Source of the DNA: a virus
Direction: 5' to 3' (one strand)
Virus record (IMG/VR): IMGVR_UViG_3300031659_000030
Location: 1 to 37,542 of that record
DNA length: 37,542 nt
This document shows, piece after piece, positions 1 to 37,542 of the stretch. Each line of letters begins with the position of its first letter. Position 1 is the stretch's first letter. The notes beneath the pieces are model-generated. The model was given only the letters and a program-made list of their open reading frames with translations, ran no database searches and was not told where the DNA came from. A program made the position numbers and the translations under genes.

Positions 1-69
1 GTTGTCTTTTAAAGTCGTGAATAAACAAGACATATTATATGCAATTACATTCTTTTGTTTACTTTTCAC
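1..69 (-). CDS. Short ORF running off the left end (N-terminal part)
   Basis: A minus-strand frame opens at a GTG (67-69), preceded by AAG, and stays open for 23 codons to base 1; an in-frame ATG lies at 31-33. If the window is circular, the next codon is the CAT at 37542-37540. The frame then continues without a stop into the ORF ending at 37447, giving about 54 residues (42 from the ATG). That in-frame join is the main support. No family is recognised. The ORF would sit between the DnaC-like gene (202-780) and the 77-residue gene at 37175-37408, in the same direction. Chance continuity of such a short frame is possible. Confidence 0.35.
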   Translation of the reverse strand, partial: MKSKQKNVIAYNMSCLFTTLKDN

Positions 70-103
70 CTTATTATATTTACTTACATATACTTATTGT
101 ATT

Positions 104-131
104 GGGGAGGTAACCACACCCCCCCTCTACT
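104..131. other. G/C-rich patch with possible hairpin
   Basis: In an otherwise AT-rich spacer (70-201), GGGGAGG (104-110) is followed by a run of seven C (119-125) and CTCTAC. On the minus strand GGGGGG can pair with CUCCCC (one G-U) around a nine-base loop. No T-tract follows, so it is not a standard terminator. The sequence CCCCCTCTAC recurs in the C-rich patch inside the VRR-NUC gene at 35842-35871. Function unknown. Confidence 0.4.
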
Positions 132-201
132 ACTCAGGGCTGAAAAATTAAATGCTTTTAGGTCTTACCCTGTATTTATTATTATTTATTTCCTGAGTAT
201 T

Positions 202-780
202 TTATTTTCTTAAACTATCTCCTTTCATAAAAACTACCTTGCACAATCTTCTTATTCTATCATATATTCTATCTCCGTACCTCTCCTTGATAGAACTCGC
301 ATCTAAATTAGATGTCAATAATAGTAATTTTAAATCATCTTCAGCCTCAAATATTGCATTTTCTACTGCATCTATCTTAGTCCCATAGTTATTTACAATT
401 TCTTCTGTGCCAATATCATCAATTACAATGAACGGAGTTTTGTATTCTGTAACTGTATGTAACTTCCTAGCAGGAATAGGCTTTAGTATCTTACCTATCC
501 TAGCATTGAATATCAATGGTATAACTCCTGTAAGTATTATAGACTTACCTCTACCACAGTTTCCTATCAAGAACAATCCCTTACCATCTGTATCTGACAA
601 CCAATCTATAACATTGTCATACTCAGGTAGATGCTTGTACTCTTTAATTGTTTTATCCACTAACATAAATGCTTCAATGAATAATGCTTTACACTCCTCC
701 TTACTGCCAAAGGAATATCTTTTGTAATCCCTAATATGAATGTGAGTTGCGTTCTTTAATGTTTCCTCTAGTGTTCTCAT
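202..780 (-). CDS. DnaC/IstB-like AAA+ ATPase, putative helicase loader
   Basis: A 192-residue protein with a complete small AAA+ core. The Walker A motif GNCGRGKS is at residues 73-80, Walker B FIVIDD at 117-122, a sensor-1 segment LLLTSNLD near 153-160, and an arginine-rich RYGDRIYDRIRR near 168-179 that would supply the arginine finger. This layout is that of DnaC/DnaI helicase loaders and phage relatives. They hand the replicative helicase to the origin or fork by ATP-dependent ring opening. No phage helicase or polymerase is visible, so the target is probably host DnaB. The start overlaps the stop of the upstream PD-(D/E)XK gene by four bases (ATGA), which implies translational coupling in the replication operon. 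Confidence 0.85.
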   Translation of the reverse strand: MRTLEETLKNATHIHIRDYKRYSFGSKEECKALFIEAFMLVDKTIKEYKHLPEYDNVIDWLSDTDGKGLFLIGNCGRGKSIILTGVIPLIFNARIGKILKPIPARKLHTVTEYKTPFIVIDDIGTEEIVNNYGTKIDAVENAIFEAEDDLKLLLLTSNLDASSIKERYGDRIYDRIRRLCKVVFMKGDSLRK

Positions 781-1196
781 AATTTTATTCTAATTAAGTT
801 CTTGATTAATACTTTAACTAACATCTCTTGGTCAAATGTACTTCCCTCTCTTACTTTCCTACCACCATAATAAAAGATTCCTTTTAGGTTGTTTATCCTC
901 TCATAGACAATAGCATCATCAAATGCCCATAAAATTGCTACAGGTAAATTACTCTGTACTTGTAGCATCTGACCTCTCACTATCTTCCTCATTGAAACTA
1001 AAACATCTTGAGCTTTTTCTATGCTTCTATGAACTCCTTTGACCTCTGCGAATCCTATAATACTTCCATTGTTATAGAGTGCTGCATCTATATGAGCGTA
1101 TTCAGGATGTTTAGCAAATGTCAATCCAAAACTATCACTAAAGGCTTTAAGGGTTTCCTGCTCTCTTAATTTATTTGCTTTGTTTTCAAACTTCAT
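777..1196 (-). CDS. Putative PD-(D/E)XK-type nuclease-like protein
   Basis: 139 residues. The segment HIDAALYNNGSIIGFAEVKG (about 35-54) has the core of the PD-(D/E)XK fold. Asp37 begins a beta hairpin and is followed by Glu51-Val-Lys53 at the end of the second strand; Glu and Lys of E-x-K would bind metal and activate water. The rest is helical and strand-rich, with no other recognised motif. It lies between the replication initiator-like gene and the DnaC-like gene and overlaps the latter by four bases. A role as Holliday-junction resolvase or other DNA-processing nuclease is plausible from fold and place but not proven. The family is not recognised by name. Confidence 0.5.
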   Translation of the reverse strand: MKFENKANKLREQETLKAFSDSFGLTFAKHPEYAHIDAALYNNGSIIGFAEVKGVHRSIEKAQDVLVSMRKIVRGQMLQVQSNLPVAILWAFDDAIVYERINNLKGIFYYGGRKVREGSTFDQEMLVKVLIKNLIRIKL

Positions 1197-1198
1197 CT

Positions 1199-1822
1199 TT
1201 AAAACTTATTGTAATCCTTATTAGCTAATTCCTTTCTACCTGTCTTGTCTTTAACTGAGTTCTTTTCCCAAGTTCTAACACAGGCTCTCCAATCCTTCAT
1301 CTTTCCCTTACCAATCATCCAACCTTTACTCGCATAGAAGTCTACAAAAGTATCAGCACAGACCTTGTTTTTTCTCTCATTGCAGTATTCATGTACTTCT
1401 TCTACTGTAGGTTCCTTAAATCGCTTTATAATAGGCTTCTTTATCTCGTTAGGAAGTCCTGCTACATCAACAGGACTAATGCCTTCAATATTATACACAT
1501 CATATTTGTCTAGTGCTTTTATAACCGACTGATGAACTCTTGAATTTTCGTTTAGAGTTACATATTGGAAGTCAATAAAACTAGGGATGAACCATTTATT
1601 ACCTCCATCAAATATCTTTATCTGACTAGCCATTACTGTTACAGCTTCAGCTTCTGTTATCTTACTTCCTATTCTAATAGATGCTACCTCAAAATCAGTT
1701 TCCCATATTCCTGCGTGTGTGCAATCATCTAATATATAGAGCCAAAGTAGTTTGTATTTAGGAGCTAGTCCTCTCATAAAACCTTTCTTCCATTTATCTG
1801 AGTCTGTCATTCTTTTTGCCAT
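1199..1822 (-). CDS. Putative phage replication initiation protein (DnaD-like region at C-terminus)
   Basis: From the ATG at 1820-1822 the product has 207 residues. It begins MAKRMTDSDKWKKGFMRGLA, then KLLWLYILDDCTHAGIW, a winged-helix-like N-terminal domain frequent in replication proteins of Bacteroidota phages. The C-terminal part (PTVEEVHEYC, then FYASKGWMIGKGKMKDWRAC) resembles the helical DNA-binding tail of phage DnaD-type initiators. An upstream GTG at 1924 would add 34 residues, but it would sit about 12 bases from the promoter start point and the extension crosses a hairpin, so I prefer the ATG. The neighbours (SSB-tail protein, PD-(D/E)XK, DnaC-like loader) fit a replication operon. 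The role is inferred from family resemblance, not from a catalytic motif. Confidence 0.7.
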   Translation of the reverse strand: MAKRMTDSDKWKKGFMRGLAPKYKLLWLYILDDCTHAGIWETDFEVASIRIGSKITEAEAVTVMASQIKIFDGGNKWFIPSFIDFQYVTLNENSRVHQSVIKALDKYDVYNIEGISPVDVAGLPNEIKKPIIKRFKEPTVEEVHEYCNERKNKVCADTFVDFYASKGWMIGKGKMKDWRACVRTWEKNSVKDKTGRKELANKDYNKF

Positions 1823-1859
1823 TTGTGTTTTCTTTAAGTTAGTTAATGTGTAAAATATC

Positions 1860-1899
1860 AGGGGAAAGACAGACATAAAAAGCCTACGAACCTTCCCCT
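1860..1899 (-). promoter_or_regulatory. Leader hairpin upstream of the replication initiator-like gene
   Basis: AGGGGAA (1860-1866) and TTCCCCT (1893-1899) are perfect 7-bp inverted arms around a 26-base loop. With the promoter at 1942-1972, this lies in a leader of about 110 bases before the ATG at 1822. It could tune translation. It could instead be part of a coding extension from the GTG at 1924. Confidence 0.35.
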
Positions 1900-1941
1900 T
1901 CAATTTACTTAGAAGGCTAGTCACACCCTCTAATTTCTATG

Positions 1942-1972
1942 CAAATATACTAATAGTAACCCAACCACCAAA
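1942..1972 (-). promoter_or_regulatory. Bacteroidota-type promoter (TTTG-N19-TATATTTG)
   Basis: On the minus strand TTTG (1972-1969) is followed after exactly 19 bases by TATATTTG (1949-1942), then CATAG. This equals the Bacteroidota housekeeping consensus TTTG-N19-TAnnTTTG. The context resembles the promoter at 4020-4051 (TTTGGT and TTTGCATA in both). It would start transcription near 1935 and drive the replication operon from 1822 leftwards. Confidence 0.65.
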
Positions 1973-1998
1973 TTATTTAGCAGTTATTTTAATATTAT

Positions 1999-2259
1999 TT
2001 AGAATGGTAAGTCATCATCTTGTTGTTTAGACTTAACATTATCTGATGTTACATCCTTTGGTGGTTCGTAAGTATTCTCATAAGCATAGTGAGTTGCTCC
2101 TTTCTCTGAAGGTTCTCTTCTCTCTGCTATTGTAATATTTACCCAACCTCTTTTAGCTATTTTCTGCAACTCATCCATCTTAAAGTTTGCGTTAAATAAA
2201 TCTCCATACTGCGTAGTCACTTTTTTAATGCTACTTACTACATAATTTTTTTCTGCCAT
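1999..2259 (-). CDS. Small protein with SSB-type C-terminal tail (DDDLPF)
   Basis: 86 residues. The N-terminal two thirds (YVVSSIKKVTTQYGDLFNAN, then a segment containing WVNITIAERRE) are strand-rich and could form a compact OB-like fold. A disordered linker follows, then the acidic tip QQDDDLPF. Bacterial SSB proteins end in an equivalent DDDIPF tip that docks repair and replication partners. The protein is much shorter than a normal SSB (about 110-180 residues), so it may be a minimal ssDNA-binding protein or a decoy that presents only the docking tip. It is flanked by the DnaA-domain-IV-like gene (five-base gap) and the replication initiator-like gene. The tail is clear; ssDNA binding is inference. 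Confidence 0.6.
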   Translation of the reverse strand: MAEKNYVVSSIKKVTTQYGDLFNANFKMDELQKIAKRGWVNITIAERREPSEKGATHYAYENTYEPPKDVTSDNVKSKQQDDDLPF

Positions 2260-2263
2260 TTTT

Positions 2264-2719
2264 TTATTTATTATTAATTATTAATTCTTTTTCTATTCTG
2301 TTTGCTTTAATGAATAGCACTTCTATTTGGTTCTCTATCTCTATCTTTTCTTTATTAAGGGATTCTATCCTTTCTTCTAGCTCTTCCTTAGTTTCTCCTT
2401 CTAGCATAATAGTCTTAACATTATTGTATCTTGTTCTCTCTGAGCGATACACACTTGTATACCTCTCGTGAGCTTTTAAAGATGCTATTACTGTGGAATG
2501 GTCTTGATTAGTTTCCTTTCCTATGTCTAGAAGTTTGTAAAAAAATACATTTCTTAGTATTGCATAATAACATCTTCGAGCTTCTACTAATTCGTGTAGT
2601 CTACTCTTGCTTGCTATTGCCTGCCAATTAACTCTATATTCCTCACAAATGATTCTCTTGAGTTTATCGTGCCTCACATTAGTCATTTTAACGGAAGTGC
2701 TAGGTACTGTCTTATTCAT
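2264..2719 (-). CDS. DnaA domain IV-like DNA-binding protein with C-terminal coiled coil
   Basis: 151 residues. Residues about 17-88 match the DNA-binding domain IV of DnaA: SKSRLHELVEARR (37-49) corresponds to the basic loop and helix, and DHSTVIAS (73-80) to the DnaA signature helix (DHTTVxHA) that reads DnaA boxes. The AAA+ domain of DnaA is absent. Residues about 108-146 are a charged, heptad-like coiled coil rich in Glu and Lys, which would allow dimerisation. It overlaps the upstream XRE-like gene by eight bases and precedes the SSB-tail gene. It may bind DnaA-box-like or phage iteron sites to start replication, or compete with host DnaA. Domain assignment is strong; function is inferred. 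Confidence 0.8.
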   Translation of the reverse strand: MNKTVPSTSVKMTNVRHDKLKRIICEEYRVNWQAIASKSRLHELVEARRCYYAILRNVFFYKLLDIGKETNQDHSTVIASLKAHERYTSVYRSERTRYNNVKTIMLEGETKEELEERIESLNKEKIEIENQIEVLFIKANRIEKELIINNK

Positions 2720-3020
2720 AACTATTAGTTGCTAAAGATTCAACTGCCTTAAAATCCCCTTCTCCTTCAACTACAATCATCTCGCCTTTTAAATCAACTT
2801 CTATAATATCTATAATATCCTTGACATTAACATTTAAAAATTGTGCAAGTCTTTGCATCTGAAAGTATCTTAGGAAGTACGGGTTGTCTAAATACTTCTC
2901 TATAGTCGAGCCTTTAATATTTAATATCCTTCCAAATCTCTGTTTAGATATGCCTCTTATTCTGAGGATTGCCTCAAGTTCGTTTCTTGAAGTTCTTACT
3001 TTATCATAATCATTTTTCAT
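2712..3020 (-). CDS. XRE-like helix-turn-helix protein
   Basis: 102 residues. Residues about 12-66 form a lambda-repressor-like HTH: RNELEAILRIRGISKQRFGR, then LNIKGSTIEKYLDNP, then QMQRLAQFLNVNVKDIIDII. The segment from ISKQRFGR to the recognition helix and the closing LNV-KDI are typical of Cro/C1-type regulators. A variable acidic C-terminus (GEMIVVEGEGDFKAVE) follows, too short for a LexA-like peptidase, so self-cleavage is not expected. It sits in the early operon and overlaps the DnaA-domain-IV-like gene by eight bases. It is a candidate regulator of the shared repeat arrays near 4106 and 31995. With no integrase seen, a role in lysogeny is not supported. Confidence 0.65.
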   Translation of the reverse strand: MKNDYDKVRTSRNELEAILRIRGISKQRFGRILNIKGSTIEKYLDNPYFLRYFQMQRLAQFLNVNVKDIIDIIEVDLKGEMIVVEGEGDFKAVESLATNSYE

Positions 3021-3021
3021 C

Positions 3022-3285
3022 TTAGTAATATTTTGGTTTATTAACTACATTTTTAATTAGGTTTTCAGGTACTAAAAAATTAACCTTGCTTCCTGAGTAA
3101 AACATTTCTGCTTCATCTCCCAACAGTTTCATAATATCATCTTCAATCACTTCTCCAAGAAAACTTTGACCACACCATACAGAATAACAAAATGCTCTGC
3201 TGTGATTTTTATATACATTTATCACTAAACATTCCGTTTTTGTGCATTTCTTCGTATTGGTCTTGAGGGTCTGTTTTGATTTCAT
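3022..3285 (-). CDS. Hypothetical early protein, 87 residues
   Basis: No family recognised. From the ATG at 3285 it has 87 residues with a Lys/Thr-rich N-terminus, a central hydrophobic region (VINVYKNHSRAFCYSVWCGQ), then FLGEVIEDDIMKLL and a C-terminal KPKYY. The first 77 bases overlap the end of the upstream gene (3209-3469), which is long for this genome. A GTG at 3223-3225 would give 68 residues and cut the overlap to 17 bases, and the residues before it are low in complexity, so that start is possible. It ends two bases before the XRE-like gene, so it is probably co-translated in the early operon. Confidence 0.5.
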   Translation of the reverse strand: MKSKQTLKTNTKKCTKTECLVINVYKNHSRAFCYSVWCGQSFLGEVIEDDIMKLLGDEAEMFYSGSKVNFLVPENLIKNVVNKPKYY

Positions 3286-3469
3286 ATTCTTTTATTTTTT
3301 TAATGATTTCATCTGCCTCAATATCGTTTATTTCGCCTAGAGAGTTGAAGATGTTTTGCTGTTCGTCAGAGCATAGTGCTGTCTTATGTAAGAGGTTCTC
3401 AATGTATCCTATCTTCCAAAGCATTGCTTCTTTAGGCTGTCCATCAAGAACCTCATCCATCCAATCCAT
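3209..3469 (-). CDS. Hypothetical acidic early protein, 86 residues
   Basis: No family recognised. It starts at an ATG that shares a base with the stop of the upstream gene (3469-3993), a tight arrangement that supports it being real. It begins MDWMDEVLDGQPKEAM and is predicted mostly helical, with an acidic middle (EINDIEADEIIKKIKEYEIK). There are no Cys pairs, membrane segments or catalytic motifs. It lies between the putative annealing protein and a small unknown in the early operon. Confidence 0.55.
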   Translation of the reverse strand: MDWMDEVLDGQPKEAMLWKIGYIENLLHKTALCSDEQQNIFNSLGEINDIEADEIIKKIKEYEIKTDPQDQYEEMHKNGMFSDKCI

Positions 3470-3993
3470 TAGTCAGCCATTTCGTCTTGACCGAATACTC
3501 CTTGCTCGTAGAATCCTGCAATCTTTAATACAACTCTACTCATAGCTCTTTTCTCAGCCATAGCTACAGGGAATTTCTTAGCACCTCCCATTAAGTTAGA
3601 ATCTGAAGCTTCTCCGAAACTCATCATATTTCTAATGTCGTGTTCTCCTGTTCCTGTTCTCATACTAGCAGTAGCTCTTAACACTACCCAATCAGGAGTC
3701 ATTGTAATAGGCTCGTAAGCCACTTGAATGTTTTGTCTAGAAACAATCTTATCTATTCCTGACCTCTTGATAATCACAAAACCTCTTGGGTCTTTATGAA
3801 CATCTTCTTTTACTAAACCATTCGCCAAGAATAATCTCTTTAATGTTTCTTCTTTGGTTTCTTTTACCATAACTGCTTCTTCTGAATTTACTTTTTTCAC
3901 TTTATTATTGATTTGATTAATACTCTGTTTTGGTTGTAAGTTGTATTGCATCTCTTCCTGCATCTGCATATACTCTTCTTTCATTCTTCCCAT
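3469..3993 (-). CDS. Conserved phage early protein, possible ssDNA-annealing/recombination protein
   Basis: 174 residues. The N-terminal 45 or so are Gln/Asn/Lys-rich and probably disordered. The conserved core runs from about 48: a segment DWVVLRATASMRTGTGEHDI, then KKFPVAMAEKRAMSRVVLKI and AGFYEQGVFGQDE. A strand-rich half followed by a helix with AEKRA-x-R at the end is common in phage ssDNA-annealing and early recombination proteins (Rad52-like/Sak types). I cannot place it in a named family with certainty. It is the first gene after the promoter at 4020-4051 and leads the replication operon, which fits a DNA-metabolism role. It could also be a phage single-strand-binding accessory protein. 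Confidence 0.5.
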   Translation of the reverse strand: MGRMKEEYMQMQEEMQYNLQPKQSINQINNKVKKVNSEEAVMVKETKEETLKRLFLANGLVKEDVHKDPRGFVIIKRSGIDKIVSRQNIQVAYEPITMTPDWVVLRATASMRTGTGEHDIRNMMSFGEASDSNLMGGAKKFPVAMAEKRAMSRVVLKIAGFYEQGVFGQDEMAD

Positions 3994-4019
3994 TGTGTTT
4001 TTTTTAGTTAATAGATATG

Positions 4020-4051
4020 CAAATAAACAATTAATTTATTAACCTACCAAA
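4020..4051 (-). promoter_or_regulatory. Early promoter (TTTG-N21-TTATTTG)
   Basis: On the minus strand TTTG (4051-4048, in AGTTTGGTAGG) is followed after 21 bases by TTATTTG (4026-4020) and CATA. This resembles the Bacteroidota -33/-7 consensus and the promoter at 1942-1972. The start would lie about 20 bases before the ATG at 3993. The hexamer array (4106-4160) lies about 55 bases farther upstream. AGTTTSGTAGG also occurs upstream of the packaging operon (31950-31960). Confidence 0.55.
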
Positions 4052-4105
4052 CTATTTACAATGTTTTTTTAAAATAATGTTAGAAAATGTGATATTTAAC
4101 CTAGT

Positions 4106-4160
4106 CTTTATCTTTAACCTTAGCTTTATCTTTGTCTTTAGCTTTATCTTTAATGGTATA
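4106..4160. repeat. Hexanucleotide array CTTTNN x8 ending in TGGTATA
   Basis: Eight consecutive 6-bp units occupy 4106-4153: CTTTAT, CTTTAA, CCTTAG, CTTTAT, CTTTGT, CTTTAG, CTTTAT, CTTTAA, followed by TGGTATA (4154-4160). A six-unit version with the same terminal CTTTATCTTTAATGGTATA lies at 31995-32037. It is upstream of the early promoter on the minus strand. An iteron-like protein-binding array or activator site is the best reading. Confidence 0.8.
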
Positions 4161-4174
4161 GAACACCATTAGTT

Positions 4175-4206
4175 AAGGGTTTATAAAGGGTTTATAAAGG
4201 GTTTAA
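4175..4206. repeat. 11-bp tandem repeat (AAGGGTTTATA, about 2.9 copies)
   Basis: AAGGGTTTATA is at 4175-4185 and 4186-4196, with a partial third copy at 4197-4206. The 11-bp period places each copy on nearly the same face of the helix. Two AAGGGTA motifs, also 11 bp apart but on the opposite strand, lie at 32041-32060 beside the second hexamer array. Confidence 0.7.
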
Positions 4207-4211
4207 TTCTT

Positions 4212-5294
4212 TTAAAAATAGTGAACTAATCTTGCTATCTGACCTGAGTTTTTTGAATGAATAAATCCTTCAACTGCAGGAGATGAAATGAATCCCTTCC
4301 CTGCGTGCCAACTATCAGCAGCAGAAGGACTACGCATATATTCAACTGTACAACCTATAAAGTCTTTACCATCTAACCACTTATACTTAACTTTATGATG
4401 TATATGATGAAGATACCAATATCTATGAGATGTTTCTGACCATTCTTTTGGCTTCTCATTAGCCATTAACATAGGAAGTAAGTCCATTTTAGCTCCATCT
4501 CCGTGTTCTAAGCCTATAAGATTAGAGCCATATTTGTAATACTTACGATTTGCTACTGATATATCAAAGGTAACATCATCAGCTTTTCTGAACCAAGATT
4601 GTAATGCGTGTGCTAAATGAAATCCACTTTGAAAATCGTGATTAGACATTGAATGAACAACATCTACAGGTGCAACTTGCCTGAGTATCTCAACACATTT
4701 AACATAAAGCTCTAGTGCTATCTCATAATGCTGCCACCATTTTTTATCCGTGTCTTGATAGGTTCCTCTAGTGGTAGTTGAAAGTACACCATCTGTATGT
4801 AGTATATCATTACCAATACAGAACAACACCCTATCAACATTAAATCCTTGAGATTTACTTATAAGACCTTCAATACCCTCTAGCACTCTAGCACAAGCTA
4901 TATCTGTATTATAATCCTCTCCTGTTTCTGATGCTACTGCTAGTTTACCTATATGAATGTCGGCAGGGTTTATTATTAATAAATTATCCCCTTTTACTCT
5001 TTTGATTTTAGGGTAAGTAGGTGCGTGATTGTCTATTAAAGCCTTAACATCTTCTAATAAATCAATTTGCTCAATGACAGATTGTTCTTTAGTTACTATA
5101 GAAAAGCGTAAATCCCCTCCCATATTCTGCCAATGCTTAACACTTACTACATCTTTCTTATCTATACCTCTATCTTGTAGATGTAAGTCTAGAGCAGTGT
5201 TACCGTTGATATTATGTAAGTCCTCCCCTCTAGATTCATTTATTAACTCCACCTCATCAGAGGAAAGCCTTAGTCTTTTGCCTAATTTCTTCAT
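4212..5294 (-). CDS. Calcineurin-like metallophosphoesterase (DNA repair/exonuclease type)
   Basis: 360 residues from the ATG at 5292-5294 (a TTG two codons earlier is possible but lies inside the -7 element). The metallophosphoesterase motifs appear in order: PADIHIGK (Asp/His pair, about 111-118), CIGNDILHTD (GND, about 160-169), MSNHD (about 216-220), LEHGD (about 265) and a C-terminal LHHIHHK (about 298). These residues coordinate two metal ions in phosphodiesterases such as Mre11/SbcD-like nucleases. The N-terminal 100 residues are helical and may bind DNA. It stands alone between the terminator/promoter at 5298-5358 and the repeat array at 4106-4206, so it is probably a single-gene transcript. 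A role in DNA processing during replication is likely; the substrate is unknown. Confidence 0.8.
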   Translation of the reverse strand: MKKLGKRLRLSSDEVELINESRGEDLHNINGNTALDLHLQDRGIDKKDVVSVKHWQNMGGDLRFSIVTKEQSVIEQIDLLEDVKALIDNHAPTYPKIKRVKGDNLLIINPADIHIGKLAVASETGEDYNTDIACARVLEGIEGLISKSQGFNVDRVLFCIGNDILHTDGVLSTTTRGTYQDTDKKWWQHYEIALELYVKCVEILRQVAPVDVVHSMSNHDFQSGFHLAHALQSWFRKADDVTFDISVANRKYYKYGSNLIGLEHGDGAKMDLLPMLMANEKPKEWSETSHRYWYLHHIHHKVKYKWLDGKDFIGCTVEYMRSPSAADSWHAGKGFISSPAVEGFIHSKNSGQIARLVHYF

Positions 5295-5297
5295 ATT

Positions 5298-5328
5298 CAA
5301 ATTTAATAAAAATTACTGTATATACAAA
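5298..5328 (-). promoter_or_regulatory. Promoter for the metallophosphoesterase gene (TTTG-N19-TAAATTTG)
   Basis: On the minus strand TTTG (5328-5325) is followed by exactly 19 bases and TAAATTTG (5305-5298), a perfect match to the Bacteroidota consensus. The ATG (5294-5292) begins only three bases after the element, so the transcript would be leaderless or nearly so. The -33 TTTG lies in the T-tract of the preceding terminator. Confidence 0.65.
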
Positions 5329-5358
5329 AAAAAAGTGAGAAGTTATTAACCCCTCACT
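5326..5358 (-). terminator. Rho-independent terminator ending the late operon
   Basis: On the minus strand AGTGAG (5358-5353) and CTCACT (5339-5334) form a 6-bp stem around a 13-base loop, followed directly by a run of at least eight T. It lies about 60 bases after the stop of the holin-like gene and marks the end of the structural/lysis genes. Confidence 0.8.
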
Positions 5359-5418
5359 CTTAACTACTAACTATTACCATAATGAAAACACTCAAAAAGG
5401 TAATGCAAATGTAATACT

Positions 5419-5610
5419 TTATTTCTTAATATCAGCAATTCCTTGACCTAATATTAAAACCAATAAAGCTTGGAATAACTGAGTAGCAGTTTCAACGTCT
5501 ACTCCTAAATAAGTTACCAAAGCGGGAACCACTACTGAACTTATCATATACCAAAACTTTTTTGATTTAATCATTTTACCAATAAGGTATTTTTCTAAAA
5601 ACTTTTTCAT
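5419..5610 (-). CDS. Small membrane protein, holin candidate
   Basis: 63 residues. A basic N-terminus (KKFLEKYLIGKMIKSKKFW) is followed by a hydrophobic segment (YMISSVVVPALVTYLG), a short polar turn with ETATQ, a second hydrophobic segment (LFQALLVLILGQGIA), and a Lys-rich end. Two short membrane spans in a small basic protein fit class II holins. It is the last gene of the late operon, beyond the fibre genes, and a terminator follows at 5326. A second candidate membrane lysis protein is encoded at 10355-10588. No sequence family is recognised, so the holin role rests on size, topology and position. Confidence 0.55.
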   Translation of the reverse strand: MKKFLEKYLIGKMIKSKKFWYMISSVVVPALVTYLGVDVETATQLFQALLVLILGQGIADIKK

Positions 5611-5628
5611 TTTACTTTTTTTAATTAA

Positions 5629-5985
5629 TTATTCATTTATTTCGTCAGGCTCCACATCTGTGCCTTCTGCGTTCTGTGCGTAACCAAGAAACGAATGTAC
5701 ACAATTTAATGGTAATATCTCGTTAATTCCGAAATCAATTTCTTCTGTAGTCATTAAGTCGTAAAATACTCCTGTGTAATAGATAGGTGGAGTAAGCTCG
5801 TTACCATCTTTATCGTAAGTTGCAGGAACTTCTACTATCTTTCCTATATAGACTATTGCTTGAGTACCATTAGTGTACACATCTTGAGTAACACCTTCTT
5901 CAGTTATTACTTCATAAGTACCTTTAGAAAGTAAGTCAGCATCTCCTTGTGCTTTTGAGTCGTATTGTAATTTGTATATATTCAT
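5629..5985 (-). CDS. Hypothetical protein after the tail fibre genes
   Basis: 118 residues, no signal peptide or membrane segment. It opens MNIYKLQYDSKAQGDADLLS. It contains repeated Tyr/Gly strand-like stretches (GTQAIVYIGKIVEV, TPPIYYTGVFYDLMT) and a C-terminal acidic end with VEPDEINE. Its place just downstream of the second fibre suggests a fibre accessory or assembly protein, but nothing in the sequence proves this. Family not recognised. Confidence 0.6.
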   Translation of the reverse strand: MNIYKLQYDSKAQGDADLLSKGTYEVITEEGVTQDVYTNGTQAIVYIGKIVEVPATYDKDGNELTPPIYYTGVFYDLMTTEEIDFGINEILPLNCVHSFLGYAQNAEGTDVEPDEINE

Positions 5986-5995
5986 TTCTTTTTAT

Positions 5996-7474
5996 TTATG
6001 TTGTTAATATTGCTAATTCTGAGTCCGTTAATGCTGTTTTAAATACCTGTAATTGTTTTACTTCTCCTTCAAATTTATAAGAACCACCTCCAAAATTAAA
6101 GGCCAAATTTGTGTAATCTACTGATGATATGTCTGTACTCGAGCTTGTGAGAACTTCAGTTCCGTTTACCCATACTGCATAGTCCCCTGACTTATACTTT
6201 ACAGCTACCTTATTATAAGCATAAGCGCTACCACCTTGATAAAGAACTGCATAATTTCCGTCTACCCTCGCTCCTGCAAATATTAGACCTCCAACACCTT
6301 CAGCACCAATAACAACTGTATTATCATCACCACCATCATTAATGCTTAATAAAGAATAGTCTGAGGTGTCAGGTGTTTTAAATTCGCAAAACAATACTCC
6401 TTCTGAAGTATTTATCTTATCACTAATTCCTGTCTTTGTGAATTGGTCTTGTACACGAGTTACTGTATTTCCACTTGTAGGTATGTAAGAAGTTGCGTAT
6501 GAGCCTTGTTCTAATTGACCTCCCCAAACCCATAATTCACTCCCACTTGTAGGTATTTTTAAAACTACTTGGTTAGCAATAGTTGTTGGTGATATTGATA
6601 TTCTCGTCCATCCATCAGTAACAGGTAGTGATGTGTAATTATACCCTCCATCTGAACTTAAATCTATATTCCCACTACCAACCTTCCATTTAACATATAT
6701 AGAAGTAGTAGAAGCTATGGTGCTACTTACATTTGTATATATCAAGTCATTAGCATTAGATGGAGCTAAAAGAGTTGCATTTATATCCCCACTTGGAGAT
6801 GTGGAATCATTTAGAGTGACTGCCATTCCACTACTTTTCAGCCATTGACTAAAATCTTCACTATAAGTAACCAAATTAGTCCTCATAGGTTCTGCTAATA
6901 AACTTGAAGTGCTACCTGTATAGTTTACTCTTGCTAGGTTGTTTACTGTTGATTCTTTTACTGATACGTTATCTATTGAGCCATTAAGCGATACTGATTT
7001 AAAGTTCAATCTATCACTTGTTCCATCCCAAACTACAGTACCACTAACAACACCATTAGAACTTGATGTTAATTGGTCTGAACCTGCTGAACCAAGTACA
7101 ACAGAAACACTACCACTTACATAATTCTTAACTTCATATTCTATAAGAAAACTTTTTGTTTGCACATTTGAAATTGTTTGATATAAAAAAGAAGTGCCTG
7201 AACCATCACTATTAGCATTTCCACCTGATACAGTCCAACCTGTTCCTTTAGTCCAATTACTATCAGTAGCAAAATCTCCATTAACCACATCTTCACTACC
7301 CAACAACTCAACAGTTTCAACTAAGCCACTTGAATTAACTCTAGTACCTGCTGTTGCTCTAGTCATATCTATTTCTACAGGTGCAATATTATTACCTAAT
7401 TCTGTATAACCTAAAAGACTATCTTCTTTTATTGCCCACTTTCCATTACCTATTTCTAAACTTGGATTTGCCAT
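5996..7474 (-). CDS. Tail fibre/receptor-binding protein with lectin-like (LamG) C-terminus
   Basis: 492 residues. After MANPSLEIGNGKWAIKEDSL there is the segment IDMTRATAGTRVNSSGLVE, then a carbohydrate-binding-like jelly roll starting VVNGDFATDSNWTKGTGW and closing with IDNVSVKES. A second module follows with NLVTYSEDFSQW. The C-terminal ~150 residues (GVLFCEFKTPDTSDYSLL to VKQLQVFKTALTDSELAIL) look like a concanavalin/LamG fold. Sequence and module order parallel the neighbouring 660-residue protein, so the two arose by duplication. The start codon overlaps the stop of that gene. It probably binds surface polysaccharide of the host. Exact position on the virion is inferred. Confidence 0.75.
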   Translation of the reverse strand: MANPSLEIGNGKWAIKEDSLLGYTELGNNIAPVEIDMTRATAGTRVNSSGLVETVELLGSEDVVNGDFATDSNWTKGTGWTVSGGNANSDGSGTSFLYQTISNVQTKSFLIEYEVKNYVSGSVSVVLGSAGSDQLTSSSNGVVSGTVVWDGTSDRLNFKSVSLNGSIDNVSVKESTVNNLARVNYTGSTSSLLAEPMRTNLVTYSEDFSQWLKSSGMAVTLNDSTSPSGDINATLLAPSNANDLIYTNVSSTIASTTSIYVKWKVGSGNIDLSSDGGYNYTSLPVTDGWTRISISPTTIANQVVLKIPTSGSELWVWGGQLEQGSYATSYIPTSGNTVTRVQDQFTKTGISDKINTSEGVLFCEFKTPDTSDYSLLSINDGGDDNTVVIGAEGVGGLIFAGARVDGNYAVLYQGGSAYAYNKVAVKYKSGDYAVWVNGTEVLTSSSTDISSVDYTNLAFNFGGGSYKFEGEVKQLQVFKTALTDSELAILTT

Positions 7475-9456
7475 TATTGTATTGTATATGTTAATGCACT
7501 AGCCATCTCTGCATATGATTCATAAAAGTCAGTTCCTGATGTACCTGTAAGTTGTATAAGCTGTTCGTCTGAGAGAGCTGTCTTGTAGACTTGTAATTGT
7601 TTTACTTTGCCGTAGAAAGCATTAGAAGCACCATTACTATCAGCAAAATTTAATTGATTAATAGTATTTGTTGAAAATGTACTTCCACTTGTTAAAGATG
7701 CTTTTTCTACACCATTTATCCATAATGCAAAATCATTTTCTTTCCATTTCAAAGCAATTTTTAAATTTTCAGTTTGAGAAATATCAAAACTTGATAGATT
7801 AACAGTATTAACTCCACCTAAGATTATTCTAAAAATAATTCTACTTGCTGTTGAATGAAGTATTGATTGAATAACATTAGTTGAAGTACCATCACTAAGC
7901 GATAACATTATTTCTGAACCTCCATTTATAAAACCAACACCCTCCCAAAACAAAACACCTTCCTCACTATTAATTAAACTTGATATACCATCCCTTGAGA
8001 ATTGGTCTTGATTCCTAGTTACTGTTGAACCTGATGTTGGAATTATACTTGTTGGATAAGAACCAATCTCTAACTGCATACCCCAAATACTTAAATCATA
8101 AGCAGCTCCTGTACTGTTTCCTGTAATGCCAACTATTTGAACACCACTTGAAGATGAAGTATTAGTTATTGTATAACTGTATCTCTCCCAATCACTTGTA
8201 ACGTCATAATTTGAAGAATAATTATCCACAACATTTCCCTGTGTATTCTTTATTCTAAATTTACCTGTACCTTTAGCGTAAAACGAAACTGTAACTGTTT
8301 GACTTTCATTGCTGAAGTAAACAAACGATTGAAGCATTGAACTTGAAGCTGAACCTGTTACTCGTGTTGCATTTAAAGTTCCGTCAGGTGATGTAGAGTA
8401 ATTAGAAGTTAGAGTAACTCCACTTTTTACCCAAGCCGACTGACTAAAATCCTCACTATAAGTAATCAAATTAGTCCTCTGTGGTTCTGCTAATATATGA
8501 GGACAACCCCCTCCTGAGTAGTCTATTCTTGGTACGTTATCTCTTGTTACTTCTTTTACTGATATCTTGTCTATTGTAACATTACAAGCACCTTGTCGTT
8601 TAATAACAAACCCCCCACTTGTAGCTGTAAAATCAACAGAATAAGAACCAATTGAAGTTTCAAGTGGTATGTCTACTGTTAAATCCAATAATAATAATCC
8701 ACTTACATAATTGGTTATATCGTATTGAAGTCTATAATCTACGCCAATAACCAAACTATTTTGCTGTATATAGGTTAGTGTTCCATCAGATATTATCTGA
8801 CATTGACCTGTAGGGTTCTGAGTAACATTACTTGACGCATCTCCTGAATCTACTACAGACCAACTATCAGGTACATCTGCTGTCCAATCTGCAAAATCTC
8901 CATTAGTAATCTCCTCACTTCCTATAATCTCAGCATAATTAACTAATCCATTCTCATCTACTCTTGTTGCTGCTGTTGCTCTTGTAACATCCATATCAGC
9001 ACTTACAGTTACAACTTCTTTTACTGAAACATTATCAATAGTTGAACTATTCCCTGCGTATCTATTATATATATATAGTGTCCTATTTGAACCAATACCA
9101 TCTGATTCTAAATCTATTGTGTGCGTTCCTGTTGTAGAGAAATCTGCTTTCAATGAGAATGATGGATAGTTTGTGTATATTAAAGCTCCTCCTGATATAA
9201 TATCAAAAGTCAATCTATTTGTTCCTTCAACCAATGCATTTTGATTTATTGAGGTTAGTAACGCTCCTGTTGTTGTTGCTTGTCCTCCTACTACACTCCA
9301 ATCATCTCCAAACGACCAACCTGTTTCTCCATTAGAAAAATCCCCATTAGTTACTTGTTCAGAACCCTCAGCAGGTACAGGAACAACTGCATATAGTTCT
9401 CCTGCCTTATATCCGTTTGGTGTTACTACAATACTTACATCATCTAATAAACTCAT
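7474..9456 (-). CDS. Tail fibre/receptor-binding protein, paralogue with an extra module
   Basis: 660 residues. Modules in order: a jelly roll starting TNGDFSNGETGWSFGDDW and ending DNVSVKEV; the linker MDVTRATAATRVDENGLV; a second jelly roll (ITNGDFADW) ending DKISVKEV; a third with RTNLITYSEDFSQSAWVKSG; and a C-terminal LamG-like domain (GVLFWEGVGF to VKQLQVYKTALSDEQLIQL). Compared with the 492-residue neighbour it has one more NGDF-SVKE module at the N-terminus. The start overlaps the stop of the upstream 55-residue gene by four bases (ATGA). A carbohydrate-binding adsorption role is likely from domain type and place. Confidence 0.75.
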   Translation of the reverse strand: MSLLDDVSIVVTPNGYKAGELYAVVPVPAEGSEQVTNGDFSNGETGWSFGDDWSVVGGQATTTGALLTSINQNALVEGTNRLTFDIISGGALIYTNYPSFSLKADFSTTGTHTIDLESDGIGSNRTLYIYNRYAGNSSTIDNVSVKEVVTVSADMDVTRATAATRVDENGLVNYAEIIGSEEITNGDFADWTADVPDSWSVVDSGDASSNVTQNPTGQCQIISDGTLTYIQQNSLVIGVDYRLQYDITNYVSGLLLLDLTVDIPLETSIGSYSVDFTATSGGFVIKRQGACNVTIDKISVKEVTRDNVPRIDYSGGGCPHILAEPQRTNLITYSEDFSQSAWVKSGVTLTSNYSTSPDGTLNATRVTGSASSSMLQSFVYFSNESQTVTVSFYAKGTGKFRIKNTQGNVVDNYSSNYDVTSDWERYSYTITNTSSSSGVQIVGITGNSTGAAYDLSIWGMQLEIGSYPTSIIPTSGSTVTRNQDQFSRDGISSLINSEEGVLFWEGVGFINGGSEIMLSLSDGTSTNVIQSILHSTASRIIFRIILGGVNTVNLSSFDISQTENLKIALKWKENDFALWINGVEKASLTSGSTFSTNTINQLNFADSNGASNAFYGKVKQLQVYKTALSDEQLIQLTGTSGTDFYESYAEMASALTYTIQ

Positions 9457-9620
9457 TGTATATTATTTAATATTACTAATTGTGCATCTAAACAAGCTTT
9501 AGCCTCAAAGTTACCACCATCAGCAATAACTCTTGCTTTAAAAGCATTTACAAGTTTCTTGGTAGGTGTTACGTTTCCTTTGTTACTTGAAGGTAATGAT
9601 ATTCCTAGTGATAATCTCAT
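9453..9620 (-). CDS. 55-residue protein coupled to the fibre gene
   Basis: A short frame from the ATG at 9618-9620 encodes MRLSLGISLPSSNKGNVTPT, then KKLVNAFKARVIADGG and NFEAKACLDAQLVIL. It fills an otherwise unexplained gap, and its stop overlaps the ATG of the 660-residue fibre (ATGA), which supports it being translated. No family is recognised. A role in fibre assembly or attachment is possible from position only. Confidence 0.6.
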   Translation of the reverse strand: MRLSLGISLPSSNKGNVTPTKKLVNAFKARVIADGGNFEAKACLDAQLVILNNIQ

Positions 9621-9631
9621 ACCTATATGTA

Positions 9632-9901
9632 TTAATGGTTAGGGTAACCAATTCCAATTCCACTTGTTAAAGTGATAGCAGAAGTGTTAAGAAACAATGT
9701 AGTTCCCGCACTTACGCTCTGTCCATTTAAAGCAGTAATATTTACAGCATTACCTGCTATAGTTGCAATTACTGAATCAACAGGAAAGAATATACAATAC
9801 CAATCTTTAGTAGTTTGAGCAGCAGTTGTAAAAACCTCTGTTCCGTTACCCTTACCTAGCATCTCAAGGAGTAGTGTGTTATCTGCAATATTTGTCCTCA
9901 T
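9632..9901 (-). CDS. Small virion-associated-like protein
   Basis: 89 residues, strand-rich and Thr/Ser/Gly-rich. The middle reads DWYCIFFPVDSVIATIAG and the end SVSAGTTLFLNTSAITLTSG, a pattern seen in small trimeric spike-base or decoration proteins of phages. No signal peptide. It is preceded by the DUF5675 gene and followed by the 55-residue gene and the fibres, which suggests a fibre-base or spike component. The family is not firmly recognised. Confidence 0.6.
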   Translation of the reverse strand: MRTNIADNTLLLEMLGKGNGTEVFTTAAQTTKDWYCIFFPVDSVIATIAGNAVNITALNGQSVSAGTTLFLNTSAITLTSGIGIGYPNH

Positions 9902-9905
9902 TTTT

Positions 9906-10355
9906 TTATCTATTTTTAATTATTAAACTTATGTTTTCACTTAATTGATTTTCTAATAAATAATCCATCAAATAAGTATGAGCTATCCTACTTTCTAAAA
10001 TCGTATCAGGCTCTCCTGCTCTGTGAGTTCCTGTTAATATACATCCTTGACTGTCAGATGGAGTGTTACCCCGATGAAATAACACGTATGACCTGTCTTT
10101 TACATCTTCAACTAACAAGTGAATATAATCTCTTGTTGCACTTTCTCTAGGCAATCTAACCCTGCATTTATATTCTCCTTTAGGAATACAAGATACGTTT
10201 TTTTGGTTGTCTTTCCAAGCTAATTCTAAAGTATGTGAAATAAATTCTCCATTGCAATAAAGTTTACCTATAACTGATTTATCAGAAAAATTATCCCTGA
10301 TTATCAGTAAATTAGCCTTACTTACATCTTCCTTTTTATTTCTAGAAAAGCACAT
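9906..10355 (-). CDS. DUF5675 family protein, probable lysis-associated
   Basis: 149 residues from the ATG at 10353-10355, whose A overlaps the TAA of the upstream gene (TAATG). An ATG 18 codons earlier lies inside that gene and is less likely. The sequence holds the DUF5675 core: GKLYCNGEFISHTLELAW, then VSCIPKGEYKCRVR, SYVLFHRGNTPSDSQGCIL. The HxGN...GC pattern recalls L,D-transpeptidase/YkuD-like catalytic His and Cys, and the family is common in phages near lysis genes. Position directly after an XhlA-like membrane protein supports a cell-wall role. Enzymatic activity has not been deduced from the sequence alone. Confidence 0.7.
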   Translation of the reverse strand: MCFSRNKKEDVSKANLLIIRDNFSDKSVIGKLYCNGEFISHTLELAWKDNQKNVSCIPKGEYKCRVRLPRESATRDYIHLLVEDVKDRSYVLFHRGNTPSDSQGCILTGTHRAGEPDTILESRIAHTYLMDYLLENQLSENISLIIKNR

Positions 10356-10588
10356 TATGATGTAAATAACTTTATTACAGCACCTATAGTTATAGTGTAT
10401 ATAACCCACATTGCTCTTACTAAAACCTTTCTCATTGCTGTATTTCTATTGACTCTAGCTGTAACTCCTGTATCAGGATTCAATAGTTTTTCCGTAAGCA
10501 TATCTAATTTTGAGTCTATGCTATTCATCTTGCTGTTAATAGAGCTTATATCTTTCTTCATTGAAACTATTTCTTCCTTTGTTGTCAT
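10355..10588 (-). CDS. XhlA-like coiled-coil plus membrane-anchor protein (lysis)
   Basis: 77 residues. Residues about 5-37 form a coiled coil (KKDISSINSKMNSIDSKLDM). A basic stretch (ARVNRNTAMRKVLVR) follows, then one C-terminal hydrophobic segment (AMWVIYTITIGAVIKLF). This order is that of haemolysin XhlA-type proteins that assist holin/endolysin lysis. Its start touches the stop of the 220-residue gene and its stop overlaps the DUF5675 start, so the three are probably translated together. No sequence family is certain; topology and position carry the call. Confidence 0.6.
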   Translation of the reverse strand: MTTKEEIVSMKKDISSINSKMNSIDSKLDMLTEKLLNPDTGVTARVNRNTAMRKVLVRAMWVIYTITIGAVIKLFTS

Positions 10589-11250
10589 TATGTTATTTGT
10601 GGTGTAAATGTCATTGTTTGAACCGACAAATTCATATATATAGATGAAGCAGTTACCTCATCTGCCTGTTTTACCATTGGGAATATAATGTCCCCTTCTC
10701 TAATTAAAGGAGTAGTTATCTCTGTTTCATCTACTCTTACAAGTAAACTGTTATTTCCCTCTCCTATCACTTCAAATTCATCAATTATAGTAGGAACTAT
10801 ATTAGCAGTAGAACCCGCTATAGGAGAAACTTTACAAATAGAAATCGTTATTGTTTCATCTCTGTTGCAAGTAACCCATCCTGCAATAGAAGATACATTA
10901 GCGTTTTCAGGAGCAACAAAACTATGACCAATTCTAAAGAAAGTTGTTGGAGATAAACTTCCTCCTGCTACCGTAGGACTTCCATAACTAACATCTATTA
11001 TAAATGGCGACTTATTATCAGCTATATCCTCTCCGTGCTGAAAGTTAATGTTTGCTGTCGGTAGATAACCCTGCATCTTGTAATTAGTTACCCCCATAGT
11101 TGAACGAGCAGCCCATTGCAAATTACCATCCCTAGCCTCAGCACTAGAACCTGCACCTTTAGATAGAACAGTTTCATTAGCAGCACCTTCATAACCTAAA
11201 GGATTATGCCTATTAGCATCTTGTAAATTTTTATGTTCGTTTGCAGCCAT
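10588..11250 (-). CDS. Virion/tail protein, possible receptor-binding
   Basis: 220 residues. The N-terminus (AANEHKNLQDANRHNPLGYE, then NETVLSKGAGS and LQWAARSTMG) matches a short motif set seen at the start of many Bacteroidota phage tail or spike proteins. The C-terminal ~130 residues are strand-rich and may form a jelly roll (FFRIGHSFVAPENANVSSIA, then GWVTCNRDETITISICKV). It lies between the head connector and the lysis genes. It is likely a virion component that contacts the host, but its exact place is unknown. Confidence 0.6.
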   Translation of the reverse strand: MAANEHKNLQDANRHNPLGYEGAANETVLSKGAGSSAEARDGNLQWAARSTMGVTNYKMQGYLPTANINFQHGEDIADNKSPFIIDVSYGSPTVAGGSLSPTTFFRIGHSFVAPENANVSSIAGWVTCNRDETITISICKVSPIAGSTANIVPTIIDEFEVIGEGNNSLLVRVDETEITTPLIREGDIIFPMVKQADEVTASSIYMNLSVQTMTFTPQIT

Positions 11251-11261
11251 ATTATATTATT

Positions 11262-11864
11262 TTAACAATTACAATTTGATTCCCCTCTTACGTAAGGATT
11301 ACCACAATTATTACAACCATCTACCCCATTATACCCATATATACTATCATAGAATATCATTCCGTGATTCTTATAAGTATCACTCATACTCTTAGGTCTA
11401 TTACTAGCGTATGTAGGATATAAACCTGTTTGGTCGGTGCCATTTAAAAAATCTGTCATATCAGAAGCAAAAATATCTGCCTTCCTATATGTATCTTGCT
11501 TAAATGTATTATATACATCTTGACTTATAATTCTTGAAAATTCATCTATGTTATTAACTACTCCGCTAGAAGTAATATTACTCATAATGTCATTAACAAC
11601 CTCAAACCTAACAAACCAAGAAAGACAATCCTCTAAGTAGTAGGTCATAAACGTCTGATTTGCAGCATTTAAAGTTCCATTGTTGTGCTGCAGCTTTAAC
11701 TCTGCATAAAACTTATCTCCAAGTAAAGGTCTAATATGTGCTAATTCAGATAATACAATAGTGTTTTCAGAAACTAACACAGGGTCAGTATTCTTATTAG
11801 TAAAGGTCTTTTCAATTACCTCTCCTGCACTTACTAATGTTGTATATTGTCTAGTATTACCCAT
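11262..11864 (-). CDS. Head-tail connector/adaptor-like protein
   Basis: 200 residues. The segment EKTFTNKNTDPVLVSENTIV, then LSELAHIRPLLGDKFYAEL, followed by helical LEDCLSWFVRFEVVNDI, resembles the helical gp6-type head-completion proteins found next to portals in Bacteroidota phages. The C-terminus holds five Cys (DGCNNCGNPYVRGESNCNC), a possible metal site. It starts three bases before the end of the portal gene spacing, so the two are tightly linked. The role is inferred from helical pattern and position. Confidence 0.6.
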   Translation of the reverse strand: MGNTRQYTTLVSAGEVIEKTFTNKNTDPVLVSENTIVLSELAHIRPLLGDKFYAELKLQHNNGTLNAANQTFMTYYLEDCLSWFVRFEVVNDIMSNITSSGVVNNIDEFSRIISQDVYNTFKQDTYRKADIFASDMTDFLNGTDQTGLYPTYASNRPKSMSDTYKNHGMIFYDSIYGYNGVDGCNNCGNPYVRGESNCNC

Positions 11865-11867
11865 ATC

Positions 11868-13196
11868 TTATTGCTCTACAGTTATTTCCTTCTTTGTGTC
11901 AATCTCTCCATCTCCATCCTCATCTTTTTCAACTACTATTACTTCTCTATCTGCAACAAACATATCTCCATCTTCTAACATTGGTAAATCCTCATCTATC
12001 AATCTTCTTTGTTCGTTTATAGTTAAAATCTGCTTAATGTCAACGTCATTAGAATAAGAGATTGGTGGCTCGTAATGAATTTTTAAATCTCTAGGGTCAA
12101 AGCCCATCTCATTATACAGAACCGTTCTAATTCCATTCAATAATAACTCAGAAGTATCTCTAATTACTGTAGTCATTACTAAATCATAAGCAATTCTAAT
12201 TTCACTTCCTGAATTGTTCATTTTACCTGAACTAACAATACCTGACAATGAAGGCTGCCATCTATTAGCAGTTATTATATTTTGGTCTGTAATCTGTTGT
12301 AAATCAATCCAACTTCCTTCTTGGTCATCTTTTATAATCTGAACATTAGCAGGAGATGAATCCCCATTCTTTACTATAAATAAGATTTTTCCGTTATTAC
12401 CTTCCCCTACAAATTTCTTTTGAGCTTCGTGAACCATCTTTTGAGCTTCTTCTTCTCCCATATCCCCACTAATCTCTACGATAGCTGAAGGTTGAAATCC
12501 GTTTAAGAATTTAGTATGATTCCATTTACCAATTTCGTAATCAACACAGATATGCTCTAGTGCCGCTACATAATCAGGAAGTCCGTAAAAGTTGAATGTA
12601 GGTTCGTAGTCTTTAAAGTGAACTACAAACTTGTTATGTGCTACTCTAGGATACAGAGGTAGTCTTTTTATTTTTGTATCGTTATTCCAATACTTACACC
12701 AATCAGGATTGATGTATACTTCTTTCTTGCTTTTTGACATTCTAACAGTTGTAGCATCTAAATGATATAGATTTACACCGCCATCATATATAACACACTC
12801 CATATATGCGTTACCGAAAGTATAATAGTCATCAGCTAATTTTTTAAATATATCCCTTAAAGATTCTTTATCAGCATTTACATCCTCAATAAAATCCTTT
12901 AGTGCTTCGTTCTCGCAAACGAATTTAGCACCACTAGTAAATACAGTCTTTTGAGCCAATACACTTCTATGTGTAGACGACTTTCTCTTTAGCTCTGCTA
13001 AATACTGAGGAAATAGGTTGTCTTCTCCAAAAGGAACCCAATCACTACTAAGAGCCTTAAGGTCTTTTACTTCAGTAATACTAGGTGGAACTGTTAAATC
13101 AAATACTCCGAACTCGAAAGTGTTATTCTTCTTCTGAGTCTTCCGTAATTGTTGTTGATTTTTTGGTTGTTGATTTTTTGGTTGTTGCTTTTTCAT
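11868..13196 (-). CDS. Phage portal protein
   Basis: 442 residues. After a Gln/Lys-rich leader (MKKQQPKNQQPKNQQQLRK) the body runs WVPFGEDNLFPQYLAELKRK, then ADDYYTFGNAYMECVIYDGG, and later KWNHTKFLNGFQPSAIVEIS and WQPSLSGIVSSGKMNNSGSE, segments typical of HK97/SPP1-type portals. The portal forms the dodecameric ring through which DNA enters and leaves the head. The first 74 bases overlap the upstream gene, in a stretch of 15-bp repeats that is read in two frames. In this genome the portal lies after the capsid gene, not before it. Confidence is high from length, composition and neighbours. Confidence 0.8.
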   Translation of the reverse strand: MKKQQPKNQQPKNQQQLRKTQKKNNTFEFGVFDLTVPPSITEVKDLKALSSDWVPFGEDNLFPQYLAELKRKSSTHRSVLAQKTVFTSGAKFVCENEALKDFIEDVNADKESLRDIFKKLADDYYTFGNAYMECVIYDGGVNLYHLDATTVRMSKSKKEVYINPDWCKYWNNDTKIKRLPLYPRVAHNKFVVHFKDYEPTFNFYGLPDYVAALEHICVDYEIGKWNHTKFLNGFQPSAIVEISGDMGEEEAQKMVHEAQKKFVGEGNNGKILFIVKNGDSSPANVQIIKDDQEGSWIDLQQITDQNIITANRWQPSLSGIVSSGKMNNSGSEIRIAYDLVMTTVIRDTSELLLNGIRTVLYNEMGFDPRDLKIHYEPPISYSNDVDIKQILTINEQRRLIDEDLPMLEDGDMFVADREVIVVEKDEDGDGEIDTKKEITVEQ

Positions 13197-13374
13197 TTAC
13201 TTTATCAGTTTTATCTATCCAATCAGTTATATGTAATTCTTCGTAAGCGTAAGCTAAATCAGCTTGACTTAATTCTCCTCTAAAATCTACAAACTCCTTA
13301 CCAAGACTTTCTTCATTCTTTCCTGCAAGTCTTAATCCTTTCTGAGCTTTACTATTTATTTTGTATTCTGCCAT
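13123..13374 (-). CDS. Small protein upstream of and overlapping the portal gene
   Basis: 83 residues from the ATG at 13372-13374 (an upstream ATG at 13428 is less likely because it precedes a run of leader-like codons). It reads MAEYKINSKAQKGLRLAG, then EFVDFRGELSQADLAYAYEE and LHITDWIDK, and ends in the low-complexity ATTKKSTTKKSTT and an acidic tail. The C-terminal repeat lies in the 74-base overlap with the portal N-terminus. Family and role unknown; its place between tail-tube-like and portal genes suggests a virion or assembly function. Confidence 0.6.
   Translation of the reverse strand: MAEYKINSKAQKGLRLAGKNEESLGKEFVDFRGELSQADLAYAYEELHITDWIDKTDKVNEKATTKKSTTKKSTTITEDSEEE
13151..13194. 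repeat. 15-bp tandem repeat read in two frames
   Basis: GTTGTTGATTTTTTG occurs at 13151-13165 and 13166-13180, with a degenerate third copy to 13194. On the minus strand one frame gives QQPKN repeats at the portal N-terminus, and the other gives TTKKS repeats at the C-terminus of the 83-residue protein. Confidence 0.85.
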
Positions 13375-13444
13375 TTCTAAATATATATTTATCAAAATTA
13401 AACTTTTTTCCGTATTACAATCACACATATTAAAAAAGATATTA

Positions 13445-13477
13445 ATAAGGAAGTGTTATTAACTAACACCTCCTTAT
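13445..13477 (-). terminator. Hairpin terminator after the tail-tube-like genes
   Basis: ATAAGGA (13445-13451) pairs with TCCTTAT (13471-13477), and GTGTT (13453-13457) with AACAC (13465-13469), with one a/c mismatch between the two stem parts. On the minus strand a T-rich tract with TCTTTTTT follows. It lies between the gene ending at 13492 and the 83-residue gene. Confidence 0.7.
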
Positions 13478-13491
13478 ATATAAACTTGTTA

Positions 13492-14115
13492 TTATGTTGT
13501 TGCTAGTCCTAAACCATCAGTATCAATAGTTATAACACCCGCATATTGTCTAGGTATCTCATACTGAGTTGCAACAAGAGTTATAGTTACTCCAATCTCA
13601 TCAGAGAAAGCAGCTCCTGTTCCCCCTTCAACTGACTGTAATCTACACCATTGTTGAGTTCTATCACTTGAATTTGTATCTTGATTTGGTAAAGTATTTG
13701 AAACCCCTATTACTTTATTATGAGCTTGGTCAGTAGTAGGCAATGTTGTTCCTGAAGGATTATCATTATTATCTACTATTAAAGCCATTAAACAATCTCC
13801 ATCAAACTTATAAAGTTGATTAAATTGAGCCGTTGTGAATCCCGGTATAAACCAAGATAAAGTACACTCATAAGTTGAGAACTCTTTCCCCTCGTTAGTT
13901 CCCGATATTGTTAAAGAAGAAGATTCAATTCTACTCTCAAATACACCCCAATTAGCTCCTGTAGCTGCAGCTTCATCTATAGCTGTAATTGTGTGGTCAG
14001 TATTATTAAAAGTTATCTCATCCGTAGCCGTGTGCTGTCTTATCGCTATATATCTTGTTCCACCTACTGCTTGTAAGTCTGAACAATTAATTTGCATTCC
14101 GTCTGCTATTGCCAT
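13492..14115 (-). CDS. Major tail tube-like protein, copy 2
   Basis: 207 residues. It opens MAIADGMQINCSDLQAVGGT and continues with EFSTYECTLSWFIPGFTTAQ, a clamp-like DCLMALIVDNNDNPSG, and a closing SVEGGTGAAFSDEIGVTITL. The DNNG/VIG...GTGAAFSDE pattern is that of tail-tube proteins of Bacteroidota siphophages, whose rings stack around the tape measure. It is a clear paralogue of the next gene upstream (14148-14741), sharing the INCSD start and overall order. It is followed by the terminator at 13445-13477. A decoration protein is an alternative reading. Confidence 0.6.
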   Translation of the reverse strand: MAIADGMQINCSDLQAVGGTRYIAIRQHTATDEITFNNTDHTITAIDEAAATGANWGVFESRIESSSLTISGTNEGKEFSTYECTLSWFIPGFTTAQFNQLYKFDGDCLMALIVDNNDNPSGTTLPTTDQAHNKVIGVSNTLPNQDTNSSDRTQQWCRLQSVEGGTGAAFSDEIGVTITLVATQYEIPRQYAGVITIDTDGLGLATT

Positions 14116-14147
14116 ATTATTTTATTTTTTTATTAATTAATTAATTA

Positions 14148-14741
14148 TTATGTAGTAGTAGACGTTCCTGTTCCTGAACCCGCATTAGTATATAATGATA
14201 AACTTCCACTATAAAGTCTAGGTGCTTCCCATTGCTTACATCCCATAGTTACAGTCCAACCATTATCATCATTTATTCCTGCTCCTGTAGCTCCTTCCGC
14301 TCCTGTCATACTAGCATAAGTTTGATTACGAAGTGTAGCCTTCTCATTGCTGTATTTTTGACTTACCCCTAAAACATAAGCCTTTCCATTATTACCTACT
14401 GCTATTACCATCATACAAGTATCCATAAGACCTTGCAATGCCGCTGATTTACCTAAATCCATATCAGGCATCATAAATGTTAAAGCACACTCATAAGAAG
14501 TTGAACCATTTTCTTTTGCTGCAGTAACAGTTAGAGAAGGTAATTCATTCTTAAACTCATAATTATACCAAGTAGCTGTTGAACCACCCGTATCTGTAAT
14601 ACTTGATATAGCGTGTGATGTTGAAGTGTTAGTGTATGCTATAGTATCTCCTGAAGTCCAAGTCCTAATAAGTACATTCCTAATTCCTCCTGCCCCTACT
14701 ATATCGGAACAATTTATATTAATTCCTGTTGTTATTGCCAT
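14148..14741 (-). CDS. Major tail tube-like protein, copy 1
   Basis: 197 residues starting MAITTGININCSDIVGAGGI. The middle STSYECALTFMMPDMDLGKS, the segment TCMMVIAVGNNGKAYVLGVS and the end EGATGAGINDDNGWTVTMGC follow the same plan as the downstream paralogue and known tail-tube proteins (NNGK-x-YxLG, then GATG...NGWT). It lies just after the major capsid gene and its hairpin. Two paralogues suggest either a mixed tube or one tube and one decoration or tail-cap protein. The order of expression after the capsid hairpin suggests high output. Confidence 0.6.
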   Translation of the reverse strand: MAITTGININCSDIVGAGGIRNVLIRTWTSGDTIAYTNTSTSHAISSITDTGGSTATWYNYEFKNELPSLTVTAAKENGSTSYECALTFMMPDMDLGKSAALQGLMDTCMMVIAVGNNGKAYVLGVSQKYSNEKATLRNQTYASMTGAEGATGAGINDDNGWTVTMGCKQWEAPRLYSGSLSLYTNAGSGTGTSTTT

Positions 14742-14773
14742 TTTATTTTATTTTTAAAATTAAGAAAAGTATT

Positions 14774-14797
14774 TAGGGTGGAATTTCTCCCACCCTA
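14774..14797 (-). terminator. Terminator/attenuator after the capsid gene
   Basis: TAGGGTGG (14774-14781) and CCACCCTA (14790-14797) are perfect 8-bp arms around an 8-base loop. On the minus strand they are followed by a T-rich stretch with CTTTTCTTAATTTT. The hairpin lies 12 bases after the capsid stop codon and probably terminates part of the transcript or protects the capsid mRNA end. Confidence 0.75.
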
Positions 14798-14809
14798 TTT
14801 ACTATTAAA

Positions 14810-15916
14810 TTAGTCTACTAACATAGAACCGTTAACTAAAGCATTCCAACCATATTGGAAGCCCATAGTAAACCCTGCTCTAATGTACATCTTGTCAGTA
14901 ATCTCATCATAGAACATTTTCATTTCGTTCTCAGGAGAAGAAACATCAGTACCAATAAGTAAGTTTTCCTTAGCTACATAGATACATCCTGCAGTAGCAT
15001 CAATCGCTGCTGTTGCTGCTGTAAATAATGCAGGGAAAGTTGCTCCTGCTAAAGCAGTAAGAGCTGAATCCCACTCATACATAGGAACTAACTCTACTCC
15101 TCTGAAGTATAATCTTGCTTTTCCTGTTTGAGCTTCTGAATGTCCATAATCAACTGCTCCTGCTGAAGCAACTTGAGTTAAGGCACTATACCAAGCGTTG
15201 TATACATTTGGAGTACAGAAAATTCTTTTCTCTGAAGCAGGTACCTGTGCTAATGCTGCAGAAGCAGTATTAAATACATCTTCTAATAAAAGAATAGCAT
15301 CTGCTGCAGGTAAAGTAGCTCCTACAGTAATATAAGCTGCGTTTGCTGCACCTAAAGTTCCTTGCACTTCTCTTAACTGAGTTCCGTTAATTGCATTTCC
15401 TGCTGATAATTTAACCCATAGACCATCTCCCATTGAGTCATAAGTACAGTCAATAGCAATTACTCCTGCTGCTGTATCTCCTGCCCACATATTTCTTACC
15501 ATATCAGACTTAATACCTTCTCTTACTCTGTCGATGATAACTTGTGCTAATTGAGTTCCTGTTAAATCAGGCATATTAACACCATTTCTATAAGACTCTA
15601 CTATTACTGAGTCCTTGAACTCTGCCCAACATTGAGTTTGTTTAACTGCAACATTAGATACTACTATTTGTTTTTGAGTAACTGTGAATCCTGCAGGGTC
15701 GCAATTTGCGTTTACTGCTGTACATCCATCATTTACTGCAGTAATACTGCTTAAACTTGGAGCCATTACTATATTTTGCTTGTATTTCACATTTGGATAG
15801 ATAGTGTAATTTCTCATTATATCATCCGAGTGGAACATTGGTTCTAAGAGAATCTTAGATGCATAAGTACCGTTATATGCTAAGGTACCTCCTGCTTGTA
15901 GTGCTACATTTGCCAT
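14810..15916 (-). CDS. Major capsid protein (HK97-fold candidate)
   Basis: 368 residues, rich in Ala and Thr. It opens MANVALQAGGTLAYNGTYAS with segments such as VKQTQCWAEFKDSVIVES, LAQVIIDRVREGIKSDMVRN and ARLYFRGVELVPMYEWDSAL, then EMKMFYDEITDKMYIRAGFT. Size, the spine-helix-like region, the FRGVELVPM strand and position directly after a ClpP-type protease identify it as the major capsid protein. It probably uses the HK97 fold. There is no long N-terminal delta domain, so scaffolding may come from the C-terminal half of the protease gene. A strong hairpin follows at 14774-14797. Confidence 0.85.
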   Translation of the reverse strand: MANVALQAGGTLAYNGTYASKILLEPMFHSDDIMRNYTIYPNVKYKQNIVMAPSLSSITAVNDGCTAVNANCDPAGFTVTQKQIVVSNVAVKQTQCWAEFKDSVIVESYRNGVNMPDLTGTQLAQVIIDRVREGIKSDMVRNMWAGDTAAGVIAIDCTYDSMGDGLWVKLSAGNAINGTQLREVQGTLGAANAAYITVGATLPAADAILLLEDVFNTASAALAQVPASEKRIFCTPNVYNAWYSALTQVASAGAVDYGHSEAQTGKARLYFRGVELVPMYEWDSALTALAGATFPALFTAATAAIDATAGCIYVAKENLLIGTDVSSPENEMKMFYDEITDKMYIRAGFTMGFQYGWNALVNGSMLVD

Positions 15917-15935
15917 TTTATTTTTCTTTTAATTA

Positions 15936-16934
15936 TTATAAATTTATTTTCGCTAACATTCCATTCCAAAATGCAGCATCTTTATCTTCTACTTTGTTTT
16001 CTAATACTACTGCAGGGTCGCCATCTGTAGAAATTTCAGTTCCCTTTGCATCTGCTTTACTTAATAAAGCGTTAAGTCTTTCAACTTCCATAGTTAGAGT
16101 TTCTTTTTCTCCTTCTAATTCAGTTACAGACCCACTAATTTCAGCTACTTTACTTTCAAAATCTGAAAATTTGTTTAGAATTTCAGCTTCATCAGACATA
16201 GCAACTTCGATTGTTGATTTAGAGTTAGCCTCAACATTTTCGCTTTTTACTCTAGCGATAATATCTTCAACTTTCCCGTTAAACCAAGTTTTTAACTCAT
16301 CAGTCATTTTTTTACTTTTTATATTAATACTTAATTTGTTTTTTATTTCTTTGTTCGTTATATTTTTAAACTTAGAAACATCATATTTGGCTGCCACTTT
16401 AATAGCATCCGAGATAGAATCAATAAAACCTAGCTCAAGTGCTTCTTCAGCATTCAACCAAGTTTCCTCATCCATCATTTCTTTTACCTTATCGTAAGGT
16501 AATTTTGTCTTTTTAACATAGATGTCAGCAATTTCCCCACTAATCTTATCTAATAGAGCTGCTGTCTTTTTCATTTCTTTAGCTTCTCCCATTGCTCCAC
16601 CCCAAGCATTGTGAATCATAAATAAAGAGTTTTCTGCCATAACAACCTTATCAGCAGCCAACGCAATAACACTACCCATACTAGCAGCTATACCTTCAAT
16701 GTACACTGTAGTAGTTGCAGTTCTTTTCTTTATAATGTTGTAGATTGCCATTCCATCAAATACATCTCCGCCCACACAATTAATGTGCAAATTTATTGGG
16801 GAGTCCTTAAAAGATTTGATTTCTTCAATGAATCCTTGTGCATTTACTCCGAAAGTCCCTATCTCATCAAAAATGTAAACATCAGTAACATCTTTAGATG
16901 CCTTTGACTTTATATTGTACCAATTTTCATTCAT
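15936..16934 (-). CDS. ClpP-type prohead protease with scaffold-like C-terminal domain
   Basis: 332 residues. Residues 1-175 form an S14/ClpP-like serine protease: HINCVGGDVFDGMAIYN leads to EGIAASMGSVIALAAD with catalytic Ser85, then FMIHNAWGG with His108, and DEETWLNAEEALELGFID with probable Asp155. Residues about 210-330 are charged and coiled (EISGSVTELEGEKETLTMEV), like an internal scaffold. Met210 (ATG at 16307) follows an A-rich leader and could be a separate start for a 123-residue scaffold, as in lambda C/Nu3. The gene precedes the capsid gene by about 20 bases, as expected for a head-maturation operon. Confidence 0.85.
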   Translation of the reverse strand: MNENWYNIKSKASKDVTDVYIFDEIGTFGVNAQGFIEEIKSFKDSPINLHINCVGGDVFDGMAIYNIIKKRTATTTVYIEGIAASMGSVIALAADKVVMAENSLFMIHNAWGGAMGEAKEMKKTAALLDKISGEIADIYVKKTKLPYDKVKEMMDEETWLNAEEALELGFIDSISDAIKVAAKYDVSKFKNITNKEIKNKLSINIKSKKMTDELKTWFNGKVEDIIARVKSENVEANSKSTIEVAMSDEAEILNKFSDFESKVAEISGSVTELEGEKETLTMEVERLNALLSKADAKGTEISTDGDPAVVLENKVEDKDAAFWNGMLAKINL

Positions 16935-16989
16935 AGTAGCAAAAGTAATTTTATGCTATGACAATCTTACGCAGTTTTTGGAACAAATT

Positions 16990-17310
16990 TTAATATGTGA
17001 TATTTTCAGACTTACTTTGCTTTCTTCTCTCCTTATAAACTACACTTTGAGCTTGCCTTTCTGATATTTCATATTTGATAGATAAATCCATAAAAGTATG
17101 TGTTCTGTTGCCTTCATTGAATCTAAGCATACAATCAAAGTCGTAGATTATCATATAATTTCGAAGAATCTTAGGAGCTATAATCCCCTTCTCAATTAAA
17201 TGTCTAATAGTATCTTTAGAAGTAGGCTCTATAAATCTTTTCTTAACCTCCATATCTAATACCTCCATATACTCCTCAACAACCTCTATAGTATTTTGTT
17301 TCTTAGCCAT
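16990..17310 (-). CDS. Small HTH-like DNA-binding protein
   Basis: 106 residues. The N-terminus is charged and helical. The C-terminal ~35 residues (TFMDLSIKYEISERQAQSVV, then YKERRKQS) look like a helix-turn-helix with a basic end, as in Mor/sigma-like or terminase-small-type HTH proteins. It lies upstream of the head protease and downstream of two Cys-rich small proteins. A regulatory or packaging role is possible; there is no clear family match. Confidence 0.5.
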   Translation of the reverse strand: MAKKQNTIEVVEEYMEVLDMEVKKRFIEPTSKDTIRHLIEKGIIAPKILRNYMIIYDFDCMLRFNEGNRTHTFMDLSIKYEISERQAQSVVYKERRKQSKSENITY

Positions 17311-17313
17311 AGT

Positions 17314-17643
17314 TTATTTTTTAGATGAAACTTTTTTCTTTACTTTGGTTTTAATCTTAACTTTAACCGTTTCAACTACAACCTCTCTTTTTTTTATTTC
17401 ATCTTCAGATATAAAGTCAGCTACATTGTGAAAGAAATGACATACTGATTTCCTACATCCCTTGCAGTTTTTAGATTGTCTTATGTTAGGGAATTTCTGA
17501 CCCCACAATGTAAAGAATGAATTCAATGCTCCTGAATGATATTCATTATCTAAATGCATCTTATCCCTGTTAAGCTTAGCAAAGTTAACAATACTATCTT
17601 TTTGTTCTTGGTCGTAATCCTTAACTATTGATTTGTAATCCAT
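17314..17643 (-). CDS. Small Cys-rich protein with basic tail
   Basis: 109 residues. The central CKGCRKSVCHFFH stretch has three Cys and a His spaced as a compact zinc site. The C-terminus (VVVETVKVKIKTKVKKKVSS) is strongly basic. The N-terminal half is helical (ALNSFFTLWGQKFPNIRQ). It sits between another zinc-ribbon-like gene and an HTH-like gene, all in one direction with gaps of at most 20 bases. A nucleic-acid-binding role is likely; the family is not recognised. Confidence 0.55.
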   Translation of the reverse strand: MDYKSIVKDYDQEQKDSIVNFAKLNRDKMHLDNEYHSGALNSFFTLWGQKFPNIRQSKNCKGCRKSVCHFFHNVADFISEDEIKKREVVVETVKVKIKTKVKKKVSSKK

Positions 17644-17661
17644 ATTATTATTGTTTAATTA

Positions 17662-17862
17662 TTATTCTTTCCATTTACCTAGAGGACATTCTCCAAAATA
17701 CTCTTTAGTAAGAGTCGTTTTAGCGTCTAAGAAGCAACTGCACTTTCCGCATCTTGCTCCTTTAGTCCACTTAGGATACTTCAGCATTGCGAAGTTCCTG
17801 TAAAAGTCGCATTTTTTACAGGTATCTAGTCTATCTTTCTTTACTTTTTTATCAACAAACAT
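17662..17862 (-). CDS. Small zinc-ribbon protein
   Basis: 66 residues. Cys pairs occur as CKKC (15-18) and CGKCSC (about 38-43), followed by a lone Cys in CPLGKWKE, a zinc-ribbon pattern known in small phage proteins with the signature CGKCSCFL...CPLGKW. It is the first of three small genes after the tape measure. A structural metal-binding fold is clear, but the task is unknown; a regulator or packaging cofactor is possible. Confidence 0.65.
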   Translation of the reverse strand: MFVDKKVKKDRLDTCKKCDFYRNFAMLKYPKWTKGARCGKCSCFLDAKTTLTKEYFGECPLGKWKE

Positions 17863-17873
17863 TTGTTTATATT

Positions 17874-20800
17874 TTAAAAGGTTGCATTTGCTTGAATTAC
17901 ACTAACTGTTGATTGGCTATCTGTTATGTCAGCCTCCAATACTACTACTTTTCTTTGACCGTTCATTGCTCCTATCATTTGAGATTGATTAGAAGCATTA
18001 AATTGAGATTCAGTAAAGGCAGGAGAACTAGTTAATCCTCCATCAGCAAATTTAACACCACCACCTTGTTCGTTCATAGATGATAATTCATTTCTAAACA
18101 TTGCTGTACTTCTTTTATTTATAACTGCCTCTCCTCCCTCTAACTCATTTACCCTGCCTCCTACCGCAAACTTAACTCCACCATTTGCGTGACTTGCTCC
18201 GTGAACCATTCCTCCATTAGCAAACTTCTTACCATCACTAATAATTCCTCCATCTTCAAACATACCCATAATCTTTCCTAATACCGCTATAGTTCCTGCA
18301 ATCGCCACAAGGTTCCAAGGGAATGGTAGTTTTGCTTGTTTTGCTGCTCCTAACGCTACTGCAGGCACAATGGCTGCTGTTTCTACTACAGCTTCTGCTG
18401 CTGTCGCTGCAGTACTTGCTATTGTAGTTTTTATGCCAAGTAATTTAGCTACAGTAGATTTTCCATCAATAATGACTCCTATTGATTTCTCTAAATTTAA
18501 AATAGATTCTGCTATTGCTGCTGTTCTTGTTATAGCTTCTCCTGCCTTCTTAACTCCATTTAAAGCTTTATTCTCTCCTGCAACCTCTTGTAATGCACTT
18601 CCTAAATCACTTAAATCTTTAATGCTATCTTCTCTAGTCTTAGCCTCTTTTTTAGCTCCTTTCTCAGTTTCTTTTTGATTTTTAAGTTTAAGGTCTATGA
18701 TTTTCTGCTCAATCTCTAATCTTACTTGACCGTTCATTACAGTTACAGGTAGTGATGCTAAGTCAGCCTCTAACCTTAACAGAGCCATATTACGTAACTC
18801 TCTCTCTGCATCTTTTAAGTTTTTAGTACCCGCTAAAACTTCTTTCATTAAATCTACTTTAGCCCAAGCAAGAGTGTTATCTACTTTAGATTTTTTATTA
18901 TTTTCTTTCTTCTCTATGCCTAAAGATTTTAGTCTTGATATTTCCGCCCCTATAGATTTTACTAATTTATTTTTAGCTGCTAAATCTTTTTCATTTGTTA
19001 CTGAAATGGCTTTTGCATTCTTAAGTTTCTTTTCTTGAATATACAGTAGGTCTTTTTCTTGCTGAGATTTAATGAAATCTCTTTTTGTTATTTCAGTAAG
19101 ATTTCTTGTTTCTAAAGCTAATCTAGTATTCAATCTTGAAATAGATTTATCATAAGCATCCTTTTCTTCTTTTGACATTACTTTACTTTGCCCTAAAAAT
19201 GTCCCTAAATTAATACTCCCTTGATTTAGTAAGTTTTTTCTTTCTTGTATTTCTGACAGTATTCCCTGAACAGCATCTTCAGCTCCCTTTTTAGTATCAG
19301 CATACCTTTGATTCATAATAGTATTAGTGTCATCAACTATTTTCTGTAATTTCCCTTCAACTTCAATAAATTCTTCTGTAGCTATAACAACATCATCTGT
19401 AGCAGTAGCCCACCTCATAAGAGCCATAGCTCCTTCAGTAAGTGCAATAACTACCAATCCAATACCTGTAGAGGCTACTAGTGCATTAAAAGCAAGTTTT
19501 AGTCTACCCATAGCTCCCGCAAGTACATTAGTGGCTACTGCTGCTGCTGTTGATACTGTTGTTGTAGATGCTAATGTAGCTGTCCATATTCTTTGTAATG
19601 TAGGTAGAGCCATTATTAACAACTTATACACCCCGACATATTTAGCTAGTCTTATTATTACTTTTATACTAGTAGTTATTACCTTGCTATTGTCAGTTAA
19701 GAAGTTTGTGAACTTAGCAAGTTTCTCTATGGATGATTGTAATCCCCCTACAAAATCTTTCATTATTCCTATAGATAACCCCTGAATAGCTGAAGTGAAT
19801 TTAAGGAAAGAACCCTGAAGTGTATCCCCAATAATCTGAGCCATTCTAGCAGCCTCTCCACTAGACTCCTTCATTTCATTCCTAAGCTCAATCATCCCAT
19901 CCGTATTACTAAGCATTTGCTCAAAAGCAGCAGCCTGCCTTAAATCAACAACCTGTAAAATGTCAGCCATATCTCCTCCTTCATCTACAAAGCTTTTCAT
20001 AGCAGGGACTAACTCGTCTAACGAATGAATAGTACCACCAAATGCTTGTGATAAGTCAGATGTAGGGTCTTGCATTTTAAGTAATATATTTCTTAAAGAC
20101 GTACCCGCAATAGAAGCCTCAATACCCGAGTCAGCCAATTTAGACATAATAGCTGCAGTATCTTCAATAGAGAATCCTGCCGCCTTAGCAATAGGAGCAA
20201 CCTTAGTCATAGAAGTTTGCCATTTCTCAATATCCATAGCAGACTGACTGAAAGAAACCGCCATAACATCAGTAACCCTTCCTGTTTGGTCAGCATCTAA
20301 TCCGAATCCCCGTATAGCAGAACCCGCTACTGTTGCGGCTCTAGCTAAATCACTACCTGTAGCGGTAGCTAAATCAAGAGTTGGCTTTACTGCATTTTGT
20401 ATTTCATTAGCTGAAAATCCTAATTTTGAAAAATTTAACATAAGTTCTCCAACTTGTGTAGCTGTAAAGAATGTTGTTCTCCCTAATTTCTCTGCAGTTT
20501 CATTAAGAGCTTTAAATTGACTATCTGTAGCACCTGAAACAGCGTTTACTTTCGCCATTACAAATTCAAATTCAGTAAAAACACTAACAACTGAACTAAT
20601 AACTCTACTTATCATTCTAAATGCACCAACTACAACACCGATAGCTGCAGCACCTTTAATAAACTGCTTTGCCATTCCATTAGATGACTTTGTAACTTTT
20701 TTAGAGTCTGTATTGTTTTGCTTTAGAGCTTTATTCATATCTCTAAGTGCCTTTGTCCCTCTATCAACAGCTTTAGCTCTAGCTATATATGCTTTTTCTT

Positions 20801-20948
20801 GTTCTTTCGATGTGAATTTTCCTGATTTAGCGTACTTTTCAGCTTCTTTCTGTTCTTTTCTTAAGTCTTTTAGTGAGTTTTTTAAATCAGCAACTTGTTT
20901 AATGTTTTTGATTTCTACTTCTATTGCTACCTTGCTTTTTATTGCCAT
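17874..20948 (-). CDS. Tail tape measure protein (TP901-like)
   Basis: 1024 residues, the longest in the window. The N-terminal ~60 residues are charged coiled coil. Residues about 120-300 match the TP901-type tape-measure core: VNAVSGATDSQFKALNETAE, QVGELMLNFSKLGFSANEIQ, AATVAGSAIRGFGLDADQTG, SGIEASIAGTSLRNILLKMQ. Hydrophobic segments occur near 430-450 and 920-940. The C-terminal tail repeats Gly-Gly motifs (FANGGMVHGASHANGG, GGRVNELEGGEAVINK). At about 1.5 angstrom per residue a tail near 150 nm is expected. Its start lies ten bases after the gp10-like gene. The assembly chaperones are 7 kb upstream, an unusual separation. Confidence 0.9.
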   Translation of the reverse strand: MAIKSKVAIEVEIKNIKQVADLKNSLKDLRKEQKEAEKYAKSGKFTSKEQEKAYIARAKAVDRGTKALRDMNKALKQNNTDSKKVTKSSNGMAKQFIKGAAAIGVVVGAFRMISRVISSVVSVFTEFEFVMAKVNAVSGATDSQFKALNETAEKLGRTTFFTATQVGELMLNFSKLGFSANEIQNAVKPTLDLATATGSDLARAATVAGSAIRGFGLDADQTGRVTDVMAVSFSQSAMDIEKWQTSMTKVAPIAKAAGFSIEDTAAIMSKLADSGIEASIAGTSLRNILLKMQDPTSDLSQAFGGTIHSLDELVPAMKSFVDEGGDMADILQVVDLRQAAAFEQMLSNTDGMIELRNEMKESSGEAARMAQIIGDTLQGSFLKFTSAIQGLSIGIMKDFVGGLQSSIEKLAKFTNFLTDNSKVITTSIKVIIRLAKYVGVYKLLIMALPTLQRIWTATLASTTTVSTAAAVATNVLAGAMGRLKLAFNALVASTGIGLVVIALTEGAMALMRWATATDDVVIATEEFIEVEGKLQKIVDDTNTIMNQRYADTKKGAEDAVQGILSEIQERKNLLNQGSINLGTFLGQSKVMSKEEKDAYDKSISRLNTRLALETRNLTEITKRDFIKSQQEKDLLYIQEKKLKNAKAISVTNEKDLAAKNKLVKSIGAEISRLKSLGIEKKENNKKSKVDNTLAWAKVDLMKEVLAGTKNLKDAERELRNMALLRLEADLASLPVTVMNGQVRLEIEQKIIDLKLKNQKETEKGAKKEAKTREDSIKDLSDLGSALQEVAGENKALNGVKKAGEAITRTAAIAESILNLEKSIGVIIDGKSTVAKLLGIKTTIASTAATAAEAVVETAAIVPAVALGAAKQAKLPFPWNLVAIAGTIAVLGKIMGMFEDGGIISDGKKFANGGMVHGASHANGGVKFAVGGRVNELEGGEAVINKRSTAMFRNELSSMNEQGGGVKFADGGLTSSPAFTESQFNASNQSQMIGAMNGQRKVVVLEADITDSQSTVSVIQANATF

Positions 20949-20957
20949 AATTTTATT

Positions 20958-21458
20958 TTAGCTTATCGTTAATTGTATTGCTTTACTTTCTCCTGACTTA
21001 CCTATTTCTGCATCAATCTGTTTTAATATATCATCTTCTACCATTTTATTTATTCCCATAGAGTCTGCAATACCAAAAGCATAATCTATGAATCCTGTCC
21101 TTCTTGGAGCAACAAGTAGTCCACCTGCAGTATAGTAATTATGTTTAAGTTCTTCCGTTACACTCCAAATCCTTTTTTTAGAGAAGTTTAAGCCTTTTAA
21201 TTTGCTCCAAGCCTGAATATCCTCAAATGTAACATTAGGAACTCTGCTCTTTCCGTTATTAACCAACCACATATATTCAGTATCATTTACAACCTCCATA
21301 AATAAACTACCTCCCCTTTCTGAAACAACAGGCTTAAAAGATGAATATAACTTCTTTGATGCTACGTGTTCCTGAAACACAAGCTCTGTTTGAAGCAACT
21401 CAATATAGAAATGACCTGCAGTTTTTAACGCTTCATCTATTATTTTATATGCTGACAT
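20958..21458 (-). CDS. HK97 gp10-like tail completion protein
   Basis: 166 residues. It has an N-terminal helix (YKIIDEALKTAGHFYIELLQ), a strand-rich middle with SLFMEVVNDTEYMWLVNNGK, then SRVPNVTFEDIQAWSKLKGL and a C-terminal helix. This order (helix, strands with a WLV-GT-like segment, then a second helix) is that of gp10/minor tail proteins that sit at the head-tail joint. It overlaps the upstream gene by one base. The role is inferred from fold pattern and from lying next to the tape measure. Confidence 0.55.
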   Translation of the reverse strand: MSAYKIIDEALKTAGHFYIELLQTELVFQEHVASKKLYSSFKPVVSERGGSLFMEVVNDTEYMWLVNNGKSRVPNVTFEDIQAWSKLKGLNFSKKRIWSVTEELKHNYYTAGGLLVAPRRTGFIDYAFGIADSMGINKMVEDDILKQIDAEIGKSGESKAIQLTIS

Positions 21459-22165
21459 TATTCTATTGGCTGCCCTTCCTCTAGGGGTATTGATGAGTTG
21501 TATTTTCTTCTTAAAACTTTAGCTATTCCTGAACCTATCAAGTCTGTAACCACAGGCATTAAATAATTATTTTTTTCTTTAACGCTAATTGATGATATAG
21601 ATGCGGAATTTCCATTTACATCTGATGTAAAATCAATAAAAAGTATATCTGCTGTGCTATACGCTTGGAAATCAAGAGTTATACTACTTGTAGGTAATTC
21701 GTAAGTAACTATATCAGATTGTGTTAATGCGTATGGCTGAATAGTAGAATAATAAATCCTTGAAATACCAAAAGTACCCGCCTCTACAGAACTATGAAAG
21801 TTTATAGTGATAGAATACTCTTTACCTTTAATCAACTGCTTTAGTTCCTGAAATATTCCTGAAGTACTACTTATGCCTCTTGATACAGATACAGGTAATG
21901 TAATTGTATTATTAATTGAGGATGCAGCAATCTCTGAACCTGATGAAAACCTATACCAATTTGAGTTAGTGTAAGTTGGCAGACCTACAGATGCTACTGC
22001 TTCTGTAGCGTAATTTGAAGTTGATGTAATTATATTAGTAGCACTTAATGTTGATGTCGTGAAAGAATCATTAAATGATAAATATTCATTAGAGAGTAAA
22101 GGAACAGATATAAATACATCTAAACCTTCCTCTAACGCTTGCCCTCTGCTATTTATTTGCTCCAT
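21458..22165 (-). CDS. Tail-associated protein with carbohydrate-binding-like module
   Basis: 235 residues. Residues about 30-195 resemble the jelly-roll modules of the fibres: TNSNWYRFSSGSEIAAS, FQELKQLIKGKEYSITINFH, and a closing SASISSISVKEKN that matches the SVKE end of the fibre modules. The N-terminus (MEQINSRGQALEEGLDVFIS) and C-terminus (IAKVLRRKYNSSIPLEEGQP) flank the module and probably tether it to the tail. It lies between a baseplate protein that has a similar N-terminal module and the gp10-like gene. It may display a sugar-binding domain on the tail tip. Confidence 0.55.
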   Translation of the reverse strand: MEQINSRGQALEEGLDVFISVPLLSNEYLSFNDSFTTSTLSATNIITSTSNYATEAVASVGLPTYTNSNWYRFSSGSEIAASSINNTITLPVSVSRGISSTSGIFQELKQLIKGKEYSITINFHSSVEAGTFGISRIYYSTIQPYALTQSDIVTYELPTSSITLDFQAYSTADILFIDFTSDVNGNSASISSISVKEKNNYLMPVVTDLIGSGIAKVLRRKYNSSIPLEEGQPIE

Positions 22166-22168
22166 TTC

Positions 22169-25100
22169 TTAATTATTATTAAAAGCAGTACTTACTGCTA
22201 TATATCCTTTATCCTCCCAAAGAACAAGTTCTACTTTTGTAACTTCATTATTGTTTGGTTTGTAATCTATAATTCTATTTATTCTGTAATAGTACCCTTC
22301 AATATAAACTAACTTTCTTAAATCTAAATTATTCATATCAGTTAATTTTAGATTAACATATACTGTCTTTATTCTAGGATTTGATTTAATCTGCTCTATC
22401 ATTTTTTGATAGTATGTCTGATAAAGACCTTTGTAAGCGACAGAAGCTCCCAATGTATTATTAGTAAAATCATAAGTTCCTTGACTTACACTAGCATAAG
22501 TTAATGGCTCTCTAGGATTCGAAGCAGCAGTCCATTTATCATAGCTACAAGCTCTAACAAGTTGAGTGTAAAAAATGCTTCCATATCCCGGTATTACAGT
22601 TTTAAAACTATCCCAAATTTGAGTTCTTGTCATCCATCGTATTGGAAATGAAGGTACGGCAGCACTATCCATTTTAATGTAATTAACTAGTCTAGGTAAA
22701 AAGTTATATCCTTTAGGAGGTCTACATCCACTTCCTGCAGTTGGAACTGCTTCTGTATCACATAATCCCCAAAGATTAGCTCTTATAGGAGTTGCATTTG
22801 TACTTGCTGCCCCCGTTAGAGTTTGACCATCTTGTGAATTGTAGCAACCCGCGAAGAATGGATTTTCAAAAATACTTTTACCTACCTCAAACTCACTACT
22901 TAGAAATTCTCTATAAGGAAATTCATCTAATATGCCATCCCAATATGTATTACCTCTATGCTCTACAACCTTATCATTAGAATCGGTTTTGTACTTGAAA
23001 ATAATCTCTCTTTTAAGTTCAGATTGAACCCATTTATCTTCCTGACTCCTAGATAAATCTACCTTATAAGTCCAATCTACAGCTTCATTTTGATTCTTGA
23101 AAAAATCATTAAATGGTTCTATGTAAACAATTTTTGAAGTTGTATCTGTTGTAAATTGAAGATTAAAAGCGTGAATAACCCCCTGTAAAAAACCTAATTG
23201 TGAGCTTTCCCCATCTATAACATCTTTTAAATCAAAAGTCTGACCATACTCAACAGTTTCTCCTCTCTGAACTATAGATATTAATCCATTGCTTCCTGAA
23301 GTAGCACTTGAAGTACCTCCTAAAGTTACTCCGCTACCTCCATAAAGGTAAACATCCCAACCGATAGTCTGACCTCCACTATCTCCGTGACCCATTCTAT
23401 ATTGAGTTCTAAATCTAACCTTATCATTCTTATTTAACCATTGATTTTCTATAAGTAGAGATTCGAAGTTAAAAGGCTTGTCCGCTGCAGGAGGAGAATT
23501 AGGGCAACTGTAATATATTCTTGAATCATCAACAGGAAGTCCATATGAATTTCCTATATTATTCCAACTTGTCTGACCTGCAGTTTGAACTTCACATTGA
23601 ATTCTTATGTAATCTACTTCGTTTCTATTTGAAGTTCCCTCACATACTGACTCTAGCCAACCACCAATGTTATCCATATTTATATCGTAAAAACCATATT
23701 CCTGTATAGAAAATTCTCCATTAGTATTACTATACATTGAAGAAGGGTCTGTAGTTATAAAATTACTATTAGTATCCCATTTAACAGTTAGTGACTCCCA
23801 TCTATCCTGAGATGCAGAAGTAGAAGGGGTAACTACAGAGTAATCCCCTATATATGCCTCTCCTCCTGAACCCGCTTGAAACGAACAATATATACTATTC
23901 TCTGCAACTCTTTCATTAACATTATTATATTTAAAGTTTGGCAAAAGCATTGTAATACCTTTAAACATATTACTATGAATAAAGTTAGACACTATAGTGT
24001 ACCCTTCCTGATTAAATAATTGCTTAATAATGTCGTAAATAAATATAGCAGGTCGCCAATCCATACTAGGTATTGGAGTAGGATATTCAACACTACTATC
24101 ATCCCAACCACTATATCCAATATTAGCTGAAGTTCCAATCCCTGCATCATAGGCAGTTTCAAGTAATTGAATAGCTCCTTCAGCCCCTCCTTCATTGTTT
24201 TCCCCGTAACCAACAAGTGGATACACTATAGGAGTTGTACTTGCTGTTTGAGAACCTCCGTATGGAGTCTTGTACAGTGCATCATCTACATCCCAAGTTG
24301 ATGTTATACCTGTTAAGTTAGCCTGAAGATTTACACCTGCATTTCCTGTTCTCCCATTAAGATTATCCCAACCACTTCCATCCTCAACGCTATTAACACT
24401 TAAATCTTTTAACGACTTATTACTTAAAGCAGATGCCCAATCAACATTATTGCCATAAAACACGCAGGAATAGTACAATGGGTCTGTAGATTTACCTATT
24501 GCTGTTATTTGAAGCAATCCTGTAATAGATAAATTTTCATCTACTGAAATTCTACATTGCTTTTGATTAGATATTGTATTTGTACTTATATTATAACCTT
24601 CATTATAAGAGTATTTTAATATCTTATTATTATTCTTTGTTGCGGGTATTTTAAATGTTTTAGTATAGGTTCCTGTTCTTGAATTCAGATTCCTAACGTC
24701 AGCTACTGAGAAACTCATAGCCAAAGGAAAATCATCTGAATCTCCAACATCTAAACTACCTAAAACACTTTCATTCCAATTAATCCCACCCCTTTGAGTT
24801 ATTTTAGCTGAAACTGTTCCTGATGTTCCTGTTCCTGCAAATATTCTAGCTCCTTGAACTCCTGCCGCTGTAAATGCACCTGTAGTCGTTCCATTTGTAG
24901 ACCTCCTAATAGTTGAAGGGATTCCATTTGCAGTACCTGCAGAACCATTAGTAGAAAATCCTATATCTCCCGCTCCTGTCTTATTAGAAACAGATAGAGA
25001 TATCTCATATTGCATTCCTTCTGTTAAATCTCCCGTTACAGGGTACAAGTAGTCAGTTCCTGATGTTGTAGGTATACTAATCTGTGTTGAACTATCTATA

Positions 25101-25192
25101 GTCCATCCTTGATTTACCGTTGGAAGTGTAAAATTAACTTGATTATTTGAGAAATCATCATACTTATAATCTAAAAGCTCTATCTTAATCAT
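22169..25192 (-). CDS. Large tail/baseplate protein with N-terminal jelly-roll insertion
   Basis: 1007 residues. The N-terminus holds a jelly-roll-like module (NFTLPTVNQGWTIDSSTQIS, DLTEGMQYEISLSVSNKTGA). After this begins the conserved body: LGSLDVGDSDDFPLAMSFSV, LNSRTGTYTKTFKIPATKNN, and later KQCRISVDENLSITGLLQIT, a pattern common in tail-tip proteins of Bacteroidota siphophages. The C-terminal part (IKTVYVNLKLTDMNNLDLRK, then VYIEGYYYRINRIIDY) resembles the hub-like end. It is probably the distal tail/tail-tip structural protein. The N-terminal module looks like an addition in the same style as the fibre modules. Confidence 0.65.
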   Translation of the reverse strand: MIKIELLDYKYDDFSNNQVNFTLPTVNQGWTIDSSTQISIPTTSGTDYLYPVTGDLTEGMQYEISLSVSNKTGAGDIGFSTNGSAGTANGIPSTIRRSTNGTTTGAFTAAGVQGARIFAGTGTSGTVSAKITQRGGINWNESVLGSLDVGDSDDFPLAMSFSVADVRNLNSRTGTYTKTFKIPATKNNNKILKYSYNEGYNISTNTISNQKQCRISVDENLSITGLLQITAIGKSTDPLYYSCVFYGNNVDWASALSNKSLKDLSVNSVEDGSGWDNLNGRTGNAGVNLQANLTGITSTWDVDDALYKTPYGGSQTASTTPIVYPLVGYGENNEGGAEGAIQLLETAYDAGIGTSANIGYSGWDDSSVEYPTPIPSMDWRPAIFIYDIIKQLFNQEGYTIVSNFIHSNMFKGITMLLPNFKYNNVNERVAENSIYCSFQAGSGGEAYIGDYSVVTPSTSASQDRWESLTVKWDTNSNFITTDPSSMYSNTNGEFSIQEYGFYDINMDNIGGWLESVCEGTSNRNEVDYIRIQCEVQTAGQTSWNNIGNSYGLPVDDSRIYYSCPNSPPAADKPFNFESLLIENQWLNKNDKVRFRTQYRMGHGDSGGQTIGWDVYLYGGSGVTLGGTSSATSGSNGLISIVQRGETVEYGQTFDLKDVIDGESSQLGFLQGVIHAFNLQFTTDTTSKIVYIEPFNDFFKNQNEAVDWTYKVDLSRSQEDKWVQSELKREIIFKYKTDSNDKVVEHRGNTYWDGILDEFPYREFLSSEFEVGKSIFENPFFAGCYNSQDGQTLTGAASTNATPIRANLWGLCDTEAVPTAGSGCRPPKGYNFLPRLVNYIKMDSAAVPSFPIRWMTRTQIWDSFKTVIPGYGSIFYTQLVRACSYDKWTAASNPREPLTYASVSQGTYDFTNNTLGASVAYKGLYQTYYQKMIEQIKSNPRIKTVYVNLKLTDMNNLDLRKLVYIEGYYYRINRIIDYKPNNNEVTKVELVLWEDKGYIAVSTAFNNN

Positions 25193-25195
25193 ATT

Positions 25196-27034
25196 TTAAT
25201 TCCTTTGAGTTGGTATTCCTTGAGAATGAGTATATTCTATATTGTATTTTACTAATCCTTTCTCTTGGTCTAAAGAAACAACCTCTGAATTAGTTATTAT
25301 TACAGGTTTGTAAATTACACTAGAAGGTCTTAATGTTGGATTCATAGCATTCATATGGTATGGAGCATCTGCCTGATAATCAGTTTCATTATTAAATGCT
25401 GTTGATTCTTCTATCCACACATTTGGAGATTGAAAAATTTCTCTAAGCCATTTAGCCTCTACAGCTCCTAAAGGCTCTGTATATGCACTATTGTTTATCT
25501 TTGCGTCAACACTTAACACTTCAGTTCCTCCTCTATATGTATCAAAACCTCTCATTGTATCATTATAATAACTACCTGTAGCTATTGCTCCATTAGAATC
25601 TGTATCATCTTGCATATATCTTCTTCCGGGAAGTTTAGTTTCCATTAAAGACTTAGCTGAACTAATAGACTCTATTATATCCCTTCTAGCTGTATACGTA
25701 TCTATCCCCCCTGCAGTATTAAGCCAATGAAATGTAACATTTTGGAATAGTTGTTTATTCCATTTATCACTATTGTCTTCTCTGTTTATGGAATACCAAT
25801 AAACAGAACTATGCCTAACTGCTTTCCAAGCAGAATCCACCTGACTGTAATAATTACCTCTAACGTAAACCCTGAAGTAAGCAGTATCATCTGTTATTGG
25901 AGTTATAGAGGTTGCATAAGGGTAATCAGCAGATTGAGGAGCGTAAGCGTGAGTATTTATATAAGCAGGAGCTACATTCTGAACGCAGGTCTGACTTTGA
26001 TTATGTTCAAATGAAGTTGCTGTGTATTTTTGAAAATTATGAGATATGTCTGAGCATATTGCAGTAGTGCCTAATGAGTTCTTCCAATTAGAACCCAAAA
26101 CAAAATTTAAGCCCGTACTTCCATCTTTATTATATGCCTGACCATACACTTCATACAGGTTATACCAATCTGTATCATCACTTCCATCGTAAGCCTCTTT
26201 AACGTAAAAATAAAGAAAGTCTGCTTGATTTGTAGGGTCTACACTTTTCATATAAGAGGGAGTGTCAGTAGTATAAGGAGTAACATTAGGACAGTTAGTC
26301 ATTGCTCTCTTAGGAGAACTAGAACTAGCACCCCACTTCTGCAGTATTCTCATCTGATTGTAATATGGATTCGAACTATAATCGGGTACAGAGTTTATAA
26401 CCCTAACTGAAGGGGGTGCTGAAACTGAAGTTGATGATGTTTCTATAACTCCATTCGCATTCAACATCTCTATTGATGCTATTACCTTTATACATCTATA
26501 TGTACCATTTTCAGTAACATTATAAGGACTTATTGCTTCAGTTACATTGTCTTGTTTCTGAACTCCCCCATTCATACCTCCATATTCCTGATTTTCCCAA
26601 GAACCCTTCCCTATAGGAACTAAAGAATATGATAATTGGTCTGCAACCATCCTAGAAATATCTACGGTAAACCTTTGACTATTTGGTATAGTTCCATTAA
26701 CTACATTGGTATTAGGGATATCCCTAGATTTCTTTATCTCTCCAAGTAATTCCCAATCCGAAATTGATGAAGATGGAGTTGGGTATTGAGTTGTTGAATA
26801 TACTTTGAATATTACATTAACTATATCTCCGTTAACAGCAGGAACATACATTTCATTAATAACCCCTCCTGTTGTTGTTGTCCACATAACCTGATATATC
26901 ATAGGTTCGTTAGCAGAAACTAAATAATTCCCACTATAACTTACCTGCTGATTATCCATTTCGTATGAGGGGCTTGAACCCACAAACCATAATGGTATTT
27001 GTCCCCACACTGCTGTTCCTCTTATTGCTGCCAT
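25196..27034 (-). CDS. Large tail-associated structural protein
   Basis: 612 residues. It begins MAAIRGTAVWGQIPLWFVGS, then SYEMDNQQVSYSGNYLVSAN and a fibronectin-like or immunoglobulin-like strand region (MIYQVMWTTTTGGVINEMYV). The bulk is strand-rich and low in charge, with Tyr/Asn-rich stretches, and there is no catalytic motif. It is flanked by the tail-completion/lectin fusion and the tail-tip protein with three-base gaps, so it is an obligate member of the tail module. It probably forms part of the tail tip or baseplate. Family not recognised by name. Confidence 0.6.
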   Translation of the reverse strand: MAAIRGTAVWGQIPLWFVGSSPSYEMDNQQVSYSGNYLVSANEPMIYQVMWTTTTGGVINEMYVPAVNGDIVNVIFKVYSTTQYPTPSSSISDWELLGEIKKSRDIPNTNVVNGTIPNSQRFTVDISRMVADQLSYSLVPIGKGSWENQEYGGMNGGVQKQDNVTEAISPYNVTENGTYRCIKVIASIEMLNANGVIETSSTSVSAPPSVRVINSVPDYSSNPYYNQMRILQKWGASSSSPKRAMTNCPNVTPYTTDTPSYMKSVDPTNQADFLYFYVKEAYDGSDDTDWYNLYEVYGQAYNKDGSTGLNFVLGSNWKNSLGTTAICSDISHNFQKYTATSFEHNQSQTCVQNVAPAYINTHAYAPQSADYPYATSITPITDDTAYFRVYVRGNYYSQVDSAWKAVRHSSVYWYSINREDNSDKWNKQLFQNVTFHWLNTAGGIDTYTARRDIIESISSAKSLMETKLPGRRYMQDDTDSNGAIATGSYYNDTMRGFDTYRGGTEVLSVDAKINNSAYTEPLGAVEAKWLREIFQSPNVWIEESTAFNNETDYQADAPYHMNAMNPTLRPSSVIYKPVIITNSEVVSLDQEKGLVKYNIEYTHSQGIPTQRN

Positions 27035-27037
27035 ATC

Positions 27038-28237
27038 TTAATATATTCTATATTTTTTGTTTAAATAATCTACTACTTTTGCCGTTTCAGCATCTGTTAA
27101 AACTCTATCATAAATAATAACCTCTTGTAAATCTCCATCTAAATATCTAGTATTTACTGCGGTTGGAGGTGTATCTCCATCAGAAATCTGAGTACATCCT
27201 ATCCTGAATTTCTGTTCTGAGAATGATGTTCCTTCGATAGAAGAAGCTGTGATTCTTTCTATAGAGGATGAAGAATCGTAATAGCTTAAGCTAATCGAAT
27301 TAGCTCCCTTCCTTAACCCCCCAATATGATATTTACCTATATCTGATGTTAATGTTCTATCTCTAGATATTGTTTCCCCATTACTTACCGAAACCTCATA
27401 ATTTCCTGAAGTGTTAACTCCCATATCTATATATGAGCCATCAGACACATTATAATATCCAAATACAGAATTGCTTACTGCATTTATCTTGCTTACCTCA
27501 AATATTGAAAATTCCTGAGCCTCTCCTTCTGCTGTAAAGTTATTATCTGAAACTAAAAAATCATTATTAAACGTAAACATTGTTTTATCTAAAGCTCCTC
27601 CACCATAAGTATATCTTAATGGCTGCATCTCTTTATCTGATTGAGTGACTCCATTGCTATTTCCTGAACCGTCCCCCAAAACACTTACTTTTTTCGTAGG
27701 AATACTAAATGTCGCATTACTATCTGCCCTTAACCAAGATTTCAAACCACTTATTTGATTTGGATAGTTAGAAACAGGAGAAAAACACTTACTAAACACC
27801 CTCCATACAAAACTCATCTTCAGTTGAATTAATTGGTCATTAGCAACCTCTTTCTTTCTCTCAATAGCTAAACTACCATCAGTTAAGTACGATATAGTCG
27901 TTCCATTACCTGTAGAACCTCTCATATAGCTCTTTAGAAACATATCTAGCCATTCGTTAGCTAAATCCTGAAGGTTATCCCATCTTTGTTCTATGCTCTC
28001 GTTCTTCTGTGCTGTTCTATTGTATAAATCTGAAAAATAAACCTCAAATGAATATTCCTCCCATCCATTTTTAGGAGTTACTTCAGGATAAGTTGAATCA
28101 GGTGGTGTTATAAGTAAAGAAGGGTACTGAGTGTTATGATTATCATTAAACTCCTCTGTATATCCAAAGAACTTATCTCCATAAGTCCATTTATCCTTCA
28201 TTGTTGCTACTATATCTGTTAGTCTTACTATTGCCAT
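27038..28237 (-). CDS. Tail-completion-like domain fused to lectin-like (LamG) domain
   Basis: 399 residues. Residues about 1-150 (AIVRLTDIVATMKDKWTYGD, YPEVTPKNGWEEYSFEVYFS, WDNLQDLANEWLDMFLKSYM) look like a tail terminator/completion protein. A linker (QISGLKSWLRADSNATFSIP) leads into a C-terminal concanavalin/LamG-like domain that ends LDGDLQEVIIYDRVLTDAET, as in glycan-binding modules. A fusion of a small tail-joint protein with a lectin domain is unusual. It lies next to the chaperone frameshift genes. The LamG assignment is good; the tail-terminator call is tentative. Confidence 0.6.
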   Translation of the reverse strand: MAIVRLTDIVATMKDKWTYGDKFFGYTEEFNDNHNTQYPSLLITPPDSTYPEVTPKNGWEEYSFEVYFSDLYNRTAQKNESIEQRWDNLQDLANEWLDMFLKSYMRGSTGNGTTISYLTDGSLAIERKKEVANDQLIQLKMSFVWRVFSKCFSPVSNYPNQISGLKSWLRADSNATFSIPTKKVSVLGDGSGNSNGVTQSDKEMQPLRYTYGGGALDKTMFTFNNDFLVSDNNFTAEGEAQEFSIFEVSKINAVSNSVFGYYNVSDGSYIDMGVNTSGNYEVSVSNGETISRDRTLTSDIGKYHIGGLRKGANSISLSYYDSSSSIERITASSIEGTSFSEQKFRIGCTQISDGDTPPTAVNTRYLDGDLQEVIIYDRVLTDAETAKVVDYLNKKYRIY

Positions 28238-28238
28238 A

Positions 28239-28562
28239 TTACATTATTTTGTTTGGATTGTGAATTTTTTCTTGAACCTTAGATTCGTATGTGTTTCTTG
28301 CTGTTATCCAACTAAGGTATGTCATAACATTATAAAGATTGGTATCTTTCACACTATCTATTCCGTTTTTACCATCTACATTAAATACAGCCTTCTCAGC
28401 TAGCATATAGAGGCTGTTAAGCCATCCAAATGGTGTGATGTAGGTTTTGTATAGTCCTTTCGTGTTCACAGCTCCTGTGCTTGTTGTTTGCTCTCCAAAT
28501 ATGTAAGGGAAAGTTTCGTTAATTTTTCGCTTTGATGAGTCAAAAAAAAACTGAACTCCCAA
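28239..28562 (-). CDS. Tail assembly chaperone T region, reached by -1 frameshift
   Basis: This frame has no convincing start (only a TTG at 28560-28562). It overlaps the end of the upstream gene by 97 bases, and both frames pass through TTTTTTTTT. It encodes FFFDSSKRKINETFPYIFGE, then YKTYITPFGWLNSLYMLAEK and a C-terminal EKIHNPNKIM. As the -1 extension of the upstream protein it would give a fusion of about 312 residues. This matches the G/GT pair of tail assembly chaperones, in which the longer form recruits tail-tube subunits to the tape measure. It should be annotated as part of the frameshift product, not as a free gene. Confidence 0.75.
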   Translation of the reverse strand: MGVQFFFDSSKRKINETFPYIFGEQTTSTGAVNTKGLYKTYITPFGWLNSLYMLAEKAVFNVDGKNGIDSVKDTNLYNVMTYLSWITARNTYESKVQEKIHNPNKIM

Positions 28563-29176
28563 ATGACATCCATTGTAAGTTTTCTAAATTTATCTGCTTT
28601 TTCAGGTATTAACGCTTCATCATACTCCTCATCTGCTCTCCTGCATAGTATTGCCATCTGTTCAGGGAGTATATCATACCTTCCGTTCTCCATATCAGCA
28701 ATATACATCTCTAATTGAGTAGATTCAATAAAATCCCCATAAGTTTCTTTCCTGAAAAACTCAGATGGAAAGTTATACGTTTCCCCATCTAAATCAAATG
28801 ACCTCAATCCCTTTGGCTCGTATTCTTTTGTTAGCGTATTAATACATCCTATTACCTCTGTGATTTTGCTAACATCAATCAAATCAACTTCCTCCTTTGT
28901 TAATCCTGTTATGTATGAGAATATATCCGCATTCATTCTTAGTATTTGCGAGTTGTTCAGTTCTACACTGCTTGTTAAATCTGAAATTGAGCCACCTTTT
29001 AGTAGTTCGTGAGCTTTGTCTTGCTCGCTTACTATTCCATCAGTAGCATCCTTGTAGTGTTTCTTTATTATTGTAGATAGTTCTCCCCAATATTTAACAG
29101 ATATATCCTTCCATTCTATTGGAATAACTACATCTCGCTCTACATTTTGACTTTTCAGGCTAATTGTTATGCTCAT
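28466..29176 (-). CDS. Tail assembly chaperone G
   Basis: 236 residues in the zero frame. The N-terminal part (DVVIPIEWKDISVKYWGELS) and the helical body (YITGLTKEEVDLIDVSKITE, SFDLDGETYNFPSEFFRKET, ILPEQMAILCRRADEEYDEA) match tail assembly chaperones. After the T run the zero frame continues for only some 25 residues (LTHQSEKLTKLSLTYLES), while the -1 frame stays open for 107 codons. The start overlaps the upstream gene by 17 bases. It probably chaperones tape-measure assembly, although the tape measure lies 7 kb downstream. Confidence 0.75.
   Translation of the reverse strand: MSITISLKSQNVERDVVIPIEWKDISVKYWGELSTIIKKHYKDATDGIVSEQDKAHELLKGGSISDLTSSVELNNSQILRMNADIFSYITGLTKEEVDLIDVSKITEVIGCINTLTKEYEPKGLRSFDLDGETYNFPSEFFRKETYGDFIESTQLEMYIADMENGRYDILPEQMAILCRRADEEYDEALIPEKADKFRKLTMDVIWEFSFFLTHQSEKLTKLSLTYLESKQQAQEL
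28542..28550 (-). promoter_or_regulatory. Slippery sequence for -1 ribosomal frameshift
   Basis: Nine consecutive A on the plus strand give AGT TTT TTT TTG in the zero frame, containing the heptamer T TTT TTT. Slipping back by one base joins DVIWEFSFF to FDSSKRKINETF in the downstream frame. No strong stimulatory hairpin is evident just downstream. Confidence 0.75.
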
Positions 29177-29588
29177 TCTGTGTTTTATTGATAGTTAGTA
29201 TTTTCTTCTGCATTTCCTCTTTTATCTTAATATCCTCTAAAATATCTGTTGTTTCCCCTACAAAATCCACTGTAGTTTCAAACAAATCTTCCGATAATTC
29301 ATCAATAATCTCGCTGTTTTCATCATTTTTCACTCCTGACAAGAATCCTATCGTAGCATAAAGCATTAAATTAGGAGTCATATAAGCCCATTCAGTTCTT
29401 CTGTTGGTTGAGCCTAACATATTCTCAAAAGAGTTTGTGTATGTTATGATGTTTGATATTACTTCATTGAAATCCAAGAACTTACTGCTATCATATCCTT
29501 CTGTAGCTGAGTAAACTGTTCCTTGCACAAACTTCACATATTTGTGTAGCATTTCTTCGTGCTTGCTATTTAGACTACTTACATCCAT
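29160..29588 (-). CDS. Hypothetical protein between terminase and tail chaperone
   Basis: 142 residues. It opens MDVSSLNSKHEEMLHKYVKF and is helical and acidic, with FENMLGSTNRRTEWAYMTPN, LMLYATIGFLSGVKN and a charged C-terminus (ETTDILEDIKIKEEMQKKIL). There is no signal peptide or clear motif. It lies after the large terminase (65-base gap) and overlaps the chaperone gene by 17 bases, so it is likely a tail or head-completion protein. Family not recognised. Confidence 0.55.
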   Translation of the reverse strand: MDVSSLNSKHEEMLHKYVKFVQGTVYSATEGYDSSKFLDFNEVISNIITYTNSFENMLGSTNRRTEWAYMTPNLMLYATIGFLSGVKNDENSEIIDELSEDLFETTVDFVGETTDILEDIKIKEEMQKKILTINKTQNEHNN

Positions 29589-29653
29589 AATTTATTCCTA
29601 TTTCTTCGCAATTATATGACTTTTTTTCTTAACAACCTAGTAAAATCAGGAAA

Positions 29654-31114
29654 TCAAGAAAAATAAACTACTTTTGAGCCACTCCACATATTATTATTGA
29701 CTGCCATCACTAAACAATCCACCATATCATCGTGTTTTGCTGATGGAAACCTCACTAGCTGCTGTAAAAATTCCTCGTTCCATTTCCCTTTGAGTAAACT
29801 AACTCTACCTGACTCTAAAGAGGCAGAAATATCTTGTACTCTTGCGACCTTATCTTTAGATGGTGGTTTATCTTCTTTTACATTAAGTCCTGTTTCCTTT
29901 TTAAGAGTTTGCACGATAGATTTACCTGATGCTTTAGGTTCTACATAAATTCTACTTCTGCTTGTGTATCCATTCTTTGCTACCCATTGCTGAATGAATT
30001 TAATCAAATCAGGGAACTCTTTGTATACGTTAATGCAATCAATTATCTGCCATTTGTTGTTTTTATATGTATATGCGAGTAGTGCAGAGGGGTCATTTTT
30101 CTCATTTGCAGTATATGCAGGGTCAATAACGAAATCAACTGTCGTTTGCTCTCCAACCTCTCCCATTCTGTGAGTATCTATGTTTAGCCACTCTGATTTT
30201 ATCATTCCTGAGTTTAGAGGGGTAGGAGTTTGCATAAGTTGACCTGCATATCCATAACTTCCTAAAGCTTGCTTATAATCGTCTAAAATAGCCTTGCTGA
30301 ACCTGTCTGACCAAAACAATCCGTTCTCATCGTAGTTAGATTCTAGCATTTTAGGTTTAACATCCTCTGAAAGCTCTGCAGGGATGCAAATATGTTTGTA
30401 TTTTAATCTACTTTGGCTTCCATATAGCAAGAATCCACTTAAATCATCATCGTGAATCCTTTGCATAATAATTATTCGTACTCCCGTTAACGGATTATTA
30501 AGTCTAGAGTAGAATGTTGTCCTGTACCATTCGTTTGCGTTCTCTCTTTCTACTTCCGATGCAGCGTGTTGTGGGGAGACAGGGTCATCCACTAGTAGGA
30601 AATCCCCTCCTTGCCCTGTAACGGTACCACCTACTGATGTTGCTCTCCTAACTCCTAAGAAATTATTCTCGTATCTTGATTTTAGATTTTGGTCTTTCTT
30701 AATGTAGAATAAATCTCCCCATCTTGCTTTAAACCACTCTGAGTTTATAATATCTCTACTTCTAGTTGAATGCTCTATTGAAAGTTCTGCAGAATAGGAT
30801 GCTGTTATGAATCTGAACTTAGGATTCTTAATCCAAGCCCATACAGGAAACATAACGGTAACTAGTAATGATTTTGTAGAACGAAATGGGATATTAATTA
30901 CAATATCTTTCGTTTTAGGTTTATTAGCTATTATCCTTTCGGCTTCTTCCTGAAGAACATCACATAAATATTTATGATGCCAATTAGTAGATAGCTCAAT
31001 AGAAGGTTCCACAATATGCCACGCTTGTTGGAAGAACTCATAGAATGACAGTTCGCATAACTTCTTTTCTAGTGCAAATTTTAACTGATTATCAGTTATT
31101 GTTGTTAAGTTCAT
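29654..31114 (-). CDS. terL: Terminase large subunit
   Basis: 486 residues from the ATG at 31112-31114 (a TTG just before is less likely). The ATPase half has a variant Walker A IPFRSTKSL near residue 76, Walker B FLLVDDP near 172, and the coupling motif IIMQRIHDDDL. The C-terminal nuclease half has acidic residues in DFVIDPAYT, YVEPKASGKS and KHDDMVDCLV, the RNase H-like metal site. It pumps DNA into the prohead and cuts it. The start overlaps the putative small subunit gene by 23 bases. Walker A lacks the usual second Gly (FRSTKS), a change seen in several terminase lineages. Confidence 0.9.
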   Translation of the reverse strand: MNLTTITDNQLKFALEKKLCELSFYEFFQQAWHIVEPSIELSTNWHHKYLCDVLQEEAERIIANKPKTKDIVINIPFRSTKSLLVTVMFPVWAWIKNPKFRFITASYSAELSIEHSTRSRDIINSEWFKARWGDLFYIKKDQNLKSRYENNFLGVRRATSVGGTVTGQGGDFLLVDDPVSPQHAASEVERENANEWYRTTFYSRLNNPLTGVRIIIMQRIHDDDLSGFLLYGSQSRLKYKHICIPAELSEDVKPKMLESNYDENGLFWSDRFSKAILDDYKQALGSYGYAGQLMQTPTPLNSGMIKSEWLNIDTHRMGEVGEQTTVDFVIDPAYTANEKNDPSALLAYTYKNNKWQIIDCINVYKEFPDLIKFIQQWVAKNGYTSRSRIYVEPKASGKSIVQTLKKETGLNVKEDKPPSKDKVARVQDISASLESGRVSLLKGKWNEEFLQQLVRFPSAKHDDMVDCLVMAVNNNMWSGSKVVYFS

Positions 31115-31499
31115 CAAGTTTCGCTCTTAATTCATCAAGGCTCACATCATCATTAAGTTCAATCTTAACTTTTTTGGTAGTATTATCTGTAATTTCAGCA
31201 GACGATAATTTAGGAACTGTATAGTTAAGTAGTTTTGAAACTGCGTTAATGTAAGCCTCAGGGTTTTGGTCAAATAATTTATCTAACGCTAATCTTATCT
31301 TTGTTGAATGTCCTTCTAATGCCCAAGTCAAAGCATTTCTGCTAATCTTTGTTGTAACTATATTATTCTTCTCTCCTTTCTTTCTTCCTTCTGTGTTTAT
31401 TTTACCACCATTTGGAAAGAACTTATCTGTAGTATCTTTATAAGGATTTAGTTTATCTAAATTGTTTTTAAATCCATCTTCTTTATCATCCTCACTCAT
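31092..31499 (-). CDS. Putative terminase small subunit
   Basis: 135 residues. The segments GGKINTEGRKKGEKNNIVTT, RNALTWALEGHSTKIRLALD and AYINAVSKLLNYTVPKLSSA match small proteins placed before large terminases in Bacteroidota phages. The central helices resemble DNA-recognition helices and the YTVPKLSS motif is typical. The C-terminus is acidic (DDVSLDELRAKLDELNNN). It overlaps the large subunit gene, which supports coupled translation. It would recognise the packaging site (cos or pac), which is not identified here. Confidence 0.65.
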   Translation of the reverse strand: MSEDDKEDGFKNNLDKLNPYKDTTDKFFPNGGKINTEGRKKGEKNNIVTTKISRNALTWALEGHSTKIRLALDKLFDQNPEAYINAVSKLLNYTVPKLSSAEITDNTTKKVKIELNDDVSLDELRAKLDELNNNN

Positions 31500-31508
31500 A
31501 ATTGTATT

Positions 31509-31892
31509 TTATTTATGTAACTCTTTAATTGAATCTACAACTTTATCTATATAATCATCAAGTTCGTCATCTAGCATAGATGCAGTAAGTCCTGCATATT
31601 CCTCCTCTACTTCTTCAGCCTCCTCAACTTTATATGTAAATAATATGTTAATTGTTTCTCCATTTTCCTCCTCATCCATCTTTACTTCCATAACAAGCTC
31701 TCCATCTTCGTGAAGTTCTTCCATTTGTTCTTTACTAAAGTTTAATGTAAAGTCAACAGCTACATCAGAGATTACTTCTTCTTCTGTTTCAGTTTCTTGA
31801 TTTGCTAATTGACAATCTTCTAGAGTTTCATATAGACATTCGCCCATCTCTCCCCATTTGTATTTTCCTTCTTCGCATTCTTCGCAAGGCAT
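31509..31892 (-). CDS. Acidic protein with N-terminal Cys motif, first gene of the packaging operon
   Basis: 127 residues. The N-terminus MPCEECEEGKYKWGEMGECL has a Cys pair plus a third Cys, then a Cys in ETLEDCQLAN, a small metal-binding knot found at the start of several phage proteins in this position. The rest is very acidic (EETETEEEV-like and EEENGETINILFTYKVEEAE) and would be disordered or strand-like. It is preceded by the shared repeat/promoter region at 31924-32060. Role unknown; a DNA mimic or packaging regulator is conceivable but not shown. Confidence 0.6.
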   Translation of the reverse strand: MPCEECEEGKYKWGEMGECLYETLEDCQLANQETETEEEVISDVAVDFTLNFSKEQMEELHEDGELVMEVKMDEEENGETINILFTYKVEEAEEVEEEYAGLTASMLDDELDDYIDKVVDSIKELHK

Positions 31893-31923
31893 AATTTCTA
31901 TTTTTTTATTTTTTTCATTTGCA

Positions 31924-31960
31924 CAAATAAAGTAAAATATTTGATATATCCTACGAAACT
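31924..31960 (-). promoter_or_regulatory. Putative promoter of the packaging operon
   Basis: On the minus strand AGTTTCGTAGG (31960-31950) and TTATTTG (31930-31924) repeat two elements of the early promoter at 4020-4053, where they read AGTTTGGTAGG and TTATTTG. The spacer between the -33-like and -7-like parts is about three bases longer (24), so this may need an activator. The hexamer array begins 34 bases upstream. Confidence 0.45.
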
Positions 31961-31994
31961 TTAGGAAATTTTATTAACTATGCTTTATTCATAT

Positions 31995-32037
31995 CTTTAG
32001 CTTTGTCTTTATCTTACTCTTTATCTTTAATGGTATA
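31995..32037. repeat. Second hexanucleotide array ending in TGGTATA
   Basis: Six 6-bp units occupy 31995-32030: CTTTAG, CTTTGT, CTTTAT, CTTACT, CTTTAT, CTTTAA, followed by TGGTATA. The last 19 bases are identical to those of the array at 4106-4160. The array lies about 100 bases upstream of the packaging operon start codon, as the first array does for the early operon (about 110). Confidence 0.8.
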
Positions 32038-32040
32038 ACA

Positions 32041-32060
32041 TACCCTTAGGATACCCTTTA
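32041..32060. repeat. 11-bp spaced ACCCTT motifs
   Basis: TACCCTTAGGA is followed by TACCCTTTA, two ACCCTT motifs 11 bp apart. They are the reverse complement of the AAGGGT units at 4175-4206 and have the same spacing. A single further AAAGGGTAT lies near 32647. A protein-binding site beside the array is likely. Confidence 0.5.
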
Positions 32061-32669
32061 ATTCTTTTCCATATAGATTATTCTACCCCATACTTATTCA
32101 ATTCCCATTCCAAATTTTTTTATAATTTTTTTTTACTTCCAAAAACTGCCGAATAATCAATTTAATTTACTATACCTTTGTATTCCTTAGAATATACTGT
32201 TGCTCATATCGCAACTAGCATATTTAATAACCTTCACACTTAAAATACATATTATGTTTAAATTCAAGATTGGTAACGTCTATATACAACTTATCCCATT
32301 CAAGATTACTTGGAAGTTCTAATACCTAATATAATATATCTTTATGAAATTGGATTTAGATTTCTTGTTTGTGTGTGTGGATGCTCAATATACGCAAATC
32401 TCAAAAGTCGCGTTTTTCGTCCTCAACTCCTGAAATATTCCAAAAAATACGGTTTTTCTTTCTAATTCTTCAGATTAATGATTAAAATAACAATTGTTAA
32501 CATCTTTTTAGTAGATTCTGCGTGTAAGAAGGCATAAAAAACTGCTATATAACTAAGCTATTTAAAAATAAATTGCAAAAGGATAAAGAAATTTAACATC
32601 CTATTAATAAGAATAACAAAAATATTATTGTTATAGTATAATCGTTAAAGGGTATTTTATCGAATTGAT
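32061..32669. other. Gene-poor spacer
   Basis: About 600 bases without a convincing minus-strand gene. It holds poly-T stretches (32116-32133), two short plus-strand frames (32254-32322 and 32344-32433), a GTGTGTGTGG stretch, a local GC rise near 32408-32432, and an AT-only inverted repeat ATAACAA/TTGTTAT (32613-32634). No tRNA or strong terminator is visible. It may hold a small RNA or be a control region. Confidence 0.4.
32254..32322 (+). CDS. Possible 22-residue plus-strand peptide
   Basis: ATG at 32254 opens MFKFKIGNVYIQLIPFKITW and ends with a TAA after two more residues. An A-rich leader (TTAAAATACATATT) precedes the ATG, like the leaders of other genes here. It would be the only plus-strand gene. 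Length alone makes it uncertain, and there is no known family. Confidence 0.2.
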   Translation: MFKFKIGNVYIQLIPFKITWKF

Positions 32670-32966
32670 TCATATAATACAATTATTTCCCTCTTCATCT
32701 GTACTAAAGTGGCTTATATTATCCTCATAGTATGCACTAAATACTTCTTTCACTTGTCTGCCTTGTCTATTTGTGAACCCATATTCGAACAAAAACAAAC
32801 CGTTTACTTTCTTATTTTCTATCATAAAAAAGAAAATGTCAACCGCTTTAACTTTATATTGTTTTGCTGTTTGCCTTGCTGCATATATTAAGCGGCTTAT
32901 ATCGTGTCTGATTGTTCCGTATTGGCTCAGGTGCTGCCGTGCTTGGTGTTCTGTTAAATTTATCAT
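32670..32966 (-). CDS. Hypothetical accessory protein, 98 residues
   Basis: It opens MINLTEHQARQHLSQYGTIR and continues with SRLIYAARQTAKQYKVKAVD, FFFMIENKKVNGLFLFEYGF and TNRQGRQVKEVFSAYYEDNI. A helical start followed by strands suggests a small globular protein. No catalytic motif is seen. It is the last gene of the accessory module and follows the GP88-like gene directly, with no gap. Family not recognised. Confidence 0.6.
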   Translation of the reverse strand: MINLTEHQARQHLSQYGTIRHDISRLIYAARQTAKQYKVKAVDIFFFMIENKKVNGLFLFEYGFTNRQGRQVKEVFSAYYEDNISHFSTDEEGNNCII

Positions 32967-33704
32967 TTAATTTAAGTTAAAGTTATCAATTACAAACCCG
33001 CTTTTATCTTTCTTGGCGTCTCCTTTAGCCTTCAGACCAAGTATTACATTCTTGTTGTATAGCATAATCAGGTCTGATGTATCGCCGTCTACAACTTTAA
33101 ACCCTTTGTATTTTGTCGGTAACCCGTTAGAGAATACCGCCGCAACATTACCGCCTAAATTAAGCGCCTCTAATATTTCGCTTTCGTTGTCTTCTTTCCT
33201 GCTTAGGGTCAACTTGTAGGAAGTATTAATATACTTTTTTATCTTTCCTAAAATTGCCGTATAATCATAGAATACTAAATTTTTAAACTGTTGGTCTTTC
33301 AGTACATCCAAACCGTTATATTTTTTTATCAAGGCTATAAAATCAAGATCAGAAGTTCCATTTAATCGGATAGCTATTTTTTTATTTTGTCTGATAGATT
33401 TAATTGCTATTTTTTGGATTTCTTGGCTTAATTGATTAATAAACTTTTCTTTGTCTTCTAGGTAGTACTCTGTTTTATTTATCCTAGCATTTTTTACATT
33501 CGAAAACTTCCCTCTACCGGCTGAAAATAAGCACGCAGCCGCGCAGCCTTTGGACGCTTTCGGGCAAATGTTTATTTTTTTACTGTTTTGGGTGTGCGGT
33601 GCTAGGTACAAAATAAAACTCTCAAGACTATTTTTTGAGGTCTTCGCGTTGGTGCTGCCTTTACTTAGTAAATTTTTTGGGGCTTTGTATATTGGTGTTT
33701 TCAT
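32967..33704 (-). CDS. GP88-like phage protein
   Basis: 245 residues. The core KKINICPKASKGCAAACLFS, then AGRGKFSNVKNARINKTEYY and LEDKEKFINQLSQEIQKIAI matches the GP88 family (gene product 88 of mycobacteriophages and relatives), which has a conserved CPxASxGCxxxC cluster and the RxNKT motif. The C-terminal half (IRLNGTSDLDFIALIKKYNG, NLVFYDYTAILGKIKKYINT) looks alpha/beta, like a TIM-barrel fragment, and the Cys cluster suggests a metal site. Function in phages is unknown. It is preceded by the leader AATTTAAAATATTAAAAATG-like sequence also seen before 34196. Some GC-richer codons occur here compared with the structural genes. Confidence 0.8.
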   Translation of the reverse strand: MKTPIYKAPKNLLSKGSTNAKTSKNSLESFILYLAPHTQNSKKINICPKASKGCAAACLFSAGRGKFSNVKNARINKTEYYLEDKEKFINQLSQEIQKIAIKSIRQNKKIAIRLNGTSDLDFIALIKKYNGLDVLKDQQFKNLVFYDYTAILGKIKKYINTSYKLTLSRKEDNESEILEALNLGGNVAAVFSNGLPTKYKGFKVVDGDTSDLIMLYNKNVILGLKAKGDAKKDKSGFVIDNFNLN

Positions 33705-33729
33705 TTTTAATATTTTAAATTAATAGTTT

Positions 33730-33960
33730 TTAATTATGCTCTTTACAGATTGGACAAATACGTATGTCTTGGTCTAACTCAGCCCCGCAGCAACTGAAAA
33801 AACAATTATTACAGAGTTTATCATCGTCTTGACTCTCTTCTATCTCTTCAGGTGTTAGGTCTGCAGCGCATAGAGTACATAAAATTGCGTCGGTGGTGTC
33901 TTCTGTTGGGTCGGTTCCGTGGGTGGCTCTCGTGCCTCTTGTGTAGTTTTCAAAATTCAT
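33730..33960 (-). CDS. Small double zinc-ribbon protein
   Basis: 76 residues. Three Cys clusters occur: LCTLCAAD, LCNNCFFSCCG and ICPICKEHN, which could form two zinc ribbons. The acidic linker (PEEIEESQDDD) lies between the first two. The start ATG shares its A with the stop of the upstream gene (TAATG). A nucleic-acid or protein-binding adaptor is likely; function unknown. Confidence 0.6.
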   Translation of the reverse strand: MNFENYTRGTRATHGTDPTEDTTDAILCTLCAADLTPEEIEESQDDDKLCNNCFFSCCGAELDQDIRICPICKEHN

Positions 33961-34196
33961 TATTTTAGCATTAAGTTAGATTCTAGTATTTCGATTGTTC
34001 TTTTAAACATATTCGGATGTATAAAATAATTCTTGTTATCATCCAAATTTTTCAATTCTTCCTGTATCTGCTCGACTCCTTTTCTAATTATCTCTTCAAA
34101 TATCACGGTTCCGATGTTGTACGCGTTCCCTTCTTGGGTCAACTCCTTAACCGCTCGGTTGATTCTTACGTTTGGCTTATTGCTTTTCTTTTTCAT
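33960..34196 (-). CDS. Hypothetical accessory protein, 78 residues
   Basis: From the ATG at 34194-34196 the product begins MKKKSNKPNVRINRAVKELT and continues as a helical protein (EEIIRKGVEQIQEELKNLDD). The ATG is preceded by AATTTAAAATACTAAAAATG-type sequence, nearly identical to the leader of the GP88-like gene; a start 15 codons upstream would lie inside that leader. Family not recognised. Confidence 0.55.
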   Translation of the reverse strand: MKKKSNKPNVRINRAVKELTQEGNAYNIGTVIFEEIIRKGVEQIQEELKNLDDNKNYFIHPNMFKRTIEILESNLMLK

Positions 34197-34212
34197 TTTT
34201 AGTATTTTAAAT

Positions 34213-34512
34213 TTATATTCTAGGTAAAAAATGCGTATCATTTACGCTCAACCCTTTTATGTCATGGCTTAATGTTTCAGTGAATCGGTTTAAATTTGTG
34301 AACCGTTCACTAGCTAAAAAATTCTTTGATTTTGTTAAGGCGTGAACCTTTAACGCTCGGTTGCACCAATTAGAATTAGCTGTTATAACCTCAAGTATTT
34401 GCAACCTTTTAAAAATTCTTTTGTTTTTTTCTCCTTCACTTAGGAAGGGGAACACATCAACGCAAATATTAAAAAGTTTTTGCGTGTTGTTATTTTCGAT
34501 TTTCTTATTCAT
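34213..34512 (-). CDS. Hypothetical accessory protein, 99 residues
   Basis: It opens MNKKIENNNTQKLFNICVDV and contains SEGEKNKRIFKRLQILEVIT and WCNRALKVHALTKSKNFLAS. It is basic and helical, which could suit DNA or RNA binding. No motif or family is recognised. It follows the 94-residue gene with a two-base gap. Confidence 0.55.
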   Translation of the reverse strand: MNKKIENNNTQKLFNICVDVFPFLSEGEKNKRIFKRLQILEVITANSNWCNRALKVHALTKSKNFLASERFTNLNRFTETLSHDIKGLSVNDTHFLPRI

Positions 34513-34514
34513 AA

Positions 34515-34799
34515 TTATGATTTTTTAGTATTAATATAATTTTTTAGGTCTGTTTGGATTTGTTCTATCTCTTCTTCAGTATTGGCGAAAATTTTAAAAA
34601 TTTCGTTTAGATTGCTAGAATCGTTCACCGTGTACTCTAAAATTTGGAATGCTTCGCTAATTTTAAGGTCTGCTATTGAATTATATTTATTTAAATTTTC
34701 TATTACCTCTTTGTAATTTTCAGGATAAGCAAAGCTATTTATTTCTAATTTAATAATATTTTCTGCTTTTAGCTTTTGTTTTAATGTGTAGTTTTTCAT
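34515..34799 (-). CDS. Hypothetical accessory protein, 94 residues
   Basis: It opens MKNYTLKQKLKAENIIKLEI and is helical throughout, acidic at the C-terminus (FANTEEEIEQIQTDLKNYIN). No motif or family is recognised. It is the second gene after the promoter at 35009-35042. The ATG is preceded by an A-rich leader. Confidence 0.55.
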   Translation of the reverse strand: MKNYTLKQKLKAENIIKLEINSFAYPENYKEVIENLNKYNSIADLKISEAFQILEYTVNDSSNLNEIFKIFANTEEEIEQIQTDLKNYINTKKS

Positions 34800-34809
34800 T
34801 TTTTTTTAT

Positions 34810-35004
34810 TTATTTAATTAATTTATTTATTGCCTTGTTAAACCCTTTCAAGTTTTTATATTGGAAAGTATTATAGTAATCATTTGTAGTATATTCACTC
34901 TTCCAATATTCAACTACATTTGTAGTAGTATTTAATGTGCTATAGAAATTAGTGTTATTTATCTTAACTCTTATTTCTGTATAGTTTTGTTTTGTTGTTT
35001 TCAT
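34810..35004 (-). CDS. Hypothetical small protein, possibly leaderless
   Basis: From the ATG at 35002-35004 the product has 64 residues and begins MKTTKQNYTEIRVKINNTNF. It contains Tyr/Asn/Thr-rich strands (WKSEYTTNDYYNTFQYKNLK). An ATG five codons earlier lies inside the -7 element TATCTTTG and is unlikely to be transcribed. No family is recognised. It is the first gene of the accessory module. Confidence 0.5.
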   Translation of the reverse strand: MKTTKQNYTEIRVKINNTNFYSTLNTTTNVVEYWKSEYTTNDYYNTFQYKNLKGFNKAINKLIK

Positions 35005-35008
35005 ACTG

Positions 35009-35042
35009 CAAAGATACAAATAAATTTGATATACAATACAAA
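35009..35042 (-). promoter_or_regulatory. Promoter of the accessory module (TATCTTTG -7)
   Basis: On the minus strand TATCTTTG (35016-35009) is followed four bases later by the ATG (35004-35002). A -33 element could be ATTG (17-base spacer) or TTTG (35042-35039, 22-base spacer). The short distance to the start implies a leaderless transcript, as at 5298-5328. Confidence 0.5.
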
Positions 35043-35280
35043 TAATTTATAAATGTTTACAAATATGCTAGTTTATAATGATTCTAAATAAGGATAATTT
35101 ATGTATATATAGACCGCGTGTAATAAAATAATCCATTTAAAAAAGTAATTCAATAGAAAGTTATTAACAATAAAAATAAATGCTTTTTTGTTTGGTCAAT
35201 TCAAAAAATTTGATATAAAAAACAATTTAACATAATATATATTATGTTAAGTTTAGAATGATTCTAAATAAGGAAAAATT
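35023..35280. repeat. Imperfect ~180-bp direct duplication
   Basis: Two copies start with AATTTGATATA (35023 and 35208) and end with GTTTAKAATGATTCTAAATA then AGGA (35071-35094 and 35251-35274). The AATGATTCTAAATAAGGA blocks lie exactly 180 bp apart. The core TTTAGAAT-G-ATTCTAAA in copy 2 is a perfect inverted repeat; copy 1 has one change. Operator or origin sites are the likely role. Confidence 0.75.
35227..35250. repeat. Perfect 24-bp palindrome
   Basis: Arms TTAACATAATAT and ATATTATGTTAA form a perfect 24-bp palindrome, immediately before the second AATGATTCTAAATA block. It could bind a dimeric repressor or extrude as a cruciform at an origin. Confidence 0.75.
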
Positions 35281-35308
35281 GCTCTTTATGCCCTATGCAA
35301 CATCCCTA

Positions 35309-35355
35309 GCAGTTTCAGGCAGTTTCAGCAGTTTCAACGGATTTGGCAGTTTCAG
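35309..35355. repeat. Iteron-like GCAGTTTCAR repeats (x4)
   Basis: GCAGTTTCAG occurs at 35309-35318, 35319-35328 and 35346-35355, with GCAGTTTCAA at 35328-35337. The first three starts are spaced 10 and 9 bases apart, and the fourth 18. They are followed by a nearly G/C-free A-rich tract (about 35370-35430). Iterons beside an AT-rich unwinding stretch are typical of origins. Confidence 0.7.
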
Positions 35356-35463
35356 GAAAATTTAAGAAAATGTTTTTCAAAAAATAAAAATAAAAATAAA
35401 TTTAAAAAATAAAATTTAAAAATAAAAAGAACTGAATAAAAATATTAATCAGCTTAATGAGTA
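35356..35463. other. A-rich tract, possible DNA unwinding element
   Basis: From about 35370 to 35430 the plus strand is nearly all A with scattered T (AAAATAAAAATAAAAAT-like). No gene is seen. With the adjacent iterons and palindrome it fits a DNA unwinding element. On the minus strand it follows the stop of the HTH gene at 35464 and could also support transcript ending. Confidence 0.4.
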
Positions 35464-35661
35464 TTACTTTAGATAGGTCTTTAGCCTAAGTATCTTATTG
35501 ATGATTGATTGACTTACCTTATACTTAATAGCTAACTGATGCTGAGTGTAAACTCCTTTAGCATACTCTAGTCTAATAATCTCTGCCTCCTCTAAGGTAA
35601 ACTTCCTCTTAGCATATCCACCACCTCTCCTATCCTTCCTGTCGTATAAATTTACACTCAT
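35464..35661 (-). CDS. Small HTH protein
   Basis: 65 residues. A basic N-terminus (SVNLYDRKDRRGGGYAKRKF) leads into a homeodomain-like HTH: TLEEAEIIRLEYAKGVYTQH, then QLAIKYKVSQSIINKILRLK. The helix-turn-helix with VSQSIINKIL as recognition helix is typical of HNH-associated or recombinase-type HTHs. It is the last gene of the early cluster, next to the repeat-rich spacer, and starts inside the VRR-NUC stop region (four-base overlap). It may be a regulator or an origin-binding protein. Confidence 0.6.
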   Translation of the reverse strand: MSVNLYDRKDRRGGGYAKRKFTLEEAEIIRLEYAKGVYTQHQLAIKYKVSQSIINKILRLKTYLK

Positions 35662-36050
35662 ATTGTTTTCTCAAAGTAGGCATCTATTACTGCCAATGAT
35701 TCATCTAATCCTTTAGTAACCCTAGCACAATACCCTTGTTCGTTAAGGTATGCTATCCATTCTTTCTGTTCTTTAGTTGGGTAGGATTTCTTATCCTTTT
35801 TTATTTCAAGAAACAATCCATGATACATTTCTCCTTTGAGGGTACCCCCCTCCCCCTCTACCCCCCTCTCCATAGGGAAACATATTTGTAGATCAGGGAA
35901 TCCTTTTACATAACCTGTAGCCTTAGCCTTCACAGCTTGTTTAAATGATGTCCTGATACCTCCTAAAGAAGCACAGTACATTACTTTAGGGTACTTAAAC
36001 TTTAGGTAAGTGATTACGCTTTTTTGTACTTCTTCTTCTTGATTTCTCAA
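35658..36050 (-). CDS. VRR-NUC domain nuclease
   Basis: 130 residues. Motifs of the VRR-NUC (PD-(D/E)XK) family: an N-terminal helix with Glu (NQEEEVQKSVITYLKFKYP), GYVKGFPDLQI with Asp53, YHGLFLEIKKD with Glu82 and Lys84, and TKEQKEWIAYL with Gln95. Between the Asp and the E-x-K lies a Gly/Glu-rich insert (ERGVEGEGGTLKGEM, about 61-75) that corresponds to the G-rich DNA patch at 35842-35871. VRR-NUC proteins act as structure-specific nucleases, often on branched DNA or with a helicase partner. It overlaps the 78-residue gene by 56 bases. Confidence 0.85.
   Translation of the reverse strand: MRNQEEEVQKSVITYLKFKYPKVMYCASLGGIRTSFKQAVKAKATGYVKGFPDLQICFPMERGVEGEGGTLKGEMYHGLFLEIKKDKKSYPTKEQKEWIAYLNEQGYCARVTKGLDESLAVIDAYFEKTI
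35842..35871. other. C-rich patch inside the VRR-NUC gene
   Basis: Plus strand runs TACCCCCCTCCCCC, then TCTACCCCCCTCTCC. On the minus strand these are three G tracts of 5-6, enough for a two-tetrad G-quadruplex. It encodes the low-complexity insert of the nuclease. CCCCCTCTAC is shared with the patch at 104-131. Confidence 0.6.
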
Positions 36051-36231
36051 CTTTAGTTTTTTTAATTGATTGCTTAATTTCTCTACGAATCTCCATCATC
36101 TTATTGTAGATTTTGATTTCTAACTCTGCATTATCTAATCCGAGTTCAATGATTTCTTCCTGAGCTTCTCTTAGTCTTAGGTTGAGGTAGATGCAATAGA
36201 ACAGTACAACTACAAACAGTATGATTTCCAT
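35995..36231 (-). CDS. Small membrane-anchored coiled-coil protein
   Basis: 78 residues. A hydrophobic N-terminus (MEIILFVVVLFYCIYLNL) is probably a membrane anchor, followed by a helical acidic stretch (REAQEEIIELGLDNAELEIK) and a basic C-terminus (KKTKVEKSRRRSTKKRNH). The order is that of inner-membrane anchor plus DNA/RNA-binding tail. It overlaps the VRR-NUC gene by 56 bases. Family not recognised. Confidence 0.55.
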   Translation of the reverse strand: MEIILFVVVLFYCIYLNLRLREAQEEIIELGLDNAELEIKIYNKMMEIRREIKQSIKKTKVEKSRRRSTKKRNHLPKV

Positions 36232-36242
36232 ATATTGTTTAT

Positions 36243-36482
36243 TTAATAATTAGTATTTCCATATTGACCTTCAACATAGATGCTCTTGAACATGATGTCC
36301 ATTTCTTTATTACCTGACTTTAACTGTCTAATGATTCTTGAGTTCAAAGTAACATCCTTCTTAATCATCTCAATGTTATCAGTTAAGACAAATGTATCAA
36401 TTCTTTTGAACTTATAGTGCATTGCCGAACCTTTCTTACGGTATCCATACTCTATCATAACCCTATAGATAGGGCTAGACAA
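36243..36482 (-). CDS. Hypothetical early protein, 79 residues
   Basis: It opens MSSPIYRVMIEYGYRKKGSA and continues with KFKRIDTFVLTDNIEMIKKD and MDIMFKSIYVEGQYGNTNY. Strand-rich and basic. No family or motif is recognised. Its start overlaps the DUF3310 gene stop by eight bases. Confidence 0.55.
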   Translation of the reverse strand: MSSPIYRVMIEYGYRKKGSAMHYKFKRIDTFVLTDNIEMIKKDVTLNSRIIRQLKSGNKEMDIMFKSIYVEGQYGNTNY

Positions 36483-36792
36483 CCTCTTGGATTTTTTCTA
36501 ACTCAAACTCTAAATGAGCTATAGCCTTAGTAATGCAGTCAATAGGTGTATCGTGCTTATGGTAAGCTCTCAAGATGTAGGTAGTGGCTGTGGCAAGGTG
36601 GTAAGGCAAGTCAAAGTTATCACAAACCTTCCTTGCTTCATATCCATTCTTTCCTCTGTAATATTTAGGAACTCTATTGTCCTTTAAACCTAACTCATCT
36701 TTGGTTAGTTTCATCTTAGGATTAACTCCCCACTTGTTATCCTTATCATCAACTACTACATCTTTCCAATCTTCAATTCTATTGTCTTTCAT
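36475..36792 (-). CDS. DUF3310 family protein
   Basis: 105 residues. The C-terminal segment KYYRGKNGYEARKVCDNFDL, then PYHLATATTYILRAYHKHDT and PIDCITKAIAHLEFELEKIQ matches DUF3310 (SaV-like), a small helical family frequent in phages and sometimes annotated as nucleotide kinase-like. The core pattern (H/KYY-x-GGxEA...iKYlxRxxxK...DxxKAixyLE) is visible with KYYRGKNGYEA and AIAHLEFELEK. The N-terminal 40 residues are charged. It lies in the early cluster. Function is not established. Confidence 0.7.
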   Translation of the reverse strand: MKDNRIEDWKDVVVDDKDNKWGVNPKMKLTKDELGLKDNRVPKYYRGKNGYEARKVCDNFDLPYHLATATTYILRAYHKHDTPIDCITKAIAHLEFELEKIQEVV

Positions 36793-36976
36793 TTAATCTA
36801 TCGTTTTCTAGTCCTCCTGTTCGTGTAACTACTCTATCTCTTTTATCCATCTGTTCTATCCTCCATATAATCTTTTCATTCTGTCTATCTCTTATCTTGC
36901 CCTCTACAATACTCATAAAGATAATCATAACAAGTACAAATATTATTACACAAAGCGTTATTTTAAATATCATCAT
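36779..36976 (-). CDS. Small membrane-anchored protein
   Basis: 65 residues. A hydrophobic N-terminus (MIFKITLCVIIFVLVMIIFM) is a likely membrane span, followed by a charged tail (EGKIRDRQNEKIIWRIEQMD). The ATG overlaps the stop of the 58-residue gene (ATGA), and the stop overlaps the DUF3310 gene by 14 bases. A second ATG follows directly. Function unknown. Confidence 0.55.
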   Translation of the reverse strand: MMIFKITLCVIIFVLVMIIFMSIVEGKIRDRQNEKIIWRIEQMDKRDRVVTRTGGLENDRLNERQ

Positions 36977-37149
36977 TTTGTTAAGATTTTTAATAATTGA
37001 CTTGAGGTATATATTCTATCATCTCCTGAATAATTCTCATATATCATTGTGAAGTTATCATCTTTCCAAGTCCATAGACTTCTTACATTCTTTTTAATAT
37101 TGTCTTTCAATATCCATTTAATTGTTTTGTATGTTCTTTCTACGGCCAT
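36973..37149 (-). CDS. Hypothetical early protein, 58 residues
   Basis: A frame from the ATG at 37147-37149 encodes MAVERTYKTIKWILKDNIKK, then NVRSLWTWKDDNFTMIYENY and ends ILTK. The stop overlaps the next ATG (ATGA), and the frame fills the gap between 36976 and 37175. The coupled overlap supports translation. No family is recognised. Confidence 0.6.
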   Translation of the reverse strand: MAVERTYKTIKWILKDNIKKNVRSLWTWKDDNFTMIYENYSGDDRIYTSSQLLKILTK

Positions 37150-37174
37150 ATTACAACTATGTTTTTATTCATAT

Positions 37175-37408
37175 CTATTGTTTTAGTTCTTTAATTCTCA
37201 GTTTAGTTTCATATAAGATACTTTCAATCCTTTCAGTTGGTGTTAGCTCACGAGATAGGTTTATTAAAATGACTGCTGATTCCAACTCCTCAATAACTCT
37301 TTTGTTTGCGTAATCTTCTAACATCTTACAGAGGTGAGCATATGTCATAGTGTACCCACTCATTTCTGAAGTTAATTTTAAATTTTGTTGGTTTATAAAT
37401 GCTTCCAT
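37175..37408 (-). CDS. Hypothetical early protein, 77 residues
   Basis: It opens MEAFINQQNLKLTSEMSGYT and continues AHLCKMLEDYANKRVIEELE and ILINLSRELTPTERIESILY, predicted all-helical with a Lys-rich end. No motif or family is recognised. It starts an uninterrupted run of early genes down to 35464. With a circular window, it would follow the short ORF spanning the ends. Confidence 0.55.
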   Translation of the reverse strand: MEAFINQQNLKLTSEMSGYTMTYAHLCKMLEDYANKRVIEELESAVILINLSRELTPTERIESILYETKLRIKELKQ

Positions 37409-37446
37409 ATTCTACGCCCTTATTAGTGAGTGGGTCTTTACTCTGT

Positions 37447-37542
37447 TTATTTTAATATTAATTTAATCTTTTGCCAAAATGTCATTTGTCTATAATCCCA
37501 ATAGAAATTAATCGCTTGTGGTACTCCACTTTGGAAACAATG
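37447..37542 (-). CDS. Short ORF running off the right end (C-terminal part)
   Basis: The minus-strand frame entering at 37542 reads HCFQSGVPQAINFYWDYRQM, then TFWQKIKLILK and a TAA at 37449-37447. It is in frame with the ORF at 1-69 if the ends are joined. Aromatic residues and a Lys-rich end give a plausible small protein. No family is recognised. Confidence 0.35.
   Translation of the reverse strand, partial: HCFQSGVPQAINFYWDYRQMTFWQKIKLILK

Follow-up and report, generated by a model that had tools for sequence, protein, structure and literature searches.

The replication origin of phage lambda lies inside gene O. Dimers of the O protein on neighbouring repeats build a higher-order complex (PMC3985674). 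Phage SPP1 has two origins, oriL and oriR, which are bound by G38P, one located inside gene 38 and one intergenic in the late segment. SPP1 oriR was proposed to stall forks and to trigger concatemer synthesis, and the SPP1 initiator gene lies with that of a helicase loader (PMC6316719, PMC3485210). In oriV of RK2, iterons adjoin an AT-rich region that contains 13-mers of its own, which are bound single-stranded by the Rep protein TrfA (PMC4081077). In the DnaA-box and DnaA-trio system (BUS), double-stranded initiator sites adjoin a short, strand-specific repeated motif (PMC8287927).

Two distant sites of similar build, at 4106-4205 and 31995-32058, were identified in the window, i.e. the whole stretch of 37,542 nucleotides that was analysed. 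The two arrays are best explained as two copies of a phage replication origin bound by the phage's own initiator (1199-1924), a reading that was given a probability of about three in four. Every large gene of the window phage is on the minus strand and the array is therefore best read on that strand. The features referred to below are the following:

202-780, minus strand: DnaC-like helicase loader, just downstream of the initiator (phrog_3277, E=8.7e-20)
1199-1822, minus strand: replication initiator MAKRMTDSDKWKK..., the proposed binder, whose N-terminal domain follows the array
3469-3993, minus strand: first gene after the early array, annealing-protein-like according to a preliminary description of this DNA
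4020-4051, minus strand: early promoter-like element TTTGGTAG-N16-TTTATTTG of the Bacteroidota type; a like element is found there in relatives
4040-4105, no strand assigned: AT-rich stretch of low duplex stability from the array to the early promoter; candidate unwinding region
4106-4153, minus strand: early hexamer array of the (AAAGAT)8 type, kept in relatives
4152-4170, minus strand: early dyad AATGGTGTTCTATACCATT, AGGGTAT-N3-ATACCCT in relatives, with covariation
4175-4205, minus strand: three half-sites, ACCCTT on this strand, in 11-bp phase (TRF)
31924-31959, minus strand: late promoter-like element AGTTTCGTAGG-N-TTTATTTG, kept in relatives
31995-32030, minus strand: late hexamer array of six units (by sequence)
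32029-32047, minus strand: late dyad AAGGGTATGTTATACCATT (read from its letters)
32053-32058, minus strand: late upstream half-site, 11 bp off the dyad half-site (by phasing)

SPP1 was likened to the window by layout, not by sequence. The window likewise has two distant sites with repeats and AT-rich DNA, and its initiator gene is likewise adjoined by a helicase loader gene. In contrast to SPP1, neither window copy is inside the initiator gene; the linker of the window initiator carries no array and both arrays are intergenic instead, while other phages whose initiator has this N-terminal domain do have an in-gene site. The window sites are built from 11-bp half-sites, a dyad and hexamers, and SPP1 encodes its own DnaB-type helicase, whereas none was identified in the window by a search that was not exhaustive. 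As in lambda, iterons adjoined by an AT-rich region are found within the linker of the initiator gene itself in many relatives, and the sister initiators that lack the array match an O-like family. Lambda differs in having one origin with four 19-bp iterons, and the proposed DNA-binding (N-terminal) domain of the window initiator matched no family in Pfam, NCBIfam or PHROGs, replication initiator families included, which sets it apart from the lambda O type. Iterons adjoining an AT-rich region with its own repeats are common to RK2 oriV and the window, but the RK2 repeats are 13-mers, the Rep protein is unrelated and DnaA boxes are present. As in BUS, the half-sites adjoin a short repeat track; unlike BUS, the unit is 6 and not 3 nucleotides long, there are no DnaA boxes at the arrays and the initiator gave no AAA+ domain match.

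The composite consists of AGGGT/ACCCT half-sites at exact 11-bp steps, the dyad AGGGTAT-N3-ATACCCT, (AAAGAT)n and AT-rich DNA, a layout of helically phased direct or inverted repeats adjoining AT-rich DNA as in iteron origins. In the early copy, the order from 5' to 3' on the minus strand is half-sites, dyad, hexamers, AT-rich DNA, promoter-like element and the start codon at 3993. Positions 4106-4153 read CTTTAT, CTTTAA, CCTTAG, CTTTAT, CTTTGT, CTTTAG, CTTTAT and CTTTAA, with exact CTTT in seven of eight units. They are directly followed at 4154-4160 by TGGTATA, which is one half of the dyad, and the AAGGGT repeats at 4175, 4186 and 4197 are phased half-sites of the same dyad. The late units at 31995-32030 read CTTTAG, CTTTGT, CTTTAT, CTTACT, CTTTAT and CTTTAA (exact CTTT in five of six), then TGGTATA.

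The preliminary description had pointed to both hexamer arrays, to 11-bp repeats beside the early one, to an identical 19-base end and to matched distances from the start codons, and all of these were confirmed. In-phase AAAG units numbered seven in the early array (eight hexamers) and six in the late array, compared to a maximum of four in 60 Markov windows; the arrays were far above chance in Markov windows and shuffles and are kept in related phages. TRF reported a period of 11 with 100% match for the AAGGGT repeats. The 19-mer common to both arrays, CTTTATCTTTAATGGTATA, occurs exactly twice in the window, against an expectation of 0.03 in shuffles with up to three mismatches allowed. The distance to the start codon was 113 bp for the early array (3993) and 103 bp for the late array (31892). 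A family search with the gene at 3469-3993 gave no match. The AT-rich stretch beyond the early array ranked at the 95-99th percentile for low duplex stability within the window, and such low stability is equally expected of promoters. The GC skew across the window was uniform and thus uninformative on the origin. The promoter style, which is the one clue to the host, suggests a member of the Bacteroidota.

Some further observations were made on intergenic DNA of the window. About 600 bp upstream of the late array (32060-32670) are without a convincing gene. After the late array, the segment ATGAATAAAGACAGGTTAATAAAATTTC is kept (31950-32018 in the window and late sites of relatives); it could encode a peptide of 4-24 codons, variable in length, and may be a leader or a portion of the promoter region. 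A short conserved peptide, MVFYTIKDKAKDK..., was rejected as a gene because its start codon varies across relatives. The least stable DNA of the window is an AT-rich intergenic region with many repeats at 35010-35460.

The array was looked for in related phages, as the preliminary description had suggested, and was found at the homologous early or late place in 10 of the 11 IMG/VR contigs with the exact 19-mer; the match in L006 was unrelated and due to chance. Relatives identified by the neighbouring gene and the terminase have the composite at both the early and the late place, with a varying number of hexamers. The number of sites per genome ranged from one to three in relatives. Close relatives also have sites on both sides of the initiator gene, at about 2-4.6 kb before it and 5-8 kb beyond it, and the strand was the same in every case. 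L032-L050, in which the neighbouring gene is more distantly related, gave no composite; there the promoter comes straight after an exonuclease-like gene. A strict composite pattern matched viral contigs 28 times, whereas 257 Gb of genome contigs gave no match. Most of the viral matches were in frame inside one gene family, in the linker of a replication-protein gene, and the window ORF 1199-1924 is a member of this gene family, without the array in its own linker. No isolate of the window phage was found by a near-identity search.

In frame, (AAAGAT)n reads KDKDKD, and most intergenic copies are open in that frame. The array could accordingly be taken as Lys-Asp linker codons of the initiator, i.e. 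a repeat maintained at the protein level, and the intergenic copies as gene debris. The 11-bp phasing is, however, not a multiple of three, and the half-sites are found in either orientation. In 67 non-redundant sites, 106 of the 110 AGGGT/ACCCT words upstream of the dyad were at exactly -11, -22, -33 or -44, in either orientation. The dyad was furthermore found to covary, its arms being 79% complementary in 87 distinct dyads (shuffles: 67.5% +/- 1.1), and pair 6/12 of the dyad shows swaps from A-T to T-A. A separate dyad count in 40 sites agreed, and slid registers scored far lower. The position of the intergenic copies is conserved in many phages, and stops interrupt the frame in some of the copies; in L142 the hexamer track moves from the KD to the IK reading while the DNA repeat is kept. 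Because of the 11-bp phasing and the dyad covariation, the reading as a KD linker only was rejected; it is largely refuted and extremely improbable. Hexamers (at least three in phase) were observed in 57 of 58 in-gene linkers of the third family branch (L337-L395), compared to 16 of 1373 control windows.

The dyad could alternatively form a hairpin in RNA, with a 7-bp stem and a 3-nt loop, and act together with the following AAAGAU repeats in read-through or leader transcripts. It is always on the coding strand, and in some cases (L051 type) the copy is part of a leader. Both window copies are nevertheless upstream of promoter-like elements, an RNA hairpin has no use for phased half-sites that stay unpaired, and there is no U-run; an RNA element is considered highly improbable.

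L142 (11946-12763) is an initiator relative with an inserted HNH endonuclease domain, in which the dyad is present three times, with 33-bp spacing, before the hexamers. In Pseudanabaena phage Pan5, an isolated cyanophage (L257, 12007-12813), the N-terminal domain is 52-56% identical and the protein is annotated as hypothetical; the DNA of the Pan5 linker has a G-rich dyad and then AAAGAT-type hexamers.

Co-occurrence of the site and the initiator domain was studied across 40 phage contigs, the window among them, that gave a match to the initiator; these contigs are not necessarily whole genomes. The comparison began with 16 near-whole contigs and was extended to 32 further contigs, with a calibrated sequence model (R1). 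The composite was present in 19 of 19 contigs with the initiator N-terminal domain, 18 by model R1 or direct scan and one diverged copy by eye, and in 0 of 21 contigs with an unrelated N-terminal domain, where the C-terminal domain alone is in common. The diverged copy (G032) has AAGAGT..ACTCTT, then AAAGAT hexamers, at the same place, and L198 is similar; L216, missed by the first scan, has a dyad with a longer spacer. Among the 16 near-whole contigs, one to three sites were found in all that have the N-terminal domain and none in the four with another domain, and of 22 window proteins and domains the N-terminal domain was the only one in perfect agreement with site presence. The terminase tree needs a single change for site and domain, and therefore the 19 of 19 versus 0 of 21 do not represent many independent events; many independent gains of the site were rejected for this reason. 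G012 and G016 are a separate, second case of the association, with N-terminal domain and site inside the initiator gene and none of the 20 other tested window proteins in common.

The same comparison bears on which protein binds the site. A dedicated binding protein and, as an alternative, a bipartite origin had been proposed in the preliminary description, and both ideas are favoured by these results, the composite tracking the initiator N-terminal domain; the proteins named as candidates are not. An XRE-like protein (2712-3020 in the window) is encoded by G001, G009, G010 and G014, which lack the site, and is absent from G012 and G016, which have it. The DnaA-IV-like protein is patchy among relatives, and the three TTWTNCACA DnaA boxes in the window are not near either array. 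The latter protein (2264-2719, minus strand) is a stand-alone DnaA domain IV-like protein of the early operon (PF08299, E=3e-12). The late copy precedes the gene of the terminase large subunit by about 1 kb, which would suit a partition, packaging or other structural site for another phage protein. G012 and G016, however, have the site without a terminase match to the window, the gene that harbours the in-gene copy is a replication gene and the second copy of the window is at the early operon; a structural site is thus very unlikely.

Four sisters without the array were examined in detail. All have an unrelated N-terminal domain, and the one that was scanned contains HTH_36 and matched phrog_19658, 'replication initiation protein' (3.9e-29). 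Different repeats of 23-24 bp are present in their initiator linkers. The other domain together with other linker repeats is what would be predicted from an N-terminal domain that determines the origin sequence. A tandem repeat, CTTAAAGGGGG(G)TATTAAAGAAAA, was observed inside the initiator gene of L223 (7328-7960), L239, L241 and L249, which have an unrelated N-terminal domain; it is likely an origin of another specificity.

The initiator ORF has an alternative upstream GTG start at 1924. Its C-terminal domain is common to phage proteins, some of which are annotated as replication initiation protein, and matched only PHROGs families of unknown function. A search with the N-terminal domain gave more than 500 viral-contig relatives among the matches listed. 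In bacterial genomes, where the peptide patterns included the low-complexity KDKD, two distant partial relatives were found among the matches listed. One bacterial MAG contig has a 34% identical domain and, in the linker, a DKDKDK reading of the hexamer track. A PDB sequence search with the initiator gave no credible match and no solved relative. The AlphaFold2 model was poor and, with a pLDDT of 54, unusable.

Both window copies are 60-110 bp upstream of promoter-like elements, and the copies in three-site genomes include one upstream of a holin-like gene and one upstream of a third promoter-like element. The presence of as many as three sites in one genome, mostly close to promoters, is also compatible with regulation. 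The composite might thus be an operator through which the early and late operons are controlled, either by the initiator or by a different phage protein, with replication starting elsewhere, and a dyad with phased half-sites would suit a repressor as well. The distance to the promoter is not fixed, however: it varies from 60-110 bp upstream to a holin-side copy touching the start codon and in-gene copies without a promoter, and the associated partner is a replication protein. An operator in place of an origin is therefore unlikely. The varying spacing and the in-gene copies without a promoter make a pure promoter element less likely, and the variable position is easier to reconcile with an origin than with a promoter element. 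Origin and regulatory roles of the composite may coexist.

For the two copies as origins, the following mechanism can be proposed. The initiator N-terminal domain would bind AGGGT half-sites one helical turn (11 bp) apart, ending in the dyad. The assembled complex would then open the AT-rich DNA on the far side of the dyad, which contains the (AAAGAT)n track; in this view the composite would have two parts, iterons recognised as double strand and a hexamer track at which the DNA is unwound. Together with the DnaC-like loader (202-780), the initiator would load the host helicase. Binding and strand opening at or beyond the hexamers are proposed by analogy with the SPP1, lambda, TrfA and DnaA-trio origins. 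The early copy would be the main origin, and the late copy could be a second origin or, as suggested for SPP1 oriR, a fork barrier switching replication to concatemers.

More tentatively, a new class of phage initiator can be imagined. In such a class, a domain unknown to the curated libraries searched would read half-sites phased by one turn, in either orientation, and then extend along a 6-nt track of one strand to open the duplex, as a hexamer counterpart of the DnaA-trios. The origin would relocate between initiator gene and intergenic DNA, with an extra copy as a programmed barrier to forks that brings about the switch to concatemers. This wider proposal is possible but doubtful.

With the two-origin reading, a large group of uncultured phages gains an origin and an initiator that can be tested, and a likely function is provided for an unannotated protein domain and for PHROGs of unknown function. 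The phages also offer a natural series of origins, in-gene or relocated and single or multiple, for studying how a phage initiator reads phased double-strand sites together with a short repeat track.
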